In this document: positions 1 to 37,022 of the stretch, piece by piece
Layout of the letters: each line of letters opens with the position of its first letter
Numbering within the stretch: position 1 is the first letter of the stretch
IMG/VR virus record: IMGVR_UViG_3300017788_000076
Location: 1-37,022 of that record
Source of the DNA: a virus
DNA length: 37,022 nucleotides
Direction: 5' to 3' (one strand)
Notes under the pieces: model-generated
Seen by the model: only the letters and a program-made list of their open reading frames with translations
Database searches by the model: none
Told to the model about the DNA's origin: nothing
Position numbers and translations under genes: made by a program

Positions 1-1104
1 AACACCAATACCACCTTGGTTATATTGGGTGTAACTATCACACACCATGGACTTGGTTCCTTCTGCATGACGCCCATCAATCTTCATTCCAATACTATCT
101 GGAACAAAGTTTGTGCAGTTTCTTACATATGGAGATTGTGTAATAATACCAGTGTTTGATGCTGGGTTGAATGCAACCATTGAACCAGTATTTGCTGCAC
201 CAATAAATGACATGTTTTGTAACAAATCACCATTATCAACATAGAACAAGTCTTGTCCAAGATTTGTTGGAATAACTTGGGTATTTCTTAAATCATCACC
301 ATCAATTGTGACATTCTTTGGAACAATGATTGGATTATTCTCTGGATAGACACCACCAGTTACACGAATAACCTGTCCTGCTGTTGCAATACCGCAAGCA
401 GCTTTAATTGTTCTTTTTGCTGTTGTTGGAGATCTTCCAGTATTCCCATCATTTCCATCTTGAGTGACAAAGATAACATTAAATTCACTAGAACCAACAC
501 CAGTCCACACAAGTTCACCAGTAGCAGTGGCACCAAGAACGGAACTAGCAGATCCAACAGATCCAGCAGCGTCTAAGAATGTTCCACCAATCTGAACATA
601 TCCATTACCACTATCAGTGCTTGGACGCTTTACTTGGAATAAGTATTGTGGAAGAGATGTACCAATACCAACTTTATTTGTTACATCATTATAATAAAGT
701 TGATTAGCACCACCAAACTTACCATCAGATCTTCTATACTGAACTTGGAAAGTTGTACCAGCAGCATTAACTTGAATTTCTGCAAGATCTGTCCAAGAAA
801 CAGCAGTACCAACAGATCTTAGGACTTGTCCGTTGTTTCCTGCTGCATTATTACTATCATATAATTTAGCATAAATTTGAATATCTTGACGAAAATCTGC
901 ACCTCTTACTGGTTGTGTGCTACCAATACCAATTTGTCCAGCAGCAACAATACCATCAAAGTTTGCTGTAGATGCAACGTCTAAACCATATCTAGCATCA
1001 GTTTTACCAACACCAGTTTTATTAGTATCGGCATCTACAAAAAGAGCCTGATCTCCAACTTCAAGACCCTTCTCAACAGAAAACTTCTTATTGACAGATG
1101 CCAT
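1..1104 (-). CDS. Tail-fibre-like virion structural protein, 3' end outside window
   Basis: The reading frame is open from ATG at 1104 to the window's left edge (368 codons, no stop), so the C-terminus is missing. It begins MASVNKKFSVEKGLEVGD and continues into Gly/Asn-rich segments with repeated VGIGT-type turns. Near residue 195 is a GNDGNTGRSPTTAKRTI segment, which in cyanophage fibre proteins opens a parallel beta-helix of pectate-lyase type. Further on, DGRHAEGTKSMV resembles the HADGDKATGFKSMV of the neighbouring 1754-residue protein, so the two are probably distant paralogues. A GATAAATA late promoter lies 26 bases upstream and overlaps the neighbour's stop codon. The expected role is a long or short tail-fibre or whisker component on the virion; which one cannot be told from the fragment. 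Confidence 0.72.
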   Translation of the reverse strand, partial: MASVNKKFSVEKGLEVGDQALFVDADTNKTGVGKTDARYGLDVASTANFDGIVAAGQIGIGSTQPVRGADFRQDIQIYAKLYDSNNAAGNNGQVLRSVGTAVSWTDLAEIQVNAAGTTFQVQYRRSDGKFGGANQLYYNDVTNKVGIGTSLPQYLFQVKRPSTDSGNGYVQIGGTFLDAAGSVGSASSVLGATATGELVWTGVGSSEFNVIFVTQDGNDGNTGRSPTTAKRTIKAACGIATAGQVIRVTGGVYPENNPIIVPKNVTIDGDDLRNTQVIPTNLGQDLFYVDNGDLLQNMSFIGAANTGSMVAFNPASNTGIITQSPYVRNCTNFVPDSIGMKIDGRHAEGTKSMVCDSYTQYNQGGIGV

Positions 1105-1130
1105 CTACTATTACACTCCTTCGTTATGAG

Positions 1131-1138
1131 TATTTATC
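1131..1138 (-). promoter_or_regulatory. T4-type late promoter (GATAAATA)
   Basis: Read leftward this is GATAAATA, one base off the T4 late consensus TATAAATA, 26 bases before the ATG at 1104. It overlaps the TGA stop of the preceding gene. It should be used by host RNA polymerase with the phage late sigma factor, gp33 and the clamp. Confidence 0.6.
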
Positions 1139-4100
1139 AAAGAGTTCTCATAATAAACGCTAAGGCATAATATGGAGGTAGATTTTGATTTGTTGAAGAA
1201 ATTCCCGCAGATTGAATTGTAAATGTAGTCTTAGTTTCATTGCTACCATCACCAACTTGCACAGAACCACCACCACCTTGATTGATGCCTTCTTCCGAAA
1301 CTTCAGTAACAGCTGTGAAACTATTTGCAGAACCATTTGTTACACTGTGAGTGTGAGCAGGAAGTTGAGAATCTGTTGTACCACCAATACCAGCAACGGA
1401 ATAGATATTTCCTGCACCAACAATAAATCTATCTCTCAGGTCTGGAGTTCCACTAGATCCATTACACAATGCCCATCCAGTTGGAATGGATGCAATAGAT
1501 CCAGACCACATGATAATACCACCGACAGGAATTGTACCCGCACCAATGAATGATGATCCAGATGCTACTAGAACATTGCCAACGTGAGTTGTATTGCCAA
1601 CGTGAGTTGTAATGCCAGTAACAAATACATTACCATTGAATGTGCTAATGCCAACAGTCTGGAATTGATATTGATCAGCACAATAAGTTACGCCAATACC
1701 AATTTTATCGAAAACATAATGATCACTTGAGCATTCATGAGAAATCTTACCCCAACGCTTCCATCTTACACCAGCATTATCCTCATCGGTTCTAACCCAT
1801 CCAATGTACCCACCACGTTTGAATGTGGTTCTGAACAGAATATTATCTGTAGCACTTGTCGGACAAGTATCACCAGCACGAATACCAACATAAACAGTTT
1901 GTGCAATGTCCCCTGCACGATTACCTTTTAGTGCAAGATCAACAACTTCAGTGTTTCCTTTACTATAGAAGTTGTTGTTGACTGTTAGATCATCGACAGT
2001 CAGTGTTGCAAAAGTAGACTTTTCTGAAGCAGCAGCATCACCAATACCAGTCGCAGCAGAAAGTCCAGTAACACTATTGATCTTACGCTTACCAATAAAG
2101 AAATCACCAGTATCATTCATACCAGTGTAAACAACTAGTCCACCTCTAGTTTGAACAGATTGTGCAAGAAGTGATGCGTTATCATCAAGAATTCTGTCTT
2201 GAGTTTGTGGCATCGCAGTAGAATAGTTACCAGGACCATATCCAAGATATTCAAATGTATGTCCTGAAGCACGAAGGATAGAGTATCTTCTATTTTCTAC
2301 AGGAAGAACATTGATTCTTCTGACTGCAACGTTAGTATCATGTGGAACCGCATTAGATCCTAATACACCACGGATGACAGTTGTTGCACCACTATTGGAA
2401 ATCCTTACGATTTCATCTTCAATTAATAGATAATCACCTCTCTTGAGTAGATTTGTATTCGCAAGAGAAATAGATGTTGTTGTGGTTGTGATACCAGATG
2501 TTAATCTTGTGGTTACACCATCATAGATTGGAATTCCTCTTCCTCTTCCACGAATAGAAATGCCTGTTCCGTGTGCTGTAGCAACACCAGCATATGCAGG
2601 AGCATTACTTGTTACACCAATATTAACACGTAAAGAAGATCCATATCCTACTCGCTCACTAATAAAGTGAGTTCCATTGTAAATTGTAGAGAACCCTGTG
2701 CATCCTGCAATAACAATCTGATCTCCACTTCTTAATCCAATATCAGAAGTAAGAAGAACAGTTGCAATACCACTTAGTGCATCATGAGTAATATTAGCAA
2801 CGTTTGTTGCAATACCAACATGGTAGAAGAAACCACCAGTTGAAACGCCAGATGCAGTGCCACTATATGTGATTGTCTTAGAGTTAGGAACAGATGCAAC
2901 TCTAAACAATCCATTATATGCAGTGCTTCCTACACCAACAACTTGAATTGCATCACCAATTCTATTGTCAATTGCAGATACAGTAGCAGTACAATCTGTG
3001 CCAGGAGCATGGAAAGGAACTCCTCTTACAGTTAGTGTATTTCCAACTGCATATCCAGAACCATGATCTACAAGTGTGATAGCAGTAATAACGCTGGCAG
3101 CAGATACTGTTACGTTTGCGGTTGCACCTTTGCCGCTGCCACCTTCTAATCTTACATTGAAGTAGTTTTCTACACTACTACTATTAGTACCATAGTTTGT
3201 TCCACCAGAAACTATTGAAAGATTAGAAACACCACTTAGTCCATGTTCTACAGCGGTATTGATAGTTAATGTAGAACCAGAAACTGATGCACCAGTGATA
3301 CCAATACCAATACCAGTTTGCTCAAACAGTGAAAATACTGCTTCTTTTGAAATACTATCAGAAGGATCACTACTTTCTACTTGTCCAACAAGTTCACGCA
3401 ATGCATAACTTGTTGTTGCATTTGGATCATCTTTTTGAGTATCCTTTCCAACTGCAGGAATAAGATCGTTGATATTTTGCGAGAACTTATTTGATGCAGT
3501 TGAGAATGGTGTTACATCTGGTGTTTTTAGATATCCTAAGATTGTTAGATCATAGATACCATCTTGAATGTCTTTCTTATATTTTTGAATTTCACTATTG
3601 GTATAGATCTGATAAGATGGACCAAAATCTTTTTTGACAAAATAAGGACTAAAAGTTCTACCAGATCCTACAATAGACTGATCAAATACTGTGTATGGAA
3701 TACCTGTGGTTACAGTTGAAATTGATCCTGGGTTTGTATTGAGACCAATTGTAAATGTTTTGCTATCTGTGATTGCTAAAACTTCAAATAATCCATTGAA
3801 CCCAGAATTTGCAGAACCACTGTCATTGTTTACGCTTCTTAGGCGATTGATTTCAACTAAATGCCCAGATTTGAGGTTATGTGGGTATTGTGTCGTAACA
3901 ATGCCAACGTTGGCATTCCAAGAAGCATTGATAATATTGGTTTTTGTTCTTAGATTTGTTACTGATGTTAGTGTAGTATTATCATTTCTATAATTTGTAT
4001 CATCAATTACAGAACTACTTTCTTCAATTGAAAATCCGTTTTGTGGCGGTGATGCAATTGTAGCATTATCTGGAATAATATATCTTAAACGATAAATTTT

Positions 4101-6401
4101 ATCATTATCGGTTCTATTATCAGGTACTCTGTAGATAAAAGCATTACCTGTCTTTGGAGTAACTTTTGCTTGATTGGTTACAAGTGCAGCACGTAAACTA
4201 TTTCCTGCACCAACATTAATATGCCATCCACTATTATCATACTGAATTGGATGTCCAGGATCTCCTGGGTTCTTATCAGCAACCTCAGAAACAATTCTCA
4301 GTTGTCCACCAATATTGTTAATACCAGTGAGTTCATCACCAGATAATGCATTATTATAAGTTGTTGCAATTTGAATTTGATCTGCATTTACCCCACCAGT
4401 GATTGCATAGTAAACTGTTTTGTGCTCTAATCCATCTGGAAGGGATCCCGTTTCAGAATAAACTCTAATCGCTTCTCCAGGGAGAAATCTATGATTTTGT
4501 TGTAGAGTAAATGTATTTCCAGTGATTGAGTTGATACCTGCAGATCTACCAACTAGATATTCTTTTCTTGCAGAAATTCTATTGTCTGGATTAGATCCAG
4601 GAACAGGCATTAGAACAGTAGCACCATAAACAATATTGTCAATGTTACAATGAATAGTTTCACCAACCTTATTACCAATGATATAACCACCAGTGCTCTT
4701 TAGTGGAACGGTATCTCTTTGATTATATCCATAGAAATATAGTTTGATATCCGTTGATAATCCAGCAGTAACTTCTACATCAAGAGGAAGATAATTGACT
4801 TCAACTTGTTTTGCAAAGTTTTTCTGTGCAGGTATAATCTCAGTGATATATCCTTGATCATCCTTCAAGAATGCATCTCTTCTAAAATTATCTGCTTCTA
4901 ATGCTTTTGAACCAAAGTTTGAGTTTGAGTTGGTGATAGACATATCACCACCCGTTTCAGAAATAAAGTGTGATGCATATCCAATAGCAAAAATGGAAAC
5001 ACACTGAATAAATGCGTTATTCGATGCTTTAATATGGAAGTTAGACCAGTCTGGTCTATGTCTTGCTCTACTATCAGTGTGTAGTGATACTGAAGTTCCT
5101 AGTGTTGCTTGATCTTGCCAAATACTAGATGTTGTGTTGTATTTGACAAATGCATTATCATCTTTGTTTAGTGCAATACCAGTGAACTGAGCAACAACCA
5201 TGGATTTAAATCCAGTTGCTTTATCACCATCTGCGTGCATACCGCACATACCAAAGACTGATCTAATTGAGCAGTTGAAGATGTATGGAGATGCAGAGGT
5301 TACAGTGTCAGATTCTACAGTGACAATCGGACTTTTTCCGACTAAACTAGGATTTGCAGTCGAAGTTGGAGTAGATGCTAGAGAATATGTAAAGGTTGTA
5401 TCGTTGATAACCTGAGATACAACATAGCTACCATCATACTCAGCGTTATCTACACCAAAAACAAGAACTGGAGTTCCTACAGAAAACTTATGACTTGTTC
5501 GTGTGACAACAGTAACAACAGGTGTTGCTATAGATGCTGATGGACTAGCACCAGAGTAAATATCTTCAATTTCAATATCACCAATCTGAGAAATTGCACC
5601 AACAATTCTAAATTCATCAACAGATGCTTGGAAGTCGTTATTTGCAGGATAATCTGGTAGTGATCTACCAGAGTTTACACCATAAGCTAAAGTTAGCTTA
5701 CGATAATACATATCAAGATCTGTACCACCTTTGCCTGCGACAGTGTTTACACCATCAGCATACTCAAAACACGTTAGTTTATGGTGAGAATAATTTGGCG
5801 AGTATACAGATTTTGTAAAGTCTCTAAATACACGATCTCCAGGATCTGCATCAAAGAAACTAAATCCAAAGAAGAAGCAAGCACCAGTTACTCTAAAGAT
5901 TGCTGATCTGGGGATATTATTATTATCTGGTTGTGGTACATATTTTGGTCTGATCTTAGTTTTTCTTAGATCTTGTCCAACAATAGAAGTACCACGAGGT
6001 AGAATTACACCACCGTGAATTGAGTTGAAGAGATATAATACGTTATCTGGATCTTGAATATCAAAGTTAGTGCCCACAGAAAACTGGTTAATTGATGCTG
6101 AAGATCCATTAGCATCAGTTAGGTTAGCACTAGCATCAATAGCAAGTCCTGGTCGGTTATCAATATAATGAACACCAGGAGATACTAAAATTGTAGTCTT
6201 GTCAAATCTATCGTTATTTTGTCCTACTTGATATGAGAACCTAGCACTTTCTATAAGAGCACGTTGAATAGTCTTAAAAGGACGTGTTCTTGAGTTACCA
6301 GTATTGCTGATATCATCTGTTGCGTCAAGTTCTTCGGGGTTGACGTATATTACATTTCCCTGAACGTTCTTGAGAAAATTTTCCAGTCTGCTTAATGGCA
6401 T
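1137..6401 (-). CDS. Giant tail-fibre-like protein with C-terminal collar domain (1754 aa)
   Basis: This is the largest protein in the window. Its N-terminus (residues about 15-80) has VIYVNPEELDATDD followed by TRPFKTIQRALIESARFSY, the entry to a beta-helix of the pectate-lyase type seen in cyanophage fibres. The middle is Gly/Ser/Thr-rich with DHGSGYAVGNTLTVRG-like repeats. The last ~130 residues form a phage tail collar domain: GGIIMWSGSI, PTGWALCNG, TPDLRDRFIVGAG, LPAHTHSV and the terminal LPPYYALAFIMRTL. Collar domains sit at the distal or trimerising end of fibres. It starts at an ATG 34 bases after a perfect TATAAATA. A fibre or host-contact role is likely; the exact T4 counterpart (gp10/gp12/gp37-like) is not clear. 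It contains an 18-base tandem duplication near its 3' end. Confidence 0.8.
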   Translation of the reverse strand: MPLSRLENFLKNVQGNVIYVNPEELDATDDISNTGNSRTRPFKTIQRALIESARFSYQVGQNNDRFDKTTILVSPGVHYIDNRPGLAIDASANLTDANGSSASINQFSVGTNFDIQDPDNVLYLFNSIHGGVILPRGTSIVGQDLRKTKIRPKYVPQPDNNNIPRSAIFRVTGACFFFGFSFFDADPGDRVFRDFTKSVYSPNYSHHKLTCFEYADGVNTVAGKGGTDLDMYYRKLTLAYGVNSGRSLPDYPANNDFQASVDEFRIVGAISQIGDIEIEDIYSGASPSASIATPVVTVVTRTSHKFSVGTPVLVFGVDNAEYDGSYVVSQVINDTTFTYSLASTPTSTANPSLVGKSPIVTVESDTVTSASPYIFNCSIRSVFGMCGMHADGDKATGFKSMVVAQFTGIALNKDDNAFVKYNTTSSIWQDQATLGTSVSLHTDSRARHRPDWSNFHIKASNNAFIQCVSIFAIGYASHFISETGGDMSITNSNSNFGSKALEADNFRRDAFLKDDQGYITEIIPAQKNFAKQVEVNYLPLDVEVTAGLSTDIKLYFYGYNQRDTVPLKSTGGYIIGNKVGETIHCNIDNIVYGATVLMPVPGSNPDNRISARKEYLVGRSAGINSITGNTFTLQQNHRFLPGEAIRVYSETGSLPDGLEHKTVYYAITGGVNADQIQIATTYNNALSGDELTGINNIGGQLRIVSEVADKNPGDPGHPIQYDNSGWHINVGAGNSLRAALVTNQAKVTPKTGNAFIYRVPDNRTDNDKIYRLRYIIPDNATIASPPQNGFSIEESSSVIDDTNYRNDNTTLTSVTNLRTKTNIINASWNANVGIVTTQYPHNLKSGHLVEINRLRSVNNDSGSANSGFNGLFEVLAITDSKTFTIGLNTNPGSISTVTTGIPYTVFDQSIVGSGRTFSPYFVKKDFGPSYQIYTNSEIQKYKKDIQDGIYDLTILGYLKTPDVTPFSTASNKFSQNINDLIPAVGKDTQKDDPNATTSYALRELVGQVESSDPSDSISKEAVFSLFEQTGIGIGITGASVSGSTLTINTAVEHGLSGVSNLSIVSGGTNYGTNSSSVENYFNVRLEGGSGKGATANVTVSAASVITAITLVDHGSGYAVGNTLTVRGVPFHAPGTDCTATVSAIDNRIGDAIQVVGVGSTAYNGLFRVASVPNSKTITYSGTASGVSTGGFFYHVGIATNVANITHDALSGIATVLLTSDIGLRSGDQIVIAGCTGFSTIYNGTHFISERVGYGSSLRVNIGVTSNAPAYAGVATAHGTGISIRGRGRGIPIYDGVTTRLTSGITTTTTSISLANTNLLKRGDYLLIEDEIVRISNSGATTVIRGVLGSNAVPHDTNVAVRRINVLPVENRRYSILRASGHTFEYLGYGPGNYSTAMPQTQDRILDDNASLLAQSVQTRGGLVVYTGMNDTGDFFIGKRKINSVTGLSAATGIGDAAASEKSTFATLTVDDLTVNNNFYSKGNTEVVDLALKGNRAGDIAQTVYVGIRAGDTCPTSATDNILFRTTFKRGGYIGWVRTDEDNAGVRWKRWGKISHECSSDHYVFDKIGIGVTYCADQYQFQTVGISTFNGNVFVTGITTHVGNTTHVGNVLVASGSSFIGAGTIPVGGIIMWSGSIASIPTGWALCNGSSGTPDLRDRFIVGAGNIYSVAGIGGTTDSQLPAHTHSVTNGSANSFTAVTEVSEEGINQGGGGSVQVGDGSNETKTTFTIQSAGISSTNQNLPPYYALAFIMRTL
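1575..1610. repeat. Perfect 18-bp tandem duplication inside the fibre gene
   Basis: The unit ATTGCCAACGTGAGTTGT occurs twice in a row (1575-1592 and 1593-1610). In the leftward reading frame it encodes a repeated THVGNT motif, so the frame is kept. This looks like a replication-slippage duplication just upstream of the collar domain. Confidence 0.9.
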
Positions 6402-6405
6402 TACC

Positions 6406-6413
6406 TATAAATA
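6406..6413 (+). promoter_or_regulatory. T4-type late promoter (TATAAATA), rightward
   Basis: A perfect TATAAATA lies 31 bases before the ATG at 6445 on the plus strand. It faces the leftward late promoter at 6435-6442. Confidence 0.75.
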
Positions 6414-6434
6414 CTGAGACACCGTTCTTCATTG

Positions 6435-6442
6435 TATTTATA
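6435..6442 (-). promoter_or_regulatory. T4-type late promoter (TATAAATA), leftward
   Basis: A perfect TATAAATA on the minus strand, 33 bases before the ATG at 6401 of the giant fibre gene. Because it faces the rightward promoter at 6406-6413, the two predicted transcripts should overlap by about ten bases at their 5' ends. Confidence 0.75.
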
Positions 6443-6444
6443 CT

Positions 6445-7167
6445 ATGGCAAGTGGTCCAAAGACAGAATATTTGATTTCATCATATAAAAAATCAGTTAC
6501 GCAAGATAGTCAACAAAAACAACAACTTGATCAGGTTATTTCAGGAATTGAAATACGAACTGCAGATGATGAAGATCCTGAATATGTTATTGAAGGCGTA
6601 AGTAAGCAGATTAGTCGTTTTGATCCTGCAACGAAAGGATTGGATAAACGAATTTTAGAAATTAATAATCAAATTAAAACTATCCAAAATCAAATTCTTG
6701 TTTTAGGACAACAAGCAAATGCTATTGGGTGTGGAACAACATCTGCTGCAGTTGTAGACGTTGTTGAAGATAGAGTTATTCTTCACTCATGGTCATTTAC
6801 CTCACCCAATCCATTTTCAAAAACTACTCAAGAACTTTCTACAAGTAATGCTGGTGTAGGAACCTATGATGGAGTAACACAAGTTTCGATTGGAACTTAT
6901 GCTGGGTTTACAACACCGATTGTAGGTGATTGTGTAGGTTATTCTAATTCAATCACAACACTTTCAAATAGTTTGACTACTTATCGTGCAGAAAGAAATT
7001 CTGTTATTGTGCAAATCAATGTAATCAAAGAATCAAGAGCATCTTGGGAATTACAGAAATATGGATATGAAACTGCCAAATCACAACTAGATGCTCAGAT
7101 ACAAAAAAAGAGCACTTTGATTAGTGCTCTCCAAGATCCTAATAATCAAAGATATTTTGAAGAATAA
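6445..7167 (+). CDS. Conserved-looking cyanophage protein with coiled-coil ends (240 aa)
   Basis: Family not recognised. The first ~95 residues are rich in Gln, Lys, Ile and Glu with heptad-like spacing (for example LDKRILEINNQIKTIQNQI), and the last ~60 residues (ERNSVIVQINVIKESRAS onward) are also helical. A Gly/Thr/Ser-rich centre with VGTYDG and SIGTYAG motifs lies between. A helical-beta-helical layout of this kind suits a virion structural or fibre-associated protein. It has its own perfect TATAAATA promoter and is the only rightward gene in this part of the window. It converges on the next gene with a single base between the two stop codons. A structural role is inferred from the late promoter and the neighbours only. 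Confidence 0.7.
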   Translation: MASGPKTEYLISSYKKSVTQDSQQKQQLDQVISGIEIRTADDEDPEYVIEGVSKQISRFDPATKGLDKRILEINNQIKTIQNQILVLGQQANAIGCGTTSAAVVDVVEDRVILHSWSFTSPNPFSKTTQELSTSNAGVGTYDGVTQVSIGTYAGFTTPIVGDCVGYSNSITTLSNSLTTYRAERNSVIVQINVIKESRASWELQKYGYETAKSQLDAQIQKKSTLISALQDPNNQRYFEE

Positions 7168-7168
7168 T

Positions 7169-7687
7169 TTATCCTAAAGGAAACGCTTCAGTTTTTTCTC
7201 CAGTTTTTGTTATAAAATAATTTTTGAACGTATAGTCTGGTGGACCAAAATCATGTACTTCTGCAATAAATGATGTCTTTTGAGTAAACTTTGGTAATGA
7301 AGCAAAAAATTTCTCAGCATCTTCTAATCTAGTAAACGATGCTGTCTGAGGTTCAATGTTTTCAGTAAATTTCTTATCATTACTAATATAATTTAATTTA
7401 CTAAATCGAACTGTAGAAATACGATAATATAATCTTATTGCGGGTAAATCTTCTTTAGAATTGACTGGCGATAAAATTGCTTTTTCATTATATGGATATG
7501 GAAGATTTTCACAAACTTTTTTTGCTAGTTCTTCAGTGCTAAATGTGTGCGCGTGAGTTGGATTTAATTTTGAAAGAAATTCAATTTCTTCAAAATTAAC
7601 TTTAGCATCTGTTTCTGGAGCATCCTCATCACTAGTTAAGTAATATATTGATCCGTTATGAGTTTTTATAGCAATTCTGTACAGCAT
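7169..7687 (-). CDS. Hypothetical protein (172 aa)
   Basis: I do not recognise the family. The protein starts MLYRIAIKTHNGSIYYLTSDED and has no signal peptide, membrane segment or obvious catalytic motif. It looks like a small soluble alpha/beta protein: two segments (EELAKKVCENLPY and RLEDAEKFFASLPKF) share the pattern of an acidic helix followed by LP, which may mark an internal duplication. A TCTAAATA late-type promoter lies 22 bases upstream, between this gene and tRNA-Leu, so late expression is expected. It converges with the gene ending at 7167. Confidence 0.65.
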   Translation of the reverse strand: MLYRIAIKTHNGSIYYLTSDEDAPETDAKVNFEEIEFLSKLNPTHAHTFSTEELAKKVCENLPYPYNEKAILSPVNSKEDLPAIRLYYRISTVRFSKLNYISNDKKFTENIEPQTASFTRLEDAEKFFASLPKFTQKTSFIAEVHDFGPPDYTFKNYFITKTGEKTEAFPLG

Positions 7688-7709
7688 TTTATGATAACAG
7701 TTCTTTTTT

Positions 7710-7717
7710 ATTTAGAT
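7710..7717 (-). promoter_or_regulatory. Late-type promoter (TCTAAATA)
   Basis: TCTAAATA read leftward, 22 bases before the ATG at 7687. The same variant at nearly the same distance precedes gp26 (7117 bases further into the window's numbering at 17117) and gp4 (17944), which supports it as a real late-promoter variant. Confidence 0.5.
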
Positions 7718-7719
7718 AA

Positions 7720-7804
7720 TAGGAACGGTCGGGATCGAACCGACAAGGACTTTACGCCCGACAGATTTTAAGTCTGTTGTGTTTACCAGTTTCACCACGC
7801 TCCC
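7720..7804 (-). tRNA. tRNA-Leu (anticodon UAA)
   Basis: The leftward strand folds as a class II tRNA. It has acceptor GGGAGCG with CGTTCCT, an anticodon stem ACAGA/TCTGT enclosing the loop CTTAAAA (anticodon TAA), a long variable arm typical of leucine tRNAs, and a T arm GTCGG-TTCGATC-CCGAC. The discriminator is A and CCA is not encoded. It reads UUA, a codon favoured by an AT-rich phage. Confidence 0.93.
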
Positions 7805-7805
7805 A

Positions 7806-7880
7806 TGGTAGGACCGCCGAGGATCGAACTCGGTTCTGCCGCTTATAAGGCGACGGCTTTAACCAATAAGCAACGGTCCC
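7806..7880 (-). tRNA. tRNA-Ile (anticodon UAU)
   Basis: A cloverleaf is clear: acceptor GGGACCG/CGGTCCT, D arm GCTT...AAGC, anticodon stem GTCGC/GCGGC with loop CTTATAA (anticodon TAT), and T arm CCGAG-TTCGATC-CTCGG. ACCA follows the acceptor, so discriminator A plus CCA is encoded, unlike its neighbour. It would decode AUA directly. Bacteria usually read AUA with a lysidine-modified CAU tRNA, so this gene bypasses that modification. Confidence 0.9.
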
Positions 7881-7886
7881 ACGTAC

Positions 7887-8030
7887 TCAATGCTTTGGTC
7901 TTGGTTTAGAATTTTTTCTTGGATTAAATTTGAATTTTGTGTCTGCTTCTTGACATCGTTTGATGTGTGACCCAAAATCAATTTTACCATTACATAGATG
8001 ACCACACATAGGGCATCTAATCTGTGACAT
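7887..8030 (-). CDS. Small zinc-finger-like protein (47 aa)
   Basis: An ATG at 8030 opens 47 codons ending in TGA at 7887. The N-terminus MSQIRCPMCGHLCNG continues to FGSHIKRCQ, giving C6-x2-C9, a further Cys at 13, then H22-x3-C26. This is a CxxC/HxxxC set able to bind one zinc ion. The remaining ~20 residues are basic (KFKFNPRKNSKPRPKH), as in nucleic-acid-binding tails. It overlaps the end of the upstream gene by 14 bases and is followed by the two tRNA genes, so all are probably on one transcript. An AGGAG lies 12 bases before the ATG, slightly far. Function unknown; DNA or RNA binding is a guess from composition. Confidence 0.65.
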   Translation of the reverse strand: MSQIRCPMCGHLCNGKIDFGSHIKRCQEADTKFKFNPRKNSKPRPKH

Positions 8031-8208
8031 ACTCGATGCGTACTCCTGTTGAATGTGTCTTAGTAAACTCTAGCACACTCAAGAATTGATCTGGTGTTTC
8101 GCAACGCACTTCTTCATAGGACCCGTCAGTGCCGTGAAGATAAAACGTCCTGTTACTAATATTTATCTTAACACTTTCGATAAATTCGTCAGTCAGGTGA
8201 AGATCCAT
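8017..8208 (-). CDS. Hypothetical protein (63 aa)
   Basis: This small soluble protein starts MDLHLTDEFIESVKINISN. I do not recognise a family. The pattern of short alternating beta strands (TFYLHGTDGSYEEVRCET) followed by a helix (PDQFLSVLEFTKTH) and a last strand suggests a compact alpha/beta domain. It is the first gene after the TTGACA-17-TAGGAT promoter at 8230-8258 and overlaps the zinc-finger-like gene downstream. No strong ribosome binding site is visible in its roughly 15-base leader. Confidence 0.6.
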   Translation of the reverse strand: MDLHLTDEFIESVKINISNRTFYLHGTDGSYEEVRCETPDQFLSVLEFTKTHSTGVRIEYVTD

Positions 8209-8215
8209 AGTGTTT

Positions 8216-8251
8216 GCTCATCAGGTTCCATCCTAGCATGGAACCCTGAGC
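8216..8251 (-). terminator. Strong hairpin between fibre-like gene and 63-aa gene (terminator-like, no U tract)
   Basis: An eight-base stem, GGTTCCAT with ATGGAACC (8224-8231 and 8238-8245), encloses a 6-base loop. It is extended by GCTCA/TGAGC with a small internal bulge. It follows the stop of the gene at 8255 and should slow or stop leftward transcription or protect the 3' end. There is no T run after it. The -10 box of the promoter at 8230-8258 lies in the loop. Confidence 0.5.
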
Positions 8252-8258
8252 ATGTCAA
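8230..8258 (-). promoter_or_regulatory. Sigma70-like early promoter TTGACA-17-TAGGAT
   Basis: The -35 TTGACA (8258-8253) contains the TGA stop of the upstream fibre-like gene. A 17-base spacer leads to TAGGAT (8235-8230). Transcripts should begin near 8223 and carry the 63-aa gene, the zinc-finger-like gene and probably both tRNAs. Confidence 0.55.
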
Positions 8259-9091
8259 CCCTCGACTTGAAGTTTTTCGATGTCTTTACGTTCCGCTTGA
8301 ACAAGATAATAAGCATCAATTGCACCACCACTAGAATTACGAACAATAACTCTAATTCCCCATTCGATGTGATCAACGAATAGTTCTTGATAAAAACGAT
8401 GTGGTGTTAGTTGTACAGTAATTGTCTCAGGATCTACAAGATCTTTCCAATAATCTGGAAGTTCAATGATACCATCAGTTGTCACACGACCACGCACATA
8501 AACACCGTGCTCTGGTCCTTCTAAAGATCCATGGTATAATTTCTTTCCAGGCTTTGATGGATGCTCAATCTCAAATGCTTTACTGTTTGCTGAAAATGAT
8601 CCGTTCACATGCATATTCCCATGATGTGTATAAAGTGGTGCTGCTGAAGTTTTAGCAACACAGGTGTCTTCTTGGGTTGGTTGAGTGTTTGTTTCTCCAC
8701 CTACTGCTACATTATACCCTGTTCTGTTCGATAAGCCAAGTGCATTATTCATACCAATTTTATTCAGGATGCCAAGTTTATTTGACATACCGAAAAAATT
8801 GCTCAACCCAAGGTTGTTCATATAACCAGTGTGTTGAGTTCCTGCAGTAACATCCAATCCTAGAGTAGGAATGCCTGGTGCAAATGGAGGAATTGCAGGT
8901 CCAATATTGACTGCTGCACGGGCAAATCCAATATTAGTTGGAGCACCAAAAAATGAAGGACCACATACAGCTAATGTACCTGAAAATGGATTAGCATTAT
9001 CATCTAATGTCAGAGTAGATTGATCTAATCGTGCTGGAATTTCTGGTCCAACATAAAGTTTTCCTGCTGAAAGTTCGCCTGCAATAGCCAT
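8255..9091 (-). CDS. Fibre-like virion protein with hexapeptide repeat and C-terminal fibre domain (278 aa)
   Basis: Residues 92-127 consist of about six consecutive six-residue units of the form xxGxxN (NLGLSN, FFGMSN, KLGILN, KIGMNN, ALGLSN), a regular shaft-like repeat. From about residue 174 comes FEIEHPSKPGKKLYHGSLEGPEHGVYVRG-type sequence (shown here only as a landmark: FEIEHP, LYHGSLEGPE, ELPDYW). This C-terminal domain occurs in many phage tail fibres next to or instead of a chaperone domain. The gene starts one base after the needle-like gene and ends the hub operon. It is probably a small fibre or spike subunit on the baseplate; its exact partner is unknown. Confidence 0.7.
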   Translation of the reverse strand: MAIAGELSAGKLYVGPEIPARLDQSTLTLDDNANPFSGTLAVCGPSFFGAPTNIGFARAAVNIGPAIPPFAPGIPTLGLDVTAGTQHTGYMNNLGLSNFFGMSNKLGILNKIGMNNALGLSNRTGYNVAVGGETNTQPTQEDTCVAKTSAAPLYTHHGNMHVNGSFSANSKAFEIEHPSKPGKKLYHGSLEGPEHGVYVRGRVTTDGIIELPDYWKDLVDPETITVQLTPHRFYQELFVDHIEWGIRVIVRNSSGGAIDAYYLVQAERKDIEKLQVEG

Positions 9092-9092
9092 G

Positions 9093-9638
9093 TTAATCTC
9101 CTACGATTAATTCATCTAGTAATGTATTTACAATATCTGCAACTGAGGTTGGAATAAGTTTTGTTTTTCTTTCATGTAAGAAAACAGGATTTCCAGAAAC
9201 AATATTCCACCCATCAGAAACATTGAGCATAGTATAAAATGCCTTAGTCGTTACGTTTGTACCAAGGATTGTGATATTATTATCAGCATCAAGTCTTATG
9301 TTACGCTTTGAGTTTATAACAACATCACCATCTGATGATGTTGTCTGCATAATAATATTTTTAGCCTTCATGGAAATGTCGCCCTTTGCTTCAATATTAA
9401 CATCTCCATCTGAAGTAATATTGATTGGACCAGATCCTTCTTGAACTAAGGAAGATCCTTTTTCATTAGACTTAGCCCATAAGCACCATCCACCATCTTT
9501 ATAGATGTGCAATGCTGCTCCAGATCCACCACCAAGTTGAACATGGTGCTTTCTTAAAATTTTATCATCAGTTTCTTCACCAATTTCCAGAAATCCTGCT
9601 TCTGGATTATGGATATTGATGGGAGGGCAACTATTCAT
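9093..9638 (-). CDS. Needle-like beta-helix protein, probably the detached C-terminal part of gp5 (181 aa)
   Basis: Residues 70-130 show short strands of alternating hydrophobic and polar residues separated by G/D turns: INITSDGDVNIEAKGDIS, IIMQTTSSDGDVVINS, IRLDADNNITILG. This resembles the triple-stranded beta-helix of the T4 gp5 needle and of VgrG tips. The gene follows the gp5 OB-fold gene with no gap (TAAATG at the junction), so the hub and needle appear to be made as separate chains here. In T4, gp5 contains OB fold, lysozyme and needle in one precursor. The needle assignment rests on repeat pattern and position. Confidence 0.6.
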   Translation of the reverse strand: MNSCPPINIHNPEAGFLEIGEETDDKILRKHHVQLGGGSGAALHIYKDGGWCLWAKSNEKGSSLVQEGSGPINITSDGDVNIEAKGDISMKAKNIIMQTTSSDGDVVINSKRNIRLDADNNITILGTNVTTKAFYTMLNVSDGWNIVSGNPVFLHERKTKLIPTSVADIVNTLLDELIVGD

Positions 9639-11603
9639 TTATCTACTCACACAATCTACAACACGAAGAACCTTTTCTGGTGGAATGTTAACTTTAATTT
9701 CACTTCTTCTGGTGTACTTCATAACAGGTCTGATGATTGCACCAACACCAGTTGCACTATTTATTGCTAGGTTAGGAAGCGTTGTGCATCCAAGTTCAGA
9801 TGAAATAATATCTGCACCAACAACTCTTCCTTCATCATCTAGGACTGGTTTGAGAACACCACATTCAGTTTCGATCATATCATCAGGTGAATATCCAATG
9901 CCAGTATTAACGATCTGAACACCATCAAGTTCACCAACAACATCTTCACCCTGACTATCTGGTGTGACTTCTGATGTTGGAATGTATCCACCGCCAGGTT
10001 CAAGCATCACGATGTTAGTGACTTGTCCATTTTGAACGATTGCTCGTCCAGTAGCACCATATCCATTATCACAATCATCAACGAACTGTATATATGGTGA
10101 TCCAGCATAACCAAACCCAACATCAGTCATATTGACACCAACAACTTGTCCAAGACTGTTTACAACTGCTCTAGCTGCTGCACCAGAACCACCACCGCCA
10201 AAGATAAGAACATTTGGTGGACCACATGTTATAGTGTACGGATCACAACCACCTACAAGACTATCAACAACTTCATCATCTGCAGAATTAGTATCTTTAG
10301 GGAACCATCCACCAATTGTGTTTTTAGTATCTTTTTTCAAATTACTGATATACTTAGAAAGATTAATTGTTCTCTTAAAGTCTGCAGTTTCTTGTGGTAC
10401 TGGACCAAAGTTAACTGCCCAGTTGTATGGTTGTGGTTCACATATATCACCTTCACACTTGAGGAAGTTTAGACCAATCTGAGCATAACTGATTGCCTTA
10501 TCGACATAAGACATAAAACTTCCGATAGGTCCTAAGATTTGTTCGATAGCACTCATAGCAGGACCAATTGCTTCTTGAACTTGCTCAGTGATTGATGAAA
10601 TTAATCCAGCAACAAATTGCTCAGCAGCACATAGTGGAATATTGATGATCTTACCAATCATCTGCATCAAGAAATCACCAATAAATTTCTTAAGACCTTT
10701 GATAATATTTTCAATCACGCAATAGATCGTATCCATTGCTTTCTTGACGGCAATATCTTTTAAGAAACTTTCTGGGAAGATAAAGTTTAAAAGATCCTTT
10801 ACGCCATTAAAGATTTTTCTAAACAGATACTTTCTTGCTTGCCTCATCAATTCTGAAAATGCTCCAGAAATCAAATCTGCAGTTTGATTGATTAATGCTG
10901 GGATATCAGCAATTTCATTCAAAACAGGATCAAGGTATCCATCCTTGAATGCCTTCAAATCATTAACAACTTCAATAAATGTTGCTAATGAACGTGCGAC
11001 TTCCCACATGAAGCCTTTGCCGTCTTTACATTTTTTGGCACGTCCTACAACCTTTTTCTTTGCGTCATTATTTGCCTTTCCCTGAACACTTTCCTTTCCA
11101 TCTGCAGTCTTACCTTGTCCAGGAACTCCATTCCCTGTCGGAGATCCTCCAGTAGCAGGTTTTACTGCGACTGAATATTTTAGTTGTCTATTGAAATCAA
11201 TTGGTTTGAAACCGCTAGTTCCTTTATCAACTGCAGTTTGCCAGGCAACAAGATTTTTTTCTGCTTCGCCACTAAACAATGCACCCAAGATAATGGGTTG
11301 CTGCATATCATCACCATCTAGGAAAAATCCTAAGACAGTTTCACCACCTTGCAATGAAAAACTAGTACCACCAAAATTCTTACCTGCTCCCAGTGATGGT
11401 GGTACTAGAAAATGTGCCCATGGCAATTCACTGTCAGGAACTTCATTTGAAGCTGGATGACGACCTAAGATCCTGACTTTTGCTCGATATCCATACTTAG
11501 TGCTAAATTCTCGCCAATTTGAATCAGCAGTTACCTGTCCGATGAACCAATGAAATCCATCTTCTCCAATAAAGTTGATCTTAGATAGGCGTTGCTCCAG
11601 CAT
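9639..11603 (-). CDS. 5: gp5-like baseplate hub protein, OB fold without the T4 lysozyme domain (654 aa)
   Basis: The first ~110 residues (HWFIGQVTADSNWRE, YRAKVRILGRHP, LPWAHFLVPPSLGAG, GETVLGFFLDGDDMQQPIILGALF) are a clear gp5/VgrG-type OB fold. The central part is helical and hydrophobic (about 200-380). The C-terminal third has Gly-rich repeats such as GFGYAGSPYIQFVDD and GYGATGRAIVQNGQV. I see no T4-lysozyme-like catalytic E-D-T set, so the muramidase function is missing or located elsewhere. The gene overlaps the CP12-like gene by one base upstream and abuts the needle-like gene downstream. It probably sits under the gp27 trimer at the centre of the baseplate. Confidence 0.78.
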   Translation of the reverse strand: MLEQRLSKINFIGEDGFHWFIGQVTADSNWREFSTKYGYRAKVRILGRHPASNEVPDSELPWAHFLVPPSLGAGKNFGGTSFSLQGGETVLGFFLDGDDMQQPIILGALFSGEAEKNLVAWQTAVDKGTSGFKPIDFNRQLKYSVAVKPATGGSPTGNGVPGQGKTADGKESVQGKANNDAKKKVVGRAKKCKDGKGFMWEVARSLATFIEVVNDLKAFKDGYLDPVLNEIADIPALINQTADLISGAFSELMRQARKYLFRKIFNGVKDLLNFIFPESFLKDIAVKKAMDTIYCVIENIIKGLKKFIGDFLMQMIGKIINIPLCAAEQFVAGLISSITEQVQEAIGPAMSAIEQILGPIGSFMSYVDKAISYAQIGLNFLKCEGDICEPQPYNWAVNFGPVPQETADFKRTINLSKYISNLKKDTKNTIGGWFPKDTNSADDEVVDSLVGGCDPYTITCGPPNVLIFGGGGSGAAARAVVNSLGQVVGVNMTDVGFGYAGSPYIQFVDDCDNGYGATGRAIVQNGQVTNIVMLEPGGGYIPTSEVTPDSQGEDVVGELDGVQIVNTGIGYSPDDMIETECGVLKPVLDDEGRVVGADIISSELGCTTLPNLAINSATGVGAIIRPVMKYTRRSEIKVNIPPEKVLRVVDCVSR

Positions 11604-11815
11604 TAGTTTTCGTAAATTCTACACTCAAGTGCATTAGGATGTTGATCACAATAAATTTCAAATGGGGTGGGATCGTGACTATCATCAGGATGATTTGCCT
11701 GATAGATTTTCAAGTCTTCTAGTTCGTGTTCTAGAAAACGGCGACGTTGTGAAGAAATACCAGGATCATAAAGATCTGTGGTATCCTTTTCGATGTGGTC
11801 TTCGATGGTTCTCAT
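11603..11815 (-). CDS. cp12: CP12-like Calvin-cycle regulator (70 aa)
   Basis: The C-terminus, residues 50-70 with the key pattern IYCDQHPNALECRIYEN, matches the CP12 signature: two Cys separated by eight residues (C56, C65), a central Pro and a final ECRxY. CP12 ties glyceraldehyde-3-phosphate dehydrogenase and phosphoribulokinase into an inactive complex through this segment, and cyanophage copies are known from published surveys. The N-terminal Cys pair of plant CP12 is absent. A helical SQRRRFLEHELEDLKIY replaces the AWDxVEEL helix. The gene lies inside the baseplate hub operon, overlapping gp27 by four bases and gp5 by one. It should throttle carbon fixation during infection. The alternative is an unrelated 70-residue protein with a chance C-terminal match, which I think less likely. 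Confidence 0.75.
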   Translation of the reverse strand: MRTIEDHIEKDTTDLYDPGISSQRRRFLEHELEDLKIYQANHPDDSHDPTPFEIYCDQHPNALECRIYEN

Positions 11816-13074
11816 GTTAGTTGTGCGTAGGAATCTCTTACTAAAGTCAATCCAGTAAAATCGCCCCTTGAAGAAAATTTATGTGCTAACGACTTGATCA
11901 TATAGTATCCCGAACTAGGATCGGAACCAAAATCAGATTCTTGCTTATTTATCTTAGAAAAGTTGCAGAATATTACTTCCCCAACTCTTAAATTAAAGTT
12001 CATTGGCACCGTTATTGACAATGTTTGAGAGAACAGTGATGCGTATCTTGCAATTCCTTGTGATTGGAATAGTGGTTGATATTGTGGTGTATCTAAGTCA
12101 CCTTTTGAAGATAGCGTTCCTGTGTCGATTACTCCCATAATAATTCTTGATGGATAAGTATCAATCTTACTAGGAATGTTCTCAACTTCGTTTGATAACG
12201 TTAGTTGGTTGTTTATACTTTGACCAAAGTAGTAATCTTGAAATTCTGGCGATCTTGTAATGATATTATAGAACCAATTAGAAGATCTATACATTCCTAG
12301 TCTTAGTTTTTCTAGGATATCATGACTTTCTTTCCAAACTGGAGGCGAAACCAATTTATAATTATTATCTGGACTTAATGCATCAACAGTTTCGTGATAA
12401 CTGTATTTTAAAATTTTATCTTTATTCTTCTTTGCCTCATTGAAAATATTATCAACGCTTCTGAAATAATATCCATCTAACGTTTCATAGAAAAAATACC
12501 CAGCTGTTCCAGAATTCTTCCCATTATTAACTAAAGGAATAGATTTCGGACATAACCAAGTGCAGGTGAATAAAGGTTTTTTATAGTTTCCCATGAAACT
12601 ATAAGTATTTGAAGTCTCTTCTAGTCTTCTTATTCTTGATGATTTGATCTTAAGATCTTTCTCTAAGATCTTTCTAATCGTTGTATCGAGTTTACCTGTA
12701 TATTTTCGATACAATCGAGTTGTATGATTGCTGAATGATCCTTGTGTTTCTAAAATTAGAGTATAAACTTCTCGTTTTGCTGTTGCAGTTCCTGTCTTGA
12801 TATTACTGATAACTAACGGATTATTTTGATCAAATCGTATTTCCCCTGAAGGATGTGTGATTGTAAGATATACAAGAGCACCACTTCTTACAGGAAGTTT
12901 TGCTAACTTGCCACTAGTGTCTAGAATATCAATTTCAAAGTGAATTGAACTATCTGTGACATCTTCATAATAACTGATGAGACCAGACTGTAAACGAACA
13001 TCCTCAAACCTATCTCCTCTTGGAGAAGCAATTAGAAGTTCTGTTACTTTATGTCCTTTTAAGAAATTGGACAT
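11812..13074 (-). CDS. 27: gp27-like baseplate hub protein (420 aa)
   Basis: Its length is close to T4 gp27 (391 aa). The N-terminal part (FEDVRLQSGLISYYEDVTDSSIHFEIDILD; landmarks FEDVRLQ, YYEDVTDS, DILDTSG) and the central GYFFYETLDGYYFRSVDNI are typical of gp27-type hub subunits, in which paired tail-tube-like barrels make a trimeric torus. Two such barrel-like regions are plausible here (about 20-120 and 300-410). The position just upstream of gp5 agrees with the physical gp27-gp5 complex. It overlaps its neighbours on both sides by one to four bases, so translation is probably coupled. The assignment is by motif and context. Confidence 0.68.
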   Translation of the reverse strand: MSNFLKGHKVTELLIASPRGDRFEDVRLQSGLISYYEDVTDSSIHFEIDILDTSGKLAKLPVRSGALVYLTITHPSGEIRFDQNNPLVISNIKTGTATAKREVYTLILETQGSFSNHTTRLYRKYTGKLDTTIRKILEKDLKIKSSRIRRLEETSNTYSFMGNYKKPLFTCTWLCPKSIPLVNNGKNSGTAGYFFYETLDGYYFRSVDNIFNEAKKNKDKILKYSYHETVDALSPDNNYKLVSPPVWKESHDILEKLRLGMYRSSNWFYNIITRSPEFQDYYFGQSINNQLTLSNEVENIPSKIDTYPSRIIMGVIDTGTLSSKGDLDTPQYQPLFQSQGIARYASLFSQTLSITVPMNFNLRVGEVIFCNFSKINKQESDFGSDPSSGYYMIKSLAHKFSSRGDFTGLTLVRDSYAQLT

Positions 13075-14603
13075 TATGCGGTTATCTGTGACATCATCTG
13101 AGCATATTTAGCAGCAACCTGGTATGGCGACGCTCCACCGCCACCAATGATTTGTGTTCCACCACCTACAGGAACAGGAACGATTGTGGTATTTGGTTCT
13201 GCTAATGCAATAATATTTCCTCCACCCAGACTACTTTGAGGACCACCAGGATTACCTTCTTCAGGTGATAATGTTTCTCGTCTTTTCCTTAGTTCTCTGT
13301 CTTGCTTCTTTATTCCTTTTAATTCTTGCCTTTGGAAAAATTGTTCTGGGGTTTCTTTATCTACTTTAGATGCAGGTCTTCTGATAAAAACTTGTCCTTC
13401 TGGAGTATCAATAACTTCTTCAACCATCTCTCTTGGTTTTATCTTAGGATCTCTAGGAGCTGTTGGAGTGCGTGTAGGAGCAGGTGTTTCCCCAAAGATC
13501 GATTCTATGATCCTTTCAGTTGTTGTTCTTGGTGATGGTGCAGGTGTTGTAGGAAGTTCTTCTTTAGGAGCAACACGAATTTTATTAGGATCTACTCTTG
13601 GAGGTTGTGGTGCTGTTGGTGGTTTTGGTATAAGATCTGCAACAGCACCAATTCTTTGAATTAATGGACCACCTTTGCCTCTTGTTAAGAATAAGACACC
13701 ACCAACAATGGCAACACCAGCAACAAATCCAGCAACACCACCTTGAGTTCTACCTTCTCCAACACCTTTATTATATCCCATTTCAAATGCTTTTAGAAGT
13801 TGATCTTTCCTTCTTTGTATAGGCATCATTTCTGGTGGTGGTTCTTTTCCAGCACATGCACAAATACCACCAGGAAAAGATGCTAACTTATCTAAAGCAG
13901 CATCAAATGTATCCAATGCACCAGAGAACGGTGTCTTGGTGATTAGTAAACTAGTTTTCTTTTCTTCTTCTTGTACTCTTCTTTCTACTTCTGCTTCTCC
14001 CGCATCAACACCAGTTGCTCTGTCAGCAATATTCCCTGCTGTCATTGCACCGATGCCACCACCTACAAGAGATCCTATTCCACCACCAATAAGTGTTCCT
14101 ACGCCAGGAGCAACCAATGTACCTAATCCTGCACCAATCTTTGCTCCTAAAACAGCACCAGCGATACCACCAGCAACACCAGAACCTGCACCAATACCTG
14201 CTTGCAAGTTAGATTGCCCTGCAGATCGTCTCTGCATGAAATCAATACCACCAAGTAGTACATTAACTCCTGCAACACCACGTCCTATTCTAGGTCCACC
14301 TAACCTAGGTTTAGGCGCTACACCTACTGGTGCTTTAGCACCTTTCAGACCTCTTGCTAATCCTGCTAATCCAAGTGAACCAAGAACTTTATCTAAAACC
14401 CCACCTTTCTTTTCTTGTTCTTCTTGAGATTGTCTGATCGCAGTGTAAGTTTTCCTTCTAGTTTCTAAAAGTTGTGTCTTTGCACGTAAACGTTGGGTTT
14501 CAATTTCATTTGATGTTGAAACAGATCTAGCAAATAATTTTGCAAGATCAACACTACCTTTTGTATTGGATGCAGCTGCTGATAATACTCTTTCTAAGTT
14601 CAT
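13074..14603 (-). CDS. Glycine-zipper virion protein of the tape-measure region (509 aa)
   Basis: Residues 1-70 are a charged helical segment. Residues 135-190 are an extended Gly/Ala/Val zipper (AGGIAGAVLGAKIGAG, GTLIGGGIGSLVGGGIGA). Residues 289-310 form a second hydrophobic helix (GFVAGVAIVGGVLFL). Then follows a long Pro/Thr/Arg-rich, probably disordered region and a Gly-rich end (GGGTQIIGGGGASPYQV). Such Gly-zipper plus membrane-helix proteins are often carried inside the tail tube and inserted into the host membrane on ejection. I would place it with tape-measure or hub-internal proteins (the gp28/gp29 position in T4). It overlaps gp27 by one base and the 529-aa gene by four. Confidence 0.62.
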   Translation of the reverse strand: MNLERVLSAAASNTKGSVDLAKLFARSVSTSNEIETQRLRAKTQLLETRRKTYTAIRQSQEEQEKKGGVLDKVLGSLGLAGLARGLKGAKAPVGVAPKPRLGGPRIGRGVAGVNVLLGGIDFMQRRSAGQSNLQAGIGAGSGVAGGIAGAVLGAKIGAGLGTLVAPGVGTLIGGGIGSLVGGGIGAMTAGNIADRATGVDAGEAEVERRVQEEEKKTSLLITKTPFSGALDTFDAALDKLASFPGGICACAGKEPPPEMMPIQRRKDQLLKAFEMGYNKGVGEGRTQGGVAGFVAGVAIVGGVLFLTRGKGGPLIQRIGAVADLIPKPPTAPQPPRVDPNKIRVAPKEELPTTPAPSPRTTTERIIESIFGETPAPTRTPTAPRDPKIKPREMVEEVIDTPEGQVFIRRPASKVDKETPEQFFQRQELKGIKKQDRELRKRRETLSPEEGNPGGPQSSLGGGNIIALAEPNTTIVPVPVGGGTQIIGGGGASPYQVAAKYAQMMSQITA

Positions 14604-16189
14604 GCTCCATATACCCCTAGAATTAGGTTAGAAGTAAATCTATCAACACTTTCAAAAGTAGTATTGAATGCAACTTCACTTGATGCTGGAGCAGATTTAG
14701 GTCCTTGTGGTTTAGCAACTGACTGTTTGCCAGGAATTGTAATTAATGATATGTCTGAACTTCCACTCATACCAGTTGAACTTTGCTCACCATATCTACC
14801 ATACATTCCACTATCTTGAGCAGATTTTTTTGGTTTTGGTTTTGGGGCGATTTGTGATTGCTCTGCTTCTTTCAATCTACGATCAACAGATCTTATCCAT
14901 CTTTGAATTTCAACATTATTACTATCACGAGTTACTTGTCCTCTTTCTATAAAATCTGAAAGACTTCCTTCCCCAAGTTGTCCACCTCCGAGCATTCTTA
15001 ATCTGTCAGTGGCTGACATTCTTCTATACTTGGGCGATAAATCCATCATTTTTCTATGCATGTATATGGTCCTACCCATATAAATTCGTTCTTGTAATTC
15101 TGGATTACTCAAATATTCTTCTTGAGTTGGTGCTGGAATTCCCATGATCGCAGAAGATGCCTTGATTTCACCTGGTCCCATTTGATATCTTCCAGCATAT
15201 CTTCCACCAGCACCACCCATTTGATTATATCTTGCACCTTCAATATCTGCTACACCCTGTTTGAAAGCGTTGTATTGCTGCTGATTTACACCAAGTTCTT
15301 CAAGTGCTTGCTGTTCATCTTGAATTGTTACTCCTTCAGCACTCCTTGGTAAATTTTTAGTTTTTTCATTTTTTTTATCTTTTTTCATCTCCTCCATTAA
15401 ATCTTCAACTGCAACCTTTGGTTGCTCTGCTGCCTTTCCAGTTCCACCCCTTTGAGAAAGAATAGCATCAAAACGAGTTACAGTTGCTTGAAATCTTTCA
15501 GTATCTTCTGGACTAATACCTGGAGATCCAGTCTGTCTTCTTACAAGTTCTTGTCTTCTTATATCAGCAGCACCCATTGTTAAAGGCACTGCAGCAGCAA
15601 GTCCTAGCATTCCGACACCACGCATACCAGGCATCGCCATACGTGGACCACGAGCGATTGTAGCACCTGCTGCAGCACGTCCTGCACCACCTAGTGCCAT
15701 TCTTGTTAGAACCAGTCCAGAAGCGATATTAACGATCTCTGGGAGCATTGCAGTAACTGCAAACCCAGCATTGGCAGCAGCATCACCAAATCGACCTTCT
15801 AGTAATGCCTTACCAGCAAGAACTGCAGATAATCCAGCAAACTTAGATCTAAAATCAAAAAAAGATCCGCGTAAACTGGTTAGATTTTCTTCTTCTTTCT
15901 TGTTTAACTTCTTTTCTTCATCAAAATATCTTTTCTTATCACGAATATCTTGTATAATCTGTGCTTGAATTGATGCTAGATTAGTATTGACTTGTTCGAA
16001 TTCTAATACTAGTTTACCTAACGTTCTGATTGTCTTTGGAGAAAGAGATCCTTCTCTTTCTTCCGCTTCCATAAGCAACTTATCATAAGCCAATCCCATC
16101 CTACGACGTAGAGGAGTAATCGAAGCTGCCTTCTTCTCTACGCTTACGATACCTGGTAGAATTTGATTTTGTGGCTCAACTAATTGCAT
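14600..16189 (-). CDS. Tape-measure-region protein with lysozyme-like segment (529 aa)
   Basis: It starts MQLVEPQNQILPG and follows directly on the gp26/frameshift pair, where tape-measure genes normally sit. Residues 40-110 are strongly helical and charged, and 115-205 hydrophobic and Ala/Gly-rich. Residues 308-345 contain FKQGVADIEGARYN followed by GRYAGRYQMGPGEIK. A Glu (E317) followed about 17 residues later by GRYQM is the layout of phage lysozyme or lytic-transglycosylase folds (E...GxYQ). The following ~95 helical residues (SNPELQERIYMGRTIYMHRK, SDFIERGQVTRDS) fit the rest of such a fold. The C-terminus is Pro/Lys/Ser-rich. This protein may carry the peptidoglycan-cutting activity that gp5 lacks here. 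Confidence 0.62.
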   Translation of the reverse strand: MQLVEPQNQILPGIVSVEKKAASITPLRRRMGLAYDKLLMEAEEREGSLSPKTIRTLGKLVLEFEQVNTNLASIQAQIIQDIRDKKRYFDEEKKLNKKEEENLTSLRGSFFDFRSKFAGLSAVLAGKALLEGRFGDAAANAGFAVTAMLPEIVNIASGLVLTRMALGGAGRAAAGATIARGPRMAMPGMRGVGMLGLAAAVPLTMGAADIRRQELVRRQTGSPGISPEDTERFQATVTRFDAILSQRGGTGKAAEQPKVAVEDLMEEMKKDKKNEKTKNLPRSAEGVTIQDEQQALEELGVNQQQYNAFKQGVADIEGARYNQMGGAGGRYAGRYQMGPGEIKASSAIMGIPAPTQEEYLSNPELQERIYMGRTIYMHRKMMDLSPKYRRMSATDRLRMLGGGQLGEGSLSDFIERGQVTRDSNNVEIQRWIRSVDRRLKEAEQSQIAPKPKPKKSAQDSGMYGRYGEQSSTGMSGSSDISLITIPGKQSVAKPQGPKSAPASSEVAFNTTFESVDRFTSNLILGVYGA

Positions 16190-16364
16190 TTGCTGTTTGT
16201 GCTGCCTCTAACTTTTTCTTCTCCAAATAATTCTCAAGATATCTGATATAAGTTTCCTTTTCCCAAGGGATCAAATCGTCAAGTTCAGTTAAACTCCATC
16301 TATGATAATGCATCAATGCAAAGTTGTCTTCATAATATGAAGTCATATCTGTATGATATAGCAT
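16176..16364 (-). CDS. Downstream ORF of a likely -1 frameshift pair with gp26 (gp51 position, 62 aa)
   Basis: The frame opens at an ATG sharing its A with the TAA stop of gp26 (TAATG) and lies in the -1 frame relative to gp26. Upstream of the ATG is AAATTTTTTCGCATA with no Shine-Dalgarno. A TTTTTTC heptamer (16376-16370) is in register for -1 slippage and leads straight into this frame (R-I-M-L-Y). I therefore read it mainly as the C-terminal extension of a ~306-residue gp26 fusion, like the G/GT chaperones of other tailed phages. The peptide is acidic, aromatic and helical (SLTELDDLIPWEKETYIRYL). It ends 14 bases inside the tape-measure-region gene. Independent translation as a small protein cannot be excluded. 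Confidence 0.65.
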   Translation of the reverse strand: MLYHTDMTSYYEDNFALMHYHRWSLTELDDLIPWEKETYIRYLENYLEKKKLEAAQTANAIS

Positions 16365-17095
16365 TATGCGAAAAAATTTGTCAAACCCTCAATCAGAACA
16401 TCAGTGTCAATATTAGTATTAGGATTGGTTACCTTTGTTGAATATGATAACTTTGGCATCGTTTCAAAGAACTTCTCAATCATTTGGAATTGAGAACTGT
16501 CCAGTCCTTCAAGGAATTCAATCCATTCCTTTTCAGTATAATCAGAATGTGACCATGCTTCGTCTTCATTATATAACTGTTCAATACATGAGATCACAGA
16601 CTTGAATGCTCTATCAATCTTATCTTTATTTGTTCCAGACTTAGTAACAGAGAAATTATTTTCAACGAACTGCTGCATGGAAGGATATTTCATCTTCATG
16701 CTCAATCCACCACCAAGATCAATAATATCAGTATGTCCTTCAGGAACAACAAGTTTTACTTCATTGATTTTTACTAATAATGGAACTTGAGTTTCTCCAT
16801 CGTCAGTGCAGGTAACTAGAAGTTCTACACTTTCACCAACAGACTTACTGCGAATATTCAAGAAAAGATATTCAAGTTCAAAACTAGGAAGATCATCAAC
16901 TTTGATGCCCTTAGTCAGAACACAGGACTTTAGAACATCTTTTACGGCGTTCAAAATATCCTTTTCATTACCGCTCTCAAGTGCAATCAGAAGAACTTTC
17001 TCTTCCTTTACAAGAAATGGACGATATTTGATTGTTTTACCAGTCGAAATAAGATCTAGTTCAAATGTAGGAGTAACAACCTTAGGTAATGGCAT
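16364..17095 (-). CDS. 26: gp26-like baseplate hub assembly protein / tail assembly chaperone (243 aa)
   Basis: The sequence starts MPLPKVVTPTFELDLISTG and runs through YRPFLVKEEKVLLIALESG, LPSFELEYLFLNIRSKSVGE and LGGGLSMKMKYPS. This pattern is characteristic of the T4 gp26/baseplate family (Pfam T4_baseplate, from memory). The C-terminal half (EWIEFLEGLDSSQFQMIEKFFETMPKL; landmarks EWIEFLEGLD, FFETMPKL) is helical. T4 gp26 is needed for hub assembly and is not a major virion component. The gene precedes the tape-measure-region gene with a -1 ORF in between, as expected for a tape-measure chaperone. A TCTAAATA late promoter lies 21 bases upstream. Confidence 0.78.
   Translation of the reverse strand: MPLPKVVTPTFELDLISTGKTIKYRPFLVKEEKVLLIALESGNEKDILNAVKDVLKSCVLTKGIKVDDLPSFELEYLFLNIRSKSVGESVELLVTCTDDGETQVPLLVKINEVKLVVPEGHTDIIDLGGGLSMKMKYPSMQQFVENNFSVTKSGTNKDKIDRAFKSVISCIEQLYNEDEAWSHSDYTEKEWIEFLEGLDSSQFQMIEKFFETMPKLSYSTKVTNPNTNIDTDVLIEGLTNFFA
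16370..16376 (-). other. Probable -1 ribosomal slippery heptamer TTTTTTC
   Basis: On the leftward strand gp26 ends AAT TTT TTC GCA TAA, so T-TTT-TTC is in the X-XXY-YYZ register. After a -1 slip the next codons are CGC ATA ATG CTA, which enter the 62-residue ORF without a stop. Short hairpin candidates (CTTCAT-ATT-ATGAAG) lie about 30 bases downstream, but none is compelling. Confidence 0.6.
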
Positions 17096-17116
17096 AAAAT
17101 TTCACATCATTGTCTT

Positions 17117-17124
17117 TATTTAGA
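17117..17124 (-). promoter_or_regulatory. Late-type promoter (TCTAAATA) for the hub operon
   Basis: TCTAAATA read leftward, 21 bases before the gp26 ATG and overlapping the stop codon of the gp54-like gene. The variant recurs at 7710-7717 and 17944-17951 with similar spacing. Confidence 0.5.
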
Positions 17125-17944
17125 ATGGATTTCTGGTGTTCTTCCCAGAATCTGATCTTAAAATTGTATCAGTGTCATAACTTCTAGAAGTCCTATCAGT
17201 ATAATAATAATCATACTTAAATGTGACTGCAGTTTTGATTAGTTCTGCATCTCCATATGCTAATGGAGCAGCAACAATATTAATTGGAAAGGCATCCATT
17301 AAATGATATGTAATAGCACTGGACATTCTAGCAGAAGTTCTAGCACTATCAGAAGATTGCAATCTAGATTGTTCTGGAAGAATATCTCCACTAAATGCTG
17401 TGATTTGTATATCACACTTATAACTAAGTGGATATTTTAATTTTCTATATGATGCTCTATCTTTTTTTCTTTCATCTGTATTTCTACCATGTCCACCTGT
17501 TGATAAAATTGTTGGTGAAATATATTCCATCCAAGCATTGAATACTTCATTAGTATAATAATCTTTTTGAGAATAGTATGTCAATGTAATTTCAGGGTAT
17601 CTCCTATACACAGCATAACTTGAGGACACACCTTGTCTTAATCCATCAACTTGTGAAGTTTGAATTTGTGATCCTGGAAGAACTGCTTCTGAGCAGAATA
17701 ATGCTAGATAATTTCCTGGATTTTCTAATGTTATAGTATCATAAAACCCATACTGATTGATAAATCCAATTAAACTATTACCACCCTGCGATACAGCACT
17801 ATTAAAATCTATCCATACATCATATAAGTTATTAAAAGCAGGTACAATACCAGATCCAGTTTTACTTACACTAGATCTATAAAGTTCAGATGTTGGTAGA
17901 TAAATTCTATTTTTTGTAGTCTCTAAATTACTTTCCCTACTCAT
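17120..17944 (-). CDS. 54: gp54-like baseplate tail-tube initiator (274 aa)
   Basis: The protein has the look of the tail-tube fold shared by T4 gp19, gp48 and gp54. It contains FCSEAVLPGSQIQTSQVDGL, then a strand pair in YPEITLTYYSQKDYYTNEVF, a helix NAWMEYISP, a later strand YKCDIQITAFSGD and a final AELIKTAVTFKYDYYY. T4 gp54 (about 320 aa) binds the gp48 ring and starts tube polymerisation, and the gp48 homologue is encoded nearby on the opposite strand. The start is the ATG at 17944. Any leftward late promoter is weak (a TATAAAC-like box near 17958-17964). The assignment over gp19 rests on length and context. Confidence 0.65.
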   Translation of the reverse strand: MSRESNLETTKNRIYLPTSELYRSSVSKTGSGIVPAFNNLYDVWIDFNSAVSQGGNSLIGFINQYGFYDTITLENPGNYLALFCSEAVLPGSQIQTSQVDGLRQGVSSSYAVYRRYPEITLTYYSQKDYYTNEVFNAWMEYISPTILSTGGHGRNTDERKKDRASYRKLKYPLSYKCDIQITAFSGDILPEQSRLQSSDSARTSARMSSAITYHLMDAFPINIVAAPLAYGDAELIKTAVTFKYDYYYTDRTSRSYDTDTILRSDSGKNTRNPF

Positions 17945-17951
17945 CTAAATA
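17944..17951 (+). promoter_or_regulatory. Late-type promoter (TCTAAATA), rightward
   Basis: TCTAAATA on the plus strand, 21 bases before the gp4 ATG at 17973. Its first base is also the first base of the opposite-strand gp54 start codon. Confidence 0.5.
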
Positions 17952-17972
17952 GAAGACGTTTATATACTATGT

Positions 17973-18407
17973 ATGAGTTATAAGGGAAAGTTTCGACCTT
18001 CCAATCCTAAGAAATACAAAGGTGATCCCACAGGCATTATTTACAGATCTCTATGGGAATTAAAATTTATGAATTATTGTGATAAGAATGAAAATATCTT
18101 GAAATGGGCATCGGAAGAGCTTTGGATCCCTTATAAATCTCCAGTCGATAATCGATATCACAAATATTTTCCTGATTTTTATATCAAATATAAAAACACT
18201 TCTGGAAAAATTGTAGAAAGTTTGATTGAAATAAAACCAGCAAAGCAAGTTGCAGGTCCAAAACCACAGAAATCAAAATCTAACAAATATCTTTCTGAAG
18301 TTTATGAATATGCTAAAAACATGGCAAAGTGGGAGGCAGCAAAAGAATATTGTGATGATCGAAAGTGGGAGTTTAAAATATTAACGGAGCACGATCTTGG
18401 AATTTAA
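17973..18407 (+). CDS. 4: gp4-like head completion protein, TnsA/PD-(D/E)XK-type nuclease fold (144 aa)
   Basis: Length (T4 gp4, about 150 aa) and sequence match the T4 gp4/gp50 head completion family. The N-terminus is MSYKGKFRPSNPKKYKGD, followed by YRSLWELKFMNYCD, a Trp-rich stretch, HKYFPDFYIKYKN and LIEIKPAKQ. The E (in LWELKF), D (in FPDFYI) and E-x-K (in IEIKP) are the spaced acidic residues and lysine of a TnsA-like PD-(D/E)XK nuclease. T4 gp4 acts late in head filling, before tail joining. It is the first gene of a rightward run (gp4, unknown, gp48, gp53) behind a TCTAAATA promoter, and the next gene overlaps its end by 11 bases. Confidence 0.82.
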   Translation: MSYKGKFRPSNPKKYKGDPTGIIYRSLWELKFMNYCDKNENILKWASEELWIPYKSPVDNRYHKYFPDFYIKYKNTSGKIVESLIEIKPAKQVAGPKPQKSKSNKYLSEVYEYAKNMAKWEAAKEYCDDRKWEFKILTEHDLGI

Positions 18408-18822
18408 ATCTCAATTTCCAAAATCAACGGTCACAAGTATTCCCCAAGTTGGGCATCTGATGTTATTTCGCTATAGAGCAGTAACATCAGAAAAACGTTT
18501 TTATGACAAAAATCCACTCTGCTTTATTGTGCTTGATTTGAACGAAGTATTCTATGGAATGAATTTACACTACTATGCAAAAACTCAACGAATGAGTGTA
18601 GTGAGTATGCTTCAAGAAGCACAGTCAAGTGGTGTTCAGAATTGGGAAAAATTTTTATTTGGCAGCACTGGGTTCCATAAATACTTGAAATCAGAAGTAG
18701 AAAGTAACTTCATAGATATAGCAATGGAAGAATGGCAAGCTGCATCACTATTATCTGCGGAAGAGTTTGTTAGAAGTTTCCGTGGTGCAGAAGTTCCAGT
18801 TGATCCTAGAGGTATAGTATAA
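18397..18822 (+). CDS. Conserved-looking cyanophage protein between gp4 and gp48 (141 aa, TTG start)
   Basis: Family not recognised. The start is TTG at 18397, with GGAG seven bases upstream inside the gp4 gene. The next ATG would remove 20 residues. The protein is soluble and mixed alpha/beta. HLMLFRYRAV, PLCFIVLDLNEVFYGMNLHYY and MSVVSMLQEAQSSGVQNWEKFL are its most structured parts, and the C-terminus is helical (EWQAASLLSAEEFVRSFRG). Its tight coupling to gp4 upstream (11-base overlap) and gp48 downstream (TAATGG) suggests a head-tail or baseplate assembly role, but nothing in the sequence proves this. Confidence 0.68.
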   Translation: MEFKSQFPKSTVTSIPQVGHLMLFRYRAVTSEKRFYDKNPLCFIVLDLNEVFYGMNLHYYAKTQRMSVVSMLQEAQSSGVQNWEKFLFGSTGFHKYLKSEVESNFIDIAMEEWQAASLLSAEEFVRSFRGAEVPVDPRGIV

Positions 18823-20357
18823 TGGCATCCAAAAAAACGCCAAAGCCTGTAGGTGGAGGAGCATTAGGATATTTCGATACATCTTACAACGGCAAAACAT
18901 ACCGAGTTGCTTATAGCACAGATATTGCAAATAATACTTTTCTAAAACCAGTAAAGGTTCAAAATCTTACAAATGATGTACCAGTAAAAACAAATACTCA
19001 AGAATACAAAGATTTATCAAATCCAAATAAAAATACAAATTTTGATGTAAATTTTCAAGCATCTGTTGCAAGACTAAAGCAAGTTGTTCAGAAAACAAAA
19101 CCAAATTTATTGCCACAAATGGCTCAAGCTGCAGCAACAGCAGGTACAAACAAATATTACGATCCCGTCAAACCAGCAATAGGATCACAAGGAACACCAC
19201 CACCAACAAACCCAGATCTTACACCAGATATTCCAGAACCTGTTGCCATAACAGGCGAAGGTATACAACTTTCTAAAGAAATTGCAGACGAAATCAATAA
19301 TAGTGCAGATGAAACAATTCAATCTTTACGTCCACCAGGTAGTAATGAACCTATAGTAATATCATATCCCACTGATGCATCTTATTCTAATACACAAGAC
19401 CATGTTGTCATAGAACAATTTACATACAGAGCACCACAACAAGCATTATTTGCAACAGGTCAAAACTTAAACACAAGAAATTTTGCTCAAATTGTTACTC
19501 AAGGACTAACTAGAAATTCAAATCTTAGAAACTTTGTTGGATTAGTAAAATTACCAATACCAAATCAATTAGCAATTTCAAATGGAGTAAGTTGGGGTGA
19601 AGATCGTGCTAATCCAGTAGAAGCTGCTGCATTTTTTGGTGCTTTAGGACTTGCTCAAAAGGCTCTTAGTGGAAGCGTTGCTGATGTATTTACTGGAGCA
19701 CTTAGTGGATTTTCACAATTTATTGATGAGATAAAAACGGGACAATTTCAAAGCGGAACACCTGCAGGATTGCTTTTATCCTCATTTATCTCACAATATG
19801 CACTAGGAAAAATTGGCATTAATGTAGATCCTGGACAATTCATTGCAAGAGGAACTGGAACAACAATTAATCCAAACCTTGAGCTACTTTTTAATGGTCC
19901 TAAATTACGTTCGTTCTCATTTACCTTTGAATTTGCACCAATTGGTATCAATGACGCAAAAGCGGCAAGACGAGTAATGAGATTTTTCAAACAAGGAATG
20001 GCAGCAAAACGATTTGAAAGCACTACCATTTTAATAGGATCCCCAAATGTTTTTAGAATTTCCTATAGGGGAACTGGTGATCGAAGTATCAAAGGTTTAA
20101 ATAGATTTAAAATTTGTGCATTAACTTCATGTGAAATCAATTATACACCAGAAGGAGTTTATCAATCATATGATGACCCAGATGCGGTATCAATGCCAGT
20201 AAGATCAAACATGACATTATCATTTACAGAACTAACACCAATCTTTGAGCAAGATTATAGGAGACAAGATGATCCTAGTGTTATTGACGTATTTGAACCT
20301 ACGGGATCTCCACTTGCACCACAAGATACAATTACATACGACGATATAGGTTTCTAA
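18822..20357 (+). CDS. 48: gp48-like baseplate tail-tube cap (511 aa)
   Basis: The C-terminal half carries a tube-type domain: GPKLRSFSFTFEFAPIGIND (about residues 355-375), RRVMRFFKQGMAAKR, GSPNVFRISYRG, FKICALTSCEINYTPEG and MTLSFTELTPIFEQDYR. The region around 195-300 is Gly/Ala/Leu-rich, including RNFVGLVKLPIPNQLAISN. The first ~170 residues are Pro/Thr/Asn-rich and low in complexity. T4 gp48 is shorter (364 aa), so the cyanophage form has an N-terminal extension. gp48 caps the hub and, with gp54, templates the tail tube. It begins at ATG 18822, overlapping the previous stop, and gp53 follows after one base. Confidence 0.75.
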   Translation: MASKKTPKPVGGGALGYFDTSYNGKTYRVAYSTDIANNTFLKPVKVQNLTNDVPVKTNTQEYKDLSNPNKNTNFDVNFQASVARLKQVVQKTKPNLLPQMAQAAATAGTNKYYDPVKPAIGSQGTPPPTNPDLTPDIPEPVAITGEGIQLSKEIADEINNSADETIQSLRPPGSNEPIVISYPTDASYSNTQDHVVIEQFTYRAPQQALFATGQNLNTRNFAQIVTQGLTRNSNLRNFVGLVKLPIPNQLAISNGVSWGEDRANPVEAAAFFGALGLAQKALSGSVADVFTGALSGFSQFIDEIKTGQFQSGTPAGLLLSSFISQYALGKIGINVDPGQFIARGTGTTINPNLELLFNGPKLRSFSFTFEFAPIGINDAKAARRVMRFFKQGMAAKRFESTTILIGSPNVFRISYRGTGDRSIKGLNRFKICALTSCEINYTPEGVYQSYDDPDAVSMPVRSNMTLSFTELTPIFEQDYRRQDDPSVIDVFEPTGSPLAPQDTITYDDIGF

Positions 20358-20358
20358 A

Positions 20359-21024
20359 ATGTCATATTTCGACTTATTTCCAGATTTACTATTACCATCT
20401 TTCTCGGATAATCGCAATTCTAGTTACGATTATGTTCGTGTAAAAAATCTTTTTAAACGTGCTAAAATACGAGATGATTTTTTCCAAAATGCAGTAGTAT
20501 TTGACAAATATGCTATTGTTGGAGATAATCGTCCAGATAATATAGCAGATCAATTATATGGAAGTCCACAACTAGACTGGATTATTCTAATTTCTAACAA
20601 TATTATTAATGTTAGGGAAGAATGGCCAATGTCACAGGCAGATTTGAACAATTATTTGATGAATAAGTATGGATCTGAACTTCTGCAGGAAATTCATCAT
20701 TATGAGACCAAAGAAGTCCGTGATAGTGAAGAAAATCTGCTTTTACAGGCAGGATTAGTTGTTGATGCAAATTTCCAATTCAAGTATTCTAACTTTGGCA
20801 CATATAAAGTGCTTTCTGGAGCAAGTATTGTAACTTCAGTCAGTAACTACGATTACGAAGTTTTGAAAAATGATGAAAAACGCACGATTTACGTTTTAAG
20901 GAATAATTACCTCCAAACCGTAATTGACGATATGCGTGAAATCATGACTTATACCGATAGTTCTCAGTATATTGATAGACGTACAAAAAAGGGAGCTAAC
21001 TTGAGGATTTTATCCCCACGCTAA
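20359..21024 (+). CDS. 53: gp53-like baseplate wedge protein (221 aa)
   Basis: A well-conserved gp53 signature is visible: FDKYAIVGDNRPDNIADQLYG followed by SPQLDWIILISNNIINVREEWPMS. It reads as short landmarks VVGDxRPDxxAxxLYG and WxILLxNNIxxxxxxWP. The N-terminal MSYFDLFPDLLLPSF and a C-terminal region with YVLRNNYLQTVIDDM complete the family pattern. Length is close to T4 gp53 (196 aa). In T4 gp53 clamps the six wedges together around the hub. It closes the rightward block and is followed by a T-rich terminator before the convergent gp32 gene. Confidence 0.85.
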   Translation: MSYFDLFPDLLLPSFSDNRNSSYDYVRVKNLFKRAKIRDDFFQNAVVFDKYAIVGDNRPDNIADQLYGSPQLDWIILISNNIINVREEWPMSQADLNNYLMNKYGSELLQEIHHYETKEVRDSEENLLLQAGLVVDANFQFKYSNFGTYKVLSGASIVTSVSNYDYEVLKNDEKRTIYVLRNNYLQTVIDDMREIMTYTDSSQYIDRRTKKGANLRILSPR

Positions 21025-21054
21025 CTCCCCAAAAACCTATTTGGCAATTTTTTG

Positions 21055-21079
21055 GTGGAATTTTTTGTCCACTTTTTTT
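21055..21079 (+). terminator. Rho-independent terminator after gp53
   Basis: GTGGA and TCCAC (21055-21059, 21068-21072) form a 5-bp stem with an AT-rich loop, followed by seven T on the plus strand. Further A/T runs between 21030 and 21055 could help stop the convergent gp32 transcript. Confidence 0.55.
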
Positions 21080-21102
21080 GGAATTAAAAGTTGATTTTGA
21101 AA

Positions 21103-22017
21103 TCACTCCTCAGCAAGTCGCTGGAAGTATGACAGTGCATCATCGTCATCATCATCTGCTGCAGGAGCAGGAGAAGACTTCACAACACGCTCTTCTTCCT
21201 TGATCTGTTGACGAGACTTCATCACGACCTCTTCTTCCTCATCAAACGTATCAGGATCAACACGACGACTAGAAGCGTTAGGATTTAGAACACTGTTCAT
21301 ACGCTTCTCCAGTTCTTCATAAGACTTGAACTGATCAGGACGAGTAAACTCTTCAAGAGAATACTGCTTTTTCCAGATTGCTTCCAGTGCATCATCATCG
21401 TCCAGAAGAGGATCAGGTTTTGCAAACTCAGAACTGTCGTAGTTACGATAACTAGCAACGTTCTTGATCTTCATCTTGAAGTTTGCACCTTGCCAGAAGT
21501 CAAACGGATCAATCGCTTGATCATCTTCATATTCAGGTTGCATGGCAGCAGTGATCTTATCAAAGATCTTCTTACCGAACTTGAGCAGAAAGACTTTGCC
21601 TTCGTTCTGAGGATTAGCAGGATCCTTTACAACATAGATGTTGCTGATGTAAGTCAGTTTACGCTTCTGCTTACGTGCTTGTTCTTTATCTGCTTCACTA
21701 CCACTGTTCCAGAGAATGCGATTGTACTCCGAAACAGGATCTTTACCACCAAGCGTGGTAAGACTGTTCTCAATATACCAACCTCCAGGACCTTGGAAAG
21801 CATGTGACCATACTTTTGCCCAAGGCAGTTCTTCACCATGTGGTGCAGGTAGAAAACGGATTACTGCATAACCGTTACCTGCCTTATCGACTTCAGGTTT
21901 CCATACACGATCATCAGCACCGCCAGTGGTGCTCTTATTCATTTTTTCGATCTCAGTTGTCAGTTTAGAAGTCAAACTGCCAAGGCGAGACTGTTTCTTT
22001 AGATCTGCGAAAGACAT
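21103..22017 (-). CDS. 32: gp32 single-stranded DNA-binding protein (304 aa)
   Basis: Length and layout match T4 gp32 (301 aa). There is a basic N-terminal segment MSFADLKKQSRLGSLTSKL (the cooperativity region), then a core with NGYAVIRFLPAPHGEELPW, WSHAFQGPGGWYIE and VFLLKFGKKIFDKI. The C-terminus is strongly acidic (DDDDDDALSYFQRLAEE) and in T4 recruits replication proteins. The T4 zinc ligands (His-Cys-Cys-Cys) are missing, and I see no Cys in the whole protein, so this is a zinc-free form. It coats ssDNA during replication and recombination. Its own promoter lies at 22063-22091. Confidence 0.9.
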   Translation of the reverse strand: MSFADLKKQSRLGSLTSKLTTEIEKMNKSTTGGADDRVWKPEVDKAGNGYAVIRFLPAPHGEELPWAKVWSHAFQGPGGWYIENSLTTLGGKDPVSEYNRILWNSGSEADKEQARKQKRKLTYISNIYVVKDPANPQNEGKVFLLKFGKKIFDKITAAMQPEYEDDQAIDPFDFWQGANFKMKIKNVASYRNYDSSEFAKPDPLLDDDDALEAIWKKQYSLEEFTRPDQFKSYEELEKRMNSVLNPNASSRRVDPDTFDEEEEVVMKSRQQIKEEERVVKSSPAPAADDDDDDALSYFQRLAEE

Positions 22018-22062
22018 AGGATTTTTGTATTCGTTGGATTGGGTGGATTAATCACCTGTCAC

Positions 22063-22091
22063 ATCATAACACGCTATTTAGCGTCTGTCAA
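22063..22091 (-). promoter_or_regulatory. Sigma70-like early promoter of gp32, TTGACA-17-TATGAT
   Basis: The -35 TTGACA (22091-22086) contains the TGA stop of the upstream 105-aa gene. After a 17-base spacer comes TATGAT (22068-22063), about 46 bases before the gp32 ATG. The spacer holds the perfect inverted repeat ACGCTA-TT-TAGCGT. Confidence 0.7.
22071..22084. repeat. Perfect palindrome ACGCTATTTAGCGT in the gp32 promoter spacer
   Basis: Six-base arms with a two-base centre lie exactly between the -35 and -10 boxes. This is the position of an operator or of a small hairpin at the end of the upstream transcript. Confidence 0.6.
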
Positions 22092-22405
22092 TCACGTTGT
22101 CTCCAATCAGTTTGATCTTCATCACGCTTGAACCAATCGTGTAGATCATCTGGATTATTAAAACCACGGCGACCAAATCTTTCATGTCCCAATCCACCAA
22201 TATCAAGTTGGTTCATGAAATCATCCATCGCATCCATATCAGGATTTTCTGCCTTTCTTCTTGCCTGACGAAGTATAGTTGCAGCAGAACGATTTGCCTT
22301 TGCAAGTTTCTCTGCCCAAATCATATTTTCTAAACTTACTGATTCATGCAAAACAATCTTTTTACAGATTGCTTCTAGTCTCAATCTATACTGTGTAGAG
22401 AGCAT
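22088..22405 (-). CDS. Hypothetical protein of the replication block (105 aa)
   Basis: I cannot name this family. It starts MLSTQYRLRLEAICKKIVLHE, then a positively charged helix (EKLAKANRSAATILRQARRKAE), an Asp-rich stretch with MDAMDDFMNQLDIGG, and a charged C-terminus ending NPDDLHDWFKRDEDQTDWRQRD (landmarks NPDDLHDWF, DWRQRD). No membrane segment or signal peptide is present. The place between gp59/DUF1825 and gp32 suggests a role in replication or transcription. I first considered gp33 but found a much better gp33 match at 24594. A GTTAAATA box, a weak late-promoter match, lies about 20 bases upstream. Confidence 0.68.
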   Translation of the reverse strand: MLSTQYRLRLEAICKKIVLHESVSLENMIWAEKLAKANRSAATILRQARRKAENPDMDAMDDFMNQLDIGGLGHERFGRRGFNNPDDLHDWFKRDEDQTDWRQRD

Positions 22406-22423
22406 ATGTATTACCAGATAGGA

Positions 22424-22621
22424 TTATTTAACACGTATCATCGATTCTAAGGTGTTAACTCTATTGAATTCTTCGTATGCTTTTTCCGACCTCTCGGATA
22501 AAATATCAGAAATGTCTTCAAGAATTACTTCGTTGTCGATATATTCATCCAAATACTTGTCTAACGCTTCTTTGAGATAACGTTTACGATGCCATTCGGG
22601 AGAGTATGGTTTATAGTCCAT
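22424..22621 (-). CDS. Hypothetical acidic helical protein (65 aa)
   Basis: The protein begins MDYKPYSPEWHRKRYLKEAL and is almost entirely helical, with alternating charges (LDKYLDEYIDNEVILEDISD, ERSEKAYEEFNRVNTLE). It has no Cys, no membrane segment and no recognised motif. It lies between the DUF1825-like gene and the 105-aa gene. CCTAAATA (22653-22646) about 25 bases upstream could be a late promoter. Confidence 0.6.
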   Translation of the reverse strand: MDYKPYSPEWHRKRYLKEALDKYLDEYIDNEVILEDISDILSERSEKAYEEFNRVNTLESMIRVK

Positions 22622-22645
22622 AATATAAGATCAGTTGGGGTATAA

Positions 22646-22653
22646 TATTTAGG
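22646..22653 (-). promoter_or_regulatory. Possible late promoter (CCTAAATA)
   Basis: CCTAAATA read leftward, 24 bases before the ATG at 22621 and overlapping the stop of the DUF1825-like gene. It has two mismatches to TATAAATA. Confidence 0.35.
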
Positions 22654-22981
22654 GTGTGTCAAGACGTTTTTGTAATCCCTCAAGGGTTTTTCTCATGTTG
22701 TTGAAGATGATTGACATGTCAACATCTTTAAACCCCATCGCTGCTGATGTGATCTTAATTTTTTCTTTCATCTCCAGTGCTTCTGGATCATCGGATAATG
22801 CAAGTCTTGTCCACATGACTTCTTGTTTATCTAAAAGTGTCTTTAGTTTTTCAATGTGTTCGTTCTTTTCTTTGTCACTAAATGAACTAAACTGAATAAT
22901 AACTTCGTATAATTCTTTTTGAATTTTGAATATGCTTTCCATCTCCTCACGAATAATCTCAGACTGAAAAAACTTACCCAT
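22649..22981 (-). CDS. DUF1825-like protein (110 aa)
   Basis: I choose ATG at 22981, eight bases inside the end of gp59; a longer form would need a TTG at 23035. The start MGKFFQSEIIREEMESIFK and the later LDKQEVMWTRLALSDDPEA resemble the small cyanobacterial DUF1825 family, which starts MGFFxSEIVQEEAKxLF and has a central helix with MERYxxFMKRFELSDD (remembered, not searched). The protein is all helical and acidic. Function is unknown in cyanobacteria and phage. Its place in the gp59-gp32 block hints at a replication or transcription partner, perhaps mimicking a host protein. Confidence 0.7.
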   Translation of the reverse strand: MGKFFQSEIIREEMESIFKIQKELYEVIIQFSSFSDKEKNEHIEKLKTLLDKQEVMWTRLALSDDPEALEMKEKIKITSAAMGFKDVDMSIIFNNMRKTLEGLQKRLDTP

Positions 22982-23576
22982 TCGCCTTCTCCGATAATCG
23001 CTCCCGCAAATATTCTTTATACTTACGGGTATCAATATTTAGAAACGGTGCATACTTCTTTAATTTTAGACTGATTGCTTCCCAGATTGGGTCAGTCAAT
23101 TTCTTATCAAGATTATTACCGAACAGGAAAATTTTATCGTAAATTGTAAGGGTTTCGATACTAATGTTCCCGCTCAGGAAATTCTTGAGCACTGGTGGAT
23201 GTTGTCTTGAAGCATCAAATAACTGCTCCAGGTTGTATTCAGACAACAAATCTTCTGTATGTTGCTTGAACTGATAGAATAAACTCTGCTGCCTTCCTTG
23301 CCAGGAAGAATAAACAGTCTCACCTGATCGAATAATCTCACCAATCCATAATGCATCTGGATTGTCACACGCTACAAAGTTAGCAACAAAAAATGCTTTG
23401 ATCTCATCATCATTATACTTCCTTGACATCTTTTCAAAGAAGTATCTGTCCTTTCTTTTATAAAAAGAATTTAAACTTGCTCTAGATTTGCCAGCATATC
23501 TAAAGTAATCATAATTTTTCCTTGTGAAATGCTGTTTGAATGCAAGATACTGTTTATAAGTATCAAACGGGTTCAT
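22974..23576 (-). CDS. 59: gp59-like helicase loader (200 aa)
   Basis: I take ATG at 23576 (MNPFDTYKQYLAFKQHF), because T4 gp59 has the same kind of start; a longer frame would begin with TTG at 23600. The next residues NYDYFRYAGKSRASLNSFYKRKDRYFFEKMS contain the landmarks YDYFRYAGK and FYKRKDRYFF, well conserved in gp59. Length is near T4 gp59 (217 aa). gp59 binds fork DNA and gp32 and loads the gp41 helicase, coordinating leading and lagging strands. It overlaps the radical SAM gene upstream by 14 bases and the DUF1825-like gene downstream by eight. Confidence 0.85.
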   Translation of the reverse strand: MNPFDTYKQYLAFKQHFTRKNYDYFRYAGKSRASLNSFYKRKDRYFFEKMSRKYNDDEIKAFFVANFVACDNPDALWIGEIIRSGETVYSSWQGRQQSLFYQFKQHTEDLLSEYNLEQLFDASRQHPPVLKNFLSGNISIETLTIYDKIFLFGNNLDKKLTDPIWEAISLKLKKYAPFLNIDTRKYKEYLRERLSEKANG

Positions 23577-24594
23577 AATTTTTAGGGTTGAACATTTCAA
23601 CTGTCTTCTTCTGTCCTTTTAATTGTATTTTAGCAGCATATTCAACTTTTGGTCTGCTTGGACACATGTTACAGATCCAACCAGGTTCTATAACTTCTTT
23701 GAATGAACTTCTAAGTGCTTCTTCAGTGTCATTGATGCTAGTTGGTTTATATCCAAGATATTTCTGCCACTCTGGATCTTCTAATTGATCTGTAGCTGCT
23801 AAAGATTCTCTTAGATATGCTACCATAGGACACTTCCACAAATGTCCATTATATAATTGAGAATTTGCACAGGTGCAATGGGTGAAACTAGCAGATGGAT
23901 CTCCATCTTCATATGGATAATATTTTATTGATCCATCTTCATTAAATTTATATTTTACAAGATCAAACCATATTCTTGGAGTATTATCTGGCTGCAAATA
24001 CGCTTCACTTAATTCAAACATATTATCGATATCAACACCACGTTCAATCAGATATTGAGTAAACTCATATCCATTTTCCCAATCTTTCTTACCCACTTGA
24101 GTATATGGTGGACGATGAAAGGTAAGTCTAAAGACAACACCCTTCAACATTTCATCAGCAATCCATTCCTTTTCTTGAAGAAGTCTAGATCCATTGCTGA
24201 ATAGTTTTACATTACATGGTTGTGATCCACGCTCACCATAACAAAGTTCTCTAACAATCCTAGTTACTTCTTTTGTTCTTGGTTCCAATAATGGTTCGCC
24301 ACCAATGATACTGACATGGCTCCAAACCCAAATCTTTGGGAGAATATTTTCTATATCCTCTATTAACTGATCAATGTCTACAGAACTTTTTCCCGAAAGC
24401 AAACTGCTATTATGATTACATCCTCTACATGAAAGATTGCAACCATTCATAGTATGGATACTAAGAAGTCTTGTAGTGGGTCTTTCTTTTTCAAGATCTG
24501 CGATTTGCTCAGCAGTTACTTGTTTAAAATTATCGACCCAAAATCCTTTCAGACTTCTAATGTATTCAACTTTTTCTTTCAGTTCTTTGTCCAT
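23563..24594 (-). CDS. Radical SAM enzyme with C-terminal second cluster region (343 aa), copy 1
   Basis: The radical SAM motif is C52-x3-C56-x2-C59 (GCNLSCRGCNH), followed by IIGGEPLLEPR with GGE at 98-100. The C-terminal part has C240, C242, C255, C308 and C311 within FTHCTCANSQLYNGHLWKCP and WICNMCPSRP. This resembles a SPASM/twitch domain holding a second Fe-S cluster, which is typical of enzymes acting on peptides or sugars. It is a paralogue of the protein at 26537 (same Cys spacing and same QLYNGxLWKCP). It lies between gp33 and gp59 with overlaps on both sides. Substrate unknown. Class B12, QueE or nucleotide-reductase activase seem unlikely, given the length and the extra cysteines. 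Confidence 0.82.
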   Translation of the reverse strand: MDKELKEKVEYIRSLKGFWVDNFKQVTAEQIADLEKERPTTRLLSIHTMNGCNLSCRGCNHNSSLLSGKSSVDIDQLIEDIENILPKIWVWSHVSIIGGEPLLEPRTKEVTRIVRELCYGERGSQPCNVKLFSNGSRLLQEKEWIADEMLKGVVFRLTFHRPPYTQVGKKDWENGYEFTQYLIERGVDIDNMFELSEAYLQPDNTPRIWFDLVKYKFNEDGSIKYYPYEDGDPSASFTHCTCANSQLYNGHLWKCPMVAYLRESLAATDQLEDPEWQKYLGYKPTSINDTEEALRSSFKEVIEPGWICNMCPSRPKVEYAAKIQLKGQKKTVEMFNPKNYEPV

Positions 24595-24857
24595 CAGATA
24601 AAAAATTTCGCTTTAGAAGTTCTCTTCAAATAATTTAGGTTAGTTGCATTCCACTTCAGTTTTTCTTTCAGTGGTTTTGAAATCAGTTTTACAATGGATT
24701 CAATTTCAATACTATTTTGCTCACAATAAAAACAAATTGCTTCAATATAATTTATACCAGAATTATCCTTTACAATGTTTTCTATGTCATTAGTAAACTT
24801 ATCTTGGCAAAGAAATTTGCTCTTGATAATAGATTTAATTTCATTTTTTGTAGTCAT
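24594..24857 (-). CDS. 33: gp33-like late transcription co-activator (87 aa)
   Basis: The central segment INYIEAICFYCEQNSIEIES followed by IVKLISKPLKEKLKWNATNLNYL lines up with remembered T4 gp33 (MSYLEATTAFLEENSIPETQ, then FIPSGIIEKIQSEAIDENLL), keeping YxEA, EENSIE-like and the LN(Y)L end. The last residues KAKFFI form a short hydrophobic C-terminus like the clamp-binding tail LDFLL of T4 gp33. gp33 bridges RNA polymerase and the sliding clamp at TATAAATA promoters, which fits the late promoters in this window. In T4 it lies next to gene 59; here a radical SAM gene is between them. It starts at ATG 24857, overlapping the nuclease gene by 17 bases. Confidence 0.75.
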   Translation of the reverse strand: MTTKNEIKSIIKSKFLCQDKFTNDIENIVKDNSGINYIEAICFYCEQNSIEIESIVKLISKPLKEKLKWNATNLNYLKRTSKAKFFI

Positions 24858-25506
24858 TTAGTTTGTCCTCCACAAATTTTTGAATGTACTTAACTAGTTT
24901 TTCCATGTACTGTTTCTTATCATACTCTTCATAAACTTCTACCTCACCATTTTCACACGTCATAATGATGACAAGTTTCTTTACTGGTATCTCCGTCATT
25001 TCATAAAACATACAAGCATATGCTGCTGCTTGCACAAAATAATTTTCGATCCATTGCTTTGGTTTTGGTTTTTCTGCAGTCTTAAAGTCAATGACTGCTA
25101 ATTCACCATTATACTCGGCAATACAATCTACTGTTCCTGCAACACCTAGCTCTTTACTGTATAAAGATTTCTCAAGAGCATAGATATTATTTATATTACC
25201 CAGGATTTTTTTCGCCTGAGTAAATAACATCTTTGGTAAAGGATCTGTATCTGGAACATCCTTATTCCAAAGGAAGTTTTCTATGCATGTGTGGACTTTA
25301 GTTCCACGAGATGTAGAACGTTTAGAAATACGGTTCGCTTCTTCCTCACCAACCCGTTCTCGCCATTTTACAAAGACTTCTTTATTGAAATGGGAGGTGA
25401 CCGAGGTAATAGATACCATCGGTCTACCTTCCACGGTATAATAACGAACTCCATCAATCGTTTCCCGTTTCAGTGCAGGAAACTCAATATCAACGTGTTG
25501 AAACAT
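24841..25506 (-). CDS. PD-(D/E)XK (RecB-like) exonuclease (221 aa)
   Basis: The nuclease core is visible: GVAGTVDCIAEY (D127), then LAVIDFKTA (D140 and K142, the D-x-K), then YFVQAAAYACMF (Q159-x3-Y163), the RecB-family motif order. Upstream, SRGTKVHTCIENF gives the H-x3-E of the same fold. I start at ATG 25506, which forms a TGATG junction with phoH; the frame also allows a TTG one codon earlier. It may trim DNA ends for recombination or degrade host DNA. It belongs to the run phoH-nuclease-gp33, all overlapping. Confidence 0.83.
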   Translation of the reverse strand: MFQHVDIEFPALKRETIDGVRYYTVEGRPMVSITSVTSHFNKEVFVKWRERVGEEEANRISKRSTSRGTKVHTCIENFLWNKDVPDTDPLPKMLFTQAKKILGNINNIYALEKSLYSKELGVAGTVDCIAEYNGELAVIDFKTAEKPKPKQWIENYFVQAAAYACMFYEMTEIPVKKLVIIMTCENGEVEVYEEYDKKQYMEKLVKYIQKFVEDKLNDYKK

Positions 25507-26261
25507 CAAAGACCCAAATTAATTTTGTTTAGAATGTAACTCTTGACAAGTCCAGATCTTACGATATCTTCAACGCCAAATTCGACGCTTTCAAATTCAG
25601 GCATCGCTTGAATAATTTTCATAAAATCTAGAATACCATTTCGTTCATTGGTTTTGATAAGGTCTGACTGCAATGCATCACCACAGAAATGGATCTTACA
25701 ATTTTCACCAACTCTTGTAATTATACTATCTAATTCGTGAAAATTCAAGTTCTGACACTCATCGACGATGATAATACAATCATCTAGTGTAGTTCCACGG
25801 ATGAAACTTGTAGACCAGAACTTTACACTTTCTTGTGTCTTGAGATTACCCCACAGCATTTCAAAATCATTGTCTGTAGGTAACTCAAACATATACTTTA
25901 CCATATTCTTATAAGGAATTTGGTAAAGAGAAGATTTATCTTCATGATCTCCTGGAAGGAAACCAATTTCTCTTGTAGCAACTAATGATCTTACAACTAC
26001 AACTCTATTATATGGCGTCAAAGGATTGAGGACTTCTTTCAATGCAAGGTACATTGTGATAAAGGTTTTGCCTGTACCTGCTGCACCATAAACAAAAACA
26101 TTTTTGTCTTCTTTATAAGCGTCAAAAACTTTTGTTTGGTTTTGTGTTAGCGGTTCAATATCGACCATCATATCGACATTGAAAGGTTTTTTTCTTTGCA
26201 TTTGTTTTGCTGATAATCCAGCTCCGACTTGGGAAGAAGTTTTTCTTTTCCTTGAGGACAT
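25506..26261 (-). CDS. phoH: PhoH-like ATPase (251 aa)
   Basis: Walker A is YGAAGTGKTF (residues 58-67), Walker B is CIIIVDECQN (162-171), and the C-terminal part has KIHFCGDALQSDL, a sensor-like motif of PhoH proteins. The ~30 N-terminal residues are basic. phoH is one of the most frequent cyanophage genes. It is a predicted ATP-dependent RNA/DNA helicase-like protein of unclear role, and the name comes from phosphate regulation in E. coli. It starts one base after the FmdB-like gene and overlaps the nuclease start. Confidence 0.92.
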   Translation of the reverse strand: MSSRKRKTSSQVGAGLSAKQMQRKKPFNVDMMVDIEPLTQNQTKVFDAYKEDKNVFVYGAAGTGKTFITMYLALKEVLNPLTPYNRVVVVRSLVATREIGFLPGDHEDKSSLYQIPYKNMVKYMFELPTDNDFEMLWGNLKTQESVKFWSTSFIRGTTLDDCIIIVDECQNLNFHELDSIITRVGENCKIHFCGDALQSDLIKTNERNGILDFMKIIQAMPEFESVEFGVEDIVRSGLVKSYILNKINLGL

Positions 26262-26262
26262 A

Positions 26263-26514
26263 TTAGAAGTGCGTTGTTTTCTGAGGCTTTACTTTTGAAC
26301 CAGGCATCTTGCTAACCTTATGAAGGATTTCATTCCATCCTCCATCAGTTCTACTATAAACGTCACCTACAGCACTCACGGCAGAAGCGACACCAGCAGA
26401 CCAATCTTTATCCCATTCGGGATTATCTTTTCTCCACTGATCGTAATCAGCAACAGACATAACAAGTTCCTGTGTTTCCCCAGTCTCTAAATGTTTGACA
26501 GGATAAATGGGCAT
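26263..26514 (-). CDS. Small FmdB-like protein without zinc ligands (83 aa)
   Basis: The start MPIYPVKHLETGETQELVMS has the layout of FmdB-type zinc-ribbon proteins (MPxYxFxCxxCGxxxE) but the Cys pairs are gone. The middle has DYDQWRKDNPEWDKDW, and the end GGWNEILHKVSKMPGSK is a helix followed by a basic tail, a pattern I recall from other marine phage proteins. Function unknown. AATAAATA 20 bases upstream may give it and phoH a late promoter. Confidence 0.62.
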   Translation of the reverse strand: MPIYPVKHLETGETQELVMSVADYDQWRKDNPEWDKDWSAGVASAVSAVGDVYSRTDGGWNEILHKVSKMPGSKVKPQKTTHF

Positions 26515-26533
26515 AGTTATTTCAATTCGTAAA

Positions 26534-26541
26534 TATTTATT
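26534..26541 (-). promoter_or_regulatory. Possible late promoter (AATAAATA) before the FmdB-like/phoH genes
   Basis: AATAAATA read leftward, one mismatch to the late consensus, 19 bases before the ATG at 26514. It overlaps the stop of the second radical SAM gene. Confidence 0.45.
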
Positions 26542-27343
26542 GGGTGGTGATAATTTTTTTATGGTTGTTGATTTGTAATGCTGCGCTAAACTTCAATGGT
26601 CTAGCAGTACACATGTTACATATTTGTTCTGGTTTACTAGAGTTATCACAGAATTTTACCAGATCTTCATCACTACAGTCAACTGGTAATCCATCACCAA
26701 TAAAAGGTTTCCAACAATCATCCTCTAATTGTTCAGTAACATAAAGAAGTTCCTTTAGAAACGCTGCATTAGGACACTTCCAAAGTCTTCCATTATAAAG
26801 TTGAGTATTCGGACAAGAACACAACTCAAAACTTTGTTTTATATTGTTATGTCCATAAGGATATACTTTACCATTAGATTGTTTGATCGAATTGAACCAA
26901 CGATCTTTTCCATCATGGTGTTCTGTAACAAGAACCTTAGAACTTTTTACCTTATTAATGTTCTCAATAACTTCTGGAGTATGAACACTAATACGTAAAG
27001 ACATGCCAGGATACTTCTCTAAATCTTCCTCAATCCATTGTCGGTTTTCCTCATTGAGAAGAATGCCATTTGTGTACAGATAGACTGTCTCATTGTGCTC
27101 TAGACAGGCGTGTAGGATGTCTCTACACCGTGGATTGAGCAATGGTTCTCCACCAATCACTGAGACACGTTCTACGTCTATCCTAGGCAGGATGGTGTGA
27201 ATATCTTGAATGAGTTTGTCAGTATCTAATTTACTTCCAGGAGCAAAATAATTACTGAAATGATTACATCCCTTGCAACTTAGATTACATCCAATCGTTG
27301 CACTAATATCAAGAATTTTTAATTTTGGGATTGTGGTAAGCAA
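26537..27343 (-). CDS. Radical SAM enzyme with C-terminal second cluster region (268 aa), copy 2
   Basis: C19-x3-C23-x2-C26 (GCNLSCKGCNH) and VIGGEPLLNPR (GGE 64-66) mark the radical SAM core. C175, C177, C190, C242 and C245 (LCSCPNTQLYNGRLWKCP and QICNMCTARP) mark the same auxiliary region as in copy 1, which is about 75 residues longer. No ATG is available before the motif. The start is probably TTG at 27343, which has TAGGAG nine bases upstream, lies inside the end of the carbamoyltransferase N-domain gene and overlaps it by 35 bases. The strong coupling to that gene suggests a shared pathway. Substrate unknown. Confidence 0.8.
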   Translation of the reverse strand: MLTTIPKLKILDISATIGCNLSCKGCNHFSNYFAPGSKLDTDKLIQDIHTILPRIDVERVSVIGGEPLLNPRCRDILHACLEHNETVYLYTNGILLNEENRQWIEEDLEKYPGMSLRISVHTPEVIENINKVKSSKVLVTEHHDGKDRWFNSIKQSNGKVYPYGHNNIKQSFELCSCPNTQLYNGRLWKCPNAAFLKELLYVTEQLEDDCWKPFIGDGLPVDCSDEDLVKFCDNSSKPEQICNMCTARPLKFSAALQINNHKKIITTQ

Positions 27344-28160
27344 GGTAAGCAGCTCCTATGGAAGTTCCACCATCATGTGCAATTGGTTCGGCATATATTT
27401 TTACATCTTCTGGTAACTGTTTACGCAGTTTATAATTTACAACACAGTTCAAGAAACATCCACCAGACAATACAAGGTTCTTACATTTAGTTTTCTTTAG
27501 TGCAAATTGAGCAAGTTCTAATGCACGTTCTTCCCAAAGAGTTTGAACTGTGTATGCAGCATCTTCTTTTGGTTTGAGTGCAAGATTACTTAAATCTACT
27601 CTATTAGATCCATATGATGACAGTCCCATGACTTTGCCAGCATCATCTCGATCAAATCCACAAAACTTAGACACATATTCAAATAATTTTCCCATACCTT
27701 CTTCAGGTGGATCCCAGTATTTTTTATGGATCGTTTTCCACTGAAATCGATTACTATTTTTTGCATGAATAATCGTTTCAATTTCTAGTTTATCCGCAAT
27801 ACTAGATCCATTACTGTCTACAATGATGCACACTGCTTCATCAAATCCAGAACTATAGAATGCTCCTGCAGCATGTGCTAAATGATGAGACTTTCTATAA
27901 TCAACGTGTTTAGCATTAGGAAATGCACGTTTGAACCGTGCAGTATCTCTAGCACTAATCATAGTTTTTTCTGGTGTAGACCATTGAGCATCTACTGTTG
28001 CAATCACATCAACATCAGTCACATAATCTACAAGATCCTTGACAACATAATCAAGTTTTTTTCTTGTAATTCTTTCTGCTTCCAAATAAAAATCTATCTG
28101 CCCATCCTTTAGTAGGCAAATAGATCCGTTATTAGAAAGATTTATTCCTAAAATATTCAT
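27309..28160 (-). CDS. Carbamoyltransferase N-terminal (Kae1-like) domain protein, lacks C-terminal domain (283 aa)
   Basis: The protein matches the N-terminal domain of NodU/CmcH/TobZ-type O-carbamoyltransferases. It starts MNILGINLSNNGSICLLKDG, has the metal-binding HHLAH (92-96) followed by FYSSGFDEAVCIIVDSNGS, GKVMGLSSYG, NLVLSGGCFLNC and a terminal HDGGTSIGAAYLAY. It stops right after this domain, so the C-terminal carbamoyl-adenylate-forming domain (with GRSEAGPRALGNRS in the neighbour) is absent. It shares the ATGA junction with the full-length paralogue at 28157. It might pair with the C-domain of the neighbour or have lost its activity. Confidence 0.83.
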   Translation of the reverse strand: MNILGINLSNNGSICLLKDGQIDFYLEAERITRKKLDYVVKDLVDYVTDVDVIATVDAQWSTPEKTMISARDTARFKRAFPNAKHVDYRKSHHLAHAAGAFYSSGFDEAVCIIVDSNGSSIADKLEIETIIHAKNSNRFQWKTIHKKYWDPPEEGMGKLFEYVSKFCGFDRDDAGKVMGLSSYGSNRVDLSNLALKPKEDAAYTVQTLWEERALELAQFALKKTKCKNLVLSGGCFLNCVVNYKLRKQLPEDVKIYAEPIAHDGGTSIGAAYLAYHNPKIKNS

Positions 28161-29743
28161 TTGGATATAAGTTTTTGAACTTCAGGGAAATAAAGATATT
28201 TGATATCACTATTATAAAAAGTTTTCAAAGCATCTTCTGGTGTTTCTACAAGCGGTTCTCCTGCAAGATTGAATGATGTGTTGAATAAAATAGGCACTCT
28301 TGTTTTTCTATAAAATGCCTCAATCAAATTATAATAATGTTCATTCTGTTCTTTTGTTACAGTTTGAATTCTACAAGTCTTATCAACATGAAGTATTGCT
28401 GGGACTTTATCATATGCATACTCTAAAGCGTCCACAGCATACATCATGAATGGACTTTCTTCCATGCCTGCCATATCAAACCAACCATGTACATATTCCT
28501 TTAGAACTGTGCCTGCAAAAGGTCGGAATGCTTCACGCTTTTTGATTGTGTTGACATGATCTTTCCCGTTAGGATCTCTCGGATCATACAAAATAGATCT
28601 GTTTCCCAGTGCTCTAGGACCAGCTTCAGATCTTCCCTGAAACATTGCAACAATATTCTTCTCAGAAATAAGTCGGGCAACTTCACTATATGAGGTATCT
28701 TTCCCTTCAATGTGAGAAAGGTCATAAGTTGGTCCTAGGTATAATGTTTTCATACTTGTTTTTTTATTAGAAACTAACATTGCAGATCCAAATGCATGTC
28801 CTCCATCATATGACAGGGGATCAGCATATAAATTTATGTCTAAAGATTTTAGCACATTATAGTTAGAAACACAATTCAAAAAGAACCCACCAGAAACTAC
28901 TACATTCTTCTTACCCGAAAGTTCAACTGCTTTTTTGATCATATAGATCGCATGTTTCTCAGCAGATTTTTGAAGATTGTATGCTATATTTTCATTCTTT
29001 ATTTCTTCACCATAATATTTTGTCCATCCAGCATCATCTCTAGGATAAATGTCTTTACTACAAAGACTATGCCCATATTCTTCATTGAAAAGATTGACTG
29101 GACCAAATCCATAAGCAGACAGTCCCATTGTTTTACCTGCTTCAATCTCATCAAACCCACAGTATCCAGAAACACATCTAAATGCTTGACCGATACTAAC
29201 TCTATTGCTGAATAAGTTTGTACCATCCCAGAATGGTTCTCCAAGTTTTTCACATAAAGAACGATTGTAAAAGCAAGAATAATGCTTAAACAATGGAACA
29301 AATTCTCCATTCACATAATTGTAAATGCTTTCTGTCTCACAAAATAATGTTCCGTCTTTACGAAGTACAGATCCTTTACCATCCATGACAAGACAGACAG
29401 CATCATCAAATCCTGATCCATAAAAAGCAGATGCTGCATGACATTCGTGATGATGATTTGAAAAATCTAAAACCTGTTTTACTCCTCTAGATTGAAGAAG
29501 TTGTTTTAGTTTTTTTCTAGCAGCAAGTCTTTCAGAATGTATTTTGAGTGAGTATCTTGTGAAACAATCAGAGTAAACTGCAACATCAATACTGCCATCA
29601 ACAAATTTTTCACATAATGCGTATGCACCAACATCACGTTTCTTTCTAGTAACTCTTTCTTCTTCAAGATAGAATTCTAGTTTCCCATCATTGACAATTG
29701 CAATTGATCCATTCTTTGCAAGATTTATACCAAGAACCTTCAT
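28157..29743 (-). CDS. Full-length O-carbamoyltransferase, NodU/CmcH/TobZ family (528 aa)
   Basis: I use ATG 29743 (ATGA with the thyX stop); the frame also has a GTG two codons earlier. The N-domain starts MKVLGINLAKNGSIAIVNDG, then HHHECH (97-102), FYGSGFDDAVCLVMDGKGS, AGKTMGLSAYG, VVVSGGFFLNC and YDGGHAFGSAM. The C-domain (about 333-528) has GRSEAGPRALGNRSILYDPR, EAFRPFAGTVL and PILFNTSFNLAGEPLV. Both domains look intact, so carbamoyl phosphate plus ATP should give a carbamoyl-adenylate that is passed to a hydroxyl. The acceptor is unknown. In this family it can be a sugar, an antibiotic or, in some phages, a modified DNA base. Confidence 0.88.
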   Translation of the reverse strand: MKVLGINLAKNGSIAIVNDGKLEFYLEEERVTRKKRDVGAYALCEKFVDGSIDVAVYSDCFTRYSLKIHSERLAARKKLKQLLQSRGVKQVLDFSNHHHECHAASAFYGSGFDDAVCLVMDGKGSVLRKDGTLFCETESIYNYVNGEFVPLFKHYSCFYNRSLCEKLGEPFWDGTNLFSNRVSIGQAFRCVSGYCGFDEIEAGKTMGLSAYGFGPVNLFNEEYGHSLCSKDIYPRDDAGWTKYYGEEIKNENIAYNLQKSAEKHAIYMIKKAVELSGKKNVVVSGGFFLNCVSNYNVLKSLDINLYADPLSYDGGHAFGSAMLVSNKKTSMKTLYLGPTYDLSHIEGKDTSYSEVARLISEKNIVAMFQGRSEAGPRALGNRSILYDPRDPNGKDHVNTIKKREAFRPFAGTVLKEYVHGWFDMAGMEESPFMMYAVDALEYAYDKVPAILHVDKTCRIQTVTKEQNEHYYNLIEAFYRKTRVPILFNTSFNLAGEPLVETPEDALKTFYNSDIKYLYFPEVQKLISK

Positions 29744-30375
29744 GCCCACTCAAGTGCTTCAGATACCACAGGAAACTGTTCTACAAACAGTTTCTTACAT
29801 TCGTTTGCAATGTCCATGTGTTCTTTTTGAGTTCCGTTTGCAGAACGAAGATTAATATAATGGATCCAAGAACGCACAGAACCAGACATATAAATGCGCG
29901 TAGGAGTTGCAAGAGGAAGTACAAAACGAGCGCATTCTTTTGCCACACCTTGACGTAGGAGTTCGTTGTATAACTCCATCGCATTTATAAAGTGATTGTT
30001 GATATACATTTGGAGATCTTTTTTAGTCTCCTCTGAGATATCATCAATAGAATTTTGGCGGTTCTTTGTATCCTGACTGCGAAGATCAGGCACAGGAATG
30101 CGATCACTCAAAAGATTTGTATCAGCATAACGTTGTGAAAATTCTTGATATGTGAAACTTCTATGACGTAAGATTTGAGCTGCAATACCACGGTTGGTTT
30201 CGATCTCAAGTGTCATAAACGCTTGCTCAAAAACAGACCAATGATTATGCTTAATGCAATAACGCAATATCCCTGCGTAGTTTTCGCTATCTTGGTTACC
30301 AGGGTTAGACACTCTAGCAACATATGCCATTGTTTGTTCTGCATCTGGCGTAACACTAATCAACTTCACTGTCAT
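29740..30375 (-). CDS. thyX: FAD-dependent thymidylate synthase ThyX (211 aa)
   Basis: The ThyX signature RHRx7S is at R70-H71-R72...S80 (ILRHRSFTYQEFSQRY), preceded by IKHNHWSVFEQAFMTLEIE and followed by GVAKECARFVLPLATPTRIYM and NLRSANGTQKEHMDIA, all typical. ThyX makes dTMP from dUMP with methylenetetrahydrofolate and NADPH via FAD. Start ATG 30375 has AGGA ten bases upstream; a longer frame would begin with TTG. It heads the replication/carbamoyltransferase block with the 60-aa gene, which it overlaps by 20 bases, behind the promoter at 30560. Confidence 0.93.
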   Translation of the reverse strand: MTVKLISVTPDAEQTMAYVARVSNPGNQDSENYAGILRYCIKHNHWSVFEQAFMTLEIETNRGIAAQILRHRSFTYQEFSQRYADTNLLSDRIPVPDLRSQDTKNRQNSIDDISEETKKDLQMYINNHFINAMELYNELLRQGVAKECARFVLPLATPTRIYMSGSVRSWIHYINLRSANGTQKEHMDIANECKKLFVEQFPVVSEALEWA

Positions 30376-30538
30376 TGTAACCAAATCCTTTTTTCTTTTT
30401 CTTGTTAAATTTCTTTGTTGCTAATCCTAAGATGGCATCATCTAAAGATTTCCTCATGTACAAGAGTTCAGCATCAGAATATTTCCAAGGTTGTTCTAGT
30501 GCTTTTTTAACCAGGCGAATTGTTTCCTTGTACCGCAT
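30356..30538 (-). CDS. Hypothetical basic protein (60 aa)
   Basis: The first gene after the strong promoter at 30560-30588, with AGGAGG ten bases before its ATG. It starts MRYKETIRLVKKALEQPWKY, has a helical LLYMRKSLDDAILGLATKKF and a Lys-rich tail (NKKKKKGFGYNDSEVD). No family recognised. The basic tail could bind nucleic acid. It overlaps the thyX start by 20 bases. Confidence 0.68.
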   Translation of the reverse strand: MRYKETIRLVKKALEQPWKYSDAELLYMRKSLDDAILGLATKKFNKKKKKGFGYNDSEVD

Positions 30539-30559
30539 TAGATAGTACCTCCTATACTA

Positions 30560-30588
30560 ATTATACCAATAAAAAAGGGGGAAGTCAA
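30560..30588 (-). promoter_or_regulatory. Sigma70-like early promoter TTGACT-17-TATAAT for the thyX block
   Basis: TTGACT (30588-30583) and a perfect TATAAT (30565-30560) with 17-base spacing, followed by TTAGTATAGGAGG so that the ribosome site is only a few bases after the expected start. The -35 box lies in the loop and descending arm of the terminator at 30571-30595, and the terminator's T run forms part of the spacer. Confidence 0.75.
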
Positions 30589-30595
30589 TTCCCCC
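30571..30595 (-). terminator. Rho-independent terminator after the small-gene run
   Basis: Leftward, GGGGGAA and TTCCCCC pair as a perfect 7-bp stem around a 5-base loop, followed by six T. It ends transcripts coming from the small genes at 30607 and beyond, directly before the thyX-block start. Confidence 0.85.
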
Positions 30596-30606
30596 AATCA
30601 ATTATA

Positions 30607-30777
30607 CTAGATTAATATTTCTCGACATATTCGCTTACAACTCTGTTGATCTTCATCGCACTCAATTAAACAATTAAAATAGTCATTAATCAAATCATTT
30701 TGCTCGTTACATCGGTCCACGGTATTCTCAAAATATTTCCATCCAGCTAGTTGATTGAAAGAAATTAAATTGTGCAT
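30607..30777 (-). CDS. Small twin-CX3C protein (56 aa)
   Basis: ATG at 30777 with GGAGGT four bases upstream; stop TAG at 30607. It starts MHNLISFNQLAGWKYFENTV and ends with C36-x3-C40 and C47-x3-C51 (CLIEC...CKRIC), plus C23. A pair of CX3C motifs on two helices could form a disulphide-linked or metal-binding helical hairpin. It is acidic and soluble. No family recognised. It is the last gene before the terminator at 30571. Confidence 0.68.
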   Translation of the reverse strand: MHNLISFNQLAGWKYFENTVDRCNEQNDLINDYFNCLIECDEDQQSCKRICREILI

Positions 30778-30792
30778 AATGACCTCCGTTGA

Positions 30793-30882
30793 TTAGTACT
30801 TATACAACCATTGAATATAGGTTGAAAGTAAGATTGTCCCCAAAACTGCAGTAGCAGTTAGAGATACTACAATTTGCATCAT
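30793..30882 (-). CDS. Single-helix membrane microprotein (29 aa)
   Basis: MMQIVVSLTATAVLGTILLS followed by TYIQWLYKY: one hydrophobic helix (residues 3-20) with a short aromatic/basic tail, so probably N-out or N-in membrane-anchored. GGGAGG lies six bases before the ATG, inside the end of the upstream DUF4278-like gene, and the start overlaps that gene's stop. Small single-helix proteins are common in photosynthetic complexes, but I cannot match it to one. Confidence 0.6.
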   Translation of the reverse strand: MMQIVVSLTATAVLGTILLSTYIQWLYKY

Positions 30883-31040
30883 TGTTTTTCCTCCCAGTTC
30901 CAGTTATTACATGGACGATAAGAAAGACCACGATACTTATTTGGTGGATGAGATGGTGCATGTGTTTGCGAATACCAGTTACGATATTCTAGTTTCGCAG
31001 TGTCAGTATCATACTTCACACCACGATAGGTTGCTTTCAT
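30879..31040 (-). CDS. DUF4278-like small protein, copy 2 (53 aa)
   Basis: ATG at 31040 overlaps the previous stop (ATGA). MKATYRGVKYDTDTAKLEYR and the later KYRGLSYRPCNNW contain two YRGxxY motifs, the hallmark of cyanobacterial DUF4278 proteins (from memory). It resembles the upstream 46-aa protein, so these are tandem paralogues. Function unknown. The downstream gene's start overlaps its stop. Confidence 0.7.
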   Translation of the reverse strand: MKATYRGVKYDTDTAKLEYRNWYSQTHAPSHPPNKYRGLSYRPCNNWNWEEKQ

Positions 31041-31177
31041 CCCTTGGTCCCCTCTTTTACAAATTTGACCCCACGATAGGTCTCATTGTATTGTTGAGGT
31101 TGTTGTTGCATTTGCTGTTGATATGCGATACGCTTTTGAGTATCGTATTCAATGCCACGGTATACTGCTTTTGACAT
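31037..31177 (-). CDS. DUF4278-like small protein, copy 1 (46 aa)
   Basis: ATG at 31177 with AAGGAG eight bases upstream. MSKAVYRGIEYDTQKRIAYQ and later ETYRGVKFVKEG give two YRGxx(Y/F) motifs separated by a Gln-rich stretch (QQQMQQQPQQ). The same motif recurs in the next gene. It is probably of cyanobacterial origin. Function unknown. Confidence 0.7.
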   Translation of the reverse strand: MSKAVYRGIEYDTQKRIAYQQQMQQQPQQYNETYRGVKFVKEGTKG

Positions 31178-31194
31178 TAGGTTTCTCCTTAGTT

Positions 31195-31290
31195 GTTCAG
31201 GTTAAAGAGCGTTCCTTCAGTCGGCGTTTGCGTTCGCTATTTGCGAATAGCGAATGAACGTTCCGTTCCGCGTCGGCTTACTTCCGTCCT
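31195..31290. repeat. GC-rich non-coding block with a perfect 9-bp stem-loop
   Basis: TTCGCTATT-TGCG-AATAGCGAA (31233-31254) is a perfect 9-bp stem with a 4-base loop. It is flanked by short repeats (GTTCC several times, GTCGGC twice). The block is clearly richer in G+C than its surroundings. There is no T run, so it is not a standard terminator. No ORF is seen in it. It separates the signal-peptide gene from the DUF4278-like genes. Confidence 0.6.
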
Positions 31291-31297
31291 ATTCAGT

Positions 31298-31501
31298 TTA
31301 GCATCTTGTCACAACATCCTTTCGGAGTTCTAATAGCAATCGGTCTTCTCTTCTTTGGTCTACTACATCGTCGTTTTTAACGATGTCCATTAGTTCCCAC
31401 GCTACATCACAACTTATTGTGACTGGAAATACAGTCTTAGGTTGTGGTGAGGCAAAAGAAAGAAGTGGAACCCATGCTAAAAGCAAGATTGCTTTTGTCA
31501 T
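31298..31501 (-). CDS. Small exported protein with signal peptide (67 aa)
   Basis: The N-terminus MTKAILLLAWVPLLSFASPQ is a classical signal peptide (Lys, hydrophobic core, ASP-type cleavage near residue 18). The mature ~49 residues (TISCDVAWELMDIVKNDDVV, EDRLLLELRKDVVTRC) are helical with two Cys that could form a disulphide. Expected in the periplasm or thylakoid lumen. Family and role unknown. It is the first gene after the TTGACT-18-TATAAT promoter, so probably expressed early. Confidence 0.68.
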   Translation of the reverse strand: MTKAILLLAWVPLLSFASPQPKTVFPVTISCDVAWELMDIVKNDDVVDQRREDRLLLELRKDVVTRC

Positions 31502-31521
31502 AGGATGAACGTTAGAGGAAT

Positions 31522-31551
31522 ATTATACCTCTATCCATCTTATATAGTCAA
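31522..31551 (-). promoter_or_regulatory. Sigma70-like early promoter TTGACT-18-TATAAT
   Basis: TTGACT (31551-31546), 18-base spacer, perfect TATAAT (31527-31522), about 20 bases before the signal-peptide gene. It should drive the small-gene run down to the terminator at 30571. Confidence 0.7.
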
Positions 31552-31575
31552 GTATGTGTGTATTTCCTGATACAA

Positions 31576-32025
31576 TTATTTGTCACGCCAAACAATTTCT
31601 GGGTATGCTTGTTCAACTACACTTCTAGTAATACGATACTTATTCTGTAACTCTTTATCTTTTACTAGAGAAACAATGTCTGCTTCATCAGCATGAAGTG
31701 CTTCAAGAAGTTGAACAAACATTTGTTCACGCTTCATTTGTGAGATCTTGTCGTTGCCACCCTTAACAAAGTTATAAAGCATCCTCCATTCATGAACCAA
31801 CCTTGTATGTCCTGGGGTTCCTGCTGGTGCTTCATTCTTCTTATAAGGAACTTCACCTGGTGGAAGAGCACTTTCGATACCCTTATCAAAGTTCCAAATC
31901 AAAAGTGCTTTGATATGATCACTTCTGTGTTCTTGTAGGATTTCAACCTTTCGTTCTACAGTTTTACCACCATGGGCAGCTTTCAAAACCTCAGAAACTA
32001 AGGGGTTATTTGGTAGTTTTGTCAT
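31576..32025 (-). CDS. Conserved-looking cyanophage protein (149 aa), possibly DUF6433
   Basis: MTKLPNNPLVSEVLKAAHGG, then RKVEILQEHRSDHIKALLIW, a Pro-rich PPGEVPYKKNEAPAGTPGH, RMLYNFVKGGNDKISQMKRE and LLEALHADEADIVSLVKDKEL. This looks like a helical family of T4-like phages that I remember as DUF6433; the name should be verified. Soluble, no catalytic motif visible. It lies two bases after a membrane-protein gene on the same strand and before the promoter at 31522. Confidence 0.7.
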   Translation of the reverse strand: MTKLPNNPLVSEVLKAAHGGKTVERKVEILQEHRSDHIKALLIWNFDKGIESALPPGEVPYKKNEAPAGTPGHTRLVHEWRMLYNFVKGGNDKISQMKREQMFVQLLEALHADEADIVSLVKDKELQNKYRITRSVVEQAYPEIVWRDK

Positions 32026-32027
32026 AG

Positions 32028-32246
32028 TTAATCGTCAAATTCATCTAAGTGTTCTACATTACCTTCAAACCTGAAAGCAATAATTTCGTCTGGAAGTTGA
32101 TTGCCATTGGCATCAAACATTTCAGGATGTGAATACTGTGGTGTGACATCTTGTAAAAATTGTCTAACCAAATATCCAACAACAAGTCCTAAACCCAATG
32201 TCAACAGGCAACATAAAGTTGCTAAACAAATAACAGCTGCTAACAT
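32028..32246 (-). CDS. Small membrane protein (72 aa)
   Basis: MLAAVICLATLCCLLTLGLG continues into LVVGYLVRQFL, giving one N-terminal membrane helix (residues 3-28) followed by an acidic cytoplasmic or lumenal tail (PEMFDANGNQLPDEII, FEGNVEHLDEFDD). An AGGAG lies eight bases before the ATG. No family recognised. AATAAATA at 32385-32392 lies 139 bases upstream and could be a distant late promoter. Confidence 0.65.
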   Translation of the reverse strand: MLAAVICLATLCCLLTLGLGLVVGYLVRQFLQDVTPQYSHPEMFDANGNQLPDEIIAFRFEGNVEHLDEFDD

Positions 32247-32262
32247 TTTTGTTCTCCTGGGA

Positions 32263-32403
32263 TTACCGTTCTCTTATCTCTAAGCAAATGGTAAATTCCT
32301 TATTAGTAAAAGGAAGAAACCACTTTCCAAATCTTATGATTTTTACTTTTGGTTTCTTGCTCCTAAGTAGAAGTTCTACACCTTTATTTATTGCGTGTGT
32401 CAA
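32263..32403 (-). CDS. Possible small basic protein with TTG start, coupled to glutaredoxin (46 aa)
   Basis: A frame of 46 codons opens at TTG 32403, which overlaps the glutaredoxin TGA (TTGA junction), and ends at TAA 32263. The product would be basic: THAINKGVELLLRSKKPK followed by FGKWFLPFTNKEFTICLEI. It fills the otherwise empty 150 bases between two genes of the same strand, and the following gene's ribosome site comes right after. There is no Shine-Dalgarno, so it relies on coupling. It may be real or a chance open frame. Confidence 0.42.
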   Translation of the reverse strand: MTHAINKGVELLLRSKKPKVKIIRFGKWFLPFTNKEFTICLEIRER

Positions 32404-32636
32404 ATTAGTTTCTGTTCTTTCAAGTATTTTGCCGTATCAGTGCATCCACCGATATGCTTATCATCTAATATTACCTGAGGAAATGTAGATCCTTCCCCAA
32501 ATTCTGCATAGAATTGTTCCCTGGTAAAGTCTTTACCATAGACATACTCGGCGTATTCAATTGCTCCGTGATACAATAGGACTTTTACCTTCTCACAATA
32601 TGGACAATCTGCCTTTGAATAGACTACTGCTTTCAT
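32400..32636 (-). CDS. Glutaredoxin (78 aa)
   Basis: The active site CPYC is at residues 11-14 (SKADCPYCEKVK), with the cis-Pro loop STFPQVIL and the GGCTD of the glutathione site (here HIGGCTDTAKYL). Length is normal for a class I glutaredoxin. It reduces disulphides with glutathione and can supply electrons to ribonucleotide reductase, so it fits early nucleotide synthesis. The gene lies between a 91-aa unknown gene (one base apart) and the TTG-start small ORF. Confidence 0.92.
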   Translation of the reverse strand: MKAVVYSKADCPYCEKVKVLLYHGAIEYAEYVYGKDFTREQFYAEFGEGSTFPQVILDDKHIGGCTDTAKYLKEQKLI

Positions 32637-32637
32637 T

Positions 32638-32913
32638 TTAGTTTATAGTAACTGGCATTGAGGCTCCTTCCTCAATACTATATATTTTTCTATCTACAAT
32701 TTTATAAGTTCCTGGTGGTAATCCAATCTGTCCAGGAAGTTGTTTATCAGTTGTTGAAGAAACTGTAATGACTTGATCCATAATGAACTTCTGTTTTCGA
32801 TAAGTCCTTTTATCTTTATCAAATGAAACTAGCATCATAGCATCGATTTCATCACCGCAGTGTGCAATAACTCGACCAGTTCTAGTTTCTGTGACTACCC
32901 AATAATCGTACAT
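32638..32913 (-). CDS. Hypothetical protein (91 aa)
   Basis: MYDYWVVTETRTGRVIAHCG, then DAMMLVSFDKDKRTYRKQKF, MDQVITVSS and LPGQIGLPPGTYKIVDRK. It is mostly beta, soluble and of unknown family. Its ATG follows directly on the T run of the psbA terminator (CCCCTTTTTTATG), so there is no normal ribosome binding site. The early promoter at 32939-32967 would give a leader of only about 20 bases. It may be translated without a Shine-Dalgarno or from low-level read-through. Confidence 0.65.
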   Translation of the reverse strand: MYDYWVVTETRTGRVIAHCGDEIDAMMLVSFDKDKRTYRKQKFIMDQVITVSSTTDKQLPGQIGLPPGTYKIVDRKIYSIEEGASMPVTIN

Positions 32914-32938
32914 AAAAAAGGGGTTCTTATCGAACCCC
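32914..32938 (-). terminator. Rho-independent terminator of psbA
   Basis: Leftward, GGGGTTC and GAACCCC form a perfect 7-bp stem around a 5-base loop, followed by six T, then immediately the ATG of the next gene. Confidence 0.88.
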
Positions 32939-32967
32939 AGTATAACATTTGTTTATGTTCTTGTCAA
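32939..32967 (-). promoter_or_regulatory. Sigma70-like early promoter TTGACA-17-TATACT
   Basis: The -35 TTGACA (32967-32962) contains the psbA TGA stop. The -10 TATACT (32944-32939) abuts the terminator stem. Transcripts begun here would start inside the ascending arm of the hairpin and so would lack it, while psbA read-through would form it. Confidence 0.65.
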
Positions 32968-34043
32968 CCAATGGCAGGTGCAGTCAGTGCAACAGGAGTT
33001 GCATCCGCAGCAGCAAGATCTAGAGGAAAGTTGTGTGCATTACGTTCATGCATTACTTCCATGCCAAGACCACCACGATTTAGAATATCAGCCCAAGTGT
33101 TAATCACATGACCCTGACTATCTTGGATAGACTGGTTGAAGTTGAAACCATTCAGGTTGAATGCCATGGTGCTAACACCAAGAGCAGTGAACCAAATGCC
33201 TACAACTGGCCAAGCAGCTAAGAAGAAGTGCAGTGAACGAGAGTTATTAAAGGAAGCATATTGGAAAATAAGGCGTCCAAAATAACCGTGAGCAGCAACG
33301 ATGTTATAGGTCTCTTCTTCTTGACCGAACTTGTAACCATAGTTCTGACTTTCGTTCTCAGTGGTTTCACGAACAAGCGATGAGGTTACCAACGAACCGT
33401 GCATTGCACTGAACAGAGAACCACCAAACACACCAGCAACTCCAAGCATGTGGAAAGGATGCATCAGAATGTTATGCTCTGCCTGGAATACAAGCATGTA
33501 GTTGAACGTACCAGAGATACCCAGAGGCATCGCATCAGAGAACGAACCTTGACCGAATGGATAGACCAAGAACACTGCAGAAGCAGCAGCAACAGGTGCT
33601 GAATATGCAACACAGATCCAAGGACGCATACCAAGACGGTAAGAAAGTTCCCACTCACGACCCATATAGGCATAGATGCCGATCAAGAAGTGGAAAACAA
33701 TCAGTTGAAAGGGACCACCGTTATAAAGCCATTCATCTAGACTTGCTGCTTCCCAGATAGGATAGAAGTGAAGTCCGATAGCGTTAGACGATGGAACAAC
33801 AGCACCAGAAATGATGTTGTTTCCGTACATGAGTGAACCTGCAACTGGTTCACGAATACCGTCGATATCGACGGGAGGAGCAGCGATGAAAGCAACGATA
33901 AAGCAGATAGTTGCTGCGAGAAGGGTAGGAATCATTAGCGTTCCGAACCAACCAACATACAAACGATTGTCAGTTGAGGTTACCCATTCACAGAACTCTT
34001 GCCAAGTATTGCTTCCACGCTGCTGAGCGATGGATGCAGTCAT
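32964..34043 (-). CDS. psbA: Photosystem II reaction-centre protein D1 (359 aa)
   Basis: Full-length cyanobacterial-type D1. Counting residues gives E130 (the high-light type; low-light D1 has Gln), Tyr161 (TyrZ), D170, E189, H190, H198, H215, S264, H332, E333, H337, D342 and A344, so all manganese, pheophytin, chlorophyll and quinone-site residues are present. The nine residues after A344 ([13 protein letters not shown] region) would be removed by the CtpA protease. Five membrane helices are evident. During infection the phage copy replaces damaged host D1 and keeps electron transport going. It has an early and a late promoter upstream, a 5' stem-loop, and its own terminator. Confidence 0.98.
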
Positions 34044-34078
34044 TTAATACTCCGAGTAATTGTGGGATTAATTATGTT

Positions 34079-34098
34079 AAGAAATGTTTCCATTTCTT
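34079..34098 (-). promoter_or_regulatory. psbA leader stem-loop with GAAA tetraloop
   Basis: Leftward, AAGAAATG-GAAA-CATTTCTT is a perfect 8-bp stem closed by a GNRA loop. It lies at or within a few bases of the predicted 5' ends of psbA mRNA and about 35 bases before the ATG, a place where hairpins often stabilise mRNA. Confidence 0.65.
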
Positions 34099-34103
34099 CA
34101 CAT

Positions 34104-34111
34104 TATTTATC
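34104..34111 (-). promoter_or_regulatory. psbA late promoter (GATAAATA)
   Basis: GATAAATA, one base off the late consensus, 60 bases before the psbA ATG. It shares three bases with the early -10 box at 34109-34114. Confidence 0.65.
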
Positions 34112-34137
34112 ATATATCAAAATTCTCTAACAGTCAA
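34109..34137 (-). promoter_or_regulatory. psbA early promoter, sigma70-like TTGACT-17-TATGAT
   Basis: TTGACT (34137-34132), 17-base spacer, TATGAT (34114-34109), with a start expected near 34102. It overlaps the late promoter, so psbA can be read early and late. Confidence 0.65.
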
Positions 34138-34141
34138 TACG

Positions 34142-34149
34142 TATAAATA
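34142..34149 (+). promoter_or_regulatory. Orphan late-promoter match (TATAAATA) pointing rightward
   Basis: A perfect TATAAATA on the plus strand, but no plus-strand gene follows. It would run antisense into the glycosyltransferase-like gene that ends at 34151. It may be a chance match. Confidence 0.35.
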
Positions 34150-34150
34150 C

Positions 34151-36070
34151 TCATCCTTTCATTCCTTTGAGTTTTTCGATCCGTTCTGCATCAATTCTTT
34201 TTAAATGAGATGGTTTGTGATCAGACCATATAGCATCGTTGACAGTTAATGTCGTTTCAGACCATAATCTTTTTTGTCTAGCAAGACTATTGATAGTTGG
34301 TGATGTACTTGTATAAGTGTTTCTTTCATTTTCATTTGCAAAAATATTATTCCAATCCATCATTGTTATGTGCTCATGCTTAGCATGAATTTTAGGATTT
34401 AAGTTAGTATACTGTTGAAGTTCTTTTAAAAATTCGTTTCTTCTTTTCCACTGAGAAGTATCTCCTCTTTTCGGATGTTTTCCTTTCCTATTCTTATTTT
34501 TAAGATCAAATTTTAAATCAACTCCAGCTACCTTAGTTGATGGTGGTTTATTGATTACACGAGTTACTTCCATTCCCGAGAATTGTCTAGCTGCATCAAA
34601 AGAATGTTGATCTCTATTGGATCCTACTAACGACCATTCCCACCAAAGATCACAAAATTTATTAAAAATTTTATCTGACTTGATTGTTCTCCAAAGCATC
34701 GTACAGCATGGACTAATATATTGCTTGAAATTATATCCAGATTCTGCTAATTTTTTTGTCAGTTCTACTCCTTGTTCATATGAAAAAAATGAACATAAAA
34801 ATCCTTCTAACATTTCATCGTAATAATTAAACTCATAGCAATGCTCTAATGTAGTTACTCCTTTTGTAGGAAATACTTTTCTTGAGTATTCAACAAATTC
34901 TTTTGTTTGAATGTAACAAGCGTCTATCCATACAGTATTGTCACCTGGATTGAATAGTTTATGTGGATTAATTTTTGGAAACGCAGATAATCTTCTAGGG
35001 CACTCTATATTACAATAGTCTCTAACATCAATATATTCCCACGGTCCTTTTGTAGTATCAATTGTACCATCATGAAACATAACATATCTTACATTTGGAT
35101 CGTAGTAATTCTCTTCTGGAATGTTATCATAATTATTTGTAATACAACTATAAATGATGAACGGTTTATCATCAAACTTTTTCAGTAATTTTTGATGCCT
35201 TTTATATGTTATCTCCTTATATTTTGTTGATGGTATATCACTGAATATTTTATGATTGATCATCTGATTGTAAATATCTCCATATCCAAGCGTTTTCAAA
35301 TATAACAAACGAGATAAATCAATTTTTGTTTTACAATCTATTTTCGATGAAATTGAAAGTCTTTCAAGAAATGCTTTCCAATTCAATTCGTTTTTCCCAT
35401 CAGAATAATTACCAGATCCACCTAGTAAATTATTCCACCAACCCTTATAAAAAGTAAATTTAGATATTGTTTTTGCTGGATGTTCTCTATTGTAATCTAT
35501 ATTTGATAACTTTAACGAAACAGAACCAGATAATTGATCTCTAGGATTGCATTTATCATATAGTTTCCACCAAAGAGTTGACCATTTGATTATATCTTCA
35601 GTTGGGGTTCTCCATAGAATACATGCAAAAATTGTTTCATGATTTAAAAAATCATATTGAAGTTTTTCTAGATCTTTTGTTTGATTAATTATTTTATCTT
35701 CCTTAACCCAAGATCTAATGTAATATTCTAAACACTCTTCAAAATAATTATGTTGCTCAGGATGCTCTAAAATAAAAAGTTTTTTATTTTTTAAAATTTT
35801 TTCAGATAAATTAAAAAATTGTTGATTATTGATCAAATGCAGACGAGAAGCATCAACATAAACGCAAGGTTCATCAAAATATTCATGGAACATAATCTTA
35901 GGATGCCTTGATAATACAACAGGATCCTCGTGTTTGTATTTGATGTCTCTCAATTCCCAAGGAGATTTTGGTTCAACAGTTCCATCATGAAAACAGATAT
36001 ATTGATGTCCAAGATCTTCGATCTCAGGAAGTTCACAATAGTTATTTGTAATAGAGGTATAAATGATCAT
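34151..36070 (-). CDS. Two-domain DUF616-like glycosyltransferase candidate (639 aa)
   Basis: Two related domains follow one another. Domain 1 (1 to about 295) starts MIIYTSITNNYCELPE and has YICFHDGTVEPKSPWELRD, LSRHPKIMFHEYF and CVYVDASRLH. Domain 2 (about 302-530) has FIIYSCITNNYDNIPEENYY, YVMFHDGTIDTTKGPWEYID, CPRRLSAFPKINPHKLF, TVWIDACYIQTKEFV and SNRDQHSFDAARQFSGM. The pattern (YTxITNxYDxxP, FxDG, PRRxSxxPKxxPH, xWIDG) is what I remember of DUF616 (TOD1/MUCI70-like), a GT-A-like glycosyltransferase family. The last ~110 residues are basic. It forms an ATGA junction with its upstream paralogue. Donor and acceptor are unknown. Confidence 0.68.
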   Translation of the reverse strand: MIIYTSITNNYCELPEIEDLGHQYICFHDGTVEPKSPWELRDIKYKHEDPVVLSRHPKIMFHEYFDEPCVYVDASRLHLINNQQFFNLSEKILKNKKLFILEHPEQHNYFEECLEYYIRSWVKEDKIINQTKDLEKLQYDFLNHETIFACILWRTPTEDIIKWSTLWWKLYDKCNPRDQLSGSVSLKLSNIDYNREHPAKTISKFTFYKGWWNNLLGGSGNYSDGKNELNWKAFLERLSISSKIDCKTKIDLSRLLYLKTLGYGDIYNQMINHKIFSDIPSTKYKEITYKRHQKLLKKFDDKPFIIYSCITNNYDNIPEENYYDPNVRYVMFHDGTIDTTKGPWEYIDVRDYCNIECPRRLSAFPKINPHKLFNPGDNTVWIDACYIQTKEFVEYSRKVFPTKGVTTLEHCYEFNYYDEMLEGFLCSFFSYEQGVELTKKLAESGYNFKQYISPCCTMLWRTIKSDKIFNKFCDLWWEWSLVGSNRDQHSFDAARQFSGMEVTRVINKPPSTKVAGVDLKFDLKNKNRKGKHPKRGDTSQWKRRNEFLKELQQYTNLNPKIHAKHEHITMMDWNNIFANENERNTYTSTSPTINSLARQKRLWSETTLTVNDAIWSDHKPSHLKRIDAERIEKLKGMKG

Positions 36071-37022
36071 TGTATTCCGTAAACTCCCATATAAAATCCA
36101 TGATCGGTATAGTTAGTATATATTTTAGTACTTAGACCAACAATTTTACTAAGCTCATATAAGAATTCATCTTTTCTTTCATGCTGCTTTTTGTCTCCAT
36201 ATTGAGGATGCATTCCACGTCTACCTTTTTTATTGAAAAACCCTAAAGGAACTCCACTATCGTTTCTATTTTCAAATACTGAAGGGTTACATTCACTAAA
36301 TTGTAAAGCAGCATCAAATGAAATTTGATCTCTATTAGGACCAATTAGAGAATACTTATACCAGAGTTCATTAAATTTAATTGTTTCATCATTAATAGTT
36401 CTCCATACAATTGTTCCTAAAGGACTAGAATATTTTCTAAAATCATATCCGTCTTCTTTCAATTTCTTTGATAATTCTAATGCATCATCGTATGTAAAGA
36501 ATGCACATAGAAATCCTTCAAGCATTTCGTCATAGTAAGAAAATTTAGATGCATGTCTCAACATTGTAAATGGAAAACACCGTAGACTATTTTCTACAAA
36601 TTCTCTAGTGTGAACATAGCAACCATCAATCCATACAGTATGAGTTCCTTTTGGAAAGAATAAATGAGGATTTGCTTTTGGATAAAAAGATAATCTTCTT
36701 GGGCATTTTATATCACAATATTTTCTAATATCGATATATTCCCACGGACCTTTTGTAGTATCAATTGTTCCGTCGTGAAAACAAACATATCTAACATTTA
36801 TATCATAATAATTTTCATCTGGAAATACATCATATCCATTGGTAATACAGGTAAATATCACTAACTGCTTTTTTTCAATAGGATTTACCTCAGATACGAA
36901 TATTCTATATCTGTTAAGTTCTGATTGATCTAATATTTTTTCTGATCTGATTTTAAGTTTGGAAGATACTCCAAATATCCTACAAAGATTTTTCTTAAAA
37001 CTGTTAAATTCAAAAATTTTTG
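36067..37022 (-). CDS. DUF616-like glycosyltransferase candidate, 5' end outside window
   Basis: The frame is open from the TGA at 36067 to the right edge (318 codons). A GTG at 36861 could serve as a start, but the frame continues upstream without a stop and reads FKKNLCRIFGVSSKLKIRSE before VIFTCITNGYD. That resembles the linker before domain 2 of the neighbour (FLERLSISSKID), so the gene is probably also two-domain. The visible domain has VRYVCFHDGTIDTTKGPWEY, CPRRLSFYPKANPHLFF, HTVWIDGCYVHTREFV and PNRDQISFDAALQFSE, then a basic end with RRGMHPQYGD. Its DNA is very similar to the domain 2 region of the neighbour. Function as for the neighbour. Confidence 0.68.
   Translation of the reverse strand, partial: KIFEFNSFKKNLCRIFGVSSKLKIRSEKILDQSELNRYRIFVSEVNPIEKKQLVIFTCITNGYDVFPDENYYDINVRYVCFHDGTIDTTKGPWEYIDIRKYCDIKCPRRLSFYPKANPHLFFPKGTHTVWIDGCYVHTREFVENSLRCFPFTMLRHASKFSYYDEMLEGFLCAFFTYDDALELSKKLKEDGYDFRKYSSPLGTIVWRTINDETIKFNELWYKYSLIGPNRDQISFDAALQFSECNPSVFENRNDSGVPLGFFNKKGRRGMHPQYGDKKQHERKDEFLYELSKIVGLSTKIYTNYTDHGFYMGVYGIQ

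Follow-up and report, generated by a model that had tools for sequence, protein, structure and literature searches.

A putative saccharide-tailoring cassette of radical SAM and carbamoyltransferase genes in two replication-block slots of cyanophages

The stretch of DNA analysed here (the window; IMG/VR record IMGVR_UViG_3300017788_000076, 37,022 nucleotides) is a marine cyanophage fragment with psbA, a label that was itself tested. Four of its genes encode two radical SAM proteins (rSAM1 and rSAM2) and two carbamoyltransferase-family proteins (CTfull and CThalf); on balance, with odds we put only somewhat above even, they constitute an exchangeable cassette that oxidises and O-carbamoylates a phage-specified saccharide. 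The observations behind this reading are the protein families, the modelled folds of CThalf and rSAM2, intact cofactor and metal residues, the modular split of the carbamoyltransferase domains, the co-occurrence of the genes and the sugar context of their relatives; from them we infer the saccharide substrate and the glycan location of the product.

All four open reading frames lie on the minus strand, as do the neighbours named here, and at the positions where the sequence-only reading had placed them. That reading had them embedded in the replication block beside thyX, phoH, a nuclease, gp33 and gp59; the neighbours were recovered and the genes are there, but in two separate slots rather than one block. 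Slot A runs from ThyX (29740-30384; PF02511) to a gene matching PHROG 385, 'transcriptional regulator' (26263-26514), and holds CTfull (28157-29749), CThalf (27309-28160) and rSAM2 (26537-27343). Slot B, separated from slot A by four core genes, lies between the late-transcription coactivator gp33 (24594-24857; family match) and the helicase loader gp59 (22974-23600; family match), which overlaps the end of rSAM1 (23563-24594), the gene that this slot holds. Between the slots are PhoH (25506-26261; Pfam-type family match) and a PD-(D/E)XK exonuclease (24841-25509; family match). The proposed coupling of CTfull to thyX is present in the sequence as an ATGA overlap, CTfull and CThalf share another ATGA, and rSAM2 overlaps the end of CThalf. 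Since the set is kept in the same order in relatives, its arrangement is more than chance.

CTfull (530 aa; likely ATG start at 29743) is the intact two-domain carbamoyltransferase that had been described, matching Carbam_trans_N (PF02543), Carbam_trans_C (PF16861, E 6.3e-61), phrog_1601 (E 1e-140) and VtdB, GdmN and TobZ; a Kae1-like transferase domain (CTN1, residues ~1-330) is followed by a YrdC-like activating domain (CTC, ~331-530). CThalf (283 aa; 38% identical to CTfull), also assigned to the family beforehand, proved to be a single, stand-alone transferase domain (CTN2), with matches to Carbam_trans_N and HypF_C_2 and none to PF16861. Its AF2 model (pLDDT 91.7) aligns with TobZ, GdmN, NovN and VtdB at Z 24.6-26.3, TobZ coming first but tied, and Kae1 scores below these O-carbamoyltransferases (Z 22.4); by this model CThalf is TobZ-like in fold and an incomplete member of the NodU/TobZ family. 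The equivalents of TobZ H114, H118, D137 and D338 (numbers worked out from the alignment), which we take to be metal ligands, are invariant in 19/19 CTN1 and 30/30 CTN2 sequences, those of the window included. On the strength of these alignments, CTfull and CThalf are putative O-carbamoyltransferases with a hydroxyl as the likely acceptor. Cyanophages commonly carry carbamoyltransferases of the CTfull family: CTfull has matches in 144 phage records, and 117 of these are named Synechococcus, Prochlorococcus or cyanophage. The radical SAM proteins had few counterparts by tblastn of 50,697 phage records (two matches for rSAM1, three for rSAM2), S-SCSM2R being the only annotated isolate among them.

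The relatives compared comprise 30 loci with an activating domain in slot A, where it is a separate ORF in 25, and 59 dereplicated loci without one among the matches listed; the PhoH-anchored scans cover the best 80 of at least 600 matches and are no census. The four genes recur as neighbours, as would be expected of a set, but the set is not indivisible, and carbamoyltransferases also occur without radical SAM genes, which goes part of the way towards the refutation that the sequence-only reading had named for itself. Among the 30 activator-bearing loci, rSAM1 is present in 16/18 with CTN1 and 1/12 without, or 13/15 versus 0/11 once the rSAM1-anchored loci and one further locus, L113, are set aside; its association by Fisher's test is with CTN1 (1.5e-5) and not with CTN2 (p = 1). 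For rSAM2 the corresponding counts, among the matches listed, are 25/29 loci with CTN2 and 0/60 without. The near-sister loci L020 and L021 differ jointly in CTN1 and rSAM1, and CTN2 and rSAM2 are both missing from L095. Because CTN2 occurs without rSAM2 in 4/29 loci and CTN1 without rSAM1 in 2/18, the pairing is not obligate. Phylogenetic contrasts between CTN1 and rSAM1 yielded four independent pairs, which changed in the same way 3.5 times on average and never in opposite ways; with so few pairs, significance was out of reach. From neutral PhoH anchors alone, the activating domain was found in 5/64 dereplicated loci among the matches listed, and in this subset CTN1 coincides with rSAM1 in 2/2 and CTN2 with rSAM2 in 3/5. 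Their behaviour is that of two pairs, each a radical SAM protein with a transferase domain, grouped about a single activating domain that both would use.

An unlikely alternative is that the genes are independent accessory cargo, gathering in the same two slots with no common substrate. The slots do take unrelated genes (pyrimidine-dimer glycosylase, AIR synthase, AdoMet decarboxylase and 2OG oxygenases; the PurM and SpeD labels of slot genes were tested), and the carbamoyltransferases that lack a radical SAM neighbour fit such a view. It is opposed by the tracking of CTN1, not CTN2, by rSAM1 despite the core genes in between, by the fact that, among the matches listed, neither slot contains a radical SAM protein of this family in the 59 dereplicated loci whose slot A lacks the activating domain, and by the recurrence of a second carbamoyltransferase/radical SAM neighbour pair in slot B.

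The same slots elsewhere take glycosyltransferase, epimerase, DegT and UDP-glucose-dehydrogenase genes. The rSAM1-type protein of L113 (43% identical to rSAM1) directly adjoins a PHROG glycosyltransferase, and 13/13 close relatives of this locus have the same neighbour, followed in 5/13 by a nucleotide-sugar epimerase and a DegT aminotransferase, families assigned on the L113 copies; seven loci (L028, L044, L052, L055, L141, L142 and L147) have the L113-type radical SAM gene without an adjoining glycosyltransferase. Slot B of L138 contains UDP-glucose-dehydrogenase-family and glycosyltransferase genes. These glycosyltransferase calls are partial PHROG matches, with no Pfam match for that of L113 and one below the cut-off for that of L138. 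The 172-kb record of a near relative carries a sugar island; a 112-kb record with the full set (G002) gave no match to PF01370, PF00535 or PF01041. In the window itself, the sole glycosyltransferase match among the ORFs scanned is a weak one, at 34151-36070. Several other labels were discarded: 'sulfotransferase' for a 306-aa gene of L113 (nothing in Pfam as far as E 1 and nothing in PHROG) and for a gene of L027 (weak, E 0.048, below cut-off), 'SGNH' for a gene of L103 (E 0.093, below cut-off) and 'polysaccharide deacetylase' for a 229-aa gene of L138 (no family). A scan of bacterial genomes returned 23 loci, of which L113 was the best and the other 22 were relatives at 24-28%. Among these 22, Pfam was applied to L126, with one epimerase and four glycosyltransferase genes, and to two genes of L114, one a glycosyltransferase and the other of no family. 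L113, titled as a Rhodospirillaceae MAG, has ThyX, PhoH, the exonuclease, gp33 and gp59 and is cyanophage DNA.

rSAM1 (343 aa) and rSAM2 (268 aa) both match PF04055 (Radical_SAM, Pfam) and, at 37% identity, are the paralogues they had been taken for. The CxxxCxxC and GGE motifs and the C-terminal cysteine set noted previously are invariant in 30 aligned sequences, among them the two from the window, and the CX3CX2C motif is also invariant across 36 aligned radical SAM sequences. The invariant cysteines of rSAM1 and rSAM2 number seven, three in the motif and four further ones (C175, C190, C242 and C245), leaving no spare, which in this alignment argues against a Cys-donor epimerase. Structure prediction, suggested with the original reading, was run for rSAM2 (AF2, pLDDT 90.6) and placed it nearest to a sugar-pathway dehydrogenase, SpeY, whose entries score Z 20.7-21.3 (235 aligned residues and rmsd 2.8 for the first); SpeY is also the top sequence-profile match (E 2.4e-13 and 6.9e-16), is called a radical SAM dehydrogenase in the title of its PDB entry, and is presumably an enzyme of the spectinomycin pathway. 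The structural comparison covers the rSAM2 model, to which rSAM1 is linked through the 37% identity, so that the twitch fold is seen by model for rSAM2 and by alignment only for rSAM1. By analogy, the reaction would be a two-electron oxidation (dehydrogenation) of a sugar or cyclitol alcohol; the modelled likeness in fold does not prove that the reaction is the same. The pair falls short of the 170-bit cut-off of N_Twi_rSAM (NF033640) at 35.2 and 34.8 bits, and a viral-structure search with the rSAM2 model returned generic phage radical SAM proteins only. Prokaryotic viperin (NF038283) was rejected at 25.6 and 37.8 bits against a curated NCBIfam cut-off of 180, as was an anti-phage role, the PADLOC pVip matches being weak (18.7-41.4 bits) and confined to the core domain.

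The structural neighbours of rSAM2 also include SkfB, SuiB, EpeE and ChlB, as might be expected if a SPASM/twitch radical SAM protein and carbamoylation modified a peptide or protein, in RiPP-like maturation or on a virion protein. We consider this improbable: these four score Z ~11-12 against 21 for SpeY, every neighbour after SpeY is at or below 12.5, with BtrN (12.5) tied with SkfB (12.2), and among the matches listed the NCBIfam peptide-maturase families fall far under their cut-offs; nor did a precursor peptide gene happen to come to notice next to the set.

Modification of viral DNA, one of the two products envisaged in the sequence-only reading, would have the carbamoyltransferase act on a hydroxymethyl base, the radical SAM enzymes alter bases and thyX feed the pathway. 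CTfull does adjoin thyX, and 5hmC carbamoyltransferases, members of the same two-domain superfamily and likewise of phage origin, occur in phage metagenomes beside thymidylate-synthase homologues, according to the accessible text of PMC8670742. The partner in that text is a ThyA homologue of the dCMP-hydroxymethylase type (PF00303), which gave no match in 5 relatives' records (3 with the full set, 1 partial, 1 without), weak evidence in that the records may be fragments; the window's ThyX is PF02511 and is in place in the 59 dereplicated relatives without the set, among the matches listed. PF00145 had no match in 4 relatives' records, possibly fragmentary, and PF12851 none in 4, but its controls gave no match either. 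Identity between CTfull and the 5hmC enzyme is 25%, and the two disagree at all three positions flagged for the latter (TobZ W408, G421 and R423), where CTfull reads M, G and R against I, C and T and so keeps the TobZ letter at two of three; the TobZ register was derived from match coordinates and spacing, and I, C and T were read off the printed sequence. Because the genes are swapped in slots that also take sugar-building genes, sugar decoration is more likely than DNA as the target of the set, and a hypermodified base is quite improbable. The other envisaged product, a glycan, is supported by the sugar enzymes in these slots in several relatives, by the nearness of the rSAM2 model to SpeY and by the sugar island of the near relative.

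Could the product instead be a diffusible aminoglycoside- or aminocyclitol-like metabolite of the phage? SpeY stands out as the closest structure to rSAM2, TobZ, which we assume to be an aminoglycoside enzyme, ranks first, though tied, against CThalf, and in S-SCSM2R a distant radical SAM homologue lies amid genes annotated glycosyltransferase, AHBA synthase and, close by, inosamine amidinotransferase. The glycosyltransferase and nucleotide-sugar genes point rather to a polymer-bound glycan, and the myo-inositol-phosphate synthase family PF07994 was absent from 5/5 records searched, making such a metabolite highly improbable. We give virtually no credence to pyrimidine biosynthesis (aspartate carbamoyltransferase), the role ascribed in print to cyanophage carbamoyltransferases, including genes of S-SZBM1 and Nanhaivirus ms29 (accessible parts of PMC9146016 and PMC10436341), as the window's genes match the NodU/TobZ family in Pfam, in the PDB and by fold; the S-MS29 gene annotated carbamoyltransferase aligns with CTfull over 99% at 42.9%, and may differ from the gene meant in the paper.

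Under the favoured saccharide-tailoring reading, the C-terminal domain of CTfull would form carbamoyl-adenylate from carbamoyl phosphate and ATP, and the two TobZ-type transferase domains, one fused and one separate, would place carbamoyl groups on hydroxyls. Each would have a partner of its own, a twitch radical SAM enzyme of the SpeY kind, oxidising a secondary alcohol on the same sugar (or cyclitol), by hydrogen abstraction with a 5'-deoxyadenosyl radical and electron transfer to an auxiliary 4Fe-4S cluster, giving a modified sugar on a phage-specified glycan of the host surface or virion. More tentatively, and with less than an even chance, carbamoylation could be a plug-in function: one subunit making carbamoyl-adenylate would serve, in trans, a number of transferase domains that stand alone, every one of them with a radical SAM alcohol dehydrogenase dedicated to it, and a phage lineage would change its sugar coat by swapping pairs in the two fixed slots. 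If true, this would be a natural split of a Kae1/YrdC-type pair, one activator serving several transferases. The set links one branch of the cyanophage carbamoyltransferases with sugar oxidation of an antibiotic type and with sugar-gene slots, and with it comes a testable claim of function: the tailoring of a glycan on which co-infection, or the recognition of virions, might depend in abundant marine cyanobacteria.

We found no description of this combination in the open-access literature of one library; in the open literature searched, neither the PDB code 7WZV nor SpeY together with BtrN was found. The pelagimyophages offer a likeness in their hypervariable region, where, in the accessible part of PMC7029224, exchangeable radical SAM cassettes stand with glycosyltransferases and LPS-type genes in marine T4-like phages; that is another phage group and another genomic place, and the accessible main text is without the word 'carbamoyltransferase'. 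BtrN is a twitch radical SAM dehydrogenase (accessible text of PMC9012708), by Z no nearer to the rSAM2 model than SkfB. SpeY and rSAM2 share the fold, CX3CX2C, the four further cysteines and a YxGxLxxCP-type stretch, at ~20% identity; the phage proteins differ from SpeY and BtrN in that two or three paralogues are encoded next to genes for carbamoyltransferases, and their reaction is predicted. The 'Nol-like carbamoyltransferase' of cyanophages S-RIM44, P-SSM2 and S-MS29 (phrog_1601) belongs to the same family as the window's; in S-RIM44 it too is flanked by thyX and the PHROG 385 gene, its two domains being separate ORFs, and all three differ from the window in having no radical SAM partner by tblastn. 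With TobZ, GdmN, NovN, VtdB and NodU the phage proteins share the Kae1-like transferase domain, the same metal-ligand positions and the YrdC-like domain, but in the phages these domains are split and recombined, with one activating domain for one or two transferase domains.

The window, a virus record of 37,022 bases, carries psbA at 32964-34043 (photosystem II D1, phrog_182, E = 7.9e-201 by PHROG match) and is therefore a cyanophage fragment. A block of minus-strand genes begins with thyX, followed directly by CTfull (28157-29749, with a likely ATG at 29743) and CThalf (27309-28160), the two NodU/TobZ-family carbamoyltransferase genes, and then by the radical SAM gene rSAM2 (26537-27343). A small PHROG 385 gene, phoH, an exonuclease gene and gp33 separate rSAM2 from its paralogue rSAM1 (23563-24594), which lies between gp33 and gp59. 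ATGA overlaps are present in the sequence at the ThyX/CTfull and CTfull/CThalf junctions, and the CThalf and rSAM2 ORFs share 35 bases, the start of rSAM2 being unsure. The gene order, coordinates and overlaps thus bear out the four-gene set seen in the sequence-only reading, with the correction that CThalf is a transferase domain alone, not a two-domain protein. At 30595-30560 on the minus strand, upstream of the block, a terminator-like hairpin with a T-run (30595-30577) overlaps a promoter-like match (TTGACT-17-TATAAT), which may mark an operon border. Tandem tRNA genes for Leu(taa) and Ile(tat) are found at 7719-7880, also on the minus strand. Record G001 (171,943 bases) contains sister locus L023 and carries the same four genes as the window; in it, the last ORF of at least 80 aa before thyX encodes a further radical SAM protein unlike the two of the set (371 aa, phrog_21308; L272:9512-10627, about 114.5-115.6 kb). 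Records G002 and G004 likewise give radical SAM matches, in reading frames 370-371 aa long, and the window's ORF list holds no such ORF before thyX.

Relatives were fetched by rSAM2 (the best 80 of 136) and by rSAM1 (31), with three PhoH proteins as neutral anchors (the best 80 matches for each), and the ORFs of their loci were labelled with profiles. Three genes of the set occupy slot A, between thyX and the PHROG 385 gene, and one occupies slot B, between gp33 and gp59. Both slots were complete in 115 of the fetched loci, which dereplication by PhoH sequence and class reduced to 89. The activating domain (CTC) is present in slot A of 30 of these and absent from 59, and in none of the 59 does either slot hold a carbamoyltransferase or radical SAM gene of our profiles. 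Slot B also houses a second type of neighbouring carbamoyltransferase/radical SAM pair (L060:3916-6290, L138, L139, L274, L275, L277-L280), with a carbamoyltransferase of about 460-480 aa and, in L060, an NF033640-type radical SAM, as well as a third radical SAM paralogue, alone in L028 and in tandem with rSAM1 in L044, L052, L055, L141, L142 and L147.

The activating domain is fused to CTN1, the transferase domain of CTfull, in the window and in 5 of the 30 loci (L009, L010, L020, L030, L095); the other 25 encode it as an ORF of its own. Some of these also have CTN1 as an independent ORF, in places divided from CTC by foreign genes; in the rest the only transferase domain is CTN2 (the CThalf type). 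In the named isolate S-RIM44, slot A likewise contains CTC and a transferase domain as two ORFs, and tblastn gives no radical SAM match for this isolate. A PF03013 pyrimidine-dimer DNA glycosylase family gene lies between the split transferase and activating-domain genes at L047:2532-3044, L059:5784-6293, L070:2390-2935 and L108:3061-3567, and in L027 and L029 another gene takes the place of CTN1, that of L027 having a below-cut-off sulfotransferase match. CTN1 and CTN2 form separate tree branches (support 99 and 92) in agreement with their position. The CThalf model (pLDDT 91.7) matches TobZ over 259 residues (Z = 26.3, rmsd 2.7), with GdmN, NovN and VtdB tied at Z = 24.6-26.0 and Kae1 lower at 22.4; the positions of TobZ H114, H118, D137 and D338 are invariant in 19/19 CTN1 and 30/30 CTN2 sequences. 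CThalf looks catalytically intact; its carbamoyl-adenylate would have to come from elsewhere, the obvious source being the C-terminal domain of CTfull.

In these loci each transferase domain tends to occur with one radical SAM gene. Among the 30 CTC loci, rSAM1 occurs in 16 of the 18 with CTN1 and 1 of the 12 without (Fisher p = 1.5e-5, a value that, like the others here, ignores kinship of the loci), and shows no link to CTN2 (p = 1). The exceptions are L010, whose slot B holds another radical SAM gene and a PHROG glycosyltransferase, L059, whose slot B is empty, and L113; removal of L113 and the rSAM1-fetched loci leaves 13/15 against 0/11. For rSAM2 the counts are 25/29 with CTN2 and 0/60 without, a link that cannot be tested within the CTC loci because 29 of the 30 have CTN2. 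In the PhoH-anchored loci alone the numbers are small (CTN1 with rSAM1, 2/2 against 0/62; CTN2 with rSAM2, 3/5 against 0/59). Supported branches of a core-gene tree give four independent contrasts; rSAM1 changes together with CTN1 in an average of 3.5 of them and against it in none, which is not significant; the clearest single cases are L020 against L021, and L095.

The two radical SAM proteins are 37% identical, and alignment of 36 sequences reveals seven invariant cysteines: the three of the SAM cluster and four others. The rSAM2 model (pLDDT 90.6) matches SpeY over 235 residues (Z = 21.3, rmsd 2.8); all other matches have Z of 12.5 or below and are mutually tied (BtrN 12.5, SkfB 12.2, SuiB 11.8, viperins about 11). 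SpeY, an enzyme of spectinomycin biosynthesis, is also the leading sequence-profile match (E = 2.4e-13 and 6.9e-16), and the title of its PDB entry calls it a twitch radical SAM dehydrogenase. The characterized BtrN oxidizes an alcohol of 2-deoxy-scyllo-inosamine, with a four-cysteine auxiliary cluster as the likely electron acceptor (PMC9012708). Our best guess is that the reaction would be a dehydrogenation; an epimerase with cysteine as hydrogen donor is disfavored, because all the invariant cysteines are likely ligands.

The sequence-only reading had proposed a carbamoylated product, either a hypermodified base or a glycan, and we consider a saccharide the more likely substrate. The radical SAM protein of L113, 43% identical to rSAM1 and on the same slot-B branch, is encoded directly beside a glycosyltransferase gene (phrog_1962, E = 1.7e-09, a partial match, with no Pfam match), a neighbor kept in 13/13 contigs fetched with this protein (83-100% identical); in five of these, as well as in L113, the stretch from there to gp59 also encodes a nucleotide-sugar epimerase and a DegT aminotransferase. 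Seven other loci (L028, L044, L052, L055, L141, L142, L147) have no glycosyltransferase beside the L113-type gene, which in six of them is in tandem with rSAM1. In L138, slot B contains genes for a carbamoyltransferase and another radical SAM protein together with a glycosyltransferase and a member of the UDP-glucose-dehydrogenase family. Among relatives without the set, slot cargo includes a gene of the GT2 family in L165, an epimerase/dehydratase in L189 and 2OG oxygenases in L158 and L195. In S-SCSM2R, a radical SAM homologue (28% identical) is flanked by genes annotated as glycosyltransferase and AHBA synthase, with an annotated inosamine amidinotransferase three genes on, and in G001 sugar genes cluster in an island at about 90-103 kb, which comprises MannoseP_isomer, three ORFs of the epimerase family, DegT, GT17, GT11, GT25 and GT2. 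Against a saccharide, PF01370, PF00535 and PF01041 have no match in G002 (112 kb, same set), part of the slot cargo is not sugar-related, and the scanned ORFs of the window yield one weak glycosyltransferase match (phrog_26101, E = 2.8e-07). L113 itself (PAQA01000006.1) is filed under a Rhodospirillaceae MAG, yet is cyanophage DNA with ThyX, PhoH, exonuclease, gp33 and gp59; its slot B is the richest seen, with a 306-aa gene without family, a carbamoyltransferase, radical SAM, glycosyltransferase, rSAM1-type gene, epimerase and DegT.

That the set instead modifies a DNA base is very improbable: in the published 5hmC system (PMC8670742) the carbamoyltransferase is found together with thymidylate-synthase homologues of PF00303, whereas the neighbor in the window is a PF02511 ThyX that keeps its place in 59 relatives without the set, and PF00303 has no match in 5/5 relatives' records, which may be fragments (the full set is present in G001, G002 and G004 and part of it in G003, while G005 lacks it). 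CTfull is 25% identical to the 5hmC enzyme, and at the TobZ positions W408, G421 and R423 singled out in that paper we read M, G and R in the window against I, C and T in the 5hmC enzyme, in a TobZ register inferred from match coordinates and spacing.

In the open literature searched we found no system that combines a split, shared O-carbamoyltransferase with proteins resembling twitch radical SAM dehydrogenases; each enzyme family of the set is already known. Two papers assign the carbamoyltransferase genes of the cyanophages S-SZBM1 and Nanhaivirus ms29 to pyrimidine biosynthesis (PMC9146016, PMC10436341); the S-MS29 gene that bears the carbamoyltransferase annotation is of NodU/TobZ type, although it may differ from the gene meant in the paper. 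Elsewhere, PMC5705922 counts a carbamoyltransferase C terminus and myo-inositol-1-phosphate synthase among the antibiotic-synthesis genes of phage contigs from the ocean, and PMC7029224 reports exchangeable radical SAM cassettes in pelagimyophages.

Follow-up and report, generated by a model that had tools for sequence, protein, structure and literature searches.

Tandem DUF616-like glycosyltransferase domains at the end of a cyanobacterial virus glycan cassette: a candidate assembly line with recombining N-terminal segments

Introduction

Large clusters of lipopolysaccharide (LPS) or cell-wall genes have been reported in T4-like cyanophages (PMC3037559, PMC9602691). They have been proposed either to alter the host surface or to serve as stuffer DNA (PMC2984593, PMC3037559), and which of the two applies, working genes or stuffer, has been left open (PMC3037559). 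The chlorovirus PBCV-1 builds its capsid glycan with multi-domain glycosyltransferases of its own, A064R (638 aa) and A111/114R (860 aa); A064R consists of two glycosyltransferase (GT) domains and a methyltransferase, and the activity of each of its domains has been shown (PMC9614988). Cyanophage glycan clusters are thus already known, as are DUF616 proteins in other viruses. The literature that we searched contained no tandem multi-domain DUF616 array fixed between a glycan cluster and psbA.

Here we analyse such an array in 37,022 nucleotides from an uncultured ocean cyanobacterial virus (hereafter the window; IMG/VR record IMGVR_UViG_3300017788_000076, positions 1 to 37,022), in which an earlier note had pointed to adjoining DUF616-like genes. 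Our preferred reading, to which we give roughly an even chance (probability about 0.5), is that a tandem array of GT-A fold DUF616-like domains stands at the end of a glycan operon and would act as an assembly line on a phage (virion) protein, its N-terminal segments recombining with one another.

Results

Gene 1 of the pair (36067-37020, minus strand) encodes a DUF616-like glycosyltransferase whose reading frame is open at the window end, so that its 5' end is cut off; its orthologues in related contigs are 540-850 aa long and contain two or three domains. Gene 2 (34151-36070, minus strand) encodes a two-domain DUF616-like glycosyltransferase of 639 aa with an orthologue in MH319720 (55.5% over 99%). 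Sequence and ORF coordinates place an ATGA stop/start overlap between the two genes (36067-36070, minus strand), which makes translational coupling likely. Downstream lies psbA (32964-34043, minus strand; phrog_182 photosystem II D1, E 7.9e-201), a conserved neighbour that is outside the glycan pathway.

The earlier note had proposed at least three related domains in the two adjoining genes, and the family profile bears this out, locating all three on the minus strand: domain A, the last of gene 1 (36070-36864), which was also modelled with AlphaFold2; domain B, the first of gene 2 (35246-36070, E 1.2e-92), which forms its own clade in the domain tree with a support of 100; and domain C, the second of gene 2 (34304-35161, E 2.8e-118), which is 56% identical to A. 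Compared with the window, the gene 1 protein gives three matches, to itself, to C (56%, E 1.6e-96) and to B (34%, E 2e-25), a similarity among domains that at these E values is far beyond chance. The rest of gene 1 (36865-37020, minus strand) is the tail of a preceding, first GT domain whose remainder lies beyond the window. Because these ~50 residues before domain A match the first-domain tail of relatives (72% identity over 61 residues to contig L006, 67% to L005), the array across both genes probably comprises four domains once the cut gene is completed, and the total of four that had been suggested is likely right. The architecture varies among relatives, with 3+2, 2+2, 2+1+1, 2+1+1+1 or 2+1 domains per gene.

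Assignment of the domains to the DUF616 family rests on several comparisons. Weak matches to PF04765 (TOD1_MUCI70, formerly DUF616) are found for 25 of 71 phage family members (best E 5e-5), and domain A scores 11.8 bits, below the curated cut-off of 21.4. The HMM of the phage domains finds bacterial members with E values down to 3e-32, and four bacterial relatives exceed the PF04765 cut-off; homology to accepted members is thus seen in sequence, through these bacterial relatives, and in fold, through Foldseek matches to viral DUF616 proteins. The phage domains are therefore a divergent relative of PF04765 and not a member by Pfam's rule. Gene 2 also matches phrog_26101 'glycosyltransferase' (2.8e-7), as do 27 of the 71 family members.

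The fold was evaluated on an AlphaFold2 model of domain A (pLDDT 96.3, pTM 0.92), built from an alignment of 66 domains from the window and the fetched related loci, with the MH319720 rows left out. Compared with solved structures, the model matches 311 chains at Z 8 or more, best among them the GT6 enzyme 1g8o (Z 11.7; 190 residues, 3.4 Å) and, for GT8, LARGE1 (Z 11.5), as expected of a GT-A fold, and we assign domain A to the GT-A fold glycosyltransferases on the strength of this model. Searching the sequences of solved structures with profile A1 yielded nothing beyond chance matches to epsin (E 0.11). Among viral models the best Foldseek match is a Tetraselmis virus 1 DUF616 protein (E 8e-12), and matches to a Cellulophaga phage phi18:2 glycosyltransferase (E 8e-11) and an Indivirus TOD1/MUCI70 protein (E 2e-9) were also obtained. 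For gene 2 the full-length model is no more than fair (pLDDT 78, pTM 0.55), and we draw nothing from how B and C are placed relative to each other in it; its residues 302-527, mainly domain C, match LARGE1 with Z 11.1. Taken with the weak PF04765 matches and the bacterial relatives above the cut-off, the GT-A model supports the earlier description of these proteins as DUF616-like glycosyltransferases.

Across 363 domains, D80 and H104 are invariant (363/363), and R155, W168, R178 and D179 almost invariant. Of the canonical metal-binding DxD only D-(G/A)-(C/S) is left, with the invariant D80 as its first Asp and Cys or Ser at its third position. Judged by this conservation the phage domains would be catalytic even though only one Asp of the DxD is kept; the structural matches of domain A include a metal-independent GT6 enzyme, 4ayj. 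A separate observation concerns the three-domain gene 1 of contigs L004-L007, whose middle domain carries N9 to E/D, E113 to Q and Q180 to V/P substitutions and may be non-catalytic or altered.

These genes had been thought unusual in phages, which holds for sequenced phages: only one of 50,697 phage records carries genes of the pair, that record being a single-cell genome, and searching phage DNA with the 3-kb region gave no match. A profile scan of IMG/VR, however, finds 269 stretches encoding relatives, and DUF616 proteins occur in other viruses.

The surroundings of the pair were read from 98 related loci, with second loci on one contig excluded; 89 of the 98 have upstream sequence. A gene for a 2OG-Fe(II) oxygenase lies directly upstream of the pair in 85 of these 89, and further upstream, in fixed order as far as the contigs reach, come GT25, GT2_2-like, GT11, GT2, a protein that we take to be FkbM-like (Pfam gave no match), GT10 and DUF5672. 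A 172-kb contig extends the cassette with an exostosin/RXYLT1-like gene (RXYLT1 was matched with the L012 copy, below its cut-off), GT17, an NAD-dependent epimerase, a DegT aminotransferase, a GDP-mannose-dehydratase-family protein and a mannose-phosphate isomerase. The relatives thus have what marks the glycan/LPS clusters of T4-like cyanophages, glycosyltransferase genes next to nucleotide-sugar genes. Downstream, 42 loci have psbA, among them every one of the 23 with 1.5 kb of sequence or more. By gene content the DUF616 pair forms the end of a predicted phage glycan-synthesis cassette in the relatives; the window goes no further than the GT pair.

Since the 98 loci had been found through GT genes, we also searched with GT25. 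Every close cassette with enough sequence (26 of 26, at 93% or more) carries DUF616 genes and no divergent cassette (0 of 20, at 47-58%) does; two of the divergent ones run from GT25 through a few small genes to psbA, without DUF616 genes. The genes therefore characterise a lineage, in which they are stably kept. The earlier idea that the pair next to psbA is a hot spot for gain and loss does not fit this near-constant position and neighbourhood and is rejected within the lineage, where what varies is how many domains there are and how the genes are fused.

Several features of the window and its relatives were recorded alongside. A DNA methyltransferase-like gene with a TSPPY motif is inserted inside the glycan cassette of one relative (L105:2528-3454), and in some relatives psbA is followed by a second psbA-like gene (~31% identity; L040:10181-11317, L111:12816-13889), probably psbD; no such gene was seen in the window. 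Two neighbouring genes of the carbamoyltransferase family (Pfam Carbam_trans_N/C) occupy 27309-29749 of the window; that at 27309-28160 is short, and their order is kept in relatives. One relative (L027) has a further carbamoyltransferase directly before its DUF616 genes. Two related radical SAM proteins (23563-24594 and 26537-27343) flank PhoH and an exonuclease-like gene, and the second adjoins the carbamoyltransferases, which may constitute a separate modification pathway. Adjacent tRNA-Leu(taa) and tRNA-Ile(tat) genes lie at 7719-7880 on the minus strand.

The strongest competitor to a phage-protein target is the host surface. On this account the cassette would attach its glycan to LPS, or to some other glycan of the envelope, in the infected cyanobacterium, with the DUF616 genes adding outer sugars, and the modified envelope would, for example, block superinfection. 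The literature reads such cyanophage clusters in just this way, as LPS or cell-wall genes (PMC9602691, PMC2984593, PMC3037559), and the Pfam description of GT25 as an LPS biosynthesis family and the nucleotide-sugar genes of the cassette agree with it. Set against these points, the flippase, polymerase (Wzy_C) and lipid-carrier transferase families (PF02397, PF00953, PF01943, PF13440, PF04932) were not found in three phage contigs of up to 172 kb, and each of them was detected in control bacterial genomes. The three contigs may be incomplete and a phage could use the carriers of its host, so the missing export genes are weak evidence, mildly favouring glycosylation of a phage protein over LPS. 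LPS synthesis also gives no obvious reason why 85 of 89 loci should have a 2OG oxygenase in the midst of their GT genes; the oxygenase could have another substrate, such enzymes being common in cyanophages. Overall, gene content suggests a modest lead for a virion protein as the acceptor, and the host surface seems to us a plausible target but a doubtful one.

That the enzymes glycosylate phage DNA, as the glucosyltransferases of T4 do, is very improbable. One cyanophage gene adjoining a GT11 is annotated 'DNA beta-glucosyltransferase', but according to a review there is no evidence that cyanomyovirus DNA is modified or glycosylated (PMC2984593), which makes the earlier suggestion of decorated DNA unlikely. 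The neighbouring genes, which supply several nucleotide sugars and among which two families of fucosyltransferase are represented, suggest a complex glycan.

A last alternative concerns the age of the array. The DNA of A and C had been described as nearly identical in long stretches at an offset of 1703 bases, and the copy as recent. The offset is recovered by a repeat search (34961-35175 against 36664-36878, 77% identity over 215 nt), and a patch of elevated identity at residues 27-62 points in the same direction, but A and C share no exact DNA match longer than 20 nt. The two proteins are ~56% identical and their identical residues use the same codon in 61% of cases, versus the 58% that codon usage in these genes predicts, which puts synonymous codons close to saturation. 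Domain A has 93% identity with its L005 orthologue as against 56% with C, and in the domain tree, whose clades are position-specific, A groups with the final gene 1 domain of other phages, B with the first and C with the second domain of gene 2. The domain classes are thus orthologues across many phages, and the duplications precede phage divergence. That A and C are a fresh tandem copy is scarcely credible given the tree, the codon saturation and the short exact matches, and was rejected; the array is old, and only the patch is recent.

The patch covers the first ~60 residues of domain A (36685-36864, minus strand) and of its partner C (34982-35161, minus strand), where a permutation test detects excess similarity within genomes. 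At residues 1-60, A-C pairs from the same genome share codons at 0.629 versus 0.570 for shuffled pairs (p 0.00075, 15 phages), a small effect that persists without the window (p 0.0006), is weaker at residues 61-150 and is absent at residues 151-265. Codon usage peculiar to each genome is unlikely to be the cause, since no such excess is seen in the C-terminal part, and the patch looks like recent local recombination. The window's own A-C patch ranks first among all possible partners (82% at residues 27-62), which explains why the copy had appeared recent.

A second kind of exchange is suggested by the close relatives L005-L007, in which gene 1 has three domains. The window tracks their path from domain 1 to domain 2 up to FTCITN (36841-36864, minus strand) and from there the path of domain 3; in 30-base steps its identity to L005 is 0.67-0.87 on the first path and then mostly 0.90-1.0 on the second. 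We infer from this switch an in-frame crossover at FTCITN by which the window lost the middle domain, the direction, loss as opposed to gain, being itself part of that inference.

Discussion

Our analysis suggests that recombination between conserved N-terminal segments may reshape an old DUF616 array in two ways, by short conversion patches and by the addition or removal of whole domains. The locus shows tandem domains varying by recombination inside a stable locus. That separate domain classes are conserved suggests separate sugars, and by analogy with A064R each class would transfer its own, so that the genes would together form an assembly line extending one glycan. With less certainty, soluble enzymes in the infected cyanobacterium would build this glycan on a phage (virion) protein and not on the host LPS.

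Stuffer DNA is hard to square with an order of genes that 85 of 89 contigs share and with catalytic residues retained in 363 domains, and both suggest that the cassette is a working pathway. The cassette also provides a defined gene set for asking where the sugars end up, on the phage particle or on the host surface. A more specific version of the phage-protein reading, which we regard as unlikely when taken as a whole, is that marine cyanomyoviruses encode an autonomous soluble pathway that places a complex, fucose-containing glycan on a hydroxylated virion protein, with the recombining DUF616 assembly line varying the outer sugars. If true, this would be a bacteriophage counterpart of chlorovirus capsid glycosylation.

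Compared with known systems, the phage domains share with the bacterial members of PF04765 the ITNxYD, (W/Y)xDx and RDQ motifs and the GT-A fold, but differ in their low Pfam scores and in forming tandem arrays of 3-5 domains in 2-4 genes. With GT6, which includes bovine alpha-1,3-galactosyltransferase and the blood group enzymes, and with LARGE1, domain A has the GT-A fold in common over 178-190 residues; sequence identity is about 10%, and the phage domain lacks the second Asp of the DxD. The Cellulophaga phage phi18:2, Tetraselmis virus and Indivirus proteins are structurally similar to domain A. At the level of gene content, the LPS/cell-wall clusters of the T4-like cyanophages P-SSM2, S-SM2, S-SSM7 and S-SCSM1 have a GT11-GT25 pair and nucleotide-sugar genes like the cassette of the relatives, but that of S-SM2 ends with GT11-GT25, lacks DUF616 genes and lies ~17 kb from psbA. 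In architecture, the array may be likened to PBCV-1 A064R and A111/114R, which are also virus-encoded multi-domain glycosyltransferases; A064R joins two different GT domains to a methyltransferase, whereas the phage array is made of one family.
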